From contig CACOBG010000004.1 in NCBI GenBank assembly GCA_902625415.1, positions 65,187 through 129,186 of the forward strand: DNA of 64,000 bases, given 5' to 3'. The translations under genes were made by a program, and so were the position numbers. Position 1 is the stretch's first letter; the number at the start of each line of letters is the position of its first letter. The stretch comes from an uncultured SAR86 cluster bacterium. Lineage in GTDB: Bacteria; Pseudomonadota; Gammaproteobacteria; Magnimaribacterales; AG-339-G14. The notes below the pieces were generated by a model that worked only from the letters and a program-made list of their open reading frames with translations, was not told the origin of the DNA and made no database searches. Below, in pieces: positions 1-64,000 of the stretch.

Positions 1-2
1 GA

Positions 3-239
3 GCTTTAAAGACAGACTTAACGGATAAGATTTATGAAGAAGGGCTAATGGATATGTCTGCTCTTAGTGGAATAAAAGATTTATATTTTGGTGGTGACAT
101 GAATGCGGCACCTGCTTTAGCTGGACAGTCCATTGGACTCATAAATGAAGTTTTACCAGTAGAACAAATAATTAAACAAACAATGCAAGAATTTAATTCT
201 GTATGTGATTCTTTATCAAACTCTAAATTTGAATTATGA
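3..239 (+). CDS. Nitronate monooxygenase-like protein, C-terminal end (5' truncated by window)
   Basis: The frame is open from base 3 with no stop, so the gene starts before the window; only the last 78 residues are visible. The tail has a GGD segment followed by LAGQSIGLI, the pattern near the end of the 2-nitropropane dioxygenase / nitronate monooxygenase (FMN-dependent TIM barrel) family, where this loop lies close to the flavin phosphate. The family oxidises nitronates to carbonyl compounds, and some members are enoyl-ACP reductases (FabK), so substrate cannot be told from this fragment. Its stop overlaps the next start by ATGA, which points to co-transcription and coupled translation with the dehalogenase gene. 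Confidence 0.65.
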   Translation, partial: ALKTDLTDKIYEEGLMDMSALSGIKDLYFGGDMNAAPALAGQSIGLINEVLPVEQIIKQTMQEFNSVCDSLSNSKFEL

Positions 240-1321
240 AAATTTTAAGAACTCCTGATACAGCTTTTAAGAATGTAAAAAATTATCCTTTCGAGCCACA
301 TTACACAACAATAAAAACTCATAATGGATCTGATTTAAGAATTCATCATATTGATGAAGGACCTAAGGATGGACCAATTTTACTTGCCATGCATGGACAG
401 CCAGTTTGGAGTTATTTATATAGCAGAATGATTCCTTATTTGGTTGACGCTGGAATTAGAGTCATTGCTCCAGATTTACCTGGATATGGAAAGTCAGATA
501 AGCCTGCATCAAGAGAAGACTATTCTTATCAAAGACAAGTAGATTGGATGACAGATTGGCTTAAGGCCAATGACTTTAGAGATTTAACTTTTTTTGGCCA
601 AGATTGGGGTGGTTTAATAGGACTGAGAGTAGTTGCTAATGAACCAGAAAGATTTCTTAGAGTTGCTATGGGAAATACAGGTTTGCCATATAACCCAGAT
701 GCACCTCAAGATGTAATCGATAAAGTAAAAGCTTTCAGAGAAAGCAGCATTAAGCTAACACCTTTTTCTATGATGAAAGAAGTAAGAAAAATGGATGGGG
801 ATAATTTAGCTGGAAATGAAATGGAAAGTAGTCCTGCTTTGAAGTTTATGTACTGGCAAAAATTTTGCTGGGATACTGAAGACTTACCAATTGGTTTTCT
901 AATGTCTGGTCAGATGGATAACAATTCTTCTCTTAAGATGATAATTTATTATTTTTTTACAAGATTAGGGTTAAGAAAATTTTTTCCATTAAGAACTGAT
1001 CTAGACAGAGCATACGAAGCTCCTTTCCCGAATCCGTCATATAAAATGGGACCAAGAGCCATGCCAAGTCATGTTCCTATCATTCCCGATCAATCTTTAG
1101 AAGCAGTCAGAGAAGCTCGTGAAGTTTTTAAAAATTGGAACAAACCTTTTCTCAGTGTTTTTGCTGGAGACGATCCAGTTACAAACGGCGCTGAACGAGA
1201 TGTATTAAATATGTGTCCAAATGCAAAAAGCGCACCCAATATTGGGGGAGGGCATTTTTTTCAATGGACAAGACCAAAAGAATTATCTAATTTGTTATCT
1301 GACTTTATTCATAAATCCTAA
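236..1321 (+). CDS. Haloalkane dehalogenase, HLD-I-like alpha/beta hydrolase
   Basis: A 361 residue alpha/beta-hydrolase. Oxyanion-hole segment MHGQPVWSYL lies at about 52-61, the nucleophile elbow GQDWGG puts the likely nucleophile at Asp123 and the halide-binding Trp at 124, a GDDPVT segment gives the acid near Asp313, and GGGHFFQW gives His340. Acid after strand 7 plus QDWGG is the DhlA/HLD-I pattern. The family hydrolyses carbon-halogen bonds to alcohol plus halide in the cytoplasm. It is longer than the usual ~300 residues because the cap region (about 140-260) is enlarged and includes a MYWQKFCW stretch that could give the second halide-stabilising Trp. Start ATG overlaps the upstream stop. 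Epoxide hydrolase is the main alternative, but the Trp after the nucleophile favours a dehalogenase. Confidence 0.75.
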   Translation: MKILRTPDTAFKNVKNYPFEPHYTTIKTHNGSDLRIHHIDEGPKDGPILLAMHGQPVWSYLYSRMIPYLVDAGIRVIAPDLPGYGKSDKPASREDYSYQRQVDWMTDWLKANDFRDLTFFGQDWGGLIGLRVVANEPERFLRVAMGNTGLPYNPDAPQDVIDKVKAFRESSIKLTPFSMMKEVRKMDGDNLAGNEMESSPALKFMYWQKFCWDTEDLPIGFLMSGQMDNNSSLKMIIYYFFTRLGLRKFFPLRTDLDRAYEAPFPNPSYKMGPRAMPSHVPIIPDQSLEAVREAREVFKNWNKPFLSVFAGDDPVTNGAERDVLNMCPNAKSAPNIGGGHFFQWTRPKELSNLLSDFIHKS

Positions 1322-1326
1322 TATCA

Positions 1327-1782
1327 ATGTTCGAAATACTTTTCCCAAAGTCTGCAGATAAAAACTATAAAGGCTATAAATTGGTATTTTATTTATTCAT
1401 TCCATTTTTATTGCTAATGACTTGGCGCTCCATAATCCATATGTCCTTTGAGGAATTTGGGCTGCATGATATTGCCAATGTAAAAGTATTAACCGGTAAT
1501 CCAGACCCCATGCCTTTGATATACGCTTTTTTTTCAGCGTGGGGTTTAATTCAGCTTATATTTTGTGCGTTTGCATGGATAGTCGTCATAAGATATAGAT
1601 CATTGATACCTTTGACAATCCTAGCTTTCTTAGTTGAATGGTCGGTAAGAGTATTTAATTCAAGCCCCATTGTGAATGATCCAATTTATTCGGACGGAAT
1701 AACACCCGGAATGGTTTACGCACCCTACATGACCCTATTTTTACTTGCTTTGTTTATTTTATCTTTAATCAAAAAAAAATGA
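1327..1782 (+). CDS. Small integral membrane protein, unknown function
   Basis: A 151 residue protein starting five bases after the dehalogenase stop, so probably in the same transcript. It has about four hydrophobic segments (roughly residues 19-35, 63-88, 92-109 and 130-148) and a short basic C-terminus, as expected for an inner-membrane protein. A polar loop of about 25 residues with an NPDPMP stretch sits between the first and second segments. I do not recognise a family and see no catalytic motif. Its position behind two small-molecule catabolic genes is the only hint of a role. Confidence 0.6.
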   Translation: MFEILFPKSADKNYKGYKLVFYLFIPFLLLMTWRSIIHMSFEEFGLHDIANVKVLTGNPDPMPLIYAFFSAWGLIQLIFCAFAWIVVIRYRSLIPLTILAFLVEWSVRVFNSSPIVNDPIYSDGITPGMVYAPYMTLFLLALFILSLIKKK

Positions 1783-1848
1783 CCTAATTTCATATAAAAA
1801 TGCTATTTTTTCTCTTGTAATATTTAAAAAATATTTTAGGAGAAAATA

Positions 1849-2541
1849 ATGAAAAATATAAAAATATCTTTATTAATTCTTTTAAGTTCAATATTTTCGT
1901 TAAATCTGAGTGCTGTTCCTGAGGGTGGGTTTTCTACTTTAATGGTACAAGCTAAAGATATAGATAAATATGTTGATTACTTAAAAAATAATATAAATTT
2001 TGAAAACTTCGGTTCTGAACAAGCAGGCTATTGTAAAACAAGAACGGGAGAAAGTTATCAAGGTCAGATGTTTATTTACAATGCCTTTTCTAGTCTAGAG
2101 AAAGCCATGGCTTTGATAGAAAATTACGACCCAACAACTGCTAATTTTGATTTAGCTCAATTAAGAACAATCAAATATTCAACAGCTTTTAAATCTCTAA
2201 AAGATTTTGAACCAAGGGATGGATATCACCGTTTGTGGAGAATTAAATTAAATAACTGGCAATCTTTTTCAGACATGATGACTAAATTGCAAAAAGAACT
2301 AGAAGCAGACGGACATAACATGATGATAGGCGTATTTGCTCCAATGGGTGGCGGTTTTGCTGAAACCGGAATGTTTCATTTAAGAACTATAACTTCAACT
2401 GCAGCTGAAACTGGAAAAATCATTGATGAATATTTTAGGGGAGCAAGTTGGGCAAAAACTTGGGACGATGCTCAACAATATGTAGACGAAGAAGTTGAAG
2501 AAACTTTCGAATATTGTGAAACAATTTATACAAGAAACTAA
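1849..2541 (+). CDS. Secreted protein of unknown function, paralogue of the next gene
   Basis: A 230 residue protein with a good AGGAGAA ribosome site just before ATG and a Sec signal peptide (basic start, hydrophobic 6-20, cleavage likely after LSA at about 22). The mature part is two similar halves: one starting GGFSTLMVQAKD, the other, after about residue 125, starting YHRLWRIKLNNW and holding the segment FAPMGGGFAETGMFH. The next gene has the matching segment YSRMGGGHSHIILV, so the two are diverged tandem duplicates. The alternation of strands and helices would suit a ferredoxin-like alpha/beta-barrel repeat, which is a guess. No family recognised; probably periplasmic or exported. Confidence 0.65.
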   Translation: MKNIKISLLILLSSIFSLNLSAVPEGGFSTLMVQAKDIDKYVDYLKNNINFENFGSEQAGYCKTRTGESYQGQMFIYNAFSSLEKAMALIENYDPTTANFDLAQLRTIKYSTAFKSLKDFEPRDGYHRLWRIKLNNWQSFSDMMTKLQKELEADGHNMMIGVFAPMGGGFAETGMFHLRTITSTAAETGKIIDEYFRGASWAKTWDDAQQYVDEEVEETFEYCETIYTRN

Positions 2542-2550
2542 AGGTAAGTC

Positions 2551-3282
2551 ATGAAAAAAAATCTAATATATTTAATCATATCGGGATTACTATCTTTTAA
2601 CTTATTTTCTAGTGATAGCTCTTTAAGACCCGGAAGCGGAGTGTATGAGTTTCATTTCTTTAACGTTACTAATCCAGAAGGATTTGTATCAGCTATAGAG
2701 GCTTTTGATTCTTCATCATGTGCAGCTAAGTGGAGAAATGAATCTGGAGCAAATGTAGGTCTTTATTCTCGTATGGGAGGAGGGCATTCACATATCATTC
2801 TGGTTGCGTATGAAAATTATGACATGATGCAATTAGGACAAAATATCTTCGCCTCATGTTCTGCGTCATCAGAAATGAATGTAGCTTTTGCAAATACATC
2901 AGTAAGTGAAGACTACTACAATTATGTCACTGAGCTTGTTTTAGAAGCTGGAGATTGGAGGTTAAACACTGTCTTTTCTAATATAGAAGTTAAGGTAAAA
3001 ACTGGAAGTCAGCCATCTTATTTAGAAGCTTACAAACAATTAACTAATTCTACAGGTGACGCTTTTGGATCTTACGGAATTAATAGAGTGGTATATGGTA
3101 ATAAATACGTATCTCACATGTTGTATAACGGTTCTAATTCCATTCAAGAACTTAATGATGGATTAGATCAAGTTTATGCATCGAATGAGTTTAAAACTTT
3201 TAATAGAAAGGTTGGAAATATCAGAAAATTAGTAAATTCAACACTTGCTCAGTTAGTTAAAGCCTATCCTGCAGAACGATAA
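2551..3282 (+). CDS. Secreted protein of unknown function, paralogue of the previous gene
   Basis: A 243 residue protein starting nine bases after the previous stop, with a Sec signal peptide (MKK, hydrophobic 5-20, likely cleavage around 20). The mature protein has a first half with VYEFHFFNVTNPEGF and the MGGGH segment at about 76-80, and a second half beginning near residue 132 with LNTVFSNIEVKVKTG. Two cysteines near 57 and 103 could form a disulphide in the periplasm. Overall order matches the upstream gene though sequence identity is low. A hairpin terminator directly follows, so this two-gene unit ends here. Function is unknown. Confidence 0.65.
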   Translation: MKKNLIYLIISGLLSFNLFSSDSSLRPGSGVYEFHFFNVTNPEGFVSAIEAFDSSSCAAKWRNESGANVGLYSRMGGGHSHIILVAYENYDMMQLGQNIFASCSASSEMNVAFANTSVSEDYYNYVTELVLEAGDWRLNTVFSNIEVKVKTGSQPSYLEAYKQLTNSTGDAFGSYGINRVVYGNKYVSHMLYNGSNSIQELNDGLDQVYASNEFKTFNRKVGNIRKLVNSTLAQLVKAYPAER

Positions 3283-3290
3283 ATATAAGA

Positions 3291-3320
3291 AAACCGCTCT
3301 TTTTAGGGCGGTTTCTTTAT
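3291..3320 (+). terminator. Rho-independent terminator after the paralogous pair
   Basis: A 7 bp stem AAACCGC / GCGGTTT (3291-3297 with 3308-3314) encloses a ten-base loop and is followed by a T-rich stretch. It sits 8 bases after the stop of the upstream gene. Confidence 0.7.
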
Positions 3321-3348
3321 TGAGTTTTTAAGTAAACTTTTTTATATT
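3320..3348 (+). promoter_or_regulatory. Sigma-70-like promoter of the fourth lipoprotein/secreted-protein cassette
   Basis: TTGAGT at 3320-3325 and TATATT at 3343-3348 are separated by 17 bases, eight bases before the lipoprotein ATG. The same TTGAGT box with 17-base spacing is seen before the cassette at 15329-15493. Confidence 0.45.
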
Positions 3349-3355
3349 AATCTTT

Positions 3356-3517
3356 ATGAAATATTTAATTCTTACCATTGCATTTTTATTAATTTCTTGC
3401 GGAGGAGGTGGAAATACAGTCACTTCTCCTCAACAAACACCACAAGTTCAACAAACACCACAAGTTGAAACCATAACTTTTAAAAATGTTCCAGATGATT
3501 TATCTATATTTGAGTAA
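3356..3517 (+). CDS. Short Gly-rich-anchored lipoprotein (cassette D)
   Basis: A 53 residue protein: MKYL start, hydrophobic core, lipobox LISC with Cys15, then four glycines and a Pro/Gln/Thr-rich tail containing two copies of QQTPQV and ending in an acidic hydrophobic stretch. It should be lipid-modified and, with Gly rather than Asp at +2, sorted to the outer membrane. It stops four bases before the secreted-protein start at 3522. The same arrangement, short CGGGG lipoprotein then large secreted protein, occurs three more times in the window, which makes this tiny frame convincing. Partner or anchor for the large protein is inferred from context only. Confidence 0.7.
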   Translation: MKYLILTIAFLLISCGGGGNTVTSPQQTPQVQQTPQVETITFKNVPDDLSIFE

Positions 3518-3521
3518 TTTT

Positions 3522-5060
3522 ATGAAAACAATATATCTATCTTTTATTTTTTTAGCATCTTCTTTATTTAGTTATGATGTTAATTCAATCCCTAAAAATA
3601 AAGAAGTTTGGACTGATGCCTCTGTTTATCTAAATCATCAGTTCATTCTAATGTCTGGTTTTGGTAGGGCAGCAGATTATCTTTGTCTTTACAGATCCTC
3701 AGATTATAAAAACTTTAGTAATTTAAAAAATAATAATGTCTCAGTTGGCTATAAAGCTATCTTAGATAACCCAGCCTGTGGAACTGCAGAAACCAATACT
3801 CCATGGATTTTTAAATCCGAACAAGCGTCTAGTAATAGCGATCTAGTAATGGAAATGTTTAACCCAAAAGAAACTCTTGATACTAGATCCAAATTAATAC
3901 TCAAAGAAGAAACTAGTACAGCAAATCCATATGGTATTTTAACTCTCGACTATGGCTTATATTTAAAATCTCCTCAAGCAGCTCTTTATGGAGCAACCTT
4001 TGAGTCCACTAGACTAGAAAATAACGATATCGAATTTAAATCAGCTGTTTATGTTGACCAGGTTGTAGTGTCACCTATCTGGAGCGTCGGTCAGGCAAGT
4101 GAATTTTATGGCTCAAAAATCATACATACTCCGAACTCTGGTGGAAAAGGCAGCGTAAGTTCATTTTATTGGAACGGCACCGGAGGAAATAATTTTCCAA
4201 ACGGAACGCCAGCAGCAGTTGGTACAACTAATTTTGAATATAATGAAAATTATGTGAGATACCATAGAGTTGATGGATTAGGTGGGGGGACCACTAACGA
4301 TCGTTGCCTTAAAAGAAATGTACATTGGTCATATGTACCTCATTGGTTTGGTTATGGAATTTATGATGCAAATGGAGACAGACTAGGTGGCGGCTTGAAT
4401 ATTTCTGTTTCTTTTACAGGCAAAGACACAGCAGGTAATGACTTTTCTGGAAATATAATTATTACAAGCGGTAGCTCAGTAAGTATGAATACTGTATGTA
4501 AGAAGGTCAAAGATGGAACACATCTTGAAGGAAACACAGTTTGTCCGGGTACACTTGGACAAACTCATTTACCAGTTGATATTGGTGGTGAGATATATGA
4601 GAACTTCGGATTACTTAACATTCCTGACGGAACAGTTCTTGTAGATTCATTATCTAACGAATATTATGTAAGAGTCCTAAGGCCAAGAAAAGTATATGCA
4701 GAAGAACCTATTTCAAGCTGTGCCTCTTTAACAGTGCCTGCTTCAATGGAGACTCCAGACCATAGTTTTTTTAATCATCCAGAACAAACTATTCCAAAAT
4801 CTGGGGCAATATTGGTAAATAGTTATTCTAGTGAACCTTCAAAAGATATATATGCTTCGGGAAATAAGTATAGTAAAGACCTTGATCAAGATGGAGATGG
4901 AATAGCCAATTACATAGATGCTTTTGCAACTGAACCATTAAAAGCTATAGATGATGACTATGATGGGATCGAAGACTCTTCAGATGAAAATGTTGCTCAA
5001 TTTATCCCTGCGATTGATAAAAAGCTAGAACTGCTTCTTTTTTCAGGCTATGCAAAATAA
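3522..5060 (+). CDS. Secreted protein, half-size member of the large cassette family, with Ca-binding-like tail
   Basis: I take ATG 3522, not the in-frame ATG at 3486, because 3522 begins a clean signal peptide (MKTIYL..., cleavage near FSY) and lies just after the lipoprotein stop; this gives 512 residues. It shares with the three ~1000 residue proteins an early Cys motif (YLCLYRS ... CGT), an NPYGILTLDYG strand, IWSVG, and the block GYGIYDANGDR. The C-terminus has DLDQDGDGIANY and DDDYDGIED, acidic repeats like thrombospondin type-3 / EF-hand calcium sites. It lacks the C-terminal third of the larger relatives. Likely exported to surface or periplasm; function unknown. Confidence 0.7.
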   Translation: MKTIYLSFIFLASSLFSYDVNSIPKNKEVWTDASVYLNHQFILMSGFGRAADYLCLYRSSDYKNFSNLKNNNVSVGYKAILDNPACGTAETNTPWIFKSEQASSNSDLVMEMFNPKETLDTRSKLILKEETSTANPYGILTLDYGLYLKSPQAALYGATFESTRLENNDIEFKSAVYVDQVVVSPIWSVGQASEFYGSKIIHTPNSGGKGSVSSFYWNGTGGNNFPNGTPAAVGTTNFEYNENYVRYHRVDGLGGGTTNDRCLKRNVHWSYVPHWFGYGIYDANGDRLGGGLNISVSFTGKDTAGNDFSGNIIITSGSSVSMNTVCKKVKDGTHLEGNTVCPGTLGQTHLPVDIGGEIYENFGLLNIPDGTVLVDSLSNEYYVRVLRPRKVYAEEPISSCASLTVPASMETPDHSFFNHPEQTIPKSGAILVNSYSSEPSKDIYASGNKYSKDLDQDGDGIANYIDAFATEPLKAIDDDYDGIEDSSDENVAQFIPAIDKKLELLLFSGYAK

Positions 5061-5209
5061 CCATACATCTACCTTTTTAACATTAAGCTAAAAGCCCTAT
5101 TAATTCCTCATAGAATTTTTAATCTATTTCATGAAAAGATGAAAGGGATGTGCCTTAATGTCCATTATTTCTTATATATTGTTATTCGTATAATATATAT
5201 TATGTTAAA

Positions 5210-5767
5210 TTAAGATTTAAGTAAAAATAAAGCTGTGGCATATGAACTTACTAATAAACTGCCCGTAATAGCTTGTATATTTCTGTCAATTTCATACTCT
5301 CGTCCAAGTATTTTAATAAAGACTGGAGGCACGCCATTAATATCATTTAATTCTCCATCGAAAAGCTTAAGACCAAAGACTGTTGCATAGAAAGAGAATA
5401 TCCATAAGTAAATAAGAAGGATTACTATTAAGTGATTTGTAATTGAATAAAAGAACCACAACAGAACTATAGAAAGAAATGCTGTTATTATCATTGCATT
5501 AACCTGCCAAACTAAATGAAAACGTGCATGACCCGTCCATAACGGATTTGTAGCATGAGATTCATTGAAATCTATTAAGGGAGTTAATGTGCCAAACCCA
5601 ATACAAATAAAAGTTAATAAAACTTTTGAAATGAATATTAATTCAAATTGAGTAAAGATAAGGGCATATATTGACCAAATAATAGATAGTCCGACAACAG
5701 CACTAAAAATATCTTGTATTTTAAGAGCAAAGTTAAATGCCCTACTTCTGTCTTGTGGGTTAAGCAT
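5210..5767 (-). CDS. Integral membrane protein, unknown function
   Basis: A 185 residue protein with about five hydrophobic segments (about 15-37, 44-60, 88-106, 110-131 and 165-182). Between the second and third is a polar, His-rich loop with the pattern GHARFHLVWQ, likely conserved in its family and possibly a metal or cofactor site. It has a GAGGAA ribosome site and starts 32 bases after the metallopeptidase-like gene, so the two may share a transcript. The loop resembles small uncharacterised membrane proteins of marine bacteria; no reliable function. Confidence 0.6.
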   Translation of the reverse strand: MLNPQDRSRAFNFALKIQDIFSAVVGLSIIWSIYALIFTQFELIFISKVLLTFICIGFGTLTPLIDFNESHATNPLWTGHARFHLVWQVNAMIITAFLSIVLLWFFYSITNHLIVILLIYLWIFSFYATVFGLKLFDGELNDINGVPPVFIKILGREYEIDRNIQAITGSLLVSSYATALFLLKS

Positions 5768-5799
5768 AATTCCTCTATTGAGAAAATTATAACTTAAAT

Positions 5800-7506
5800 T
5801 TAATAGCCGCCACCGCCAGTGTTTCCAAGACCTGCACCTCCGCCACCGCCACTGTTGGCAGCAGTCTGATTTTTAATTAAGATTTTTCCGCCCATACCAG
5901 AATGTAAGCTGCAATAATAATACAATGTGGTAAGAGTAGAACTATTTGGCATCACTATCTCAACATGGGTACTACCCTCCGTAACTCCAGTTGTATATTC
6001 CGTTCCACCTCCATGAGTACCATTTTCTGTGGTAGAAAATTTAAGAGGATGGGCAGAATAAAGTTTAAACTTATAAGTTTCTCCAGCCTCCACTACCAGA
6101 GTTTTTTGTTGCACTGCATCGATAAAGTACCTATTACCTGAACCAGGGCCAACCTGTTTTGGGTTCGCAATCACATTTATTTCATAAGGCGCAGGCTCAG
6201 TATTTGGTGTGGTAGGAACAATATCAGCATGAACAATCTCATTAGCATTTTTTGCAATTACATTCCAAAGATTAGTTTTATTATCACTTCTTATCCAGGA
6301 ATTAAATTCAGTAACAAACGAAGAAAGTGTGTAGTAATCGTCTCCATTTCCATTAAAAAAGGCATCTTCAAAAGCATCTTGCCAACCATTTCCAGATCGA
6401 GCTAACTCAGCTTCTTGCCAATCGGTATAATATTTAGACATTGCTGCATTAAAATTTCTAGGATCTTTGTACCAAAGATAGAGAAAAGCAGCAGTTCCTG
6501 CTTCATAAGCATAATCTCTTGTTGGTGGGTCAGTTACTGCAACGGGAAAATTGAAATTATTTAAAGTATGAGATGCATTAGCCGCAAAGTAATCGTGAGC
6601 ATCATCAAAATGTTCTTTAAATTGTTGGACAGCATTCACTGCGATAGTTTTAAAATTTGAATATTTAGCAGATAAGACGATACCGCCGAAATCCGCACCC
6701 CCCTCTTCTATCCACCATGGAAAATAGGCTGGAATAGAAGGAGAATCTATTAAAGATGGATTTGAAAACCATGCTTTTGGAAGCGAAATAGTTTTCGCTG
6801 CTTCGTTATAAAACTTTATAGAATTTTGATAAACATGAAAATATTCATGGGCAATTATTTTTAAAGAGCCAGCTATTCTTGCGTTATCATTCTCATAAGT
6901 AGCACCCCATACAAGAGATTGAGGAATTTGAATATCAGCTCCATTTGGCGCGGCTTCATGAGAGTAACCACCGCCTGCTGATTCGATTGGTATACCATCA
7001 TAGTTTGTAAGGGCAGTATTGTAATTGCTTCCTACTGGCGCTTGAACAGTAGCAAAGTCTGTATTGTAGGTATCTTCTTCTGTTGCGTTCACAGCATTTT
7101 GATTGTTAGCACCTAAGATAAAGACATTAAGAGGAACAATTTGTCCAAGTGTACGTTTAGAGTAATTGATGAGTTCTTCTATGTAAACTTTCCAAGAGAC
7201 TCCACCAGTAGAAATTATAGTGTCAGTTACTTCGTAGTAATTAAAACAAATTTTTGTATCTTTAAAATTAGTATCCTGCCAAAAAAAAGTGTAGTTGTTG
7301 AAAACTGCATTTGTAGATGTTGGGTCTGGAAAGGTAGTTGTGTACCAAGCTTTTTTACATGCATTTCCTGAATTTAGATTTGCTAAAGCTGGTGTAGAAG
7401 AAGCTGGACTACTGGAGCTATTAGAGGAATAGGAACCCCCGCCTCCGCCTCCACAAGAAACAATTAAAAATAAGGTTGTTATTAAAAGGATAGTTTTATA
7501 ATTCAT
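5800..7506 (-). CDS. Lipoprotein with zinc-metallopeptidase-like domain and C-terminal cupredoxin domain
   Basis: 568 residues. Signal peptide with lipobox IVSC (Cys18) followed by six glycines and a Ser/Pro linker to about 45. A central domain carries HEYFH at 220-224 and WWIEEGGADF at 265-273, the HExxH plus downstream Glu arrangement of gluzincin metallopeptidases. The last 125 residues look like a cupredoxin: His486, Cys532, His535 and Met538 in YYYCSLHSGMGG are the four ligands of a type-1 copper site. The tail is Gly-rich. The joining of a peptidase-like domain to an electron-transfer copper fold on an outer-membrane lipoprotein is unusual. Activity is inferred from motifs; a non-proteolytic role is possible. 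Confidence 0.7.
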   Translation of the reverse strand: MNYKTILLITTLFLIVSCGGGGGGSYSSNSSSSPASSTPALANLNSGNACKKAWYTTTFPDPTSTNAVFNNYTFFWQDTNFKDTKICFNYYEVTDTIISTGGVSWKVYIEELINYSKRTLGQIVPLNVFILGANNQNAVNATEEDTYNTDFATVQAPVGSNYNTALTNYDGIPIESAGGGYSHEAAPNGADIQIPQSLVWGATYENDNARIAGSLKIIAHEYFHVYQNSIKFYNEAAKTISLPKAWFSNPSLIDSPSIPAYFPWWIEEGGADFGGIVLSAKYSNFKTIAVNAVQQFKEHFDDAHDYFAANASHTLNNFNFPVAVTDPPTRDYAYEAGTAAFLYLWYKDPRNFNAAMSKYYTDWQEAELARSGNGWQDAFEDAFFNGNGDDYYTLSSFVTEFNSWIRSDNKTNLWNVIAKNANEIVHADIVPTTPNTEPAPYEINVIANPKQVGPGSGNRYFIDAVQQKTLVVEAGETYKFKLYSAHPLKFSTTENGTHGGGTEYTTGVTEGSTHVEIVMPNSSTLTTLYYYCSLHSGMGGKILIKNQTAANSGGGGGAGLGNTGGGGY

Positions 7507-7639
7507 ATTGTTACCTTAACATTAAAATTTTTATCCTAGGAATAAAACTCCGTTTTAGCTCTTTATTTAACATCGTGGCAATAGGATCAAATTACGATTA
7601 TCATGATATTAACTTTATTTATTGTGCGGAGGCGAAATC

Positions 7640-8497
7640 ATGAATAAAAATTATAAGGAAATTCTTGGAAAACAAATGGCTTATCTTGACTCTGGAGAAG
7701 GCCAATCAATTGTTTTTTTACATGGTAATCCCGCTTCCTCTTTTTTGTGGAGAAATATAACTCCCTCAGTAGAAGGCTTAGGTCGAATTGTAGTTCCTGA
7801 TTTGATAGGCATGGGAGATTCAGAAAAACTGGATGGTATAGATAACCCAGATTACCAATATCATGGACAATATAAATATTTATCAACTCTTTTGGATTCT
7901 TTAGATCTAGGAAATGAAATTAATTTAGTCATACACGACTGGGGTTCTGCTATGGGTTTTCAATATGCGCGAGAAAATCCAGATAGAATCAAATCAATTA
8001 CTTTTATGGAAGCAATCGTGATGCCGCTTACTTGGGATCAATGGCCTGAAAATGCTAGAAACATATTTCAATTAATGCGATCTGATGCCGGTGAAGAAAT
8101 AGTTTTAGAAAAAAATGTTTTTGTTGAAAGAATTCTTTTGAACGATTCGGCTAATGGTTTTACCGAAGAAGAAAAAGCTGAATACATCAGACCTTTTAAA
8201 AATCCAGGCGAAGATAGGCGCCCTACTCTTACCTGGCCAAGACAAATTCCTATCGATGGCTCACCTCAAGCTGTTATTGATGAAGTAACCAAAAATGGTG
8301 ATTTTCACAAAAACTCAAATATTCCAAAGCTCTTCATTAATGCAGATCCAGGAAGTATTTTGACTGGTGACCAAAGAGAGTTTGTAAGAAGTTGGAAAAA
8401 CTTAAAAGAATTAACCGTTAAAGGAAATCATTTCATTCAAGAGCATTCTCCAAAAGAAATAGGTGAGGCAATAAAGGATTTTATTGCATCCCTTTGA
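7640..8497 (+). CDS. Haloalkane dehalogenase, LinB-like (HLD-II)
   Basis: 285 residues. I choose ATG 7640, which follows GGAGG at 7628-7632, over the in-frame TTG at 7622. The sequence closely tracks Sphingobium LinB: HGNPASSFLWRN gives the halide-binding Asn30, VIHDWGS the nucleophile Asp100 and Trp101, FMEAIVMP the catalytic Glu124, and GNHFIQE the His264; the cap segment RRPTLTWPRQIPI is also LinB-like. The enzyme hydrolyses haloalkanes to alcohols in the cytoplasm. It is divergent from the metallopeptidase gene and faces a bidirectional terminator, so it seems to be a single-gene unit. The upstream dehalogenase is of a different subfamily. Confidence 0.9.
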   Translation: MNKNYKEILGKQMAYLDSGEGQSIVFLHGNPASSFLWRNITPSVEGLGRIVVPDLIGMGDSEKLDGIDNPDYQYHGQYKYLSTLLDSLDLGNEINLVIHDWGSAMGFQYARENPDRIKSITFMEAIVMPLTWDQWPENARNIFQLMRSDAGEEIVLEKNVFVERILLNDSANGFTEEEKAEYIRPFKNPGEDRRPTLTWPRQIPIDGSPQAVIDEVTKNGDFHKNSNIPKLFINADPGSILTGDQREFVRSWKNLKELTVKGNHFIQEHSPKEIGEAIKDFIASL

Positions 8498-8544
8498 TGT
8501 TTTAGCTTGGATTCGATAACTTCAACATAATCTAAAAAAAAAGA

Positions 8545-8570
8545 AAAAAGCCTTCCGAATAAGGCTTTTT
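8545..8570. terminator. Bidirectional terminator between convergent genes
   Basis: A perfect 10 bp stem AAAAAGCCTT / AAGGCTTTTT (8545-8554 and 8561-8570) with loop CCGAAT gives a T-tract on both strands, so it can end the dehalogenase transcript and the minus-strand cassette C. Stem and loop are almost the same as the terminator at 12002-12029. Confidence 0.85.
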
Positions 8571-8588
8571 ATTCTAGATTCTTAAAAT

Positions 8589-11500
8589 TTAGTTTATAGC
8601 ACAAGCTGCATCAACAACATTCAAAATACCATCAACTACACAAGGATTACCATTGTTTATTATTGAAGTTGGCATAGTTCCTATAGAATTTTCTGCAGTT
8701 CCATTTGGACTAATGTCTCTTAAAATAGATTTATCATCAATAGTTATCGAAGAGTCGTAAGGAATTTCTGTTACACCAGTACCGATTAAAGCTAAAGCAT
8801 CATTTTTTGAGATTTGTTTTAAATAGGCATGCCCTCTTAATGGTTTAAGCTTATAGGTAGTTGTAACTCCATTTAAAGTTTCCGTTACTTGAGCTCCGGG
8901 ATGAATTTCAAATTCATCGACTCCTCTTAAGTATCTGACTCTATCAGGATCTCCATCCCAAGGTAATCCAGAAGTAAAGTCAATAAATCTCATCGGGACA
9001 CCTTGTAGTCTTGAACCAATTCCAGCATAAGTAAGTCTGAGCTTTTGACCTCTCGCCTCTTCAGGATATACAATATTCCCATCATTATCCTTTCCGTCAA
9101 TCGGGACAACAAAATCTAAGTTTTTCGGTCTATCAAATACTTTGGACTTGCCAGTGGTTGAATCTATGAGGTCATAGTTTGGTTGAGCTGTAACTCTAAT
9201 GTTATACCAAGTAGTGACTTTACCTTCCCAAAATTTGGAAACACAGTATCTGGTACCAGCACTTTTTTGATTTTGCCCTTGTGTCCAACCAGGACGATAA
9301 TCGTATTCGTCTGCATCGGAAGAATCGTAGACAGAGTAGTTATCACTACATTCGGACTGAGCTAATCCAGTGGCGTCCACAAGAGGTCCATTCCAAAAGC
9401 CCCAAGGCGCACTGTTCATTATCTGGTTTTGCTGATCATTTTTAACTCTTGAACCATTTAAGAGCGCATGCATATCTTTAATCTGATTAAGTTTAGTCAC
9501 GTTATCACTATCAAAAGATAAGACAGTTGAAGCAATTGCTGCCCCTGTACTTCCGGTTGTAGTTATTACTCCTGAATCATCTTCCGAATATCTAATTACT
9601 TGATCTGCTCTAATACCATCTTGCCAAAGACCAACAGCGTTATCTCTGGTCCATTCGGGAGTGCCATTATTATCACGATCATATTCAAGTTGACCTGATC
9701 CATTAACTTCTGTTGATTTTATATACGGGCCTGTATCAAAGTAAGGTTGGTCTAATGGAATTCTATCGGTATTTCCACTAATACTAGTTTTTTCCCAACT
9801 TTGATTATTGTCTGCAGCAATTTGTTCACCTTGTATTATTAAATTATCGTATGTTGTATTTAACCTTTCAGGTGAAAGGCACCTTTCTAGACAATATAAA
9901 TTGTTTGGTAAATCTTGAATTGAAATGTATTCGTTTTTTTCAATTCTTATTCCGTTTGTTTGAGAATTGGAATCAGGATTTTGAAAAGCATTTTCACTGA
10001 CACTTAAATTACTCCTAGAGTCGTGATTCCAAAAATGACCATGTCTAACATAAGTATGCGGAGCGGTACCTGCTACCATAGTTGATAACCACTCAGAATT
10101 TTCAAATTGAATATTAATCGCTGTACTTTGACAAGGACCGGCATTACAGGTTAAACCACCAGTAAAGACAAAACCCCCTTTGGTTGCATTATTGCCATCG
10201 GTTTCAAGGTCTTTGTCATAATAGCCATCATATTCTTGATAAGACGTACAAGCGTTTCCATCTTTATCCGTAGAGTCAAGCCCACAAAATCCTAAATTTT
10301 TAAACTGAGTATCCCAGTGTTGGTCGTTGTGCCACATTCTGATACTGTTTTTGTGGACATCATTAAGAGCAATATAGCTGACCGTTATTTTATCTACCTG
10401 TATAAAGTTTTGTTTTAAGGTATATTCTTTTGATCTTTCGGCAGATGATGCTGTAGGACTCATATTTTTCCATGTGGTTACCTCAGGAGTAAAATAGCCT
10501 CTGTATCTGTGAGGCACATAAACTCCATATTCGCTAGCCCACAAATACATTTTGCCGTTAGGAAATTCATTAGCTCCAGATGCAGTTGCTGAGATTGTGT
10601 GTGGCATATTGGATAGATTAATTCTTTCACCTGTTGTATCGTCATAAAGTCCGTATTCTGTTACTAATCTCAAAGCATCCTCAGGTTTTGACGAATAACA
10701 AACTTCTTCGTATTCAAAAGCATTTGTAGGTATGACATTATCCTTCCAATAGGAAGTCGCATTTGTAATAGGAGAAGCAGGAAAGTATTCTTGCCAATTT
10801 TGAACTGTCTTTGGACCCCATTTGTTTTCTGCAGTTAAAAAATCATAGGCTGGCATACTAGTATTTTGAGCTGCCAAAGGCACAGCAGCGGTCGGGAACT
10901 TGTAGATTAAAAGATCTGCATATTTGTATTTTTTACAATAAAAGTTTTTCGTTTTATTTCGATCAGCATAAAACATGTAACCTACAGACCAAACGGGACC
11001 ATTACCGGTAAAGACAAATCTTTCAAAAATACCCTTAGAAATATTTGTATCGTTGCTATCACCTATAAGTTTGAGATTGTAAGTGTTTGCCCCTGCGTGA
11101 GCTTTGTAATTAATAGTAGTATCTTTTATTTCAATTTGACCCAATCCAGCAGTGATATCTTTCTTATCAAGACCTAGACCAGTAAATGCAGGTTGTATCG
11201 TTGGCCAGGTATCCACTGAAGGCCAATAGGTGTATTCCAATTTTAAATTTCCATATTTAGAGCAATTGACGCCAGGAACTCTGTCTTCCTCAAGTAAAAT
11301 AACACAAGGCACTCTTGATATGGAGTAGTCATAAAATATCTTTGTTGGAAGAAAAACCGGATCTGTACTGCCATGATTTATTTCAGACCAGATTTGAGCA
11401 GTCCAAGGTCCTGCACCATCTTTTTTTACATCAAATACTGAAGTGTTGTAACTTGAGCTTATGACATTTCCAGAATCATCGGAACCTTGAGCAGAGCCAG

Positions 11501-11768
11501 CCCCAGAAAGACTTGATCTCTGAGCAAAATCTTGCGAACACAAAGTTGAATCAGTCAGCACCTTATAAGGTCCTTTGTTAGTTAATCCAGCAACTTTACC
11601 TTTTTCTTTTATAAAACCATTGCTTATAAAACACATATAGATATTTATAAATTTAAGAGAATCATTCAAAGGCTGGCCGTGAACGTAATAATCTTTCGTG
11701 TCTTTTGCAAAGTCAGAGGAAAATAAGGATGTTGAGCAAATCAATAAAAGAATAAATATTTTTTTCAT
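8589..11768 (-). CDS. Large secreted protein of unknown function, cassette C
   Basis: 1059 residues from ATG 11768, two bases after the lipoprotein stop (a TTG six bases upstream is possible). Signal peptide to about residue 18. N-terminal block DYYVHGQPLNDSL with a Cys pair; WSVGYMFYAD near 265; EYGLYDDTTGER near 370; CLERCLSPERLN near 625; KFWEGKVTTWYNI near 850; LTYAGIGSR near 910; C-terminal block IGTMPTSIINNG-PCV. Each block has a counterpart in cassettes A and B. Many Trp, Tyr, Asn and Asp residues and few Lys-rich stretches suggest an extracellular beta-rich fold. No catalytic motif and no known family. It ends at a strong terminator. Confidence 0.75.
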   Translation of the reverse strand: MKKIFILLLICSTSLFSSDFAKDTKDYYVHGQPLNDSLKFINIYMCFISNGFIKEKGKVAGLTNKGPYKVLTDSTLCSQDFAQRSSLSGAGSAQGSDDSGNVISSSYNTSVFDVKKDGAGPWTAQIWSEINHGSTDPVFLPTKIFYDYSISRVPCVILLEEDRVPGVNCSKYGNLKLEYTYWPSVDTWPTIQPAFTGLGLDKKDITAGLGQIEIKDTTINYKAHAGANTYNLKLIGDSNDTNISKGIFERFVFTGNGPVWSVGYMFYADRNKTKNFYCKKYKYADLLIYKFPTAAVPLAAQNTSMPAYDFLTAENKWGPKTVQNWQEYFPASPITNATSYWKDNVIPTNAFEYEEVCYSSKPEDALRLVTEYGLYDDTTGERINLSNMPHTISATASGANEFPNGKMYLWASEYGVYVPHRYRGYFTPEVTTWKNMSPTASSAERSKEYTLKQNFIQVDKITVSYIALNDVHKNSIRMWHNDQHWDTQFKNLGFCGLDSTDKDGNACTSYQEYDGYYDKDLETDGNNATKGGFVFTGGLTCNAGPCQSTAINIQFENSEWLSTMVAGTAPHTYVRHGHFWNHDSRSNLSVSENAFQNPDSNSQTNGIRIEKNEYISIQDLPNNLYCLERCLSPERLNTTYDNLIIQGEQIAADNNQSWEKTSISGNTDRIPLDQPYFDTGPYIKSTEVNGSGQLEYDRDNNGTPEWTRDNAVGLWQDGIRADQVIRYSEDDSGVITTTGSTGAAIASTVLSFDSDNVTKLNQIKDMHALLNGSRVKNDQQNQIMNSAPWGFWNGPLVDATGLAQSECSDNYSVYDSSDADEYDYRPGWTQGQNQKSAGTRYCVSKFWEGKVTTWYNIRVTAQPNYDLIDSTTGKSKVFDRPKNLDFVVPIDGKDNDGNIVYPEEARGQKLRLTYAGIGSRLQGVPMRFIDFTSGLPWDGDPDRVRYLRGVDEFEIHPGAQVTETLNGVTTTYKLKPLRGHAYLKQISKNDALALIGTGVTEIPYDSSITIDDKSILRDISPNGTAENSIGTMPTSIINNGNPCVVDGILNVVDAACAIN

Positions 11769-11770
11769 AA

Positions 11771-11944
11771 TCAATCGTCTATGTCTAAGGGTTGAAAAGA
11801 GCCTACACTTCCTGGCAGTAAAGTACTGGTAGCGTTAGAACTTGCACTAGGGCTTGAACCTGTATTGGAACTCGAAGCTACGGAGCCTCCTCCGCCTCCA
11901 CAAGATATAAGAATTACACAGATCAATACAATTGAATGTTTCAT
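11771..11944 (-). CDS. Short CGGGGG lipoprotein, cassette C
   Basis: 57 residues: MKHS start, hydrophobic core, lipobox LISC with Cys15, five glycines, then a Ser/Thr/Ala-rich linker and a conserved-looking acidic end (LDIDD). GGGAG precedes the ATG. Its TGA is two bases before the ATG of the large secreted protein, with no separate ribosome site, so translation is probably coupled. Expected on the periplasmic side of the outer membrane. Partner role is inferred from four matching cassettes. Confidence 0.75.
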   Translation of the reverse strand: MKHSIVLICVILISCGGGGGSVASSSNTGSSPSASSNATSTLLPGSVGSFQPLDIDD

Positions 11945-11973
11945 AATTAACTCCCAAACAAACTTACTAAAAT

Positions 11974-12000
11974 ATTATAAAAATGGAAAAAAAAATTCAA
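11974..12000 (-). promoter_or_regulatory. Promoter of cassette C
   Basis: On the minus strand TTGAAT (11995-12000) and a perfect TATAAT (11974-11979) are 15 bases apart, with a T-run after the -35 box. It lies between the cassette B terminator and the lipoprotein start, so cassette C can be transcribed alone. Confidence 0.45.
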
Positions 12001-12001
12001 G

Positions 12002-12029
12002 AAAAAAGCCTTCCGAAGAAGGCTTTTTT
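12002..12029 (-). terminator. Terminator of cassette B
   Basis: A perfect 12 bp stem (12002-12013 with 12018-12029) and CGAA loop, flanked by A- and T-runs. Shares the core AAAAAGCCTTCCGAA with the terminator at 8545-8570. Placed 16 bases after the cassette B stop. Confidence 0.85.
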
Positions 12030-12045
12030 TTTGGGTTAACTTATT

Positions 12046-15000
12046 TTAATTTGCAGTAGGTACAGTAGCCAACTGTTCAGTGGTTTCCTTAACCTTACCC
12101 ATAATGACTGATGGATCGCCATTGTTTCTAAGTAAAGTAGGCACTGTCCCAATTTTATTGGCTTCAGTGCCGTTTGGACCCATGTCAGTAAGCTTTGTAG
12201 CCTCAGCTATAGGATTAGCTGACTGTATTGCCGCATAATCTCTGGTCCCTGCGACAACCTTTGTTGCTAAAAATTGATCTCCATTTAATCTTTTCGCATA
12301 CAAAGTAACTGGGCTTCCTGATGAATTATCAGTCAACTGAGATCCATCCGGAATAGTGAATTTATTTACCCAACGGTAACAGTCACTCCAACTACCATTG
12401 ATGTAATCTCCCTCGTAAAGGCCAGTACAGGTATTAAAGAATCCTCCAGGAATATTCCAAAGACTACCAAAGCCTTCAAACTGAAGTTGATAAGTTTTTT
12501 CGGCAATTTCTAAATTTCCTTTTGCAGCTGAAAGACCTGCAGCAGTTCTTTGAGTTGCAGTCCATTGGGTAGCATCCAATTCAAGTCTTTTGGGTTGTTG
12601 AATAGCCACCTTAGTTCCACCTTCAGATAATTGATAAACACCTTCGGTCATGATTCCAATTTCAAAATACGTAGTAACATCCCCACCCCAAATTTTTTCA
12701 TTGCAATATCGATCTTCACTCATCTTCGCGGTAGGTTGAGGAGGCGTTTGAGCATCTAAATATCTTGGGTGATCAACATCGTATAAAAGATATGTGCCCC
12801 CTACTTCATCTTTAGGACATTCAAAAGTATGAATAGGAATTATATCGTCGCCTGGCTTTCTTGCAGGAACCAAGAAGCCGGTTCTTGCAGACCAACTAAC
12901 ATATTCCAAGCTATAAGGGTTTGCAGCTGTCCAATCTGGACGTTTGACCTGCATTCCATAAAGTTTCCAAGTTACAGGTTCTTTAAGAGATGCCGTGGCG
13001 GTAGCCATTGCAGATGTATTGGCATCGGAAACTGTCATTTCATTAGCACTAGCAGCTGCTTGATAATAAATTTTCCCTGAATCTATAATGTAGTCGGTAA
13101 TATCTGATTGTGCTAAACCATCCAGTTCTCCAAAAGACTCTCCCACTCCAGGATCAAAATCCCAAAACAAATGATTGGTATCCCAAATGGAATCGTATTG
13201 CACTTGATAGAGATCATCATTATTAGGATCATTGTCAGAAACTCTAGTTACGGCATCGGTTAGTCTTGTGTTGTATAAATCAGGTTTTAAACATAAATTT
13301 ATGCAAGCAAGCCTATCTGCTGGATCTGAAGTATTTGTATCACCATCAATATCCACAGATGCAAGAAAGGTAGCTAAGTCAGCAACAGAAATTCTGTCTA
13401 TCTGTTCGTTTTTAATTCCTATTCCAGCAGCTACAGAAGTATGATTTGCTGTTTCAAATGCCTCTCCAGGAATTTGAAAATAAGTCCAAATATCAGGAGA
13501 CCAAGCACCTAATTGTTCAATGTATCCTGCATTTATTTCCATAGCTCCTGCATAAGCAGAACCATCAATAACAATTGGAGATGAAAGTTGTACTTCCGGA
13601 TCACCATTTTTTGACCATTTCATACCGTGCGTAAGGGTAAGGGCCCCTTCGTTTCCAGTTCCACCGTCTTTATCCCAGTAGCCAATGTAACTGTAAAAAC
13701 AATTTTCATTTGCAGCATCATCGTAATGCGACCAAGTGCATTCAACTCCTCCATTAGCTGCAGTTGAATTTGTGAGCGTCGCCCAGGCAGCTTTAGCTGA
13801 AGCTTCCCACGGCTCACTAATATCCAATTTAATTTTATGGATACTATCCAAATTTCTGTAAGAAGTAGAAAATTTAGTGATCTCTAAATAGTTTTTTGAT
13901 AAATCACATTCAGTAGTTGAACATTTGTAGTCTCCTCCTGATTGACCATCATCTCTTTTCCATTTTCTAGTGGTAGGATCAATTCCTGCCTCTTGAGCAT
14001 AATAGTCTACCCAAACCCCCCAATAATCTGCCCAGCCGAATAAATCGTCTCCTGACAAACTATCCGATCTGATAGGAAAGCTTCCGGCACTTTCTCCATG
14101 CCTTGTCCCATCGGCATTGTAAATTCCATAACGAAAGACATTGGTAAATGCATTTGCTTTATCGGTGTCGTAGCAAACCTCTGCAGTTGAAATACCTGTA
14201 TTTGCTAAATTTATAGGTGCTCCCTGTAAAGATGTGCCTTCTGTAGCTCCCTTAGCGTTTGGATCAGCGAAGTCATAAAAGCTACCTATCATGTCTGCAA
14301 ATGATGATTGTTCAGCTGAAACAGCTTTTTCACAATAATACTTCCCAGAATCGCTTACTTCAAAGGCATAAAATACTTTTACTTCTCCCATTTGTGTAGT
14401 GTTAGCGCCACTCGTCATCCAAGTTTCATCCCAAGTTTCAGTTGAATAAATTCCAGTTGCTCCATCTGCTGAAAACGTAATGGTAATTTCCTGAGAGCCC
14501 ATGATGCTTTCTCTAAAGGTTATGGTTTGACCATTGGCTTCTAGGAAACCATTACCGAGACTGAAGTTTTGAAGTTCCATTTTCTCTTTTTGCGTCCTTC
14601 CAAAATCATCGACTGCGATTAATGAATCTGTCCCTGCAATATCTAGTGGTAAACCAGCAGCCATTCCCATGAAAGAATCGGCTACAGCTTTAGCATCTGC
14701 ATACATCGTGTAATTCATTTTGAAGTCACCAAACTTAGAGTTCTCACTTGCACTGGCTGTTTGTTCGTATTTTAAATAGACCGTGGCATCAAAAGGCAAA
14801 TCATCTCCACCACCACCTTGGGCTCCCGCTCCCGCCATAGAATCGGCAAAACCAATTGCTTGTGGACCATCTCCAGCCCCAGATCCTTTTAGTTGAATCC
14901 ACACACTCCCAAACATGGGTGAAGAACCATCAGCTTGAGTCACTTTGACATATGCAGTATTCCCTTCTTTAATATTTTGCGATGAACTACCACCACTATT

Positions 15001-15318
15001 TGAGTTACCACCCCCACTACTTCCACCTCTTGCTTGAGAAGCTTTTTGTTGGTCGTCTCCTGAAGCTTTACCAAAGGAACAATCATCTTCAAAGATTGTT
15101 GCTACATAAGTTTCTTTATTTACGAATTCGGCAGGTTTGGTATTTGCCAAATAACAAAGTAATAAATTGACTCTTTCAAGAGACTCATTAACTCTATTAC
15201 CTGAGACAAAAAAATCTTGTTCGTCAGTAATATAGGCACCTGAAGTTGGTACTTGAGTAAAAGATAATTGCGTAAAAAATATTGTTGAACTAAATACAAA
15301 TAATTTAAAAAGTTTCAT
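12046..15318 (-). CDS. Large secreted protein of unknown function, cassette B
   Basis: 1090 residues with AGGAG before ATG and a signal peptide cut near residue 21. It opens with DFFVSGNRVNESL and a Cys pair (LLLCYLA ... EDDC), then a Gly/Ser-rich low-complexity stretch at about 90-120. Further blocks: KFGDFKMNYTMY near 205, RYGIYNADGTRHG near 405, CINLCLKPDLYN near 680, KIWGGDVTTYFEI near 880, FEGFGSLWNIPGG near 970, and IGTVPTLLRNNGDPSVI near the end. A YINGSWSDCYRWVNKF segment is shared with cassette A only. Rich in Asp, Ala, Gly and aromatic residues. No known domain seen; probably surface-exposed or released. Confidence 0.75.
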   Translation of the reverse strand: MKLFKLFVFSSTIFFTQLSFTQVPTSGAYITDEQDFFVSGNRVNESLERVNLLLCYLANTKPAEFVNKETYVATIFEDDCSFGKASGDDQQKASQARGGSSGGGNSNSGGSSSQNIKEGNTAYVKVTQADGSSPMFGSVWIQLKGSGAGDGPQAIGFADSMAGAGAQGGGGDDLPFDATVYLKYEQTASASENSKFGDFKMNYTMYADAKAVADSFMGMAAGLPLDIAGTDSLIAVDDFGRTQKEKMELQNFSLGNGFLEANGQTITFRESIMGSQEITITFSADGATGIYSTETWDETWMTSGANTTQMGEVKVFYAFEVSDSGKYYCEKAVSAEQSSFADMIGSFYDFADPNAKGATEGTSLQGAPINLANTGISTAEVCYDTDKANAFTNVFRYGIYNADGTRHGESAGSFPIRSDSLSGDDLFGWADYWGVWVDYYAQEAGIDPTTRKWKRDDGQSGGDYKCSTTECDLSKNYLEITKFSTSYRNLDSIHKIKLDISEPWEASAKAAWATLTNSTAANGGVECTWSHYDDAANENCFYSYIGYWDKDGGTGNEGALTLTHGMKWSKNGDPEVQLSSPIVIDGSAYAGAMEINAGYIEQLGAWSPDIWTYFQIPGEAFETANHTSVAAGIGIKNEQIDRISVADLATFLASVDIDGDTNTSDPADRLACINLCLKPDLYNTRLTDAVTRVSDNDPNNDDLYQVQYDSIWDTNHLFWDFDPGVGESFGELDGLAQSDITDYIIDSGKIYYQAAASANEMTVSDANTSAMATATASLKEPVTWKLYGMQVKRPDWTAANPYSLEYVSWSARTGFLVPARKPGDDIIPIHTFECPKDEVGGTYLLYDVDHPRYLDAQTPPQPTAKMSEDRYCNEKIWGGDVTTYFEIGIMTEGVYQLSEGGTKVAIQQPKRLELDATQWTATQRTAAGLSAAKGNLEIAEKTYQLQFEGFGSLWNIPGGFFNTCTGLYEGDYINGSWSDCYRWVNKFTIPDGSQLTDNSSGSPVTLYAKRLNGDQFLATKVVAGTRDYAAIQSANPIAEATKLTDMGPNGTEANKIGTVPTLLRNNGDPSVIMGKVKETTEQLATVPTAN

Positions 15319-15328
15319 AATTATTCTC

Positions 15329-15493
15329 CTAATCTACTGCTTGAATCTTTTCTTGTACTTGATAGCCTTGTGCAGCTCCTCCAGACCCAGAAGATCCTGC
15401 AGACCCTGATGCAGCTGACGAAGAAGAACCCCCGCCTCCTCCACAAGCAAATATAAAAAATAAAATTGGTACTAATAATAATGATCTAGACAT
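15329..15493 (-). CDS. Short CGGGGG lipoprotein, cassette B
   Basis: 54 residues from ATG 15493, which has GGAGAG just upstream; an in-frame ATG 75 bases earlier would give a non-signal N-terminus and was rejected. Hydrophobic core, lipobox IFAC, five glycines, a Ser/Ala/Gly linker and a tail ending VQEKIQAVD. Its TAG stop overlaps the AGGAG ribosome site of the large gene ten bases downstream, which ties expression of the two together. Confidence 0.75.
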   Translation of the reverse strand: MSRSLLLVPILFFIFACGGGGGSSSSAASGSAGSSGSGGAAQGYQVQEKIQAVD

Positions 15494-15539
15494 TTGTTCT
15501 CTCCTTAAGTGATCCTTAAATAAAAGATACTTCTTTATA

Positions 15540-15568
15540 AAAATACTCCCATTTAAAAAAAAACTCAA
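15540..15568 (-). promoter_or_regulatory. Promoter of cassette B
   Basis: Minus-strand TTGAGT (15563-15568) and TATTTT (15540-15545), 17 bases apart. Located just after the cassette A terminator. Same -35 box and spacing as the promoter at 3320-3348. Confidence 0.4.
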
Positions 15569-15577
15569 TGAAGAAAT

Positions 15578-15608
15578 AAAAAACCCTTGTTAAAAACAAG
15601 GGTTTTTT
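15578..15608 (-). terminator. Terminator of cassette A
   Basis: A 13 bp perfect stem (15578-15590 with 15596-15608), loop TTTTA in the transcript, A- and T-runs on both sides. It lies 17 bases past the cassette A stop. Confidence 0.85.
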
Positions 15609-15624
15609 TGCCAGTAAATAATAT

Positions 15625-18600
15625 CTATGGAGCTACTATAGTCTCGCCGTGAATAACTGAAGGCTTGCCATCATTTAATATTGTTGTCGGCTGCGCACCA
15701 ATAAAATTAGTTGCAGATGGATTTGCTAGATCAATGAGCACACTATCAGCAGGTATATTTGCTGCTGTACTGGTATAGACTCTAGCAGCCAAAGCATTTC
15801 TTTCGCTATCAGTAAGAATTTTTAAATACTCATCACCGCGTAGCTGCCTAATTTTTATATCATTTCCTGGATTAGAGATATTTGTCAGAGTAGTTCCGTC
15901 TGTAAGAGAAAACTCATGAACGTATCTCAAACAATCACTCCATGCACCATTATGATATCTACCTAAAATAGTATTTTCGCAATGATTGTAAACTTTACCC
16001 GGGAAATTATGTAAAGCACCAAAACCTTCAAATTTGAGTTTTACTTTTCTGCCAGTGTAATCTGTTTTGTCAGTCCCGGTGAAGTTATAGGTTGCTTTGG
16101 TGTCATTGATTTCAACCTCAAATGTTTCAGGCGCCATAATGTTAGCAAATTGATTCCTAGTTTCATTATAGACTTTATATCTGGGTCTTTGCACAACATT
16201 AATTTCATAAGAATCCACCTCTCCTCTGTAAAGTTTATCTAGACAGTAGTAGGTAGTTGCCGCTTGCAATAATGAAGTATTTTGAGAAGCGAAAGACTTA
16301 ATTCTTGGAGTGTAACCTCTGGCATCTGAACCTTCTGTTGCACATGCAAGATTACTGAGATCTGTAGAATCGATTAATTCCATGTGATAAGCCCAACCAA
16401 ACCTTTGTGAATGGTTTGATCTTAAAACGTTGTATGTAAGGCCAACATTCTGACCTGCTCCCATAGTATTGTCTTTTTCCCAATATTCATACTTATCAAG
16501 TTTATTTTCATAACTACCAGAATCTATTTTTTGCTGGTTAGCGGTTGTCCAGTCCAGTGCTTGACTTGCAGTAGAATCTGTAATTACTCCTGAGCCATCC
16601 ACTGTATATACTCTCGTTTCAACTGTTCCACCAATCCAATGCCAATCTCCTGCATACATACGAAAATCACCTGAGTCATCATCATCGTAAGAATCTTGAC
16701 TTGTGCTTCCGGAAGCATCGTAATAAGCATCTACTTTAAGATAAGGACCGACACTGTAATAGGGAGTTACATTCAATGGCCCAGCCGGTACGGGAGGATC
16801 AGTTGCATCGTAAGCAGTAAAAGCGGCTGCTAGTGCTGTGTTCATTAGAGGCTCAGAGAGACATCTTTCTAAGCACGTAAGATTTGTAGGTAAATCTGTA
16901 GCAGCAATTTTGGTTCTAGTTCTTTGTTTTACGGCATTTGCATTAGAATCCGAAGTAGGATTTTGAAAAGAGGTATATCTAATATTGTATCCTTGGTTTG
17001 CGTCTGGATCCCAGAAATGCATGCCTCTATTCCAGCCAGAGCCATCGGTCATATTTGTAACCCAATTTGCAGCTGTAAATACAATAGGAGTAGTCAAAGT
17101 AACATGTACTGGCGGATTTTGTCTCCAGTCCATTCCTTCAGTTAAAGTAAAAGTAACTGTCCCGCCACTGGCGGTAATTTTTCCTGAGTATTCTGGGCAA
17201 TTGCCATCTGTTGCATTACAAGCACCTGTAATAGGCACATTCAAAGCATTTAATTGATTCGCCCAATTGGTTGAACCGGAAGTATCGTCTTTGTAATGTT
17301 GTGTATACCACTGAACACTTGTTCCAGCTAAAGATGCTAGAGTTTTACTATTCGTAGATTTTTGCCAAATCTCGTAATAATCTTTTTTCAGAGAATATTC
17401 ATCGTTATCATTATTATCTCTTTCGTTCACAAATAACGTAGAGTCAGTAACAAAGCCTCTATCTCTTTGGTCTACGTGCGTTCCCCAATAACTCGCATAT
17501 GCATATGCTGAACTATTTGTACTTGGATTAACTTCTTTGGATTTCAAAGACATTGCATTTACTGCTGAAGAACTTGCTCCTGAATACCTATCACCTGCAG
17601 AAGTATAAGTTCCATACTCATATACAATTCTTTTGGCATCGCTAGCTTTGGTGCTCCAACATTCTTCCCCAGTAACTGTTTGGGCAGAACCTCCATCGAG
17701 CTCAAGATAAGCTGTGGGTGGAGATGTCAATGCTCCCGAAATCGCAGTTGCAAATTGCGAGGAGCTTAAAGCTGCCCCGACGTTTTGAAATACTCCAGGA
17801 CCTGCTGGAGTAACCTTTTGGGCTGAAACAAATTCTTGACAGTAGATACCAGTAGTTTTGTTAAGAAAAATCTTATGACTTAACTGATATGTTTCAGAAT
17901 CTCCACCAAAAGGACCATAAGTTCCAACAGAAACCATATAACCATGTTGGGCATCATCATTTGATAAGTCAGCGTAAAGAGATCTAGATGGCTCCATTGC
18001 ACCACTTTGTTTGTATTCTATCGTCTTACCAAGTGTTTTGAGATAACCTTTCTCCAACTGGGTTCCATCTGGAACAGGATCTATTGGAAATCCAGGGATG
18101 CTTTGTTCTTTCGCATCTGTTCTGGATTCTGCAACAACTTCGAAATTCATCGTGAAATCTCCAAAGGGGCTATCGGTATCAGGATCTTTTGAAAGCACTG
18201 TTTTTACATATGCCTTAGCTTTGAGTCCCTCCATCAGAAGCTCAACCCAACCCTTACCTTCGATCGTATTTCCAACGATAACATTTTCATAAACTCCAGG
18301 TGTATAAACAACATTATCTACTTCGTTGGTTTGAGCAGTTCCACCACTACTAGCACTTGAACCCGTGGCTGCAGCTGAATCTGAAGCAGCATCGGCTCCA
18401 TCAGCTTTTTCACAGGATTTTTCATCTACCAAAGCTCTATAAGCTGATTTATCAATAAAGTCTTTAAAATTTGTTTTAGCAACAAAACATAGAAGAAAAT
18501 TTGGCATTTCCATTGCATCGTTAGCTAAGATGCTTGGAACATAAAAATCAACTATGTTTGCATCATCTTCATAAGCAGCGGTATAAACAAAACCCCCAAA

Positions 18601-18639
18601 AAATAGAGGCAGCATTAAAAATATTTTTTTAAAATTCAT
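15625..18639 (-). CDS. Large secreted protein of unknown function, cassette A
   Basis: 1004 residues from ATG 18639, chosen because AAAGGAG precedes it and it starts a signal peptide (MNFKKIFLML, cleavage near YTAA); a start 39 bases upstream lacks both. Blocks shared with B and C: DFYVPSILANDAM with a Cys pair (LLCFVA ... KSC), a Ser/Ala linker at about 80-105, FGDFTMNFEV near 160, EYGTYTSAGDRY near 345, CLERCLSEPLMN near 600, KLYRGEVDSYEIN near 810, FEGFGALHNFPG near 875, and IGAQPTTILNDGKPSVI at the end. Probably exported and disulphide-bonded. No recognised domain. Confidence 0.75.
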   Translation of the reverse strand: MNFKKIFLMLPLFFGGFVYTAAYEDDANIVDFYVPSILANDAMEMPNFLLCFVAKTNFKDFIDKSAYRALVDEKSCEKADGADAASDSAAATGSSASSGGTAQTNEVDNVVYTPGVYENVIVGNTIEGKGWVELLMEGLKAKAYVKTVLSKDPDTDSPFGDFTMNFEVVAESRTDAKEQSIPGFPIDPVPDGTQLEKGYLKTLGKTIEYKQSGAMEPSRSLYADLSNDDAQHGYMVSVGTYGPFGGDSETYQLSHKIFLNKTTGIYCQEFVSAQKVTPAGPGVFQNVGAALSSSQFATAISGALTSPPTAYLELDGGSAQTVTGEECWSTKASDAKRIVYEYGTYTSAGDRYSGASSSAVNAMSLKSKEVNPSTNSSAYAYASYWGTHVDQRDRGFVTDSTLFVNERDNNDNDEYSLKKDYYEIWQKSTNSKTLASLAGTSVQWYTQHYKDDTSGSTNWANQLNALNVPITGACNATDGNCPEYSGKITASGGTVTFTLTEGMDWRQNPPVHVTLTTPIVFTAANWVTNMTDGSGWNRGMHFWDPDANQGYNIRYTSFQNPTSDSNANAVKQRTRTKIAATDLPTNLTCLERCLSEPLMNTALAAAFTAYDATDPPVPAGPLNVTPYYSVGPYLKVDAYYDASGSTSQDSYDDDDSGDFRMYAGDWHWIGGTVETRVYTVDGSGVITDSTASQALDWTTANQQKIDSGSYENKLDKYEYWEKDNTMGAGQNVGLTYNVLRSNHSQRFGWAYHMELIDSTDLSNLACATEGSDARGYTPRIKSFASQNTSLLQAATTYYCLDKLYRGEVDSYEINVVQRPRYKVYNETRNQFANIMAPETFEVEINDTKATYNFTGTDKTDYTGRKVKLKFEGFGALHNFPGKVYNHCENTILGRYHNGAWSDCLRYVHEFSLTDGTTLTNISNPGNDIKIRQLRGDEYLKILTDSERNALAARVYTSTAANIPADSVLIDLANPSATNFIGAQPTTILNDGKPSVIHGETIVAP

Positions 18640-18661
18640 AATTTCTCCTTTAAAAACAATC

Positions 18662-18829
18662 TTAAGTTGTGCCAACAAGATCTACCTGACTTTTTAAGTT
18701 TCCAGTTGGGGCACTACCACTTCCTGAACCAGAAGATCCAGATCCTGAGGAACCTGCAGCTGCAGTTCCTCCACCACCACAAGAAACAATTAATAAAATA
18801 ATAAATACAAAAGCTGTTATTTTTCTCAT
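18662..18829 (-). CDS. Short CGGGG lipoprotein, cassette A
   Basis: 55 residues with GGAGAG upstream of ATG. Hydrophobic core, lipobox IVSC with Cys17, four glycines, Ala/Gly/Ser linker with repeated SG pairs, and a short hydrophobic end (QVDLVGTT). The stop is 22 bases before the large gene start. A TATACT -10-like box lies about 25 bases before ATG, with no clear -35. Same cassette logic as the other three copies. Confidence 0.7.
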   Translation of the reverse strand: MRKITAFVFIILLIVSCGGGGTAAAGSSGSGSSGSGSGSAPTGNLKSQVDLVGTT

Positions 18830-18883
18830 AAAACTCTCCATAAAACCTAGTTAATAGTATACCTTCTTTAACAAGAAATACTC

Positions 18884-18991
18884 TTAAACTACCGAATCTA
18901 TTAAATAAGCTGCAATAGCCAAAATTACATTGACAACAACTATTACAATCAATAGTCCCTTTAAATTAAATTTTTTATCTTCTTTGCTCAT
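18884..18991 (-). CDS. 35 residue single-pass membrane peptide
   Basis: A short frame starting ATG 18991: a charged N-terminus (MSKEDKKFN), one strongly hydrophobic span at about 12-31, and a short end. It is divergent from infA and just upstream of cassette A. The charge followed by a single membrane span and a proper stop are the only evidence; no ribosome site is obvious and the frame could be chance in AT-rich DNA. No family recognised. Confidence 0.4.
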   Translation of the reverse strand: MSKEDKKFNLKGLLIVIVVVNVILAIAAYLIDSVV

Positions 18992-19015
18992 AGGGCATAA
19001 TTATGAACAAAATTT

Positions 19016-19234
19016 ATGGCAAAAGAAGATTTAATTGAAATGTCAGGCGAGGTAATTGACACCATGCCAAATACCACTTTCAAAGTTAAACTTGAAAATG
19101 ATCACATCATTACTGCGCATATTTCTGGCAAGATGCGTAAGAACTACATACGTATTTTAACTGGAGATAAAGTTAAAGTTGAGATGACCCCTTATGATCT
19201 CTCTAAAGGCAGAATTACTTTTAGAGAAAAATAA
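19016..19234 (+). CDS. infA: Translation initiation factor IF-1
   Basis: 72 residues, same length as the E. coli protein and nearly the same throughout, including [14 protein letters not shown] and [12 protein letters not shown]-1 is an OB-fold protein that sits in the 30S A site and helps IF-2 and IF-3 in start-codon choice. In gammaproteobacteria infA often lies next to clpA, as here, where it converges on clpA with only four bases between the stops and no visible hairpin. Confidence 0.98.
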
Positions 19235-19238
19235 TTTT

Positions 19239-21488
19239 TTAACTTGTAAGTTCTCTTTCTTCGTGCGGAAGAAATTTAATATCTAATTTTGCTTTCTTGA
19301 CTGATACTTTTGCTACTCCACCTTCCTTAGCTAAATCGCCAAACAAAATGGACTCTGCAAGTTTTTGTTTGATTTCATCTTGAATGAGTCGTTGCATAGG
19401 ACGAGCCCCCATTTTTTCATCGTAACCATTTTCTGCTAGCCAAGTTCTAGCTTTGGTATCTACTTCAAGGACAACTCTTTTTTCATCCAATTGAGCTTGT
19501 AGCTCAGTAAGGAATTTATCAACTACAGTATGGATAACTTCTGTTTTGAGCGCACCAAACTGAACAATTGAAGTAAGACGATTTCTAAATTCAGGACTGA
19601 ATGCTTTTTTGATTGCCTCAGAGCCATCGGTGGTGTTGTCTTGTTTTTGAAAGCCCATGGATTCTCTAGACATTTCCATGGCGCCGGAATTGGTAGTCAT
19701 GATCAAAACGCAGTTTCTAAAACTTGCCTGTCTTCCATTATTATCGGTCAACATACCATGATCCATTACTTGCAGAAGAACATTAAATACTTCTGGATGA
19801 GCTTTCTCTATTTCATCTAACAAAATAACTGAATGAGGATTTTTTGTTACTGCTTCAGTCAATAAGCCACCTTGATCATAACCAACATATCCAGGAGGGG
19901 CACCAATCAGTCTCGATACAGTATGCCTTTCCATATATTCAGACATATCAAATCTGATAAGTTCAACGCCAAGAATTTTTGCTAGTTGACGTGATACCTC
20001 GGTTTTACCTACACCTGTTGGCCCCGAGAATAAAAATGAACCGATGGGCTTTTCTTCCTCTCCTAAGCCCGCTCTGGACATCATAATAGAATTTGATAAT
20101 TTTTGAATGGCCTCATCCTGACCAAAAATAACTCTTTTAAGGTCTTCTTCTAATTTACCTAAAGATACTCGATCCTTAGTAGATACACTTTTTTCAGGAA
20201 TTTGAGCCATCAAGGAAATAACTCTTTCCACGTCTTGCTCGTTAACCGTTTTTCTTTTGATATTCAGGTTTAGTCTCAACCTTGCACCTGCTTCATCGAT
20301 CACATCAATAGCTTTATCAGGTAAAAATTTATCATTGATATGCTTTGCAGAAAGTTCAGCTGCTGCTTTGAGAGAGGCTTTGGAATATTTAAGTTCGTGA
20401 TGTTGCTCGTATTTCTTTTTAAGACCTTCTAATATTTTTATGGTTTCTTGTACGGAAGGTTCAATTAGGTCTACTTTTTGGAATCTTCTGGATAAAGCTC
20501 TATCTTGTTCAAAAATTGTTCGATACTCCTTGAAAGTTGTTGAACCAATAAATTTAATACCTTCCTTTCCAAGAACTGGCTTCAAAAGATTAGAAGCATC
20601 CATTACCCCTCCTGATGTAGCACCTGCACCAATAATCGTATGGATTTCATCGATAAATAAAATTGCATTAGGGATATTTGAAAGTTCTTTTAAGATTCCT
20701 TTGAGTCTTTTTTCAAAATCTCCTCGATATTTAGTACCGGCTAATAAGGAACCCATATCCAGTGAATAAATTATGCTTTCTTGCAAAGAAGGTGCAGAAG
20801 TTTTCTCAACTATATTTTTTGCTAATCCCTCTATGAGAGCGGTTTTACCAACTCCCGATTCACCAACTAAAATAGGATTGTTTTTAGATCTTCTGGCTAA
20901 GATTTGGGAGATTCTTTCGATTTCTTTATCTCTACCAACCAGAGGATCAATTCGGTTTTCTTCTGCTTCTTTGTTAAGATTTAAAGCATACTTGCCGAGG
21001 TAACCTGATTCTTTCGAAGAAGAAGATTCTTGAGAAAACTCGTCAAAAGATTCATCTTCTGTGACACCTTCCCCATGACTCATGTATGAAACCGCATCAA
21101 GTCTAGTCATTCCTTGTTTCTTTAATAAATAGACACTATGACTTTCCTTTTCACTAAAAAGTGCAATCAAAACATTTGCCCCAGATACTTCCCCAGTGCC
21201 AGAAGACTGAACATGAAAAACAGCTCTTTGAATAACTCTTTGAAAAGACAAGGTTGGTTGAATCTCTACAGCTTCATCTTTTTTTTCAGGACAATTTTTT
21301 GATATAAATTCTTTTAATTCCGCTTCTAAAATATCGATATTTACATCACAGGCTAAAAGTACATTGAGAGCATCTTGATTACTTAAAATGCAAAGCAATA
21401 GATGTTCTGTTGTCACAAACTCGTGATTGTTTTCATGAGCAAATTTAAAAGCATTATTAAGACATTCTTCAAGATTCTTTTCTAACAT
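19239..21488 (-). CDS. clpA: ATP-dependent Clp protease ATP-binding subunit ClpA
   Basis: 749 residues (E. coli 758). N-terminal double Clp_N repeat to about 140, first AAA+ module with Walker A GESGVGKT near 209, second with GPTGVGKTE near 489, and the C-terminal D2-small domain. It unfolds substrates and feeds them to ClpP; ClpS delivers N-end-rule substrates. The ClpP-docking tripeptide, IGL in E. coli, appears as MGF (in the SRESMGFQKQDN segment). Start ATG overlaps the clpS stop by one base, so they form a coupled pair. Confidence 0.97.
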   Translation of the reverse strand: MLEKNLEECLNNAFKFAHENNHEFVTTEHLLLCILSNQDALNVLLACDVNIDILEAELKEFISKNCPEKKDEAVEIQPTLSFQRVIQRAVFHVQSSGTGEVSGANVLIALFSEKESHSVYLLKKQGMTRLDAVSYMSHGEGVTEDESFDEFSQESSSSKESGYLGKYALNLNKEAEENRIDPLVGRDKEIERISQILARRSKNNPILVGESGVGKTALIEGLAKNIVEKTSAPSLQESIIYSLDMGSLLAGTKYRGDFEKRLKGILKELSNIPNAILFIDEIHTIIGAGATSGGVMDASNLLKPVLGKEGIKFIGSTTFKEYRTIFEQDRALSRRFQKVDLIEPSVQETIKILEGLKKKYEQHHELKYSKASLKAAAELSAKHINDKFLPDKAIDVIDEAGARLRLNLNIKRKTVNEQDVERVISLMAQIPEKSVSTKDRVSLGKLEEDLKRVIFGQDEAIQKLSNSIMMSRAGLGEEEKPIGSFLFSGPTGVGKTEVSRQLAKILGVELIRFDMSEYMERHTVSRLIGAPPGYVGYDQGGLLTEAVTKNPHSVILLDEIEKAHPEVFNVLLQVMDHGMLTDNNGRQASFRNCVLIMTTNSGAMEMSRESMGFQKQDNTTDGSEAIKKAFSPEFRNRLTSIVQFGALKTEVIHTVVDKFLTELQAQLDEKRVVLEVDTKARTWLAENGYDEKMGARPMQRLIQDEIKQKLAESILFGDLAKEGGVAKVSVKKAKLDIKFLPHEERELTS

Positions 21489-21835
21489 CAGTCTTCCTCG
21501 TCTATTGGTTCAATGTCACTTACTAAAGGATGTTCATTTTGTTTAGCAAAGTTGTTAATTTGGTTTGATTTTGTTTCAGCTACTTCTTTTGTGTAAATAC
21601 CGCAAACACCCTTTCCTTTCGTGTGTACCGCGAGCATTATTTGCGTTGCTTTTTCTTTATCGTAACTAAAAAAGGTTTGTAAAACATAAATTACAAATTC
21701 CATTGGAGTGTAGTCATCATTCAGTAAAATGACTCTGTATAAAGAAGGCTTCTTTAATTTTGGCTCTTCCAGCTCAACCAAAGAAGAAGAATTAGATTCG
21801 TAGTCTTCGGAATTGTTACTTAGCTTGATTATCAT
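21488..21835 (-). CDS. clpS: ATP-dependent Clp protease adaptor ClpS
   Basis: 115 residues. The core [16 protein letters not shown] holds the Asn-Asp pair that binds N-terminal degron amino groups, followed by the [12 protein letters not shown] segment with the conserved His; the flexible acidic N-terminus of about 35 residues inserts into ClpA. It recruits N-degron proteins to ClpAP. It directly precedes clpA on the same strand with a TGATG overlap. Confidence 0.97.
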
Positions 21836-21851
21836 TCATTAAAAAGATTTA

Positions 21852-23111
21852 TTATGACATTCCATTACAAATTTGTTCTGCAAACTCAGAACATTTTAGT
21901 AATTTTGCTCCTGTCATCAATCTTTCTAAATCATAAGTTACTAACTTATTCTTAATCGCCCAACTTATTCCTTTAATTACATTATCAGCAGCTTCGTGCC
22001 AGCCAATGTGATTAAGCATCATTTCTGCAGATAAGATTAACGAGGCTGGATTAACTTTATCTAAGCCAGCATATTTTGGCGCCGTACCATGTGTAGCTTC
22101 AAATAAAGCAACTTTATCGCCTAAATTTGCTCCTGGTGCAAGGCCTAAGCCTCCCACTTTTGCAGCCAAAGCATCTGAGATAAAGTCACCATTTAAATTC
22201 ATTGTAGCTATGACGTCATAATCACCAGGTCTTGTGAGGATTTGTTGAAGAAAGTTATCAGTAATAATATCTTTCATAATTATCAATTTTTTTGTTACTG
22301 GATTTCTGAAGCTCATCCATTCACCGCCATCAAGAGATGTAGCACCAAATTCTCTTGCGGCTAAAGAATAACTCCATTCCTTGAAAGAACCCTCGGTATA
22401 TTTCATGATGTTCCCTTTATGGACAATAGTTACCGATGAACGATCATTATCTATGGCATATTGAATTGCCTTTCTAACATGTCTTTCAGTACCTTCTTTG
22501 GATATTGGTTTGATACCAATACCACAAGCATCTTCGAATCTTATATTTTTTACGTTCATTTCTTTGGTAAGAAAATTAATAAGTTTTGTAGCTTCGTCAG
22601 AACTCGCTTCAAATTCTATACCTGCGTAGATGTCTTCTGAATTTTCTCTAAAGACAATCATGTCTGTTGTCTCAGGAATTACAACTGGGCTTGGAACGCC
22701 TTCAAAATATCTTATGGGCCTTTGACAAACATACAAATCAAGAACCTGTCTTAATCGAACATTTAAAGATCTTATTCCACCTCCTATGGGAGTAGTTAAA
22801 GGCCCTTTTATACCCACTAAATAATTTTCTAATGCATCAATGGTTTCGTCAGGAAGCCATTCATTTTCACCATAAACATCTAAGGATTTTTCTCCACAAA
22901 ATATTTCCATCCAAGCAATTTTTCGTTCTCCGTTGTAAGCAAGGTTAACCGCATGATCGACTACTTTGAGCATCGCAGCGGTTACATCCGTGCCGATGCC
23001 ATCACCTTCTATGAAGGGAATAATTGGATTTGAAGGAACAATCAATTCACCAGAATCATTAATTGTTATTTGTTCACCATTTTCTGGAATTTCTATGTGT
23101 TTATAAGCCAT
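21852..23111 (-). CDS. icd: NADP-dependent isocitrate dehydrogenase
   Basis: 419 residues, close to the 416 of E. coli Icd. The substrate loop [12 protein letters not shown] with the phosphorylatable Ser near 116, the [13 protein letters not shown] segment, and HGTAPKYAG plus [13 protein letters not shown], which bind the 2'-phosphate of NADP, are all present. It converts isocitrate to 2-oxoglutarate in the TCA cycle. The isocitrate lyase gene 2.5 kb away competes for the same substrate, so control by a kinase/phosphatase (AceK) is possible, but aceK is not in the window. Divergent from mnmA. Confidence 0.97.
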
Positions 23112-23173
23112 AAGTGTTATAAAAGTTCTTTGAAGCGCGGTATCATAGCATTTTTTATTTATCTATAAAAATT

Positions 23174-24232
23174 GTGAAAGTTCTAGTTGGTTTATCAGGA
23201 GGTGTTGACTCCTCTGTTGCAGCATTCCTCTTAAAGCAAGAGGGTTTCGACGTTACAGCGGGTTTCATGCGAAACTGGGAGGATGACGACGGTAGCCCGT
23301 ATTGCAGCGTAAAAGAAGACTTTTTAGATGCTGCACAAGTTGCTGACAAATTAGGTATAAATTTAGTGCAAATGAATTTTGCTCAACAATATAAAGAAAA
23401 AGTATTCAGCTATTTTCTAGATGAACTGAATAATGGTAAAACCCCTAACCCAGATATTTATTGCAACAAATTTATCAAATTTAAAGAGTTTACAGATTAC
23501 GCATTTCAGAATGACTTCGACGCTGTTGCAACAGGCCATTATTCTAAGGTTCAGGTAATAGATAAAGAATTTTTCTTATGTAAATCCTATGATCAGAATA
23601 AAGATCAAACTTATTTTTTAAGTCAGGTTAAAAAAGATGTTTTTAAGAATATTAAGTTTCCCCTAGGCAATCTTCTAAAAACTGATGTGAGAAAGATAGC
23701 AGAAGCCGAAAATTTAATTACTTATGACAAAAAAGATAGTACCGGGATTTGTTTTATTGGCGAAAGACCTTTTCCAGAATTCTTAAAAAATTATCTTCCA
23801 GAAGATTATGGTGAAATCGTTGATGAAAATGATGAAGTAATTGGAGAACATAAGGGTTTGTATTTTTATACTATAGGACAACGACAAGGTCTAGGAATTG
23901 GAGGAATGAAAAATAGAGCTGAAAAAGCTTGGTACGTTGCTCAAAAAGATTTCTCAAATAATAAATTAATCGTTGTTCAAGAAAATGATCATCCTTTGCT
24001 TTTCAAACAAAAACTTTCGGTATCAAATATAAATTGGTTAAAACAACCATCTTCAAGCAAAGTTTCGGCAAAAATCAGATATCGTCAAAAAGATCAGGAC
24101 TGTGAAATCAATATTCATGGAAACAAAGCTAAAGTTTTTTTTAAAGAACCGCAAAGAGCGGTTACTCCTGGTCAATTTATTGTATTTTATGAAGATGAAA
24201 TTTGTTTAGGTGGAGGCGAGATAGATATATAA
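23174..24232 (+). CDS. mnmA: tRNA-specific 2-thiouridylase MnmA
   Basis: 352 residues. PP-loop SGGVDSS at 8-14 binds ATP; catalytic cysteines are Cys97 (NPDIYCNKF) and Cys193 (STGICFIG), the pair used to pass sulphur to U34 of tRNA Lys, Glu and Gln. The start is GTG at 23174: no ATG lies in the right place, and MKVLVGLSGG fits the family N-terminus. No ribosome site is visible. It heads a plus-strand run with purB and aceA. Confidence 0.96.
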   Translation: MKVLVGLSGGVDSSVAAFLLKQEGFDVTAGFMRNWEDDDGSPYCSVKEDFLDAAQVADKLGINLVQMNFAQQYKEKVFSYFLDELNNGKTPNPDIYCNKFIKFKEFTDYAFQNDFDAVATGHYSKVQVIDKEFFLCKSYDQNKDQTYFLSQVKKDVFKNIKFPLGNLLKTDVRKIAEAENLITYDKKDSTGICFIGERPFPEFLKNYLPEDYGEIVDENDEVIGEHKGLYFYTIGQRQGLGIGGMKNRAEKAWYVAQKDFSNNKLIVVQENDHPLLFKQKLSVSNINWLKQPSSSKVSAKIRYRQKDQDCEINIHGNKAKVFFKEPQRAVTPGQFIVFYEDEICLGGGEIDI

Positions 24233-24249
24233 TCCTCTTTTGAGAATTA

Positions 24250-25617
24250 ATGCCCAACGATAATCTGCTTTCTGTAACTCCCATCGATGGGAGGTATGAA
24301 TCTCAAACAAAATCTCTTGCAAACTATTTTAGTGAATTTGCTTTGATCAAAACTAGAGTAGAAGTCGAGATTGAATGGCTTTTGCTGATATCAAACAACA
24401 AATCTCTTAAATTTATTCCTGAAGTTTCAAATAGTCAGCAAAAAAAAATAACTAATATTTTTAAAGAATTTTCTATTCAAGACGCTAGGCAAGTAAAGAA
24501 AATTGAAAAGAAAACCAATCATGATGTTAAAGCAGTAGAACTTTTTATTGTTGAAAAATTAAAAAAATTAAAACTAAGTAAACTTTGTGAATTTGTACAT
24601 TTTTGTTGTACTTCTGAAGATATTAATAATCTCTCTTACTCTTTGATGTTACAAAGATTTTTAGACATTGAATTTATACCTGAAATAAATTTTTTGCAGA
24701 AAAATTTAAATTCTTTAGCAAAGAAATATTCAAAACTACCTATGTTAGCTTTTACTCATGGGCAACCTGCTTCTCCTACTACACTCGGCAAGGAATTTTC
24801 TAACTATAATTACCGATTAAAATTTCATTTAGACCTAATTAAATCTATCAAACAAAAAGGAAAATTCAATGGAGCCTCAGGAAATTACAATGCTCATGTT
24901 GTTGCAGAAAAGAAGGTAAATTGGGAGAGTTTATCTAGAAAATTCGTAAATTCATTAGGCCTAGATTTTTCTAGTCATTCAACGCAAATTGAGCTTAAAG
25001 ATGCTATGGCATTTCAATTAGCAAATACCCATAATTTGAATAACGTATTGATTGATTTTGCTCAAGATATTTGGCTTTTAATCTCAAAAAATTACTTAAA
25101 GCAAAATCTGAAAGCTGGAGAAGTTGGCTCTTCAACCATGCCTCATAAGGTAAATCCTATAGATTTTGAAAATGCAGAAGGAAATTTATCCATTGCTAAT
25201 GGCTTAATTATTGCCTTGAAAAATAAAATCCAAATATCCAGATTACAAAGAGATTTATCCGATTCAACTGTTTTAAGAAATATTGGCTCATTATTTGCTT
25301 ATCTTATTATTAGTCTCAATTCTTTGAAAAAAGGTATCGCTAAAATAGAGCCTAATAAGGAGTTAATCCTCAAAGACCTAGATGACAGTTGGGAAATTTT
25401 AACTGAAGCTATCCAAACCATACTCAGAAAAAATGGCATTGAGGATAGTTATACAAAAATTAAATCCATTTCACGTGGAAAAAAGCTTGATTATCATTCC
25501 TACATAAAGATAATTGACGACTTAAAAATAAATAAAGCAGATAAGGAACTTCTTTTAAGCCTTACTCCAAAAAAATACATTGGACTGGCAGATAAATTGG
25601 CTAAATCTTCTTTTTAA
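24250..25617 (+). CDS. purB: Adenylosuccinate lyase
   Basis: 455 residues, as in E. coli (456). The fumarase/aspartase superfamily signature GSSTMPHKVNP lies near 291-301, with the catalytic Ser in the flexible loop; a THGQPASPT segment near 173 carries the conserved His. It splits SAICAR and adenylosuccinate in purine synthesis, releasing fumarate. The mnmA-purB order is common in gammaproteobacteria. Lys- and Asn-rich surface reflects the AT bias. Confidence 0.96.
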   Translation: MPNDNLLSVTPIDGRYESQTKSLANYFSEFALIKTRVEVEIEWLLLISNNKSLKFIPEVSNSQQKKITNIFKEFSIQDARQVKKIEKKTNHDVKAVELFIVEKLKKLKLSKLCEFVHFCCTSEDINNLSYSLMLQRFLDIEFIPEINFLQKNLNSLAKKYSKLPMLAFTHGQPASPTTLGKEFSNYNYRLKFHLDLIKSIKQKGKFNGASGNYNAHVVAEKKVNWESLSRKFVNSLGLDFSSHSTQIELKDAMAFQLANTHNLNNVLIDFAQDIWLLISKNYLKQNLKAGEVGSSTMPHKVNPIDFENAEGNLSIANGLIIALKNKIQISRLQRDLSDSTVLRNIGSLFAYLIISLNSLKKGIAKIEPNKELILKDLDDSWEILTEAIQTILRKNGIEDSYTKIKSISRGKKLDYHSYIKIIDDLKINKADKELLLSLTPKKYIGLADKLAKSSF

Positions 25618-25633
25618 CCCTAAGGTGTAAAAT

Positions 25634-27238
25634 ATGTTTGATTACAAAAAAATCGTTAAAGAATATGAGGATCTTAAAAACAAAAATCCTAATATTTATA
25701 AAAATATCAATCCTGTGTCTGCTGCAAGAATGAGATTGCAAAATAGATTTCATACTGGGCTGGACATTGCTCAATACACTGCTGACATCATGCATGCTGA
25801 CATGGCTGATTATGATAAAGATTCCAGTGTTTACACTCAGTCTTTAGGATGTTGGCATGGTTTTACTGCTCAACAAATGATGATGGAAATCAAACGCTCA
25901 CACACAACAACTTCTAAAAGATATGTTTATTTGAGTGGCTGGATGATTGCTGCTCTAAGATCAGAATTCGGCCCTCTTCCTGATCAAAGTATGCATGAAA
26001 AAACTGCAGTTCCTAACCTTATTAAAGAGATTTACACATTCCTAAAGAGAGCTGACTCCGTTCAGCTGCAACATTTGTTCAATGAATTAGATGAAGCAGA
26101 AGCTGCTGGAAATAAAACTGACGACGTTATTAAAAAGATTAATAATTTTGAAACTCACGTTGTTCCTATCATTGCAGATATAGATGCCGGTTTTGGGAAT
26201 GAAGAGGCAACTTACTTGCTTGCAAAAAAGATGATTCAAGCTGGTGCTTGCGCTATTCAAATTGAAAACCAAGTATCAGATGAAAAACAGTGTGGTCATC
26301 AAGACGGAAAAGTAACCGTTCCTCATGAAGACTTTTTATCTAAGATAAACGCTGTCAGATATGCTTTCTTGGAATTAGGTATAAAAAACGGAATCATTGT
26401 TGCAAGAACAGATTCATTGGGAGCTGGTTTAACCCAAAAGGTTCCAGTTTCAAAAGAAACTGGAGATCTTGCTGATCAATATAATAGCTTTCTAGAATCT
26501 AATGAAATAAATGATTTAAGTGAATTAGAAGATAACGATGTAACTATTCATCAAGGAGGAAAGTTAGTTCAACCTGTAAGACTACCAAATGGTCTTTATC
26601 AATTTAAAAAAGACACTGGATTTGATCGAGTAGTACTTGATTGTATAACCAGTCTTGAAAATGGTGCTGACCTTTTATGGATTGAAACTGAAAAACCGAA
26701 TGTAGAACAGATTGCGGAAATGGTTTCTGCCATTAGAGAGAAACAACCTCAAGCAAAACTTGTTTACAATAATTCTCCTTCTTTCAATTGGACACTATCT
26801 TTTAGAGAGCAGGTATATCAAGAATGGGTTGAAGCTGGAAAAGATGTTTCAAATTATCCTGATCCTGCTAAGGATCCAAAAGGATTAATGAATGAAAAGT
26901 TTGATGATTCAGAGCTTGCAATTGAAGCTGATAAATACATTCAAAATTTCCAAAAGGATGCTTCAAGAGAAGCAGGAATATTTCATCACTTGATTACTTT
27001 ACCTACTTATCACGAAACAGCCTTGGGTACGTCAGTTTTATCTGAAGGATACTTTGGCGATCAAGGAATGTTGGCATATGTAAAAGAAATTCAAAGACAG
27101 GAAATCAGACGTGATATGTCTTCCGTTAAACACCAGGATTTAGCTGGTTCGACTGTTGGGGATACTCACAAAGAATATTTCTCTGGAGACAATGCTCTTA
27201 AAGCCGGTGGTGAAGATAATACAATGAATCAGTTTTAA
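25634..27238 (+). CDS. aceA: Isocitrate lyase (long, Pseudomonas-type)
   Basis: 534 residues, matching the ~530 residue class of Pseudomonas and not the 434 residue E. coli form; the extra length is an insert after the catalytic loop (about 260-330). Catalytic Cys220 sits in KQCGHQDGKV; metal-binding DIDAGFGN is at 182-189. It cleaves isocitrate to glyoxylate and succinate, allowing growth on C2 units and fatty acids. AAGGTG lies before ATG. It converges on nqrM with a four-base overlap of stop codons, leaving no room for a terminator. Malate synthase is not in the window. Confidence 0.96.
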   Translation: MFDYKKIVKEYEDLKNKNPNIYKNINPVSAARMRLQNRFHTGLDIAQYTADIMHADMADYDKDSSVYTQSLGCWHGFTAQQMMMEIKRSHTTTSKRYVYLSGWMIAALRSEFGPLPDQSMHEKTAVPNLIKEIYTFLKRADSVQLQHLFNELDEAEAAGNKTDDVIKKINNFETHVVPIIADIDAGFGNEEATYLLAKKMIQAGACAIQIENQVSDEKQCGHQDGKVTVPHEDFLSKINAVRYAFLELGIKNGIIVARTDSLGAGLTQKVPVSKETGDLADQYNSFLESNEINDLSELEDNDVTIHQGGKLVQPVRLPNGLYQFKKDTGFDRVVLDCITSLENGADLLWIETEKPNVEQIAEMVSAIREKQPQAKLVYNNSPSFNWTLSFREQVYQEWVEAGKDVSNYPDPAKDPKGLMNEKFDDSELAIEADKYIQNFQKDASREAGIFHHLITLPTYHETALGTSVLSEGYFGDQGMLAYVKEIQRQEIRRDMSSVKHQDLAGSTVGDTHKEYFSGDNALKAGGEDNTMNQF

Positions 27239-27393
27239 TCGACTGTTTTTCCACAAACTTTACAAGTATCGCCTTTTTCTAAATAAATTCCTCCGCAGCT
27301 TGGTTGGAGGGGTTTATTTTTTAGAATAAGCCCTATCGACATTCCGGCTATAGAAATGATAATAATAAATATAGCTAATAAGGCTGTAATCAT
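27235..27393 (-). CDS. nqrM: NqrM, Na+-NQR maturation factor (short form)
   Basis: 52 residues: an N-terminal membrane span (about 2-23, with GMSIGLIL), then SCGG (Cys33) and CKVC (Cys44, Cys47). Span followed by SCGG and a Cys pair is the NqrM/DUF539 pattern; NqrM is thought to supply iron to the Cys site between NqrD and NqrE. Position also fits: it follows apbE by four bases at the end of the nqr operon, as in Vibrio. It is shorter than the usual ~70 residues. Its stop shares TTAA with the convergent aceA stop. Confidence 0.8.
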   Translation of the reverse strand: MITALLAIFIIIISIAGMSIGLILKNKPLQPSCGGIYLEKGDTCKVCGKTVD

Positions 27394-27397
27394 TTAA

Positions 27398-28243
27398 CTA
27401 TTGTAACAATTCCTTCCATTGTTTTGATTCAAAAGATTGTATTTTTTCATCACCTTTGTAGATGAGTAATGCGGGGATACCATTATCTCTAATATTATTT
27501 TTAATTAAATCAATTTTTCCCAACGCAAATAAACCGGTTGCAAGAGCATCAGCATAGGCAGTTGATTCTTTATCCATGACAGAAATCGAAAGAACATTTT
27601 GATCAATCTTACTTCCTTCAATTCCAACAATATGCCCAGGATTTCTATAATTGCCTGAGGTTGCAATTGAGAGGCTTTGTTTAATTTCAAAAGGTTTAAA
27701 TATACCTAGCTGATTTGGTAAAGGGTTTTCAATTCCAATCTTCCAAAAATTATTATTTTTCATACCTTCTACCCTAATTTCGCCACCAATATTTATAAAA
27801 AAATCTTCAATATTTAATTCTTTCAATTTAGCAGAAACGATATCTACCGCATAACCTTTTGCGACTGCATTAAAGTAGTCGTAGTCATCAAATAATATAA
27901 ATCCTTCAACAGTTTTATTAGCCTTTTCTGAAATTTTTACAACCTCTTGAAAATAATATTTAACTTCTTCTTTAAATAAGTCAGTATTTTTACTATCTCT
28001 TTTAAATGAAACTAAAGAATCACTTTTGTATGTCGAACAACATTGATTGATAGAAATAAAAATATTATTTATTTCATCATTAATTTTTTTAATGTTGTAT
28101 TGAGATTTTTCGAACTTTATATCGTAGAAGGTACCAAAGGTTTCACCAGATATGGAAACAACCTCATTGTTACTTGAACAAGCTCCTAAAAAGAAAAGAA
28201 AAAATAATAGAGATTTTTTTAAAAAATTAGCTACCAAAATCAT
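27398..28243 (-). CDS. apbE: FAD:protein FMN transferase ApbE
   Basis: 281 residues, short for the family (~340). Lipoprotein signal with LGAC, then ApbE motifs [28 protein letters not shown] and [11 protein letters not shown], the last holding the Mg-binding Asp residues. It attaches FMN by phosphoester to Thr in NqrB and NqrC, on the periplasmic side. The start overlaps nqrF by 17 bases, so it is part of the nqr operon. Confidence 0.93.
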
Positions 28244-29453
28244 CGAACATTATGTTTTCTGGTTCAACACCTAGACTATCAAGCATTTTGAATGCTGCTG
28301 ACATCATCATAGGAGGACCACAAAGATAATATTCGCAATCTTCTGGTGAAGGATGATGTTGCAGGTATTCGTCATACAGAACATGACTTATAAAACCTGT
28401 TAGACCATCCCAATTATCTTCAGGCAAAGGATCAGATAAAGCCGCATGCCAAGAAAAATTTTCAAAGTCATCTGATAACTTATCGAATTCTTCAACATAA
28501 AACATTTCTTTCAAACTTCTTGCTCCATACCAAAAACTTATTTTTCTTGAAGAATTAATTCTTAAAAGTTGGTCAAAGATATGAGACCTCATAGGAGCCA
28601 TACCGGCTCCTCCTCCAATAAATACCATTTCAGCATCAGTTTTTTTAGCTTTAAATTCTCCAAAAGGACCAAAAATAGTTAGTTTGTCACCTGCTTTTAA
28701 ATTAAATAAATAAGATGAGGCTTCTCCAGGAGGAACTGACATGCCTGGTGGTGGCGAAGCTATTCTGATGTTGAATTTCATAATCCCCTTTTCTTCAGGA
28801 TAATTTGCCATTGAGTAAGCTCTTATGACTTCTTCTTTTACTGTAGAGACATTATTGAATACCTCAAATCTATCCCAATCTGATTTGTACTCATCTTGAA
28901 TGTAAAAATCTTTGTAATCAGCTTGATAAGGTGGAATTTCCATTTGCACATAACCACCAGCTTCAAATCCAACATCTTCCCCTTCAGGAAGCTCTAATAC
29001 TAACTCTTTGATAAAGGTAGCTACATTATCGTTGGATCTAACTGTAGTTTCCCATTTCTTAACGCCAAAAACTTCTTCCGGTATGGTTATTTTCATATCG
29101 CTTTTAACAGGAACTTGGCAAGAGAGACGCCAAAAATCTTTCTTTTCTTTATTGTTAAAATGACTTTCTTCGGTAGACAAAATCGAGCCACCTCCATCAA
29201 AAACTTGGCAACGACATTGAGCACATGTACCGCCCCCACCGCATGCCGAAGACAGAAAAAGATTATTTTCCGCTAAAGTTTGTAAAAGTTTGCCTCCTGC
29301 AGGAACAGTAATTTTTTGAGTAGGATCGTCATTGATTTCAATGGTTACATCACCCGTAGAGACCAATTGAGATCTTGCCAAAAGGATTATGGCAACCATT
29401 ATGTTTACAATAACTGTAAAAGATAAAATACCTAAAAATATCTCAGTGATCAT
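28227..29453 (-). CDS. nqrF: Na+-translocating NADH:quinone reductase subunit F
   Basis: 408 residues. One N-terminal membrane span (4-26), a 2Fe-2S ferredoxin domain with Cys71, Cys77, Cys80 and Cys112, then an FAD domain (RAYSMANYP) and an NADH domain ending MFDDFGS. It oxidises NADH and starts electron flow through the complex. Its start codon overlaps the nqrE stop. Confidence 0.97.
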
Positions 29454-30064
29454 TAGAGAATGATGCCTCCAAATGACATAAATCCAAAGCTCATCAAACC
29501 AACAATTATAAAAGTAGAACCTAGCCCCTGAAGACCTTCTGGCATGTCGCTATATTTTAATTTTTCCCTTATTCCTGCAAGAATTGTGATTGCTAATGCC
29601 CAACCTACTCCTGCACCTAAGCCATAAGCAATACTTTCTCCAAAATACAAATCTTTTTCTACCATAAAAAGCGATGCTCCTAGAATTGCGCAATTAACAG
29701 TGATGAGGGGTAAAAATATACCCAAAGCGTTATAAAGAACAGGAACATATTTATCTAAAAACATTTCTAATATTTGAACGCAAGCAGCAATCACTCCAAT
29801 ATAACTGATCAATCCTACAAAGCTTAAATCAACGTCAGACAGGCCTGCCCAAGCTAGCGCCCCATCTCTTAAAATGTAGTTATAAATTAAGTTATTGATG
29901 GGTACAGTGATTGCTAATACTACGATAACAGCTATACCCAAGCCAATTGCAGCTTCAATTTTTTTTGAAATAGCAATAAAAGTACACATTCCTAAAAACA
30001 CAGACAAAGCTAGGTTTTCTATAAAAATAGCATTGATAAAAATATTTAAATAATTTTCTATCAT
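29453..30064 (-). CDS. nqrE: Na+-translocating NADH:quinone reductase subunit E
   Basis: 203 residues, six membrane spans, homologous to NqrD and RnfA. The GMCTFIA segment near 25-31 has the Cys that, with the NqrD one, holds iron in the membrane; a second Cys in ITVNCAIL near 125 does the same. Overlaps nqrD by four bases (ATGA). Confidence 0.96.
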
Positions 30065-30756
30065 GATGCTACCTTTGAAGAAGGAGTTGGCGGGGGGTTT
30101 GGCACAATTTCAGGGGAATTATGAGACATTCTAAATTCTGGTTCTTCTATTTGATCTTTTTGCCATGCCCTTAAAGCCCATATGATTAAACCAATTAATA
30201 TGAAAGAAACTGGAGGAAGAAGAAAGAAGTTATTAGGCACATACCAACCCCCATTTTGTACCAAAGGAAAAATTTCATACTCCAAAATGGTCCCGGTACC
30301 AAATAATTCTCTGATTGTGCCAAGAATTATTAAAATCACACTATAACCTAACCCATTACCAAATCCGTCAAGAAAAGACACTCCTGGAGGATTTTGCATT
30401 GCAAAGGCTTCGGCTCTTCCCATGACAATACAATTGGTAATTATTAAACCTACAAATACAGATAAAGTTTTACTTGTTTCGTAGTCATAAGCTTTTAAAG
30501 CCTGATCAACAAGTATTACTAAAGAAGAAATAATTGTCATTTGTACGATAATTCTAATATTTGATGGAGTTATATTTCTTATCATCGAAATAAAGAAATT
30601 GGATAAGCTGACAGTAACTGTTAAAGCTACGCACATTATTAAAGTCGGATAAAGTTTGCTGGTGACAGCTAATGCGGAACAAATACCAAGCATTTGCAAA
30701 GCAATTGGATTCTCTTTGAATACTGGTCGAAATAATATTTCTGAATAATTAGACAT
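30061..30756 (-). CDS. nqrD: Na+-translocating NADH:quinone reductase subunit D
   Basis: 231 residues, about six membrane spans. [10 protein letters not shown] near 23 and [14 protein letters not shown] near 106 carry the paired iron-binding cysteines shared with NqrE. The C-terminus is longer and Pro-rich (PPPTPSSK) compared with Vibrio NqrD (~210). Overlaps nqrC by eight bases. Confidence 0.96.
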
Positions 30757-31525
30757 CTACTTTTTGTAAATTATTAATAAAGTTTAAAAAACCATCATTA
30801 CCCATCCAATAGGCTATGAGGTTAGTGACTCCATTACAGGTCAAGGTAGCTCCAGACAATCCATCAATTTCATAGCTAAAATTATCACTACTTTTCATAA
30901 CACTTCCCTTGATCACTTTTAGAGAAACTTCACCATTTTCTTGATATATTTTTTTTCCCTTCCATAGAGCTTTCCATTTAGGATTATCAATCTCAGCACC
31001 AAGTCCAGGAGTTTCTTTGTGCTCATAGAATTCCAATCCAGCAACAGTATTAAAATCTCCTTCTATAGCCAGATAACCATAAAGGATTCCCCACAAGCCA
31101 TATCCTCTTACTGGTAAAATTAAAGTATTTATTTCATTGTCTTTGTATTCGATATATACCTTTGAATATTTTTCTCTTTTTTTAATTGAAGCTACATCTT
31201 CTTCTGCAGATAAAAATTTATATTTTCCATCCTCTCTGAGTTCTTTCGACAGTTCATATGTATTAGGATTTATGTCTACAATTTGACCCTTATCTAAGTC
31301 AATGATTAGAGTTTTTATGTTTGACATCGCATTTTCTACTGAACCATAGACTTCGTCTAAACCGGCAGATGAAACAATCTTCTTTTGCATATCCAAAACA
31401 ACGTTATTTTCCTGAACAGATCTCAGTTGAATTGCAATAAATGAAATAATAGCGCTGCATAATAAACATAGGCCAATTCCAACGAATGTTATATTTAAAG
31501 TGCTATCTTTATTAATCTTAGGCAT
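30749..31525 (-). CDS. nqrC: Na+-translocating NADH:quinone reductase subunit C
   Basis: 258 residues. One N-terminal span (about 9-31), periplasmic FMN-binding domain, and the flavinylation motif SGATLT at 224-229 where ApbE attaches FMN. Electrons pass from the NqrD/E iron site to this flavin. Overlaps nqrB by eight bases. Confidence 0.96.
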
Positions 31526-32732
31526 TTTGAAGAGCTAGCCTTTTTTTAATGTTATTTTGAACCACAAAATGATCGATCAAAGGAGCTAGTAAGTTTCCAA
31601 ATAAAATGGCGAGCATCATACCTTCAGGAAAAGCGGGATTTAAGACTCTAATTAAAATCACCATCACACCAATGACGACTCCATAAACCCATCTACCCGC
31701 ATTGGTATGCGATCCAGAAACAGGTTCAGTTGCCATGAAGACTAAGCCAAAAGCATATCCACCAATTACCATGTGCCACCAAAAAGGCATAGAAAACATG
31801 GGATTGGTTTCACTTCCAACGATGTTGAATAAATAACTTGTAAAAATTGTACCTATGGCGACACCAAGAACTATTCTCCAAGAGGCAACTTTTGTATAAA
31901 GAAGAATAGCTAAGCCAACTAATATTGCTAAGGTTGAAGTTTCTCCAATGGAACCTGGGATAAAACCAAGAAAAGCGTTGTTCCAGGTATAGGCAAGATT
32001 TTGATAGCCATCTTGAGCTGCTGTTCCTAAGATAGTAGCTGCTGTGTAACCGTCGACTGCAACCCAGGACATATCACCTGACCAAGATGCTGGGTAAGCA
32101 AAATATAAAAACGCCCTACCCGTTAGAGCTGGATTCAAAAAATTCTTCCCGGTACCACCAAATATTTCTTTTCCTATGACTAAACCAACCGCAATACCCA
32201 ATGCACACTGCCAGAGAGGTGCATTAGGAGGACAAGATAGCGAAAATAATACTGTTGTAACAAAAGCACCTTCGCTAACTTCATGCCTTCGTATCAGAGC
32301 AAAAATTAATTCGCAGCCTATTCCAACTGCAAAAACAACGACGTATATAGGGATGAAATAAATAGCCCCATAAACTAAGCAATCCATAAAACTATTTGGA
32401 TTTAACGAAGTAAAGAAAGTAATTAGCGGCCAATGCCAATCTTTTTCAAAAGCAGTATTTGCAAGAGTAAGCTGTTCTATTGCATTAAGTGATTGATATC
32501 CAAGGTTATACATTCCTGCAAACATCGTCGGAAAAGTTGCAAGCCAAACCACAACCATAATCCTTTGGATATCCGAGCCATCTCTTACATGAGTTAAACC
32601 TTTAGTTCTTTTGTCGGACGAATAAAAAAGGTTTTCGATAACATCGAATATTGGAAAATAATAGGAAAGTCCCCCTTTTCCTTGAAAAGAAGGTTTAATT
32701 TTATCAAGAAAATTTCTTAACGGATCGTTCAT
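31518..32732 (-). CDS. nqrB: Na+-translocating NADH:quinone reductase subunit B
   Basis: 404 residues, about ten membrane spans. The covalent FMN site is DGYTAAT with Thr233 (SGAT in Vibrio), and GGTGKNFLNPALTGRAF is the conserved riboflavin/sodium-path region. It is the sodium-translocating core. A 78-base gap to nqrA is the largest within the operon; I see no hairpin or clear promoter in it. Confidence 0.97.
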   Translation of the reverse strand: MNDPLRNFLDKIKPSFQGKGGLSYYFPIFDVIENLFYSSDKRTKGLTHVRDGSDIQRIMVVVWLATFPTMFAGMYNLGYQSLNAIEQLTLANTAFEKDWHWPLITFFTSLNPNSFMDCLVYGAIYFIPIYVVVFAVGIGCELIFALIRRHEVSEGAFVTTVLFSLSCPPNAPLWQCALGIAVGLVIGKEIFGGTGKNFLNPALTGRAFLYFAYPASWSGDMSWVAVDGYTAATILGTAAQDGYQNLAYTWNNAFLGFIPGSIGETSTLAILVGLAILLYTKVASWRIVLGVAIGTIFTSYLFNIVGSETNPMFSMPFWWHMVIGGYAFGLVFMATEPVSGSHTNAGRWVYGVVIGVMVILIRVLNPAFPEGMMLAILFGNLLAPLIDHFVVQNNIKKRLALQNA

Positions 32733-32810
32733 CTCACAGATTTAGGAGCAATTTTAATGATTTCAGGGAGCGAATTTAGTTTTTATAAGATATTCTTCTA
32801 TATTATGCCT

Positions 32811-34157
32811 TTATCCGTCTTTCTCTATTTTATCTAAAATACTTCTAAGGATTAACCCGTAATCATATTTGCTTGGACAACTGTAGGTGCAAAGAGCTAA
32901 ATCTTCCTCATCCAATTCCAAAACACCAAGACTTTGAGCCAATTCTGTATCTTCAGTTACTATTGCTTTAAGAAGTTGAGTTATCATTAAATTCATTGGA
33001 AAAATATCTTCATAGACACCTACAGGAACAATTGCTCTAAAACCGCCGTTTAATGCAGAGGTAAGGTTATATTTATAATTTTTTATTGCCGATGTAAGAA
33101 ACATTCTCAACGATGAATGTTTCTTTATTTCAGGCCTCAACCAATTTAAAAATTCACGATCACCTTGGTTAGCCTCTCTTATAACGGTGAGTTGATTTGA
33201 GAAACTTGATAGATAAGCAAGTGGCCCCTCACATATATGCCCACACAAAACAGACCCGGAAATCAATCTATTTTCTTCCTCTTTCAATTTTCCTGCTGTA
33301 AGTTCTTCAACACAAGCACCAAAATCAGTTAATAATATTTCTGGATTAAATACTTGAGGACCAGAAATAGAAATGTATTTGTCATTGGATACGTAACCCG
33401 TAAGCACAGTTTTTCCAATTTTTATTAATTCTTGATATCCAATAGTCCAAACCTGATTAGCTAATGTAGCAGGAGAAATTTTATGAATTTGTGTTCCTAC
33501 AAGCCCTATAGGATGTGGTCCTGAAAAAATATGGTAATTGATCTTTTCAGATCTAAATAAATCTAAAGTGTTGTTTTCAGAAATTCCAACATTAATATTC
33601 TCTTTAGGAAGATGGGAAATAACTTCCAATCCTTTATTGAATGCTTCAAGGTTTTCTCCAATGACCAATGTTGGATCAAAGGATAATGGATTTGAATCTA
33701 TCATAGAAATAAAGATTTTATTAGGCAGAGAACCTACCAAAGGAACTTTAGAAAAAGGTCTAGTCCTAAAAAGACTAAGCAAACCAAATTTATTAAGAAA
33801 ATTTAAAACTTGATCATCGGTTTTATCGAATGTTGTATCAATTTCAAAAGTAGCATCGTCATTACTCTTTTCTATGACCATCGAAAGAAAAGACCTTCTA
33901 TCACCTCTATTAATTTCTGAAATCGTTCCATTTACGGGAGACAAGTGAAAGTACCCAGGATTTTTTTTATCTTCAAAGAGTTTTTCTCCTTGAGCGACTT
34001 GCTGTCCTTCAGACACTAACATTGTAGGTCGAATTCCATGAAAATCTTTTCCAAGGACAGCGACTCTTGAAGTTAAATTTGTAACTTCTGGTAAAACTTG
34101 ATGGTTAATTCCTCCTTCAAGAGATAAGTTCAATCCCTTTGTAATTTTTATAGCCAT
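32811..34157 (-). CDS. nqrA: Na+-translocating NADH:quinone reductase subunit A
   Basis: 448 residues starting MAIKITKGLNLSLEGG, the family N-terminus. Cytoplasmic subunit that closes the complex and is linked to quinone binding. CTYSCPSKYDYG near the C-terminus is the conserved Cys stretch of the family. The start is one base past the upstream gap gene stop, showing the nqr genes are read through from gap and the acyl-CoA dehydrogenases. Confidence 0.97.
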   Translation of the reverse strand: MAIKITKGLNLSLEGGINHQVLPEVTNLTSRVAVLGKDFHGIRPTMLVSEGQQVAQGEKLFEDKKNPGYFHLSPVNGTISEINRGDRRSFLSMVIEKSNDDATFEIDTTFDKTDDQVLNFLNKFGLLSLFRTRPFSKVPLVGSLPNKIFISMIDSNPLSFDPTLVIGENLEAFNKGLEVISHLPKENINVGISENNTLDLFRSEKINYHIFSGPHPIGLVGTQIHKISPATLANQVWTIGYQELIKIGKTVLTGYVSNDKYISISGPQVFNPEILLTDFGACVEELTAGKLKEEENRLISGSVLCGHICEGPLAYLSSFSNQLTVIREANQGDREFLNWLRPEIKKHSSLRMFLTSAIKNYKYNLTSALNGGFRAIVPVGVYEDIFPMNLMITQLLKAIVTEDTELAQSLGVLELDEEDLALCTYSCPSKYDYGLILRSILDKIEKDG

Positions 34158-34158
34158 A

Positions 34159-35646
34159 TTATAAAAAAAGAGGTAATCGCAAGTATTTAATACCGGCCAT
34201 TTTCTTTAAGACCCTAAGCAATTGGACGCAGTATCCAAGTTCATTATCGTACCAAGCATAAATGACCACATTCTTTCCGTTGCATATTGTTGCTTGGGAA
34301 TCTACGACGCATCCAAATCTACTTCCAATAATATCGGATGAGACAATTTCTGGAGAATTTGTATAATCGATTTGATCTTTATAAATACTGTGAAAAGCGG
34401 TTTTTCTTAAAAAATCGTTAAGCATTTCGACGGTTGATTCTTTCTCAAGATAAAGGTTTAAAATTGCCAAAGAAACATTTGGGGTTGGAACCCTTATTGC
34501 GTTTGCTGATAATTTTCCTTCTAATTCAGGGAGGACTTGAGATACGGCTTTCGCTGCGCCAGTTTCAGTTAAAACCATATTTAGTGCAGCACTTCTTCCT
34601 CGTCTTGCTTTGTCATGATAATTATCAATTAGATTTTGATCATTAGTATATGAATGAACAGTTTCAACATGACCATTATCAATACCATACTCTTCGGATA
34701 TCGCCCTTAATAAAGGAACAATTGCATTGGTAGTACAAGAAGCAGCACCTAAGATTTTATCTTTATCTGTAATATCTTTATGGTTTACACCATAAACTAT
34801 GTTTTTTAATTCTCCTTTGGTAGGAGCAGTAAGCAATACTTTTGAAACCCCTTTAGATTTTAGATGTTTTGAGAGCCCTTTTTTATCACGATAAACTCCA
34901 GTATTGTCTATTAAAATTGCTTTATCGATACTATGCTTGGAGTAATCCACTTCGTCAGGATTGCTTGCATAGATAAATTTTACAGGGTTACCATTCATAA
35001 CAAGAGTATTGGATTCTTCGTCAACTCTGATTGTCCCTTTAAAAGGACCATGAACAGAATCTCTTCTCATTAATTCAGCTCTTTTAAACAGATCTTCTGA
35101 TTTAGATTTTCTTACAACTACTGCTTTAAGAGAAAAAGTTTCACCTGCGCCTGTATCCTCAAGAATTAATCTTGTAATTAATCTTCCAATCCTCCCAAAG
35201 CCAAATAGAACTACATCTTGAGGTTTTTTAAGTACCGGAGTGTGATTTCCTATGCCCTTCCTGACCTGATCATTTACGAATTCATCTATATTTTGTCCAT
35301 GATCATCGAACATAAAAGCTGCAGCTAATATACCTATATCTATTTGCGCAGGACCTAGATCAAGTTTGTCTAGACTAGCTAAAATCATTGATGTTTCGTA
35401 TTCACTTAGTTCATTTTCCTCGACTTCTCTTACAGCCCTGTGAGCTTGCATTATTTCTATTACTGAAAGAGAAATTAAAGGATTTCCATACAACAAAATT
35501 CGAACATTTTTATCTCTGTGAAACTTACCAATGATGGGAATCATTGATTCAACAAGCGACTGTCTTTCTATCCAGTTTTCTAGATAATTATCCGGTTTTG
35601 CTCTATCCCTCTTATCAGGGTTAGAGTCAGATTTTATTGCTGTCAT
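34159..35646 (-). CDS. gap: Glyceraldehyde-3-phosphate dehydrogenase, long form
   Basis: 495 residues versus ~335 for classic GAPDH: an N-terminal extension of about 125 residues precedes the Rossmann start FGFGRIGRLITRL. Catalytic Cys near 303 is in ASCTTNAIVPL, with HSYTNDQNLIDN and WYDNELGY following. This long type is found in Pseudomonas and Vibrio; in P. aeruginosa it also lies near the nqr and mfd genes, so the neighbourhood is old. It makes or uses 1,3-bisphosphoglycerate with NAD(P). Function of the extension is not clear from sequence. Confidence 0.93.
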   Translation of the reverse strand: MTAIKSDSNPDKRDRAKPDNYLENWIERQSLVESMIPIIGKFHRDKNVRILLYGNPLISLSVIEIMQAHRAVREVEENELSEYETSMILASLDKLDLGPAQIDIGILAAAFMFDDHGQNIDEFVNDQVRKGIGNHTPVLKKPQDVVLFGFGRIGRLITRLILEDTGAGETFSLKAVVVRKSKSEDLFKRAELMRRDSVHGPFKGTIRVDEESNTLVMNGNPVKFIYASNPDEVDYSKHSIDKAILIDNTGVYRDKKGLSKHLKSKGVSKVLLTAPTKGELKNIVYGVNHKDITDKDKILGAASCTTNAIVPLLRAISEEYGIDNGHVETVHSYTNDQNLIDNYHDKARRGRSAALNMVLTETGAAKAVSQVLPELEGKLSANAIRVPTPNVSLAILNLYLEKESTVEMLNDFLRKTAFHSIYKDQIDYTNSPEIVSSDIIGSRFGCVVDSQATICNGKNVVIYAWYDNELGYCVQLLRVLKKMAGIKYLRLPLFL

Positions 35647-35649
35647 GTA

Positions 35650-36777
35650 TTACAAAGCAGAATATCTTTTCAGGTGATAATCAGTATTTCCAAAAATTGC
35701 TCTAATTGTTGTTAAACGCTTAAAGTAGTGACCAATATTTGTCTCGTCAGTTACACCCATTCCACCATGCAGCTGGACAGATTCTTCACCAACATGCTTA
35801 GCAGCGATACCAACTTGATATTTTAAGGCTGAAACAGCTTTTCTAGCATCGTCTGATTTATCGGTAAGTTTTGCGGCACACATTAAAAGCAAGGATTTAG
35901 TTTGTTCATATGCCATGAAAGTATCTACCATCCTGTGTTGTAGCGCTTGAAATGAACTAAGAGTCTCACCAAATTGTTCTCTTGTCTTAGTATATTCTAA
36001 GGTTATTTCATTCATTTTTTCCATAATACCGACTGCTTCAGCTGATATAGCTAATGTTGCTAAGTCAATGACTTCTTCCAATGCAGAAAAAGCATCGCCT
36101 TCATTTCCCAGTAGAGAAGATGCTGGCGTAGATACTTTTTCAAGCGTTATCTCTGAAGCTTTAGACCCGTCTACATTTGAATAGTTTCTTAAAGACACTC
36201 CTTTTGAAGAAGGATCAACAATAAACAATGAAAGGCCTTCTTTATCGAGCTGATTTCCAGATGTTCTTGCAACAACGATAATATTATTTGAAGAAGGACC
36301 ATTCATGACTACAGCCTTGTAACCATCGAGAATGTAACTATCGCCTTCTTTTTTGGCAGATGTAATAACGTCGTTTAAATCGAACCTACTTTGAGGTTCA
36401 GAAAATGCTACCGACATTTGAATTTCGCCAGAAATTATTTTTGGCAAAAGTTCTGTTTTTTGTTCTTCTGAACCTAATCTGCTAACTAAGCCACCTGCTA
36501 GAACAACGTTTGGGATGTAGGGCTCAACGACAAGCCCTCTTCCAAGTGATTCCATGATAACCATAAGGTCAATTGGTCCACCATTATAGCCACCATCAGC
36601 TTCTGAAAATGGCATTCCTAACCATCCCAAATCAGCAAAAGTCTTCCAAAAATCTGAGCTATAACCCAACTCAGTTTTGATATTTTTTTGCCTTACATCA
36701 AAAAGATAATCTTTGTCTACAAAGGTAGTGATACTGTCTTTGAGCAATAATTGTTCTTCAGATAACGAGAAATCCAT
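35650..36777 (-). CDS. Acyl-CoA dehydrogenase, partner subunit type
   Basis: 375 residues with the three acyl-CoA dehydrogenase regions: helical N-terminus, VAFSEPQSRFD middle strand, and C-terminal helices with QLHGGMGVTDETNIGHYFKRL. The end (GNTDYHLKRYSAL) lacks the usual GGTxEIQR flavin-contact segment, which the neighbour has. Such unlike pairs in Mycobacterium (ChsE-type) make alpha2beta2 enzymes on steroid or branched acyl-CoA. The Asp-Glu after GGMGVT may give the catalytic base. Starts directly at the upstream stop (TAAATG). Confidence 0.9.
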   Translation of the reverse strand: MDFSLSEEQLLLKDSITTFVDKDYLFDVRQKNIKTELGYSSDFWKTFADLGWLGMPFSEADGGYNGGPIDLMVIMESLGRGLVVEPYIPNVVLAGGLVSRLGSEEQKTELLPKIISGEIQMSVAFSEPQSRFDLNDVITSAKKEGDSYILDGYKAVVMNGPSSNNIIVVARTSGNQLDKEGLSLFIVDPSSKGVSLRNYSNVDGSKASEITLEKVSTPASSLLGNEGDAFSALEEVIDLATLAISAEAVGIMEKMNEITLEYTKTREQFGETLSSFQALQHRMVDTFMAYEQTKSLLLMCAAKLTDKSDDARKAVSALKYQVGIAAKHVGEESVQLHGGMGVTDETNIGHYFKRLTTIRAIFGNTDYHLKRYSAL

Positions 36778-37971
36778 TTAAATACCCAAAACAGCCTTAG
36801 CAATTACATTTCTTTGGATTTCATTACTTCCACCGTAGATAGAAACTTTTCTATAGTTCAAGTAATGGGGCATGACATTGGCCGCAAAATCTGGACCAAT
36901 TCTTCCTTCATTAGAAATTAAGTCATCTTCCGACATAAAAGGATGAGCATAATATCCAAGTGCTTCAACAAACAAGTCAGAAAGGCCTTGCTGTAAATCA
37001 GTACCTTTAATTTTAAGAATGGATGATTCTGGACCAGGATGACCACCTTTTGACATTGCTGCCAAAGTTCTTAATTCGCTATATTCCGCAGCTAACAAAT
37101 CAATCTCAAGTTTATTAAGCTTATCCATAAATAACTCGTCATCCTTCAAGAAACCCTCGCCCAATGGAAGTTCTGAAGTAATTTCTCTCAGTCTTCGAAT
37201 CTCTCTTTTAAGAGCAGGAATTCCACCAATACCAGTTCTTTCGTGAGCTAAAAGGAATTTTGCTATATTCCAACCAGCGCCTTCTTCTCCAATTAGGTTT
37301 TCAACAGGAACTTTGACATTATCTAGATAGACCATGTTTACTTCGTGAGATCCATCAATAGTAATGATAGGCTTCACCTCAACACCTGGAGTTTTCATAT
37401 CAATCAACAGAAAACTTATTCCCTGCTGTTTAATATCAGTGGTTTCCGTTCTAACCAAACAGAAAATCCAATCTGCATGTTGCGCCATAGTTGTCCAAGT
37501 TTTAGTTCCGTTAACAATGTAGTGATCGCCATCTTTTACTGCTTTAGTCTTGAGCGATGCTAAATCAGAACCAGAACCAGGCTCTGAATAACCTTGACAC
37601 CACCAAACATCGTTATTGATTATCCCAGGAAGAAATCTGTCTTTTTGTTCTTGAGTTCCAAAAGTATAAACTACTGGACCACACATACTTACTCCAAAAG
37701 GAACAAGAGTTGGAGTATTAGCGTCGGCTAATTCATTTTGAAAAATATGTTTTTGTGTAATAGACCAACCAGTTCCACCATATTCTTCAGGCCAATTAAC
37801 TGCAAACCAACCCTTTTTGCTAAGGATTCTTTGCCAAGTTTGGATATCGTCTTTAGAAACAGGAATCCCATTATCCATTTTATTTTTGATATCAGCAGGA
37901 TAATTCTCTGCAATAAATGATCTCACTTCATCTTGAAATTTAAGATCTTCTTCTGAGAAAGATAAATTCAT
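36778..37971 (-). CDS. Acyl-CoA dehydrogenase
   Basis: 397 residues. GYSEPGSGSDLASLKT near 130-145 and the C-terminal YGGSNEIQRNVIAK are standard FAD-binding regions. It passes electrons to ETF, whose genes are 6 kb away. Adjacent to a second, complementary acyl-CoA dehydrogenase, suggesting a heteromeric enzyme. First gene of the long minus-strand operon that runs to nqrM; a TATAAT box lies in the 81-base gap shared with mfd. Substrate unknown, perhaps branched or ring-derived acyl-CoA. Confidence 0.92.
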   Translation of the reverse strand: MNLSFSEEDLKFQDEVRSFIAENYPADIKNKMDNGIPVSKDDIQTWQRILSKKGWFAVNWPEEYGGTGWSITQKHIFQNELADANTPTLVPFGVSMCGPVVYTFGTQEQKDRFLPGIINNDVWWCQGYSEPGSGSDLASLKTKAVKDGDHYIVNGTKTWTTMAQHADWIFCLVRTETTDIKQQGISFLLIDMKTPGVEVKPIITIDGSHEVNMVYLDNVKVPVENLIGEEGAGWNIAKFLLAHERTGIGGIPALKREIRRLREITSELPLGEGFLKDDELFMDKLNKLEIDLLAAEYSELRTLAAMSKGGHPGPESSILKIKGTDLQQGLSDLFVEALGYYAHPFMSEDDLISNEGRIGPDFAANVMPHYLNYRKVSIYGGSNEIQRNVIAKAVLGI

Positions 37972-38052
37972 TTAAAACCTCTTTATAGTCTTATTCTTAG
38001 AAGTCAGTATTATACACAAACATTTATCTGTTAATACGTAGTAAAAATCATT

Positions 38053-40986
38053 ATGGAAATAACATTTGGTTATCAAAAGAACTTGGTAATTTGCAGTAAT
38101 TCAGAGCTTCTGAAAAAAACTTGGTCTAATTCCACAAATGATGAAAAAATCTTAATTCCTGATTTAGAGGTTTTACCCTATGATAATTTTTCTCCACATT
38201 CTGAGGTTTCATCAAAAAGATTAATAGCTCTTAGGGATTTACTAAAAAAAGATTCAGTCACAGCTTTTTCTACAGTACCTGCACTTTTTCAACCTTTTTT
38301 TGATAAAGCCAGTATCAATACTTTGTATCTTGAATTCAAAGAAAACCAAAAAATTGATAGAAACGAGCTCATCTCAAATTTAGTAGAAAATGGATATGAC
38401 CCTGCAGATTTAGTAACCAAACCCTCCAGCTATGCCCTAAGAGGTTCTGTGATAGATATATTTCCATCCAATAGCAAATATCCCGTAAGGATAGATTTAG
38501 ATGACGATTTGATTTCAAGTATTTCTATTTTTGACACTGATACACAGAAAACTTTAAGGAAAATAAATTCATTCATTGTTAGACCATCACGAGGTTTTGT
38601 TTTAAATATAAATTCTATAAAAATATTTAAAAAAAATTGGCGTTCTAGGTTTAAAGACGATGGTGAGGTTTTTGAAAGCGTCAGTAAAGGAAAATTTATA
38701 TCAGGAATAGAATTTTATTCTTCTCTTTTCTATGATGAAAAACCTTCTTTGAAGGATTATCTCAACGGCTTTAATATCTTTATCGTTGGTGACGTTAAAT
38801 CAGAATCTAAAAATTATTGGGAATTGATAAATAATAGATACGAGGAGTTTTTAGGCGATGTAAATAGACCAATCCTGAGGCCTGCAGAAATCTTTAATTC
38901 GCTTGATGAAATTAATAACTTAATTTCAGATTCTGAAACAATAAACTTACCAGAAACTTCTTTTGATAAATCTTTAGATTTAGTTGTTAAAGACTCTTCT
39001 TCTAGTTCAGAACAATTAGAAAGAGATTTTGATTCGTTATTAAATTTTAAAAAAAATGAGCTTGTTGTTCATGCAAATCATGGAATAGGAAAATTCTTAG
39101 GTCTAAAAAATCTAAATAATACGGAATGCTTTTTAATAGAATATCAAAACAATGAGTTACTTTATGTTCCAGTAAATTCGATATCTCAAATTACCCCATA
39201 TATTGGCGTAAAAGATATCCCTTTAGATTCTTTAAGCAAAAAGAAATGGAGTGAAAAATCACAAAAATCGAAATTAAAAGCTTTTGATATTGCATCAGAA
39301 ATTTTGGAAGCTGAAGCTAAAAGAAATTTAGAAGAGTCACAAAAAGTATCGCTTAATGTAAGTGAATATGAAAAGTTTTGCGACACTTTCAAATTTACCG
39401 AGACTCCTGATCAAGAAAGAGTCATTAGAGAAGTAATTGATGATTTACTTTCAGACAAGCCACAGGATAGACTGATTTGCGGTGAGGTAGGATTTGGTAA
39501 AACTGAGGTAGCTTTGAGAGCCTCTTTCATAGTAGCTCAAAATGATTTCCAGGTTTGTATTCTTGCACCAACAACCGTATTGGCTAAACAGCATTTTGAG
39601 GTATTCAAAGAAAGATTCAGCGAATTTCCTTACAAGACTTGTCTCCTTACAAGAGAGCAAACAAAAGCAGAAAAAGCGGAAATATATAAAAAAATTAAAG
39701 AAAATTACTTTTCAATAATTATCGGTACTCATGCCCTTTTCAATAAAGAGATTTCTTTTAAGAATTTAAATCTACTTATTATCGATGAAGAGCATAAATT
39801 TGGTGTCAGACAAAAAGAACAAATAAGATCTTTGAAAAATGGCATCAATGTCATTTCCCTTTCTGCAACCCCAATTCCAAGGACCTTAAATCTATCTCTA
39901 TCTAAAGTGAGAGATATTTCTTTAATCACCACTCCTCCGACAGGACGCAAAAGTGTCAAGACAATTGTCTCGAGATATTCAAAAAGTCTCGTTTTTGAAG
40001 CCATTCAAAGAGAATTTTATAGAGACGGTCAAGTTTTTTATCTCTTAAATAACGTGAGCATGTTAGAAGAAAAGAAAAAAGAAATTTCGGATAGATTTCC
40101 AGGTAAAAAAATTGCTTTTGCTCACGGCCAACTTAGACCAAAAGATTTAAGTAACGTCATGGAAAGTTTTATTAGGAAAGAAATTGATTTGCTTGTTTGC
40201 ACAACGATTATTGAAAGTGGGATTGATATAGAGAACGCAAATACCTTAATTGTAGAGGAATCAGAAAATTATGGTTTGTCTCAACTTCACCAAATAAGAG
40301 GAAGGGTTGGAAGATCTAAAAGAGAGGCTTATGCCTATTTTTTCCTTAATGAAAATAAAAAATTAAAAAATAAGGCGTCAGAAAGAATTGAAGCTCTGCA
40401 AGAGAACGAATCACTTTTATCTGGATTTAGCTTAGCAATGAGAGATTTAGAAATTAGAGGAGCCGGTGAGTTGTTAGGAGAAAAGCAAAGCGGGCCAATA
40501 GATGTAGTAGGTTTAACTTTATTTTCAAAAATGATTGAAAGTGCTATTAAAATTTTAAAAGGAGAAAAGATTATAGATCAAGCCGATATTGACATTGATA
40601 TTGGTATCTATGGATTCATTCCAGAAGAAATCATTCCTCAAGCAGAATTAAGACTTAGTATTTACAAAGAAATCTCATCTATAAAGGAAAATAAAAATCT
40701 AGAACAAAATAAAAAGGATTTTATTGATCGTTTTGGCGATGTAACTTCAGAAATCACTAATCTTTATGAATTATCAAAACTAAAAAATATTGCCAGAAAG
40801 CTAAATATTTTAGGCATCAAGTATCGAGATGAAAATTTTTCTTTAAAACTAGCAGATGATTCGAGACTTATTCCCCCATCCTCAAAAATAAGGGAGATCA
40901 AAGTAAGTGCCAAAGATATTAAAAGTAATCGTCTAACCTTTATAATGTCAAAGTTGGAAAGTTTTCTTGATAAGAATGAAATATAA
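38053..40986 (+). CDS. mfd: Transcription-repair coupling factor Mfd, lacking domain D3
   Basis: 977 residues versus 1148 in E. coli. Present: the UvrB-like N-terminal domains (LPYDNFSPHSEV), the RNA polymerase-interacting domain (ELVVHANHGIGKFLG), SF2 motor with Walker A GEVGFGKTE, DEEH box, QLHQIRGRVGRS, and the autoinhibitory C-terminal domain (IDRFGDVTSE). Missing: roughly 85 residues between the UvrB-like part and the polymerase domain, where E. coli has D3; only a Ser-rich linker remains. About 30 residues are also lost at the N-terminus. It releases stalled polymerase and recruits UvrA. No in-frame stop, so a real shortened form. Confidence 0.95.
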   Translation: MEITFGYQKNLVICSNSELLKKTWSNSTNDEKILIPDLEVLPYDNFSPHSEVSSKRLIALRDLLKKDSVTAFSTVPALFQPFFDKASINTLYLEFKENQKIDRNELISNLVENGYDPADLVTKPSSYALRGSVIDIFPSNSKYPVRIDLDDDLISSISIFDTDTQKTLRKINSFIVRPSRGFVLNINSIKIFKKNWRSRFKDDGEVFESVSKGKFISGIEFYSSLFYDEKPSLKDYLNGFNIFIVGDVKSESKNYWELINNRYEEFLGDVNRPILRPAEIFNSLDEINNLISDSETINLPETSFDKSLDLVVKDSSSSSEQLERDFDSLLNFKKNELVVHANHGIGKFLGLKNLNNTECFLIEYQNNELLYVPVNSISQITPYIGVKDIPLDSLSKKKWSEKSQKSKLKAFDIASEILEAEAKRNLEESQKVSLNVSEYEKFCDTFKFTETPDQERVIREVIDDLLSDKPQDRLICGEVGFGKTEVALRASFIVAQNDFQVCILAPTTVLAKQHFEVFKERFSEFPYKTCLLTREQTKAEKAEIYKKIKENYFSIIIGTHALFNKEISFKNLNLLIIDEEHKFGVRQKEQIRSLKNGINVISLSATPIPRTLNLSLSKVRDISLITTPPTGRKSVKTIVSRYSKSLVFEAIQREFYRDGQVFYLLNNVSMLEEKKKEISDRFPGKKIAFAHGQLRPKDLSNVMESFIRKEIDLLVCTTIIESGIDIENANTLIVEESENYGLSQLHQIRGRVGRSKREAYAYFFLNENKKLKNKASERIEALQENESLLSGFSLAMRDLEIRGAGELLGEKQSGPIDVVGLTLFSKMIESAIKILKGEKIIDQADIDIDIGIYGFIPEEIIPQAELRLSIYKEISSIKENKNLEQNKKDFIDRFGDVTSEITNLYELSKLKNIARKLNILGIKYRDENFSLKLADDSRLIPPSSKIREIKVSAKDIKSNRLTFIMSKLESFLDKNEI

Positions 40987-41800
40987 ATTATCTTTATTGC
41001 TAACGCTTCTTTCAATAAATTTATTTTCTGAAGAGCAGCTTTATTTGGTTGATTTAATTTTGATCAAATATCTTCCTGACTTTGAAACTAATGAAAAGTT
41101 TTTCCCTCCTGAACTCGATATCCCAGATAATATAACTTTTCTTACTGAGTTTCCTTATCCTAAATTAGAAATTAATTCATTACCGTTTAATCTTGAATAT
41201 AAATTTCAGGATTTATTTATGTCAGTAAAAATTGAAGAAGACTCAGATTTATCTATTTCTGAAGATGAAACTCCAAGTGATATTGAATCTATTCCAACCT
41301 TAGAAGTAAATAAATCTGTATTTGAAATTGATTCTGCGAGAGAATTTTCTCTATCAGCTGAAGTTTCCAAAATTGCAAGAAGTAGAGACTTTAGGGTGAT
41401 TTCCACAAAATCATGGTTCCAAAACATTAAGGATAAAGATGCAGCTGAGCTTATTTTTATCGATAGTGATTTTTTTAAAGGGACTAGGATATTTGGTTTT
41501 TTTCAACTCTACAAAGAACGTTTTTTACACTTCAATACAAAACTATATCTTTCTGAGTTAGATCCTTTATTCACACAAGATGAAAGATTAATGGTTGGAA
41601 AAAATGTTTTCAATGAAGAAAAAGAGCTAGATATATATGAAGAAAAAAACCAAAAAGTTCTTTACGAAGTTGTGCACTCAAAAAAATTTCGTAGTGGTGA
41701 ACTTCATTATGTAGATCATCCAAAATTTGGGATGCTTATAATGCTTACTAAAGCTCAGAAAAAGATTTCTTCTCCTGATAATGATTTAACAAAGAATTAA
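40976..41800 (+). CDS. csiV: CsiV-like periplasmic protein (cell-shape / peptidoglycan-binding family)
   Basis: 274 residues from ATG 40976, which overlaps mfd by 11 bases and begins a signal peptide (MKYKLSLLLTLL, cut near LFS). The mature start EQLYLVDLILIKY and the end GELHYVDHPKFGMLIMLTK are the hallmark ends of the CsiV family (PF10972), whose Vibrio member binds peptidoglycan and is needed for cell shape. The family sits after mfd in other gammaproteobacteria. The middle is acidic and variable. Its last 53 bases overlap the convergent sbcB gene. Confidence 0.8.
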   Translation: MKYKLSLLLTLLSINLFSEEQLYLVDLILIKYLPDFETNEKFFPPELDIPDNITFLTEFPYPKLEINSLPFNLEYKFQDLFMSVKIEEDSDLSISEDETPSDIESIPTLEVNKSVFEIDSAREFSLSAEVSKIARSRDFRVISTKSWFQNIKDKDAAELIFIDSDFFKGTRIFGFFQLYKERFLHFNTKLYLSELDPLFTQDERLMVGKNVFNEEKELDIYEEKNQKVLYEVVHSKKFRSGELHYVDHPKFGMLIMLTKAQKKISSPDNDLTKN

Positions 41801-43163
41801 TAATTTCTAATTTCTCCTTCTCTTTATTTTCTTCTGCCTCAATTTTCAATGAGTTGGTTCTTGAAATTGCTTTCTCTAAAGTCATTTTCCAAGGACCATT
41901 TGTTAAAAGTCTTTCCTTTAAAAATTCATGATAATTATCCTGTTCTTTATTTGTGGAAAATTCCGGTTTTAAATAATTTATGAGCCTTTGAGAAAGCTCT
42001 CTATACCTTTCATCTTCAAACCCATTTAGGAGTTTTGCTTTTTCTGCCCAAGTAGATATTTCAAATCTTTCCATCCAAAGTTTGTCGCTATTTGAGGGAA
42101 ATCTTTCATATACCCTTTGTTCTAAATATTTGTTGGGGGGGTATTCTCTTTGATTGATAGATAATAGTTCGCAAATTCTATTTTGAAAGTCTGTATTCTC
42201 ATTAACTTGCTGAGCCCTCGATTCTAACAATTTTAGTGGTGAGTCAAGAAATTCTTCGATATTTGTTATTTTGTTTGCTGACATCAAAGGAATGCTTTTA
42301 TTAATTGAAATTGTTTTAAGCCCTCCACCTGCTCCAAATTGTTCTGATAATTCATAATCCGACATATCAAACATTTTTTTTGGATCAAAATATAAATCCA
42401 TCAACGCAACTTGATTGGTTTGATTGGGATTTTGTCCACACGAAATAACAGGATAGATGTATTTTTTCTTCCGATAGATTTCTCCCAAAATAGAAAAAGG
42501 ACTGGACTTGGTCAGCTCAATATTTCCATTTTTTGAAGATCCTATTACAGCTGCATCTAATGCTTCAGGCGCATGCTTTTTAATTTTTTTCATCAAATTT
42601 ACCATCAGCATGCAATCAACAATTGCATCGTGAGCATTTTCTACAGAAATATTATTCTCCTCAGCTAAATCAGTTAATTTCAAACTAATATTTTTATCCT
42701 CATCCTGAGGAACTTTTATTTTTGAACTATAAAAATTTCCAATTATCTGAAATAGACTCATGAGATCAAGTCTACGATTACCGTTTGTGTTGGTTATATA
42801 AGGTTCAAAAAGATTCCAATAAAACTGCCTTCTAACAAGTTCTTCGTCAAATCGATGACCGTTATATGAGACGAATATTAAATTTTTCTCTTTCCCCCAT
42901 GACAACCATTTATCTCTCAATGATTTCATCATCTCAAAATGAGACTGGCCTGACTCTAGGCATTCGGTTTGTTTATGTACCAAAAATGCATCTGGGGAAG
43001 GGACTATCCATGGAAGAACTTTTGAACTCAAATTAAGCTCTTCGAGTACGTTGAAATTACTATCCGTTAATACACATCCAATTTGAATGATTTGAGAGAA
43101 ATTTATATTCAGCCCAGTTGTTTCCGTATCATAGAAAACATATAGATCGTTTGACCCAACCAT
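41748..43163 (-). CDS. sbcB: Exodeoxyribonuclease I
   Basis: 471 residues (E. coli 475). DEDDh exonuclease: DTETTG at about 11-16, a middle NGHRFDEEL, and ENAHDAIVDCML with the His and last Asp; then the ExoI SH3-like and C-terminal domains. It degrades single-stranded DNA 3' to 5' and helps recombination and mismatch repair. Its 3' end overlaps csiV by 53 bases on the opposite strand. Confidence 0.95.
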   Translation of the reverse strand: MVGSNDLYVFYDTETTGLNINFSQIIQIGCVLTDSNFNVLEELNLSSKVLPWIVPSPDAFLVHKQTECLESGQSHFEMMKSLRDKWLSWGKEKNLIFVSYNGHRFDEELVRRQFYWNLFEPYITNTNGNRRLDLMSLFQIIGNFYSSKIKVPQDEDKNISLKLTDLAEENNISVENAHDAIVDCMLMVNLMKKIKKHAPEALDAAVIGSSKNGNIELTKSSPFSILGEIYRKKKYIYPVISCGQNPNQTNQVALMDLYFDPKKMFDMSDYELSEQFGAGGGLKTISINKSIPLMSANKITNIEEFLDSPLKLLESRAQQVNENTDFQNRICELLSINQREYPPNKYLEQRVYERFPSNSDKLWMERFEISTWAEKAKLLNGFEDERYRELSQRLINYLKPEFSTNKEQDNYHEFLKERLLTNGPWKMTLEKAISRTNSLKIEAEENKEKEKLEIINSLLNHYQEKKSFSEL

Positions 43164-43201
43164 CTTTAAATTATAAGGGAAACAAACGTCAAAATAAGAC
43201 G

Positions 43202-43786
43202 TTATTTGTAAAATGCGTTATCTTTAAAAGAATGATCTGTAGAATCAACTATTTCCGTTATCTCAGGAATGTTATCTTTTAGAGTCTTTTCAACACCATT
43301 TTTAAGAGTAAGGTCAACCATGCCGCAACCTTGACAGCCACCACCGAATCTCAAAACAGCTTTGCTTGAATCAATAACTTCTATGAGGCTTACTTCACCA
43401 CCATGGGAAGCAAGGGAGGGATTTATCTCGCTATACAAGTAATAATTTATTTTTTCTTCTAAAGAACTATCTTCTTTCAAGCTCGGTATTTTTGCATTGG
43501 GAGCTCTAATTGTCAGTTGTCCGCCAAATTTATCAGGATGATAATCGACCTTACAGTCTTCTAAGAAAGGAAGACTCTCGCTTTCCAGATATATGGATAT
43601 TTCATTTATGTCCATTAAAATATCATCGTCCTCTTCTTCGCCAACTTTGCAATAGACAATACAAGTTTCAGCATTCATTGTCCCTGGATCGGAGACAAAA
43701 ATTTTTATGTTTGTTGGCTCTTCTTGACTACTTAAAAGATCTTTTAAGTAAGTAATTGCGGATTCTGAGACAACGACATTAGCCAT
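43202..43786 (-). CDS. nfuA: Fe/S biogenesis protein NfuA
   Basis: 194 residues. Degenerate A-type N-terminal domain (1-105) and a C-terminal NifU-like domain with the cluster ligands Cys151 and Cys154 in GGGCQGCGMVDLT. It carries 4Fe-4S clusters to targets. It follows etfA by three bases, and the ETF-QO gene nearby codes for a 4Fe-4S protein, so a functional link is plausible. Confidence 0.95.
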   Translation of the reverse strand: MANVVVSESAITYLKDLLSSQEEPTNIKIFVSDPGTMNAETCIVYCKVGEEEDDDILMDINEISIYLESESLPFLEDCKVDYHPDKFGGQLTIRAPNAKIPSLKEDSSLEEKINYYLYSEINPSLASHGGEVSLIEVIDSSKAVLRFGGGCQGCGMVDLTLKNGVEKTLKDNIPEITEIVDSTDHSFKDNAFYK

Positions 43787-43789
43787 AAT

Positions 43790-44719
43790 TTAAATTTTAG
43801 ATTCCATTTCTGGCAAAGCTGTAAATAAATCAGCTACCAGGCCATAATCAGCAACTTGGAAAATCGGCGCATCTTCATCTTTGTTTATAGCAACAATAAC
43901 CTTACTGTCCTTCATTCCTGCTAGATGTTGAATTGCTCCTGAAATACCTACTGCAATATAGAGGTTTGGAGCTACAATTTTTCCTGTTTGACCCACTTGG
44001 TAGTCATTAGGAACAAAGCCCGAATCTACTGCCGCTCTTGAGGCGCCTATTGCAGCGCCTAGTTTATCGGCAATTCCTTCTAAAAGATTAAAGTTTTCAC
44101 CATTTTGCATCCCTCTTCCACCTGAAATTATTACATCAGCGGCTGTGAGCTCTGGTCTATCTGATTCCGCAAGTTCATCTTTGATAAATTGGGATATACC
44201 AGCATCATTTACTTCTTCAAGTTTCAAAATTTCAGCTGATCCTGATTCAGATGAAACTGGATCAAAAGCTGTCGTTCTCACTGTAATAACTTTAACTTCA
44301 TCGGCTGACTTAACAGTAGCAATACAATTTCCAGCATATATTGGTCTTTGAAATGTGTCTTTAGACTCAACTGCACTAATATCTGAAATTTGTGCAACAT
44401 CTAAAAGAGCTGCAACTCTTGGCATGAAGTTTTTACCATTAGTAGTTGCAGGAGCCAAAATACTAGAATAATCATTACTGATATTTTTTATCAACAGAGA
44501 TATGTTTTCTGCAAGGAAATTTTCATATTCTGGTGAATCTACATAGAGAACTTTAGAAACTCCTTCTATTGTCGCAGCAGATTCTGCAACACTGTTACAA
44601 TTAGATCCAGCCACTAAAAGATGAATTTCATCATCAAGTTTTTGAGCTGCGCTGACTGTATTTAAGGTGGCCCCTTTTAATTCTGAATTATCGTGTTCTG
44701 AAATTACTAATGCTGTCAT
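43790..44719 (-). CDS. etfA: Electron transfer flavoprotein alpha subunit
   Basis: 309 residues. The C-terminal FAD-binding domain has [12 protein letters not shown] and [27 protein letters not shown]. With EtfB it accepts electrons from acyl-CoA dehydrogenases. Overlaps etfB by four bases. Confidence 0.97.
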
Positions 44720-45468
44720 GATATTACTTTTGCCTCGTTTTTAAGTTTGTCTACTAGTTGATCAATACTCTCTACAATTATACCAGCCTCTCTTTCAGGG
44801 GGAGGAGATACTTTAACTGTAGAAATTCTTGGATTTAAATCAATACCTAATTCATCAGAACTTATAGTTTCAAGAGGTTTTTGTTTGGCTTTCATAATAT
44901 TAGGTAACGAAGCATATCTCGGTTCATTCAGCCTCAAGTCCGAAGTAACAATTGCAGGTAAATTAATAGAAATAGTTTGTAATCCACCATCAACCTCTCT
45001 TGTAACTTCTGCTTTGCCATCCGAAACCTTTAGTTCTGAAGCAAAAGTTGCTTGAGGATATCCGAGTAACGCAGCAAGCATTTGACCAGTCTGATTGTTA
45101 TCTCCATCAATAGCTTGCTTTCCCATTATGATTAAATCTGGATTTTCTCTTTCAACTATTGATTTTAAAGCTTTTGATATTCCTAAGGGTTGAGGTTCTT
45201 GATCTGTTTCAATGAGAATGGCCTTATCAGCACCTAGTGCAAGAGCAGTTCTAAGTTGTTCTTGAGCAACACTTTCACCAACAGTTATGGCAATAATTTC
45301 ATCAGCTGAACCAGCTTCCTTAAGTCTAACTGCTTCTTCAACAGCTATTTCACAAAATGGATTAATAGCCATTTTGACATTATTCAAATCAACATCAGAT
45401 TCGTCTGCTTTAGGCCTTACTTTTACGTTATAATCAACTACTCTTTTAATCGGAACTAAAATCTTCAT
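44716..45468 (-). CDS. etfB: Electron transfer flavoprotein beta subunit
   Basis: 250 residues. [16 protein letters not shown] start, [17 protein letters not shown], the AMP-binding [14 protein letters not shown] and the dehydrogenase-recognition loop around [18 protein letters not shown] are all standard. First gene of etfB-etfA-nfuA, with a plausible promoter 45 bases upstream. Confidence 0.97.
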
Positions 45469-45512
45469 AATTTACCTTTATAATTTATACTGGAATATCA
45501 CAAGAAGCATAT

Positions 45513-45540
45513 ATTCTATAGGATGTTCAATATCTATCAA
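45513..45540 (-). promoter_or_regulatory. Promoter of etfBA-nfuA
   Basis: Minus-strand TTGATA (45535-45540) and TAGAAT (45513-45518), 16 bases apart, in the 227-base gap between etfB and the divergent ETF-QO gene. The rest of that gap is AT-rich with no frame or hairpin I can support. Confidence 0.4.
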
Positions 45541-45695
45541 AGTATTAAAATATAGGCTAATAAAGGGTTATAAATTAATAATTTCAATAACCTATGAGAT
45601 GAAAAATGTTTAAAACGACTTTAAATGCTTTCTTTTTCGGCAAAAATGTTGATTATTTCTTATTTGCCCCAATTTTAAGTATATAAAACAGAAAA

Positions 45696-47366
45696 ATGAA
45701 CGAACAAGTAGAAAGAGATTGCATGGAATATGATGTAGTCGTTGTTGGAGGAGGTCCTTCAGGCTTATCTACGGCCATTAAAATAAAACAATTGGCAGCT
45801 GAAAATAATCAAGATGTATCAGTTTGTTTAATTGAAAAAGGCTCAGAAATCGGAGCTCACATTCTTTCTGGAAACGTATTTGAACCCACTGCGTTGAATG
45901 AATTAATTCCAGATTGGAAAGAAAAAGGAGCTCCTTTAAACACACCAGCTAAAAAAGATATAGTTAGATTTATCATTTCAGAAAAACTTTCTTTTAATAT
46001 ACCTTTTCCAAGTATCTTAATTCCAACTTTCAATAATCATGGAAATTACGTTATGAGTTTAGCCAATTTCTGTAGATGGCTAGCTTCTCAAGCAGAAAGC
46101 TTAGGAGTCGAAATTTTCCCTGGATTTACAGCCTCAGAAGTAATCTTTGAAGGAGATACTGTTAAAGGTATTCTTACTGGTGAAATGGGCATTACTAAGG
46201 AAGGAGAAAAGAAACCTTCCTATCAACCCTCAATGGAGTTGAGAGGAAAGTATACTATTTTTGCTGAAGGTTGCAGAGGCCATTTAGGCAAGCAACTGAT
46301 AAATAAATTTAATCTCGACGATAATAGAGATCCTCAACACTACGGTATAGGGTTTAAAGAAATTTGGGACATTTCTCCTGAAGATCACCAAGAAGGTACT
46401 GTGATGCATACAATGGGATGGCCAAGCAACGGAACTATATCTGGATCCTATTTTTATCATGGTGAAAATAATCAAGTTTATTTAGGATATGTTGTTCCTT
46501 TAGACTATGAAAATCCTCATTTAAGTCCTTTTGATGAATTTCAACAGTGGAAACAACAAAAGGAAATCAAGAAGATTTTGGAAAAAGGTAAAAGAGTTGC
46601 ATACGGAGCAAGAGCATTGATAAAAGGCGGTTATCAATCAAGACCAAAAATGTCATTCCCTGGTGGACTGCTTGTTGGAGATAATGCCGGCACTTTAAAT
46701 TTTCCTAAAATTAAAGGTACTCACACAGCAATGAAGTCTGGAATGATAGCTGCAGAAGTAGTAGTTGATGCTATTAAAAATCAAGTTAATGATGCTGATT
46801 TAACAAACTATGAAATAGAATTCGAAAAATCTTGGGCTAATAAAGAATTACATAAAGCCAGAAATTGGGGACCTTTTTTACACAATGGTTTGAAGTGGGG
46901 TTTCAAAGGATTATTAGGAGTTGCTCTAGCTGCGATAGATCAGCTTATATTTAGAGGAAAGCTTCCTTTTACTCTCAACCACCCTACCCCGGACTATGCT
47001 TGTTTAAAAAAAGTTTCTGAAAGCAAACCAATAAACTATCCTAAACCCGATGGAGTTGTGAGTTTTGATAAACTATCTTCTGTATTTCTCTCCAATACTA
47101 ATCATGAAGAAGATCAACCTTGTCATTTAACCCTGAAGGATTCTTCAATTCCTATTTCTGTAAATCTTCCAGATTATGATGAACCTGCACAAAGATATTG
47201 CCCTGCAGGCGTATACGAAGTTGTTGAAAAGGAAGGTGAAAAAAAATTCCAAATAAATGCTCAAAATTGCGTGCATTGCAAAACTTGTGACATTAAGGAT
47301 CCAAGTCAAAATATTGTTTGGGTTACTCCTGAGGGAATGGGTGGACCTAACTACCCAAACATGTAG
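45696..47366 (+). CDS. Electron transfer flavoprotein-ubiquinone oxidoreductase
   Basis: 556 residues. FAD-binding GGGPSGLSTA near 16-25, a long central membrane-surface domain with SYFYHGENNQVYLGYVV, and a C-terminal 4Fe-4S site made by CPAGVYEV and NCVHCKTCDI. It passes electrons from ETF to ubiquinone at the inner membrane. Start at 45696 is kept; ATG 45723 is also possible. Divergent from etfB, so control may be shared. Confidence 0.96.
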   Translation: MNEQVERDCMEYDVVVVGGGPSGLSTAIKIKQLAAENNQDVSVCLIEKGSEIGAHILSGNVFEPTALNELIPDWKEKGAPLNTPAKKDIVRFIISEKLSFNIPFPSILIPTFNNHGNYVMSLANFCRWLASQAESLGVEIFPGFTASEVIFEGDTVKGILTGEMGITKEGEKKPSYQPSMELRGKYTIFAEGCRGHLGKQLINKFNLDDNRDPQHYGIGFKEIWDISPEDHQEGTVMHTMGWPSNGTISGSYFYHGENNQVYLGYVVPLDYENPHLSPFDEFQQWKQQKEIKKILEKGKRVAYGARALIKGGYQSRPKMSFPGGLLVGDNAGTLNFPKIKGTHTAMKSGMIAAEVVVDAIKNQVNDADLTNYEIEFEKSWANKELHKARNWGPFLHNGLKWGFKGLLGVALAAIDQLIFRGKLPFTLNHPTPDYACLKKVSESKPINYPKPDGVVSFDKLSSVFLSNTNHEEDQPCHLTLKDSSIPISVNLPDYDEPAQRYCPAGVYEVVEKEGEKKFQINAQNCVHCKTCDIKDPSQNIVWVTPEGMGGPNYPNM

Positions 47367-47389
47367 TTAGCCAAAAAAAGTTATTAAAA

Positions 47390-47956
47390 TTAATAGATTT
47401 TTCCCAAAGAAAATAAATCTCCCTTCGACTTAATCTCTAGTTCTTGAGTTTTATGATTTAATTCAGCCTCTTCAACTAACTGGTAGAAAACATTTCGGTT
47501 AATTAAAGCTTCTAGGTTTTTTCTCACTAAAATATAGGGTGAAGGTTCTTGAGTCTTTTTATCAATTTCAACTCTCAAAGGATTTTCATTATTTAGAGTA
47601 ACAATGTCATCTACATTTGTTTGAAATAAATAAACTTCTTTACCATCGATTACTTCCTTATTAAAAGTTTTTATTACGAAAGGTTTGTCTTCAACCTTAA
47701 GTTTAATTTTTTCAACTGGTGTTACTAGATAATAAAAACCATCATCATCAAATCTGATTACAGTACTGAAAAGCTTAACCATTTTTTCTCTTCCTATCGG
47801 AGAGTTTTTAAAAAACCATTTTCCATCTCTTGCAATTTTCATATCCACATTTTCGCAAAGAGGCGGATCCCATTTTTCTACTGGAGGTAATTCATTATTT
47901 TTTTGTGCCTCTAAAATGGATTGAAACAAAGAAGTTGTATTTATCTCTTTAGTCAT
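47390..47956 (-). CDS. DUF1285 family protein
   Basis: 188 residues. PPVEKWDPPLCENVDMKIARDG and FFKNSPIGREKMVKLFSTVI are the typical start of DUF1285 proteins, which are cytoplasmic, of unknown function, and consist of two similar beta-rich halves. Its ATG overlaps the murB stop by one base, at the end of the long trpS-to-here run. Confidence 0.85.
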   Translation of the reverse strand: MTKEINTTSLFQSILEAQKNNELPPVEKWDPPLCENVDMKIARDGKWFFKNSPIGREKMVKLFSTVIRFDDDGFYYLVTPVEKIKLKVEDKPFVIKTFNKEVIDGKEVYLFQTNVDDIVTLNNENPLRVEIDKKTQEPSPYILVRKNLEALINRNVFYQLVEEAELNHKTQELEIKSKGDLFSLGKIY

Positions 47957-48942
47957 TAAATAATTGTAGGCTCTTCTTCCAACCTAATATTGTATTTATT
48001 CGAAACTATAGTCTTTACTTTATTCTTTAGCTTTAAGATTGAATTTGGTGATTTATCTTCATTAATTAACACTAGAGAATGTTTGTTTGAGACTCGTGCT
48101 TTATTAAATCGCATTCCTTTAAGATTACACCTTTCAATGAGCCATGCAGCTGAAATTTTTATTAATGAATCATGTTTATAAAATTTTAAATCAGCTTCTT
48201 TAGAAATAAGTATTTTTAAATCTTTTTTCTTGATCAATGGATTTTTAAAGAAACTCCCCACATTTGGTCTTGTCATATAATTTTCTAATTTCTTGTTACG
48301 AATTTTCAAAATACTTTTTCTTAAATCTGAGGCTTTCTTAAACCTATAAACTTTTAAATCTTGATATGAATTATTTGCAATAAATTTATTTTTTAATTTA
48401 AAAAAGATATTTTTAATAAACAAATGTTTATTTTTTTTAAAAAGTGAATCTCTATAACCAAAATTACAATTCATATTATTTAGAATTTCAACATTTCCCG
48501 TCTTAAAGTTAAAAACTTCAATGTGTTCTATGTAATCGGAAATTTCTTCTCCGTAAGCGCCAATATTTTGAATTGGGCCTGCTCCGACAGTTCCTGGTAT
48601 ACCAGATAAATTTTCTAAACCATATAGAGAATTTTTAATACAAAATGTCACAAATCTATCCCAATTGTAACCACTAGAAATCTTTACTTTATTTTTATAA
48701 ATCTTTTTTTCTTTTTTAAATAAATTTTTGATGATGAGCCCTACATAGGGTTTTGTAAAAACAACATTAGTTCCCTCCCCTAATATTAGGAATTTAATTT
48801 TATTTTTCTTTATAAATCGAAAAGCTTCTCCTATGTCAGAATCTGTTTTGCACTCTATGTAGTATTTTGCATTTACAGCTATCTGAAGAGAATTAAACTC
48901 ACTAAGATCTTTATTTGTAACTATCATCTTTTGCAATTTCAT
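47956..48942 (-). CDS. murB: UDP-N-acetylmuramate dehydrogenase (MurB)
   Basis: 328 residues, type I MurB. ILGEGTNVVF and LSGIPGTVGAGPIQNIGAYGEE bind FAD; NVGSFFKNP carries the catalytic Ser and LEEEPTII the final Glu. It reduces enolpyruvyl-UDP-GlcNAc to UDP-MurNAc. The start overlaps kdsB by 32 bases; a second ATG at 48927 fits the family N-terminus nearly as well. Lys-rich and more AT-biased than neighbours. Confidence 0.94.
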   Translation of the reverse strand: MKLQKMIVTNKDLSEFNSLQIAVNAKYYIECKTDSDIGEAFRFIKKNKIKFLILGEGTNVVFTKPYVGLIIKNLFKKEKKIYKNKVKISSGYNWDRFVTFCIKNSLYGLENLSGIPGTVGAGPIQNIGAYGEEISDYIEHIEVFNFKTGNVEILNNMNCNFGYRDSLFKKNKHLFIKNIFFKLKNKFIANNSYQDLKVYRFKKASDLRKSILKIRNKKLENYMTRPNVGSFFKNPLIKKKDLKILISKEADLKFYKHDSLIKISAAWLIERCNLKGMRFNKARVSNKHSLVLINEDKSPNSILKLKNKVKTIVSNKYNIRLEEEPTII

Positions 48943-49624
48943 TAGCTTTTTTTAGATCGTCTTCTGTATCTACTCCCAAATGAATTTTTGATACCGACTT
49001 GATTGCATTTATCTTAATTCCATTATCTAAGGCTCTAAACTGTTCAAGCTTAAATTTCTTTTCATTATCGCTAGGCTTCCAAGATACAAACCTTTTTAAA
49101 GTCATATATTTGAATGCATAAACTCCTTGGTGAATGAATATATTATTCTCAAGGGATGTTTTTCTATAAAAATTTGTTGCAATTCCATTATTAACTAATA
49201 TCTTTACTTTATTTAAATCTTCTAATTCTTCTGAAGATTTAAGTTCGCTGTAAAGCGTTGCCATCTCAATTTTATCTTTGGAAACCAAATCAAAAAGATT
49301 ATTTATATCATTTGGATTAATAAAAGGTTCGTCGCCTTGAACATTAATGATTACATCATTGTTTCTCAAGCCAATCTTTGAAACAGCTTCATTCACTCTA
49401 TCAGTGCCAGAAAGATGACTCGAAGAAGTCATTACTACATTATCCTTTGAAAATAAGTCATAAATTTTCTTTGAATCTGTAGCTACTTGAACTATATCTG
49501 CTGATGTTTGCAATCCAGCTCCAAAAGTCCATTTAATCATCGGCTTGTCCAATATCAACCTCAAGGGCTTCTCAGGCAATCTTTCAGATTGAATTCTTGC
49601 AGGAATTATGACAATTTTTTTCAA
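48911..49624 (-). CDS. kdsB: 3-deoxy-manno-octulosonate cytidylyltransferase
   Basis: 237 residues. IIPARIQSERLPEKPL is the nucleotide-binding start, NVQGDEPFINP the metal-binding block. It makes CMP-Kdo for the LPS inner core. Overlaps the upstream lpxK part by four bases; lpxK-kdsB neighbours are usual in gammaproteobacteria. Confidence 0.96.
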   Translation of the reverse strand: MKKIVIIPARIQSERLPEKPLRLILDKPMIKWTFGAGLQTSADIVQVATDSKKIYDLFSKDNVVMTSSSHLSGTDRVNEAVSKIGLRNNDVIINVQGDEPFINPNDINNLFDLVSKDKIEMATLYSELKSSEELEDLNKVKILVNNGIATNFYRKTSLENNIFIHQGVYAFKYMTLKRFVSWKPSDNEKKFKLEQFRALDNGIKINAIKSVSKIHLGVDTEDDLKKANEIAKDDSYK

Positions 49625-52386
49625 ATTATTTTTTTAAACAAATCAGTTTTAAAATCTTCATTAATGACAGGTTCAATTTTCAAATACCAACAATTAGGAT
49701 TTTTTAAAAACTTACATTTAATCGCATCCTTTTCTGTCATTACGATGGGCAAATCATTCATCTCAAAGAAATCTGTATCTATGAATTCATGATGATCAGG
49801 AAATACTTTTTCAACTACTTGAAAATCAAGACTTCTCAAAAGAGAAAAGAAACTACTGGGATTTCCAATACCAGCAATCCCATAAACAATTCTATCCTTG
49901 CTCCAATCATTTACATCAATTGACTCTTGAGTAACTAAGTTAACCCAAGATATAGGTTTGTAGGTCATCAAAAAATTATTACCTTTGGATTCAGCCTCCT
50001 TCGAATAAAAAGTATTGGTATTAATAACAAAATCGACCTGATCTAACTTTTTAATTGGTTCTCTTAGGGGACCGGCAGGAAGCAAAAGATTATTACCAAA
50101 TTTCCTCATTCCATCAATCATGGCAATTTCTATGTCTCTTCCTAGTTTAAAGTGTTGAAGACCATCATCGCTTATTAAAACGTTGCATTGTCTGTTTTGT
50201 ATTAAATACTTTGCAGCTCTCACTCTATTGGTTCCTACCACCACTGGACAATTCGTATTATTAAAGATGATCAATGGCTCATCTCCCACATCACTAGGAT
50301 TTGATGATTGAGTAATTAATACTGGATTGTTATTAGCTGTACTCTTATACCCTCTTGAAACAATACCAGGGTACAAACCTTCTTTTTTTAGTTCATTGGC
50401 AAGCCAAATAACTAAAGGAGTTTTTCCTGTGCCTCCAACTGTAAGATTCCCAATCACAATTGTCTTAAAATCAGGCTTCCATGATGAAGCTAAGTCTCTT
50501 TTTCGAAGAAATTTAAATAAAAACCTATAAATCCAAGATAATGGCAACAGGATTTTTATCCAATTTTTATTTTCGTACCAGGCTTCTTCGATAAAGTTGC
50601 TAGTCTTTTGTTCTGATAAAGCAAATTGAGATTTTAGAACAGGAAGTTTTTTCTTAACTGGCTCAACTTCGTCTTTAAATTGATTCCTATAAAGTTCAAA
50701 ATAAGCTTTTTCTAAGCTCATTAAATCATTATGAGTACCGCTTTCTACAATTTTACCATCCTTTAAAACAATAATTTTTTCAGCATTCTCCACAGTAGAA
50801 AGCCTGTGAGCGATAACGATAGTAGTCTTACCAATTTTCAAGTTATCTATTGCTTGTTGAATTTGATTTTCTGATTCTGAATCCAATGCTGAAGTTGCTT
50901 CATCTAAAATGATAATCGGCGCATCTTTTAATAAAGCTCTAGCAATTGCAATCCTTTGTTTTTGGCCACCAGAAAGCAGAGTTCCATCATCACCCACAAC
51001 CGTTTCATACCCATTTGGCAGGCTCTCTATAAACTGATGTGCATTTGCATTTCTTGCTGCTTCAAAAATTTCTTCATCAGACGCCGTCGGTTTGGCATAG
51101 CTAATATTATTCTTAATCGAATCATTAAATAAGACGGTATTTTGACTCACTGTTGAAATTAAAGCCCTAAGATTATCAAGTTTTATTTCCTTTATATTGC
51201 AACCATCTATTTCAATTCGTCCTTCTAAAATTTCGTAAAATCTAGGTATAAGATTCACGATTGTACTTTTTCCTGAACCTGATTGACCAACAATAGCTAA
51301 GGTATTCCCTTTTGAGATTGCAAAAGAAACATCGTCAAGAATCTTTTCGTTGTCACCATAGGAAAAGTTAACATTTTCAAAAGAAATATCTCCCTTAACT
51401 TCGGATATTTCTTTAGTGCCGTCATCTATTTCGGGTTTTACATCCATTTGATTGAAAATTACCTCTGCAGCTGCGAGACCCTTTTGAATCATTGAATTTG
51501 TCATTGAGAGCTGTCTGATCGGTCTTGGTAACATTGCCGCTGCACCAAAAAAAGCAATAAATGTTCCAGGAGACATTCTTTCAAAAAAAGAAGAATCCAA
51601 TGCAACCCAAGTAATAATTGCCAATGCTATAGCTAAAAATATTTGAATTATCGGAGATTGTAGTGAATTTGTTGTTTCTAATTTTAAATTCTGGATCTTA
51701 TTATTTGAATTTACTGAGTTAAATTTATCGATTTCACTTTTTTGTTGACCAAATATTTTAACTTCCTTGTTGGCATTAATTGATTCGGAACTTACTTGAG
51801 TAACATCCCCCATAGAGTTTTGAATTCTTGTACTTACTCTTTTCATTCTCTTGCCTGCGACGGAGACAACTAAAAGAATAAATGGCGATGCAAGAAATAA
51901 TAAAGCCGTAAGTTGCCAATTAAGATAAATTAAATAACCAAGTAATCCCAAAACGATAAGGCCTTCTCTTACTAAAATTGTTATTGCGGCTGTACCCGCT
52001 TCGTTAATTTGTGCAACGTTAAAGGTAATTCTAGAAAGTAGATGACCGCTATTATTAGAATCATAAAAACTAGATGGCAGATAAATTAAAGACTTAAACA
52101 AATCTTTTCTTAAATCAAAAACTAATCTAGTTGAGACAAGTGCCATAAAAAAATTTCCAACAAAATAACCTACACCTCTACCAAATGCCAAAATAAATAA
52201 AAGGATTGGCAGATAGAGATTTAAAGATGAATCGGGCTTAGAGATATAATCAACAATTTGTCTAAACCAGTCAGCAATTCCAACTTGAGATATAGCAAAA
52301 AGAAAGTAACCCAAGGAACTTAAAACAAAGAATCCTAAATTTGGAAGGACATAAGCTAGAATCCTTGAATAGGGGCTCATTTTCAT
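49621..52386 (-). CDS. msbA-lpxK: MsbA-LpxK fusion: lipid A flippase joined to tetraacyldisaccharide 4'-kinase
   Basis: 921 residues in one open frame. Residues 1 to about 575 are MsbA: six-span ABC exporter domain, Walker A GQSGSGKST, LSGGQKQRIAIARALL, and the H-loop IAHRLST. After a 20 residue linker, LpxK starts near residue 598 (FIEEAWYENKNW, like the LpxK N-terminus), i.e. at about base 50595, with GNLTVGGTGKTP Walker A, SDDGLQHFKLGRD and TEKDAIK; 324 residues, full LpxK length. LpxK phosphorylates the lipid A precursor and MsbA flips finished core-lipid A. The two are separate adjacent genes in E. coli. No internal start or stop near the junction, so a true fusion on sequence. Confidence 0.93.
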   Translation of the reverse strand: MKMSPYSRILAYVLPNLGFFVLSSLGYFLFAISQVGIADWFRQIVDYISKPDSSLNLYLPILLFILAFGRGVGYFVGNFFMALVSTRLVFDLRKDLFKSLIYLPSSFYDSNNSGHLLSRITFNVAQINEAGTAAITILVREGLIVLGLLGYLIYLNWQLTALLFLASPFILLVVSVAGKRMKRVSTRIQNSMGDVTQVSSESINANKEVKIFGQQKSEIDKFNSVNSNNKIQNLKLETTNSLQSPIIQIFLAIALAIITWVALDSSFFERMSPGTFIAFFGAAAMLPRPIRQLSMTNSMIQKGLAAAEVIFNQMDVKPEIDDGTKEISEVKGDISFENVNFSYGDNEKILDDVSFAISKGNTLAIVGQSGSGKSTIVNLIPRFYEILEGRIEIDGCNIKEIKLDNLRALISTVSQNTVLFNDSIKNNISYAKPTASDEEIFEAARNANAHQFIESLPNGYETVVGDDGTLLSGGQKQRIAIARALLKDAPIIILDEATSALDSESENQIQQAIDNLKIGKTTIVIAHRLSTVENAEKIIVLKDGKIVESGTHNDLMSLEKAYFELYRNQFKDEVEPVKKKLPVLKSQFALSEQKTSNFIEEAWYENKNWIKILLPLSWIYRFLFKFLRKRDLASSWKPDFKTIVIGNLTVGGTGKTPLVIWLANELKKEGLYPGIVSRGYKSTANNNPVLITQSSNPSDVGDEPLIIFNNTNCPVVVGTNRVRAAKYLIQNRQCNVLISDDGLQHFKLGRDIEIAMIDGMRKFGNNLLLPAGPLREPIKKLDQVDFVINTNTFYSKEAESKGNNFLMTYKPISWVNLVTQESIDVNDWSKDRIVYGIAGIGNPSSFFSLLRSLDFQVVEKVFPDHHEFIDTDFFEMNDLPIVMTEKDAIKCKFLKNPNCWYLKIEPVINEDFKTDLFKKII

Positions 52387-52398
52387 TGAAAGCTTATT

Positions 52399-53067
52399 TT
52401 AAACGAAAACGCCCGAATCCATGGTAAGAATTTTATCGCTAAAATTTCTAAACTCAGGATCATGAGTAGCAACTATTATTGAAGATTTGAACTCATCGGC
52501 TAATTGATTTAAATAACTTATTACTTCTTTGGAGGTATCTTTGTCTAAGTTTCCAGTTGGTTCATCTAAAAAGATAAGATCAGGTTTGTTGATTAGAGCT
52601 CTCGCCATTGCAACTCTTTGCTTTTCTCCTCCCGACAGCTGGCTGGGAAAATGATTTAATCTTTCAGACAAACCAAATTTATCAAGAATATCAGAAGCTT
52701 TTTCCAAAGATCTTTTTTTATTCTCTCCTAAGATCATTGATCCTAATGCAACATTTTCAATGGAAGTAAATTCTTTCAGTAAGTGGTGAAATTGATATAC
52801 AAAACCCATACTCTCTTTCCTCAATTGGGTTAGCTGTTTATGTTGATTATCGTACTTATAATTTTTATAAGAAATTTCACCATCAGAAAAAGTATCCAAA
52901 CCACTCAGTAAATTAAGTAACGTGGACTTTCCAGAACCTGATCTTCCATAAATTACTATTTTTTCATTTTCTTGAATAGAAAAATCTATATTGTTTACAG
53001 CTTTAATTTCTTCATTACCCTCTTTAAAAAATTTGGATAAACTTTTTGCTTCCAATAAATTATTCAT
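52399..53067 (-). CDS. lolD: Lipoprotein-releasing ABC transporter ATP-binding protein LolD
   Basis: 222 residues. Walker A GRSGSGKST near 40, LSGGEKQRVAMARAL near 142, FLDEPTGNLD. The LolD-type region around FVYQFHHLL fits. With LolC/E it moves outer-membrane lipoproteins to LolA; the window has at least five predicted clients in cassettes A-D and the peptidase-like lipoprotein. Overlaps lolC by eight bases. Confidence 0.96.
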   Translation of the reverse strand: MNNLLEAKSLSKFFKEGNEEIKAVNNIDFSIQENEKIVIYGRSGSGKSTLLNLLSGLDTFSDGEISYKNYKYDNQHKQLTQLRKESMGFVYQFHHLLKEFTSIENVALGSMILGENKKRSLEKASDILDKFGLSERLNHFPSQLSGGEKQRVAMARALINKPDLIFLDEPTGNLDKDTSKEVISYLNQLADEFKSSIIVATHDPEFRNFSDKILTMDSGVFV

Positions 53068-54307
53068 TTCTTAAAATTTCAATTGGATGGAGCTTACTAG
53101 CAGTTCTAGCTGGGAAAATTACTGAAAGTATTGTAATAAGTAAACTTACTGCCGTGATTATCAAAACTGTATTTAGACGGATATCATATGGAAAGTAAGA
53201 TATAAAATAAGTACCAAAGTATTCCATCAATGAAGAAAGTTGAGCCTCAAAAATTGAAGATCCAATTAGAAAAGTAATAGTTAATCCAAATATCAAACCT
53301 AAAAACGTTCCAATGAAAGCAATCAAAGCACCTAAATATAAAAATATTTTAAAAATTTCATTACTGCCCATACCCATAGTTTGAAGAATGGCAATTGCCC
53401 CTCTTTTTTCGTTAATCATCGTCATGAGCATAGAAACTATATTGAATGCTGCAACGACAATTATTAATGTCAGTAATAAAAAGACCAAACTCTTTTCCAT
53501 CATGATTGCTTCAAACAAAGGACCGTATGTATAAGACCAATCTTCCGCATTAAGTAAGACTTTTGAATTTTTTTCTGCAAATATCAATGATTGCCAAACC
53601 AAATAAGGAGCTTCAAATAAATCATCAAACTTCAATCGAAACCCATGTACTTGATTTTTTAAACCAGTAAGAATGGATGCATTTTCAAGAGAAATGTAAG
53701 CTAAAGTCTCATCGATATCTTTAGAACCTATATTGAAAATACCGGAAATGTTAAAAACTTTTGATCTAGGAAAATATCCGGCAAATGATGAGCTAGTATC
53801 AGGTAGCATTAAAGAAATTTTGTCGCCTACATCGACATTTAATTTTCTTGCAAGCAGTCTTCCTATTACAATATTGTTATCTGTTTGAATTTTTTCAAAA
53901 TTTCCAGTCTGCATAAATTCATGAATGACTGAAACGGATTTGTCTTTAGAAGCAATAACACCATTAACCAATACTCCAGCAACAGCAGATTTACTTTTTA
54001 TAAGGGCCTCAGTTTCAATATAAGGAGAGATACCTCTTATATTGATATCGTCTCTTAAATTAATTTCTACACTCTTCCAATCATCTATTGGATTTAAGCC
54101 ATAAATAGAAGCATGTGGAATAACATTTAAAACTCTGTCTTTTAGTTCTTGCTCAAAGCCATTCATGACAGATGAAACAATAATTAATACTGCAACACCG
54201 AGCGATGTAGAAATAAATGCAAGTGCAGAGATGAAAGAGAGAAAGCCAGACTTTCTCCCTTTCAAATATCTCAAAGCTATATAAAAAGACGTATAGTTTT
54301 GAGACAT
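53060..54307 (-). CDS. lolC: Lipoprotein-releasing system permease LolC/LolE
   Basis: 415 residues. N-terminal span (about 20-45) with a large periplasmic domain, then three spans at the C-terminus (about 270-300, 315-345, 375-400); the GFLSFISALAFISTSLGVAVLI start is typical. Only one such gene is present, so the transporter may use a homodimer or LolF-like arrangement rather than LolC plus LolE, unless lolE lies elsewhere. Confidence 0.92.
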   Translation of the reverse strand: MSQNYTSFYIALRYLKGRKSGFLSFISALAFISTSLGVAVLIIVSSVMNGFEQELKDRVLNVIPHASIYGLNPIDDWKSVEINLRDDINIRGISPYIETEALIKSKSAVAGVLVNGVIASKDKSVSVIHEFMQTGNFEKIQTDNNIVIGRLLARKLNVDVGDKISLMLPDTSSSFAGYFPRSKVFNISGIFNIGSKDIDETLAYISLENASILTGLKNQVHGFRLKFDDLFEAPYLVWQSLIFAEKNSKVLLNAEDWSYTYGPLFEAIMMEKSLVFLLLTLIIVVAAFNIVSMLMTMINEKRGAIAILQTMGMGSNEIFKIFLYLGALIAFIGTFLGLIFGLTITFLIGSSIFEAQLSSLMEYFGTYFISYFPYDIRLNTVLIITAVSLLITILSVIFPARTASKLHPIEILRNE

Positions 54308-54323
54308 TTTTTAAGTTTCAAAA

Positions 54324-55775
54324 CTATTTTTTAATTTGATTCTTCATGGATTCAAACATTTTGCCTTTATAAGGAGGCATCATTTGAGCCATAAGATCTG
54401 CTGAAAATTGTTTATAAACTGCTTTGGCATGACTGAATTCTTTAAACCCATCGTGACCATGATATGAACCTGTTCCGCTGGGACCAACTCCTCCAAAAGG
54501 AAGCTCTTCTTGCCCAATGTGCCAGATAACATCATTTAAAGTAACTCCACCGGAAGTAGTATTATTAAGAACTTTCTTTTCCTTATTTTTATCCTTACTA
54601 AAAAGGTAAAGTCCTAAAGGTCTATCTTTGGAGTTGACGTAATTTACTGTCTCGTCAAAGTCTTCATATTCTTTGACAGGTAATACCGGGCCGAAAATTT
54701 CTTCCTGCATAATTTTCATTTCCTCAGTCGGATTTAAAACCAATGTAGGAGGAATTTTATGCAGCTCCTGTTGTTCAAAATCTTCATCTGCAGGATTTAT
54801 TTGGATGACTTCTGCCCCTTTATCTTTTGCATCTGAAACCAGTTCATTGATTCTTTCATAATGCCTTTCATTAATTACTGAGGTATAGTCTTCGTTATAC
54901 TTTAGGTCTGCAAACATTTCGCTTACTGCTTCATTTGAAGCCTTTGCAAATTCTTCACTTTTACCTTTAGGCAGCATCAAATAATCAGGAGCTAAACAAA
55001 TTTGTCCAGCATTCATAGTTTTTCCTCGCATAACTTTCTTGGCAACTTCTGATAAATCTGCATTTTCATCAACAATAACTGGAGATTTACCGCCAAGTTC
55101 TAAAGTTACTGGAACTAGGTTATCGGAAGCAGCTTTCATGACTTTTTTACCTATTTGTGTTCCGCCGGTGAAAAGCAAGTGATCAAATGGAAGAGCACTA
55201 AAAGCAGCACCGACTTCAGCATCTCCAGTAAATACAGCAGCCTCAGATTTATCAAAATAAGCTTCGAACATTTTTTTGGTGACATCGCTTGTTGCTGGAG
55301 TCAACTCAGAAGGTTTAATCATGGCTCTGTTTCCAGCAGCAAAGATTCCTCCCAAAGGAGCCAAAATTAAATTAACTGGAAAGTTCCAAGGACTTATTAC
55401 GCCAACTGTGCCCAAGGGTTGATACTTAATATAAGATTTTGAACCCAAAAAACTCATTAACATTCTAATAAAAAATGGTCTATCAACATTTGATGGTCTT
55501 TTTTCATCCTTTGTCCACTTATCTACATTTTTTATAGCATGTTCTAAAACACCTATGGTTGACGCTATTTCCGTTAAAAAACTTGATTTTGGATCTCTGT
55601 TACCGAAATCTTTTTGAAGAGCATCAATTATCTCATCGCTGTATTCTTTGATCATCTGAATGCAACGATTTAATCGATCTTTTCTAAGTTCTATGCTTGC
55701 AGGACCTTCTTCAATATGAAGCTTTTTTTGCAGCTTCAGAACACTTTCCATTTCTTGTAATGTTTCTGTACTCAT
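54324..55775 (-). CDS. Aldehyde dehydrogenase, coniferyl-aldehyde dehydrogenase-like
   Basis: 483 residues of the class-3 type ALDH. PWNFPVNLILAPLGGIFAAGN binds NAD(P), LELGGKSPVIV has the Glu base and NAGQICLAPDY the nucleophile Cys near 258; the FSHAKAVYKQ end is characteristic. Similar to CalB-type enzymes that oxidise coniferyl or medium/long aliphatic aldehydes. Second in a small group with an SDR gene; both could serve alcohol/fatty-acid breakdown. Confidence 0.88.
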   Translation of the reverse strand: MSTETLQEMESVLKLQKKLHIEEGPASIELRKDRLNRCIQMIKEYSDEIIDALQKDFGNRDPKSSFLTEIASTIGVLEHAIKNVDKWTKDEKRPSNVDRPFFIRMLMSFLGSKSYIKYQPLGTVGVISPWNFPVNLILAPLGGIFAAGNRAMIKPSELTPATSDVTKKMFEAYFDKSEAAVFTGDAEVGAAFSALPFDHLLFTGGTQIGKKVMKAASDNLVPVTLELGGKSPVIVDENADLSEVAKKVMRGKTMNAGQICLAPDYLMLPKGKSEEFAKASNEAVSEMFADLKYNEDYTSVINERHYERINELVSDAKDKGAEVIQINPADEDFEQQELHKIPPTLVLNPTEEMKIMQEEIFGPVLPVKEYEDFDETVNYVNSKDRPLGLYLFSKDKNKEKKVLNNTTSGGVTLNDVIWHIGQEELPFGGVGPSGTGSYHGHDGFKEFSHAKAVYKQFSADLMAQMMPPYKGKMFESMKNQIKK

Positions 55776-55795
55776 AATATTTTCTCCCTTTTTAA

Positions 55796-56689
55796 TTAAA
55801 CTGATCTTTGTTTTTTATCTTTCTCGTTAGATTTTTTAATTGTATTTCTAATGTTATCCCAATCTTCATCTGAAAGGCTATTCAGATTAGCAAAAGTTCC
55901 AGAAGAAGATAAATATTGAGCTCCGTCAATTGCTATAGTCTGTCCTGTTAGGTATTCACAACCATCAGCCATTAAAAACGTAGCAAGATTACCAAGTTCT
56001 TCCATTTCTCCAGCTCTCTGCAGAGGAATATTCATATACTGTCCCGTAACTTTTTCATCTTTTTTACTATCTCCGGTTTGGGGCATTAATCTTGACCAAG
56101 CTCCCTCTGTAGGAAAAGGACCAGGGGCAATTGCATTCAATCTGATTCCATATTGACCCCATTCCACTGCTAAAGACTTTGTCATGGCGTTTATCCCCGA
56201 TTTAGACATTGCCGATGGTATTACAAATGGAGAACCAGTCCATACCCAAGTAGCAAGAATTGAAACAATACTTCCTTTTTGTTTATTTTCAATCCATCTT
56301 TTTCCAACTGCATTTGTAATATAGAAAGTTCCGTGAAAAACAATACTTGCGATCGCATTGAATCCATTTGGAGATAAATCTTTTGTTCTACTTATAAAGT
56401 TACCAGCAGCATTATTAATTAAGCCTGTTAAAGGTTTCTCAGCAAATAGTTCCTCTACAGATGATTCAATTGCAAGAGAGTCTCTTATATCTAGGGCAAA
56501 ACAAGAAATATCCCCCCCAGTTTCATCAGTTAATTCTTTTACCGTATCCTCTAAAACTGATTCTCTTCTTCCGCAGATAATCACTTCTGATCCATGTTTT
56601 AAAAAATGCCTAGACATTTCTTTTCCCAATCCAGAACCTCCACCAGTTACAAGAATTCTCTGTCCTTTTAATGCGTCTTTACTAAACAT
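55796..56689 (-). CDS. Short-chain dehydrogenase, 2,4-dienoyl-CoA reductase-like
   Basis: 297 residues. NADP-binding GGGSGLG near 17-23 and INNAAGNF near 90. The catalytic Tyr of the YxxxK motif is replaced in PSAMSKSGINAMTKSLAVEWG, as in 2,4-dienoyl-CoA reductases of the peroxisomal/DECR type, which use another acid; the APGPFPTEGAW segment also fits that group. It would help oxidise polyunsaturated acyl-CoA. Overlaps the MFS gene by eight bases. Confidence 0.82.
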   Translation of the reverse strand: MFSKDALKGQRILVTGGGSGLGKEMSRHFLKHGSEVIICGRRESVLEDTVKELTDETGGDISCFALDIRDSLAIESSVEELFAEKPLTGLINNAAGNFISRTKDLSPNGFNAIASIVFHGTFYITNAVGKRWIENKQKGSIVSILATWVWTGSPFVIPSAMSKSGINAMTKSLAVEWGQYGIRLNAIAPGPFPTEGAWSRLMPQTGDSKKDEKVTGQYMNIPLQRAGEMEELGNLATFLMADGCEYLTGQTIAIDGAQYLSSSGTFANLNSLSDEDWDNIRNTIKKSNEKDKKQRSV

Positions 56690-57920
56690 CTTCTCTGACC
56701 TCTGTTTTTATAAAATTAAAAAATACTCTTTGATTATAGAACATATATAAGACTAGAAATAACCCCATAATTGAAATTAATAAGTATGGATAACTTGGGT
56801 CAAGCATATAAAGGGGCATTATTGAAAATGGTGTAAGTAAGTGCCCCAATGGAAAAACAGTACCCATAAGACCTGATGCAGAACCCTGTTCATTTTTATT
56901 AATTGATAAGGAAAGAATAGAAACGTTTCCTGGTCTAGCAAGCCCTCCTCCAAAACCATAAATAGCTAATAATATATAAAAAGAAAATATTTGATTTACA
57001 TTTGATAAAAGATAAAAGACTGATGACATTAAAAATAATCCGATAAAAACCAAACCTTTTGGATTTAACGAATACTTATCTACGATAAAAAGTTGTGTGA
57101 TTAATCCCGAAAAGGCGACTATTGCAAAGCCGATTGAAACAAAAAAATACAAATCTTCAGTTGATTTCAAAATTACATCATTTACAAAAAGCGATGACGT
57201 TAGAACAATGCAAGCATTTGATATCCCTAAAAATGCAGCAATTACTAAGGAAGGAAAAACTCTTCTATCAGTAAACTTTAGAGGAGATATTTCTTCATTA
57301 TTCAAAAATAAAGAATCATCTTTTTTTAGCAACTTAAAATTTAAAAATCCTATCAAAAGGCCTAATAAACTTAAAAAGATAAAAGGCATCAATATATTAT
57401 TTCCAGATAACAACATGATAAATCCCACTGCCACTGGCCCTAAAACCACACCAAATTGCCAGCCCGCATCTAATCTTGCAAATCCGGATGTCCTATTTGT
57501 TGTATCTGTAATATCCGCAATCCTTCCCCCTGCTGAAGGTCTAACTGCACTTCCTAGAAGACCGTTAATGAGTCTTGCACCAATTAGTAATACAAATAAA
57601 AAAGAGAACGAAATTGGGTGAAGTTGGGCAAATTTTATGATCGCTGCAAAAAGAAACAAGGAAATAGCAAATCCAATGATTCCAAGCATAAACACCTTAC
57701 TTCTTCCAACACGATCACTTAATCTTCCCCAAAATGGACTAAAAAAAATCCAAGCCAAGGCCGAGATAGAAAATATTAAACCAACTTGAAATTCATTAAA
57801 GCCCAAAGATCTTATTTCTTGAGGAACTAAAATAAATATTGTGGATTGTCCTGCCCCAATACATGCCAACGCTGCAGATAAAACCCATATTGAACTGGGG
57901 GTCTTATTTTTTTTAGTCAT
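56682..57920 (-). CDS. MFS transporter, drug/H+ antiporter-like
   Basis: 412 residues, twelve predicted spans. Motif A between spans 2 and 3 is FWGRLSDRVGRSKV, and the motif C-like part around FGVVLGPVAVG marks an antiporter of the TetA/Bcr type. Probably an inner-membrane exporter; substrate unknown. Overlaps its upstream neighbour by eight bases. Confidence 0.8.
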   Translation of the reverse strand: MTKKNKTPSSIWVLSAALACIGAGQSTIFILVPQEIRSLGFNEFQVGLIFSISALAWIFFSPFWGRLSDRVGRSKVFMLGIIGFAISLFLFAAIIKFAQLHPISFSFLFVLLIGARLINGLLGSAVRPSAGGRIADITDTTNRTSGFARLDAGWQFGVVLGPVAVGFIMLLSGNNILMPFIFLSLLGLLIGFLNFKLLKKDDSLFLNNEEISPLKFTDRRVFPSLVIAAFLGISNACIVLTSSLFVNDVILKSTEDLYFFVSIGFAIVAFSGLITQLFIVDKYSLNPKGLVFIGLFLMSSVFYLLSNVNQIFSFYILLAIYGFGGGLARPGNVSILSLSINKNEQGSASGLMGTVFPLGHLLTPFSIMPLYMLDPSYPYLLISIMGLFLVLYMFYNQRVFFNFIKTEVREDV

Positions 57921-58467
57921 ACGCTAGAAAGAGACAAAAAATATTATTAGATGAATAGTTAAGTATGAGAAATTCATGGTATTCCGTTAATGCGTGACTC
58001 CACTCATGTTCAAATTTTTTGGGTTCGTTTAATAATTCTTTTCTTAAAATATAAAAATCTGTTTCTTTTTTAGTCATTAATTCTATTTTCTCCATAAAAG
58101 TATTTTTACGATCATCTGCAATGTTTGGCGTATCTTTCCTCTCCTGTGAAATAATCCTATTAATTGATTCAAAGAAATTATGTTCATCAATTTTGTTAAA
58201 GTCTGTATCTTTAATAAGCTTGCTTTTGAAAGGTCCATGAAAACCTTTTGCTCTATTGAACATGAAATCAGTTAATTGAAAATCAAGCATTCCTTTCTCT
58301 AAAATATGCTTGATAAGAAATGAACTATGTATGGAGTTTAGTTTTTCATCAAAAGTTAAATGAACAAAAATTGCCTGACCATGTTCATGCAAGCGCATGG
58401 TATCAATGCCAGAAAGCTTTACATTCAAATTATCTGGAAAGGTAATAATATTTTTTTTATTTGTCAT
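57913..58467 (-). CDS. Hypothetical protein between trpS and the MFS gene
   Basis: 184 residues, soluble, no signal peptide or membrane span. Rich in Phe, His, Asn and Lys, with paired motifs FMFNRAKGFHGPF and FEHEWSHALTEYHEF. No family recognised. It overlaps trpS by four bases and the MFS gene by eight, so it is translated as part of the run. Could be a small regulator or enzyme; sequence gives no further hint. Confidence 0.6.
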   Translation of the reverse strand: MTNKKNIITFPDNLNVKLSGIDTMRLHEHGQAIFVHLTFDEKLNSIHSSFLIKHILEKGMLDFQLTDFMFNRAKGFHGPFKSKLIKDTDFNKIDEHNFFESINRIISQERKDTPNIADDRKNTFMEKIELMTKKETDFYILRKELLNEPKKFEHEWSHALTEYHEFLILNYSSNNIFCLFLAYD

Positions 58468-59447
58468 AAAGTTTTAATACCTACCAAAGATCTTATATTC
58501 CTAAGATTTTTGGAAGCAATCTCAAAAGCTTTAGATTCTCCTTCCAATAAAATCTTTTCCACCTTTTTTGGATTGTTAATTAAATCGAAATACTTTTCTC
58601 TTGATGGAGTTAATTCTGTATTAATTAATTCAAAGAGTATTTTTTTTAAATCTCCCCAGCCCATTCCTTCATTAAAATAGTCATCAATCTTTTTGATCTC
58701 ATTATTACCAACAAAACACTTAAAATATTTATACAAAATGGAGTCTTGCGATTTTTTTTCTCCTGGTTCTAAAGAGTCAGTTTTAATTTGATTTATTTGT
58801 TTTTTAAGTTTTTTTTCATCTGCAAAAAGGTCAATATAATTTGAATAACTTTTTGACATCTTGTTGCCATCTAAACCTGGAAGATATGAGGTTGTTTTGT
58901 CAATTAATGGCTCAGGTAAATTAAAGAAAGATCCGTAAGTTAAATTAAATTTATTAGCAATGTCTCGAGTCATTTCGATATGCTGTTTTTGATCACTACC
59001 CACCGGAATTAAATCTGCATTAAACATCAAAATATCGGATGACATCAAAATTGGGTAATTGAACAAACCCATTTGTACGTTTTTATCTTTATCTTTTCCA
59101 TTTGTTGCATCTTGTATTGCTTTGTAAGCATGAGCTCTATTCATCAATCCCTTGGGTGTTATAGAAGTAAGTATCCAATTTAATTCCATAATTTGTGGAA
59201 TGCTAGATTGTCTGTAGAAAATTGTATTTTCTAGGTCTAGACCACATGCAATCCATGCAGCCGCTATCGAAAGAGTAGATTGATGTGTTAGTTCAGGATC
59301 CTGTTGCTTTATCAAGGAATGATAATCAGCTAAAAAAATGAACGATTTTGATTTTTTTGACAATTCTATAGCTGGGCGCATAGCTCCAACATAGTTTCCT
59401 AAATGAGGCGGACCGTTAGTTGTAATACCAGTTAAAACAGAAGACAT
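58464..59447 (-). CDS. trpS: Tryptophanyl-tRNA synthetase
   Basis: 327 residues from ATG 59447 (MSSVLTGITT), the family N-terminus; an in-frame start 78 bases upstream would run through the terminator hairpin and was rejected. HIGH-type PHLGNY near 14-19 and KMSKS near 194 are both present. It charges tRNA-Trp. The start lies only 14 bases from the upstream ncRNA terminator, and I see no strong promoter of its own. Confidence 0.95.
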   Translation of the reverse strand: MSSVLTGITTNGPPHLGNYVGAMRPAIELSKKSKSFIFLADYHSLIKQQDPELTHQSTLSIAAAWIACGLDLENTIFYRQSSIPQIMELNWILTSITPKGLMNRAHAYKAIQDATNGKDKDKNVQMGLFNYPILMSSDILMFNADLIPVGSDQKQHIEMTRDIANKFNLTYGSFFNLPEPLIDKTTSYLPGLDGNKMSKSYSNYIDLFADEKKLKKQINQIKTDSLEPGEKKSQDSILYKYFKCFVGNNEIKKIDDYFNEGMGWGDLKKILFELINTELTPSREKYFDLINNPKKVEKILLEGESKAFEIASKNLRNIRSLVGIKTL

Positions 59448-59460
59448 TTGATTAGTATAA

Positions 59461-59489
59461 AAAAAAACACCAACGAAGTGGTGTTTTTT
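59461..59489 (-). terminator. Terminator of the unassigned RNA
   Basis: Perfect 11 bp stem (59462-59472 with 59479-59489), six-base loop, A- and T-runs both sides. It lies just before trpS. Confidence 0.85.
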
Positions 59490-59644
59490 ACCGAAGTTAA
59501 AGGGGTCTAGTGGGTTGACTAGCACAGGCGAAAAACCCTTCTCCCTGCAGGTGGCGTAATTTCTTACGTCTTCTCACCCTTCTCCTTCTATTCTTTAGCT
59601 TCCCTTTTACCGTCTCGAGTTAGTAAATCTTTCACTAAAGCTTA
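59461..59644 (-). ncRNA. Unassigned structured small RNA, about 180 nt, with own promoter and terminator
   Basis: No frame fits this gap of more than 300 bases. The minus strand has a promoter at 59651-59678, then about 180 nt ending in a strong terminator (59461-59489). Inside are: a closing stem pairing 59602-59611 with 59496-59504 (one mismatch), a 5 bp hairpin with GAAA tetraloop at 59555-59568, and a 5 bp hairpin CTAGT/ACTAG at 59507-59522 whose loop CAACCC could pair with GGGT stretches nearby. Several GGA motifs lie in single-stranded parts. It does not match 6S, SRP, RNase P or tmRNA signatures I know. Confidence 0.55.
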
Positions 59645-59650
59645 AAAATT

Positions 59651-59678
59651 ATTTTATGTAATTCAGGCTTATTTGCAA
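59651..59678 (-). promoter_or_regulatory. Promoter of the unassigned RNA
   Basis: Minus-strand TTGCAA (59673-59678) and TAAAAT (59651-59656), 16 bases apart; start expected near 59644. Confidence 0.45.
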
Positions 59679-59715
59679 TAGCCAAAATCACTGTTTTTAG
59701 ACTATGTTTTCATAA

Positions 59716-59742
59716 GAAAAAAATCTCTTATCTCTTGAGATT
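59716..59742 (-). terminator. Probable terminator of tRNA-Ser
   Basis: Stem AATCTC / GAGATT (59722-59727 with 59737-59742) followed on the minus strand by a T-run, 27 bases after the tRNA end. Confidence 0.6.
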
Positions 59743-59768
59743 ATGAAAAAATTTTTTGTATTTTTTTT

Positions 59769-59860
59769 TGGCGGAGGGGGTGGGATTCGAACCCACGAGG
59801 CCATTGCTGACCTGCCGGTTTTCAAGACCGGTGCATTCAACCAAGCTCTGCCACCCCTCC
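59769..59860 (-). tRNA. tRNA-Ser(UGA)
   Basis: Acceptor GGAGGGG / CCCCTCC, discriminator G and encoded CCA. Long variable arm typical of class II tRNA-Ser, anticodon loop CTTGAAA with TGA, T-loop GGTTCGAATCC. 92 nt including CCA. An upstream TTGACT at 59920-59925 may be its -35 box, with no clear -10. Confidence 0.97.
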
Positions 59861-59998
59861 GTGCATAAAAGTGTTTCAGAACATTCTTAGAAATATTAAA
59901 AAATTTGTTACCAAAAAACAGTCAAAATATTTTACAAAGTGTTAGAACGAACGACCAAGAAATTAACTTATGCAAAAAATTTCGAAAACTTTTGAAAT

Positions 59999-61177
59999 TT
60001 AACTCAATCTTTCAATGATCATTGCATTAGCAGTTCCGCCTCCTTCACAGATTGCTTGAAGGCCATATTTTCCCTCTCTTCTTTCTAGTTCGTGAAGTAA
60101 AGTAGTCATTAACTTAGCTCCTGTGCCTCCTAGCGGATGCCCAAGTGCCATGGCCCCACCGTTTACATTAAGTTTTTCTTTATCTGCTTTTAATTCATGA
60201 GCCCAAGCTAATGGGACAGGGGCGAAAGCTTCGTTGACTTCGTAAATATCGATGTCTTTGATTGATAAATTCGCTTTATCTAAAACTGTTTTAGAAGCAG
60301 GGATCGGTCCAGTAAGCATTATGACAGGATCATCTCCTGCTAACGCTAAAGAAACTATTTTTGCTCTAGGTTTAATATTTAATTTTTTTAATCCGGCATC
60401 ATTTACTATCATGATAGCTGCTGCACCATCACAAATTTGACTTGAGCTACCTGCTGTTAATACACCATCTTCAGATAGTGTTTTTAAACCTGATAAACTT
60501 TCTAAAGAGGCATCAAAACGGATGCCTTCATCTACTGATACCATTTCTTTTTCTCCAGAAGGTAAATCACCCTCAACTGGAACAATTTCTCTATCAAAGA
60601 AACCTGATTCAGTAGCAGCAATTGCTTTTCTGTGACTTTCATAAGCAAATGAATCTAGATCTCTTCGAGAGAAATTCCATTTCTTTGCCATCATTTCTGC
60701 TCCAGCGAATTGACTGAATTGAACTCCTGGATATCTTTCAGTCATTCCTTTCCCATTGAATGGTTGACCATGCCCTTCTTTAAAACTGTCGATAATATTC
60801 GACCCAATAGGTACCTGACTCATTACTTCAACGCCTCCGGCAATAACAATATCTTGTGTTTCAGACATTACGGCTTGTGCTGCAAAGTGAATTGCTTGTT
60901 GCGATGAGCCACATTGTCTATCGACAGATGTGCCGGGAACGGATTCTGGAAGTTTTGAGCTCAGAACTGCATTTCTGGCAATATTTCCTGCCTGAGCTCC
61001 TGATTGACTTACACATCCAAAAATAACATCATCAATCATTTCTCCTTTCGACCCTGTTCTCTCTACTAGCTCATCTAAAACTAAAGCGCCTAAATCTGAA
61101 GGATGCCAGTTTTTTAATTTTCCATCTTTTTTTCCACCTGGCGTTCTAACAGCACCAACAATATAAGCATTACCCAT
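59999..61177 (-). CDS. Acetyl-CoA C-acyltransferase (thiolase)
   Basis: 392 residues. Nucleophile Cys89 in DRQCGSSQQA, His347 in GHPLGGTGA and Cys377 in CEGGGTANA complete the thiolase active site. AGGAG stands before ATG. It splits 3-ketoacyl-CoA or joins acetyl-CoA units; similarity to lipid- and steroid-breakdown thiolases (FadA-like) suggests the breakdown direction. Appears to be a single-gene unit; its role matches the acyl-CoA dehydrogenases and ETF genes elsewhere in the window. Confidence 0.93.
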   Translation of the reverse strand: MGNAYIVGAVRTPGGKKDGKLKNWHPSDLGALVLDELVERTGSKGEMIDDVIFGCVSQSGAQAGNIARNAVLSSKLPESVPGTSVDRQCGSSQQAIHFAAQAVMSETQDIVIAGGVEVMSQVPIGSNIIDSFKEGHGQPFNGKGMTERYPGVQFSQFAGAEMMAKKWNFSRRDLDSFAYESHRKAIAATESGFFDREIVPVEGDLPSGEKEMVSVDEGIRFDASLESLSGLKTLSEDGVLTAGSSSQICDGAAAIMIVNDAGLKKLNIKPRAKIVSLALAGDDPVIMLTGPIPASKTVLDKANLSIKDIDIYEVNEAFAPVPLAWAHELKADKEKLNVNGGAMALGHPLGGTGAKLMTTLLHELERREGKYGLQAICEGGGTANAMIIERLS

Positions 61178-61303
61178 TTATTTCTCCTAAAAATATTATC
61201 TATTCAATTTTAAAATTTATAGAAGTTATTCTATCAATTTTTTTTAGATTTTTGCTTTGCCCAGATATTTTTTCTTTATTTAGATTGAAATAGGAAATAA
61301 TTT

Positions 61304-61867
61304 TTATAAAATCTTTGCTATTTCATCAAAAGAATATCTTCGCTCTCTCGGTTTTGTCTGGGTCTCATCTCCATAACCTATATTACATATGAAGTTTGTC
61401 TTCCAATCTGTGTTTGCAAAGAATTCTCTATCAACTCCTTCATTGTCAAAACCGCTCATTGGTCCAGTACCTAAACCCAAACAATGTGCAGCTTTTATAA
61501 AATAACCTCCCTGCAGAGAGGAGTTTCTAAAAGCTGTTAGGTGGGTAAATTCAGGATTTCCTTTAAATAAAAAACTTACGTCCATGGAAGAGAAATTCTT
61601 AGGTAAATCTTCATAGAAAGACAAATCCATAGCCAAAATTGCGGTAACAGGAGCATCAAAAGTTTTTTTCTTATTATTCTCAAGCATATAAGGATTAAGT
61701 CTTTTTTTTGCGTTGATGGATTTTATAAAAATTATTCTCAAGGGTTGGCAATTAAATGATGTTGCATTGTTTTTAACCATTTCGTATAAGTCAACTAATG
61801 TTTCGTCTTCTACTTCTTTATCTTGAAACCCATAAAATGTTTTGCTTTCAGTAAAAATTTTTTTCAT
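61304..61867 (-). CDS. Nitroreductase family protein, RutE-like
   Basis: 187 residues with GAGGAAG before ATG. TSFNCQPLRIIFI, TAFRNSSLQGGYFI, LGLGTGPMSGFD and NIGYGDETQ follow E. coli RutE (malonic semialdehyde reductase / 3-hydroxypropionic acid dehydrogenase) along the whole length. FMN enzyme, cytoplasmic. No other rut gene is near, so a general aldehyde, nitro or quinone reductase role is equally possible. Confidence 0.88.
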   Translation of the reverse strand: MKKIFTESKTFYGFQDKEVEDETLVDLYEMVKNNATSFNCQPLRIIFIKSINAKKRLNPYMLENNKKKTFDAPVTAILAMDLSFYEDLPKNFSSMDVSFLFKGNPEFTHLTAFRNSSLQGGYFIKAAHCLGLGTGPMSGFDNEGVDREFFANTDWKTNFICNIGYGDETQTKPRERRYSFDEIAKIL

Positions 61868-61913
61868 TTTGCTTCCTCATTAACTTTTTATAATTCCAAG
61901 ATAAATATATGAT

Positions 61914-62684
61914 TTAGTAGATTATTTTGAATGGATTGTCACTTATTTCAATTGGCAAATCATAGACTTCTTCTAAAATTTCTTTATTTAAAACATCAAA
62001 AGTTTTCCCAAAGTTTTTCATTATTCCCGAATCCAGTATTAAAATTTTATCCGAGTATTTAGCGGCTAGATTTATATCATGTAAAATTACAATGACCCCA
62101 ATCCCATCTTCAGCTTTTTTCTTTACAATTTTCATTAATCTTTGTTCATGTTTTATGTCTAGATTTGCTGTTGGTTCGTCAAGTAAAAGATATTTTGGTT
62201 CAACAGAATTAGACGGTCTCCATGACTGTAGTAATGTTCTAGCGAAATGTACTCTTCTTTGTTCTCCTCCAGAAAGAATATTAAATTTCTTATCAACCAA
62301 ATCCTCAATTGCAGCTTCATTTACAGCTTTAGAAAAAGCCTGTTCAAAATTTTGAGAAAAATTTATCAATCCTCTTTGAAGCCATCCCATTTCAACAATT
62401 TCTCTTACGGTAAAGTCAAAAACAATGGCTTGAGACTGTGACATGACACTTCTTATAAATGCTCTTTCCTCTATAGAGATATTTTTAATATTTTGCCCTT
62501 CTATGTAAATATCACCTTTTGTTGGAGACAAATTTCCCGAAATTAAGTTAAGTAGTGTAGATTTTCCTGACCCATTTGGACCTAGGATGCAAAGAATTTC
62601 TCCCGATTCAATTTCAAAAGAAATTTCATCGAGAATAAGCTTTTTATTTTTTAAATATGAGACTGATGAAACTTCAATTGTCAT
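61914..62684 (-). CDS. hmuV: Heme ABC transporter ATP-binding protein
   Basis: 256 residues. Walker A GPNGSGKST at about 35-43, LSGGEQRRVHFARTL near 142, LLDEPTANLD and the H-loop ILHDINLAA. The MSQSQAIVFDFTVREIVEMG Q-loop region is HmuV-like. Energises import of heme or an iron chelate. Overlaps hmuU by four bases. Confidence 0.92.
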   Translation of the reverse strand: MTIEVSSVSYLKNKKLILDEISFEIESGEILCILGPNGSGKSTLLNLISGNLSPTKGDIYIEGQNIKNISIEERAFIRSVMSQSQAIVFDFTVREIVEMGWLQRGLINFSQNFEQAFSKAVNEAAIEDLVDKKFNILSGGEQRRVHFARTLLQSWRPSNSVEPKYLLLDEPTANLDIKHEQRLMKIVKKKAEDGIGVIVILHDINLAAKYSDKILILDSGIMKNFGKTFDVLNKEILEEVYDLPIEISDNPFKIIY

Positions 62685-63715
62685 ATCTGTCTTGACCTAT
62701 AAATAAGCCATAAAAAGAAGGGAGCGCCTAGAGCACTTGTGATTAATCCAACTGGAACTTCTGCAGGAGAAATTAATAATCTTGATAATAAGTCAGCTAT
62801 CATCATCAGCGAAGCTCCTAAAAATGCCGATGTGGGCAGTAAGTAGCTATGATTTACCCCGCCCATTAATCTTGCTAAATGAGGAACAACCAAGCCTACA
62901 AAGCCAATCATTCCAGACAGTGAAACGCTAATTCCTACAGTAATAGCAGAAGAAATGATCACTTTAAACTTCAATCTTTGTACGTCTATACCTAGCCTAT
63001 ATGCTTCAGGCTCACCTAGTTGAAGTAAATCTAACTTTCTTGCTGCAGGAATCATCCACAAAATAGAACAGCTTATGATGAATAAAGCGGGAAGAATAAT
63101 TTGCCACGACGCTCCTCCGAAACTTCCCATAGTCCAAAAGGTTAAACCTCTAAGTTCTGAATCCGAACTAATAAAAGTCAATACTCCAATACCAACTGAA
63201 GCAAGGGCATTTACAGCAATACCAATCAAAAGCATATAAGTGATACCTTGGTAACCGAAGCCTCTAGTAAAAAAATAAAGCATTGTTATAACAACTGCTG
63301 CACCAGAAACTGCGGCAATTGGAAGAGCAAAAGTATTAAATATAAATTCAGGAATTAAGCTCGATCCTAAAACTATAAGTAATGCTGCTCCTAATGCAGC
63401 GCCTGCAGAAACACCTATTAGCCCAGGATCGGCAAGAGGATTACGAAATAATCCTTGAAGAGATGCTCCGGATAATCCCAAACTTGCTCCAACAAAACCT
63501 GCTAGTAAAACTCTGGGTATTCTAATCTCATAAAGGACAACTTTATTAAGTGACTCTTCTAAACTAAATAAACTTATTAAAGAAAAACTAAAACTACCGT
63601 TCGAAATGGAAACAAGAAAAAAACATAAAGTTAAAACTATCAAAGAAGAAAGTATTACTCCTTGAAATCTATTTATAAACTTTAAAAAAAAGAAATAAGA
63701 AAATATAAAATTCAA
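62681..63715 (-). CDS. hmuU: Heme/iron ABC transporter permease
   Basis: 344 residues, FecCD-type permease with about ten spans; RIPRVLLAGFVGASLGLSGASLQGLFRNPLA is partly visible around 70-100 and GFVGLVVPHLARLM near 268 is the ABC-coupling region. The only start in place is TTG 63715, immediately after the hmuT stop; no ATG or GTG is near, so translation is probably coupled to hmuT. Confidence 0.92.
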   Translation of the reverse strand: MNFIFSYFFFLKFINRFQGVILSSLIVLTLCFFLVSISNGSFSFSLISLFSLEESLNKVVLYEIRIPRVLLAGFVGASLGLSGASLQGLFRNPLADPGLIGVSAGAALGAALLIVLGSSLIPEFIFNTFALPIAAVSGAAVVITMLYFFTRGFGYQGITYMLLIGIAVNALASVGIGVLTFISSDSELRGLTFWTMGSFGGASWQIILPALFIISCSILWMIPAARKLDLLQLGEPEAYRLGIDVQRLKFKVIISSAITVGISVSLSGMIGFVGLVVPHLARLMGGVNHSYLLPTSAFLGASLMMIADLLSRLLISPAEVPVGLITSALGAPFFLWLIYRSRQI

Positions 63716-64000
63716 TTACTCACCGTAAATTTTTTTGCTAACTTCAATAGCAGTCTCTAAAGTTCTAGGTCCAAAACCTAACATTGACATTCCATCTAAA
63801 GAAAATATATTTTTGTTAAGAGCTGCACTAGTATATTTTAAGGCAGGATGATTTGATAAAGAATCCATACTTTTAAAAGAAGTCATTCCTCTTGAAGTAA
63901 TGATTATGTAATCTGGATCCTCTTTCAAAATTGATTCGGTGCTTATCGGTTTCCATCCTTCAACACTTTGCATTGTATTTTTAGCACCTAAAAGATTAAT
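63716..64000 (-). CDS. hmuT: Heme/iron-binding periplasmic protein, C-terminal part (5' end beyond window)
   Basis: 95 residues, open to the window edge. LLGAKNTMQSVEGWKPIS then ILKEDPDYIIITSRGM matches the C-terminal lobe of HmuT/BtuF-type binding proteins (a GAxN segment before G-W/K-P-I-S and the DP-D-I-I strand). With hmuU and hmuV it forms an importer. The TonB-dependent receptor, if any, would be outside the window. Confidence 0.85.
   Translation of the reverse strand: MNLLGAKNTMQSVEGWKPISTESILKEDPDYIIITSRGMTSFKSMDSLSNHPALKYTSAALNKNIFSLDGMSMLGFGPRTLETAIEVSKKIYGE

Follow-up and report, generated by a model that had tools for sequence, protein, structure and literature searches.

The window analysed here is a 64,000-nucleotide stretch of one contig from an abundant marine bacterium, a SAR86-cluster gammaproteobacterium with a genome of 1.22 Mb in 25 contigs. 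Its minus strand carries three units, each made up of a lipoprotein gene, a gene for a large protein with a Sec signal peptide, and a terminator-like hairpin, in that order. We refer to the small protein as the anchor and to the large one as the head. In all three units, the anchor has the same layout of lipobox, C-GGGG, Ser/Gly-rich linker, and short conserved tail. The features are as follows.

18662–18829, minus strand: unit 3 anchor lipoprotein, 55 aa, with lipobox VSC, GGGG, Ser/Gly linker, and tail APTGNLKSQVDLVGTT
18665–18712, minus strand: conserved C-terminal tail of the unit 3 anchor, from alignment with the tails of relatives
15625–18639, minus strand: unit 3 head, secreted, 1004 aa; it has a signal peptide, matches the family profile, and contains 12 Cys in the body
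15578–15608, minus strand: terminator-like hairpin of unit 3
15329–15493, minus strand: unit 2 anchor lipoprotein, 54 aa, with FAC-GGGGG, Ser/Gly linker, and tail GAAQGYQVQEKIQAVD
15332–15379, minus strand: conserved C-terminal tail of the unit 2 anchor
12046–15318, minus strand: unit 2 head, 1090 aa, secreted, with 14 Cys in the body
12002–12029, minus strand: terminator-like hairpin of unit 2
11771–11944, minus strand: unit 1 anchor lipoprotein, 57 aa, with ISC-GGGGG, linker, and tail LLPGSVGSFQPLDIDD
11774–11824, minus strand: conserved C-terminal tail of the unit 1 anchor
8589–11768, minus strand: unit 1 head, 1059 aa, secreted, with 16 Cys in the body
8545–8570, minus strand: terminator-like hairpin of unit 1

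A first-pass annotation, made from the sequence alone, had described three minus-strand units of a lipoprotein and a large secreted protein, and this description held in full. The sizes it gave (54–57 aa for the lipoproteins and 1004–1090 aa for the large proteins) were correct, a terminator-like hairpin was found 3′ of every one of the three units as claimed, and the ordered blocks it listed, including the C-terminal IG-x2-PT-x3-N-x-G-x-P-x-V, are common to the three heads. Pairwise identity among these heads is 26–27% over their length. What the annotation overlooked was a fourth, smaller cassette at 3356–5060 on the plus strand:

3356–3517, plus strand: anchor lipoprotein, 53 aa, with ISC-GGGG, Pro/Gln linker, and tail TITFKNVPDDLSIFE
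3522–5060, plus strand: short head of 512 aa, with 41% identity to that of L050

The tail of this fourth anchor is also present in the relatives L039, L050, and L051, and a profile-profile comparison matched its short head to the head family (Prob 97, E 9.5e-11). Three other features of the window were recorded. A 568 aa lipoprotein (5800–7506, minus strand) has C-GGGGGG and the HExxH-type motif HEYFH. Its C-terminal region, YYYCSLHSGMGG, is cupredoxin-like and resembles the cupredoxin anchors of relatives, but the docking tail is missing; possibly the protein is another T2SS surface lipoprotein. Genes for alpha/beta-hydrolases (haloalkane-dehalogenase-like) adjoin cassettes in several genomes, at 7622–8497 on the plus strand of the window and in the flanks of L039 and L050, an association that is probably due to chance. 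An IMES-5 RNA (RF02995) was found at 59492–59640 on the minus strand with 153.9 bits.

The coding sequences of the units are under selection. We obtained dN/dS values of 0.09–0.14 for the large head genes and well under 1 for the small lipoprotein genes, and at the 3′ end of the small genes the final ∼16 codons showed 0–1 nonsynonymous versus 6 synonymous changes between species. For instance, the unit 2 tail is identical in the L046 orthologue despite 6 synonymous changes (0 nonsynonymous), and orthologues of the unit 3 anchor within the genus have the same tail type. Because dN/dS is low in both large and small genes and the tail codons are nearly free of nonsynonymous change, the units are not chance ORFs. 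With synonymous sites diverged and the tail peptides almost unaltered between species, the anchor tails are under strong purifying selection.

We then assessed whether anchor and head stay together, using 75 relatives with readable upstream DNA. A lipoprotein was adjacent or fused to the head in 73 of them: the head lay directly 3′ of a lipoprotein gene in 63/75, and in the remaining ten the lipobox, linker, and tail were found on the N-terminus of the head itself (L153–L158, L160, L161, L164, and L165, the last two being counted as fused on a reading of their N-terminal sequences). The pairing of the genes and the natural fusions are thus direct observations, and the "dedicated small partners" proposed by the first-pass annotation were borne out. 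That annotation had also stated that its reading would be refuted if the small lipoprotein were absent beside homologues, and such absence was seen in only 2/75. The sole clear exceptions are two mutually orthologous heads with neither an adjacent nor a fused anchor, L058:2450-5653 (G017) and L089:1495-4722 (G048), which may possibly use one shared anchor encoded elsewhere.

The element common to the anchors is the last ∼16 residues, while the body ahead of this tail varies. The tails can be aligned across split forms (LVPEQIDPVQT, SIPEKIEVVEA, and LIPTTVSVVDA) and fused forms (LVMPSNISVIA and LQMPSSMSVVS), so that the conserved tail is itself an observed feature. Three types of body were found: a Gly/Ser linker alone; a cupredoxin-like domain showing the pattern C-x2-H-x2-M (L039, L044, L047, L075, and L077; the L047 anchor gave a weak Copper-bind match); and, in SAR86 family f3, long lipoproteins with Ig/cadherin repeats, which gave matches to Big_9 and Cadherin. 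Distances between tails also correlated with distances between heads (Mantel r 0.84, 0/5000 permutations, n = 29, L140 left out). Shared ancestry alone could possibly yield this correlation and the conservation of neighbours, and we consider the fusions and swapped anchor bodies to be the stronger evidence for pairing. They also bear on one alternative, namely that the two proteins act separately and are merely co-transcribed. There are no interaction data for head and anchor, and adjacency can persist in streamlined genomes. Nevertheless, ten natural fusions and a tail conserved across anchors with unrelated bodies make this alternative very improbable.

The heads themselves gave no match above cut-off against Pfam, NCBIfam, or PDB sequences. 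Two further claims of the first-pass annotation, that no known domain is visible and that the family is unrecognised, therefore held for the libraries searched. Weak matches to MRJP and protein disulfide-isomerase were at chance level and were rejected, as was a low-complexity match between the unit 2 anchor and the NCBIfam lipo-invert tail (20 bits versus a cut-off of 37). The Cys count in the head body was even in 14 of the 15 heads counted, as would be expected of disulfides outside the cytoplasm. The positions that do not vary among 37 heads hold C, G, Y, W, P, N, or V. Cys, Gly, aromatic residues, and Pro predominate, and no catalytic set is obvious; we infer that this composition is more in keeping with a scaffold for binding than with an enzyme. 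Some toxin systems consist of a large, diversified secreted protein and a small neighbour, and on this reading the head would be a toxin and the small lipoprotein its immunity or partner protein. However, both parts occur fused in one chain, which is hard to square with immunity, no toxin domain was found in Pfam or NCBIfam, and the C-terminus, which tends to vary in polymorphic toxins, ranks with the best-conserved parts of the head. The toxin reading, one of the options named in the first-pass annotation, found no support and is all but ruled out.

AlphaFold2 models were obtained for two fused chains. The read-through fusion of the SAR86 relative L050 (37 sequences) gave a well-folded head (mean pLDDT 77, pTM 0.67) and left the anchor tail unplaced (pLDDT ∼25). 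For the natural fusion L161 (23 sequences; mean pLDDT 80, pTM 0.76), tail residues 31–46 were ordered (pLDDT ∼87 for residues 31–40) between disordered segments 1–29 and 51–62, as expected of a docked peptide. DSSP assigned no strand to this tail. Docking of the tail is therefore a model prediction for the fused form only, resting on the single L161 model, and the contact surface was not resolved. The N-terminal half of the head is predicted to be a long antiparallel beta-meander. Foldseek returned no E-value under 0.001 for the predicted heads, and the best Z scores in a VIA structure search were 7.6 and 8.5, over mixed proteins. TonB receptors, ApoB, OspA, and glycoside hydrolases all scored weakly and none was clearly related, so that there was no clear match to an OspA-like or an outer-membrane beta-barrel fold.

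The models matter for a second alternative, in which the lipoprotein is a chaperone or secretion pilot whose tail escorts a head that is later freed as a secreted protein. That the lipoprotein is small and encoded next to the head would be consistent with a dedicated chaperone, and binding of the tail may be only transient, as it was unplaced in the SAR86 model. Against this, in the natural fusions the lipid anchor is permanently built into the chain, and the large multi-domain bodies of some anchors are unlike chaperones. We consider a transient helper unlikely.

To place the anchors among lipoproteins of the host, we compared the residues following the lipidated Cys. A lipobox pattern is present in all four anchors of the window and in the fused relatives. 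Among 20 predicted lipoproteins in ∼448 kb of the host genome, C-GGGG was found in 4/4 tail-bearing anchors versus 1/16 others (hypergeometric p 0.001); a few relatives deviate, such as L048/L049 with C-GKDP. In Acinetobacter, a 2025 study showed that surface export of lipoproteins by the T2SS needs GspN and a motif just after the lipidated Cys, either Gly/Ser GGG, located at P2′–P4′, or Asn/Asp (PMC12802150). An ordered gsp operon is indeed present on the contig of the window, about 41 kb ahead of the window start (GspD in host genome G000, contig C4, 528 bits, with ordered gsp genes). Its last gene, a 239 aa ORF at the gspN place, is gspN-like on a weak match only (27.9 bits versus a cut-off of 29.6); in G002 and G012, of the same genus as the host, GspN scored above cut-off. 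No GspN match was obtained in SAR86 family f3, although the anchors of this family still carry C-GGGG. Outside SAR86, GspD scored above cut-off in 30/31 family-positive versus 17/28 family-negative genomes (Fisher p 7e-4), the negatives being of similar size and no correction being made for phylogeny. In G254, gspG...K-L-M-N is followed immediately by a cassette in the same orientation. Since SAR86 genomes without cassettes have a T2SS too, the system is not diagnostic for cassettes within the order.

While the operon itself is observed, the T2SS route of the cassettes is inferred, and a surface location is inferred from the motif and the co-occurrence. It remains possible, though less likely, that anchor and head stay in the periplasm, away from the surface, with GGG as a Lol-avoidance signal: in Pseudomonas the same motif after the lipid Cys has been read as a signal for Lol avoidance and inner-membrane retention (cited in PMC12802150), and disulfide-bearing heads would suit the periplasm too. 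Against this stand the co-occurrence with the T2SS and the gspN-adjacent cassette, the match of the anchors to the motif required for surface export in Acinetobacter, and the very long Ig/cadherin spacers of some anchors, which suggest a reach past the cell.

Taken together, these results lead us to favor, by a modest margin, the interpretation that each cassette encodes a split T2SS surface lipoprotein consisting of a small anchor and a docked, large binding head, where docking, export route, surface location, and binding are all inferences. Each cassette would yield one surface molecule tethered to the outer membrane and built from two chains. The small lipoprotein would be the anchor subunit, lipidated at Cys and carrying the Gly-run sorting motif C-GGGG, followed by a spacer, either flexible or modular, and by a C-terminal peptide of ∼16 residues that docks onto the head. 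The head, Sec-exported, Cys-rich, and mostly beta, would fold in the periplasm and bind the anchor tail; both would then pass through the T2SS, with its GspN-like component, to the cell surface, where the head would stay tethered. Its role there is inferred to be most likely external binding, by substrate capture or adhesion, rather than catalysis. The first-pass annotation had left function open among adhesin, substrate capture, toxin/partner, and scaffold, a range that we narrow to an anchor-plus-head surface protein. A bolder reading, which we regard as rather doubtful, is that a short C-terminal peptide code on interchangeable anchors (plain linker, cupredoxin, or cadherin stalk) sets which giant head each one holds, that different heads are displayed in parallel via the T2SS, and that the anchor subunit bears the sorting signal for a head lacking one.

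The proposed molecule resembles known T2SS surface lipoproteins such as InvL of Acinetobacter baumannii and the pullulanase PulA of Klebsiella (PMC12802150). Both have a lipobox, a Gly/Ser-rich motif right after Cys, and a large folded head, and in both cases the genome encodes GspD and has a gspN-like gene within its gsp operon (a weak match in the host); the natural fusions are also single chains, like the known lipoproteins. The window cassettes differ in that anchor and head are separate genes, forming one chain only in the ten fusions, in that there is no common sequence family and the anchor body is exchangeable, and in that T2SS dependence is inferred. Because anchor and passenger are not in one chain, we describe the cassettes as a variant rather than a member of this type. 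The multihaem proteins OmcA/MtrC of Shewanella are likewise T2SS-exported and lipid-tethered at the surface, as proposed here, but the window heads have no haem-binding family match or sequence relation to them. OspA of Borrelia, also a surface lipoprotein, and other beta-meander proteins bear a weak resemblance to the L161 model in its N-terminal beta-meander (VIA Z 6–7 for OspA, with alignments often starting at the tail). Z stayed below 8, Foldseek gave no E-value under 0.001, and sequence similarity is lacking; the OspA resemblance may be merely a common arrangement.

In the open-access literature searched, we found neither these proteins nor split T2SS lipoproteins described. T2SS-exported surface lipoproteins are already known; what is new is the split layout, the conserved tail, and the exchangeable anchor bodies. 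The cassettes are concrete candidate cargo for the T2SS retained by SAR86. If the anchor truly delivers a separate head via the T2SS, this would be a lipoprotein sorting signal acting in trans. In that case, the short tail-head pairs would be small enough for direct testing and perhaps for use as a tethering tag.

The head family, absent from the libraries searched, occurs across Pseudomonadota. By profile search, 41 of 203 genomes of the SAR86 order have a member, and the unit 3 head was matched in 20/41 near relatives (the host's own genome counted). Outside the order the family is sporadic, with 26/369 sampled genomes of the class positive (two of the 26 being SAR86) and 8/249 in a sample of the phylum, a count that includes the host itself; a carrier identified by name is Thiothrix (L152). 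Viral contigs, phages, and plasmids yielded no relatives of the queried heads, and hence there is no sign of a phage origin. Gene neighborhoods outside SAR86 had no conserved neighbor except the single gsp operon case. In a tree of the heads, to be read cautiously for its several long branches, each of units 1, 2, and 3 clusters with its orthologues in other species, and another genus (L047b) is represented in the clade of unit 2. This implies that the array is an old paralogue set, and the earlier suggestion of a diversified system rather than a simple recent duplication held.

Variant architectures were also seen. Heads of SAR86 family f3 (L052, L091, L140, L146, L149, and L150) reach about 1500 aa and contain an additional insert, and their anchors are the Ig/cadherin-repeat lipoproteins. 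In another lineage of the phylum (L204–L208; G587, G590, G581, G715, and G617), a large N-terminal region precedes the head in one chain, with the tail-like segment LGTNVSVVDNK lying between the two, for a total of 1500–1830 aa. Lastly, L188–L198 are distant relatives of roughly 900–1020 aa that retain the tail, YTLPTEISAVPA, and the N-terminal domain, and they likely form a sister branch.
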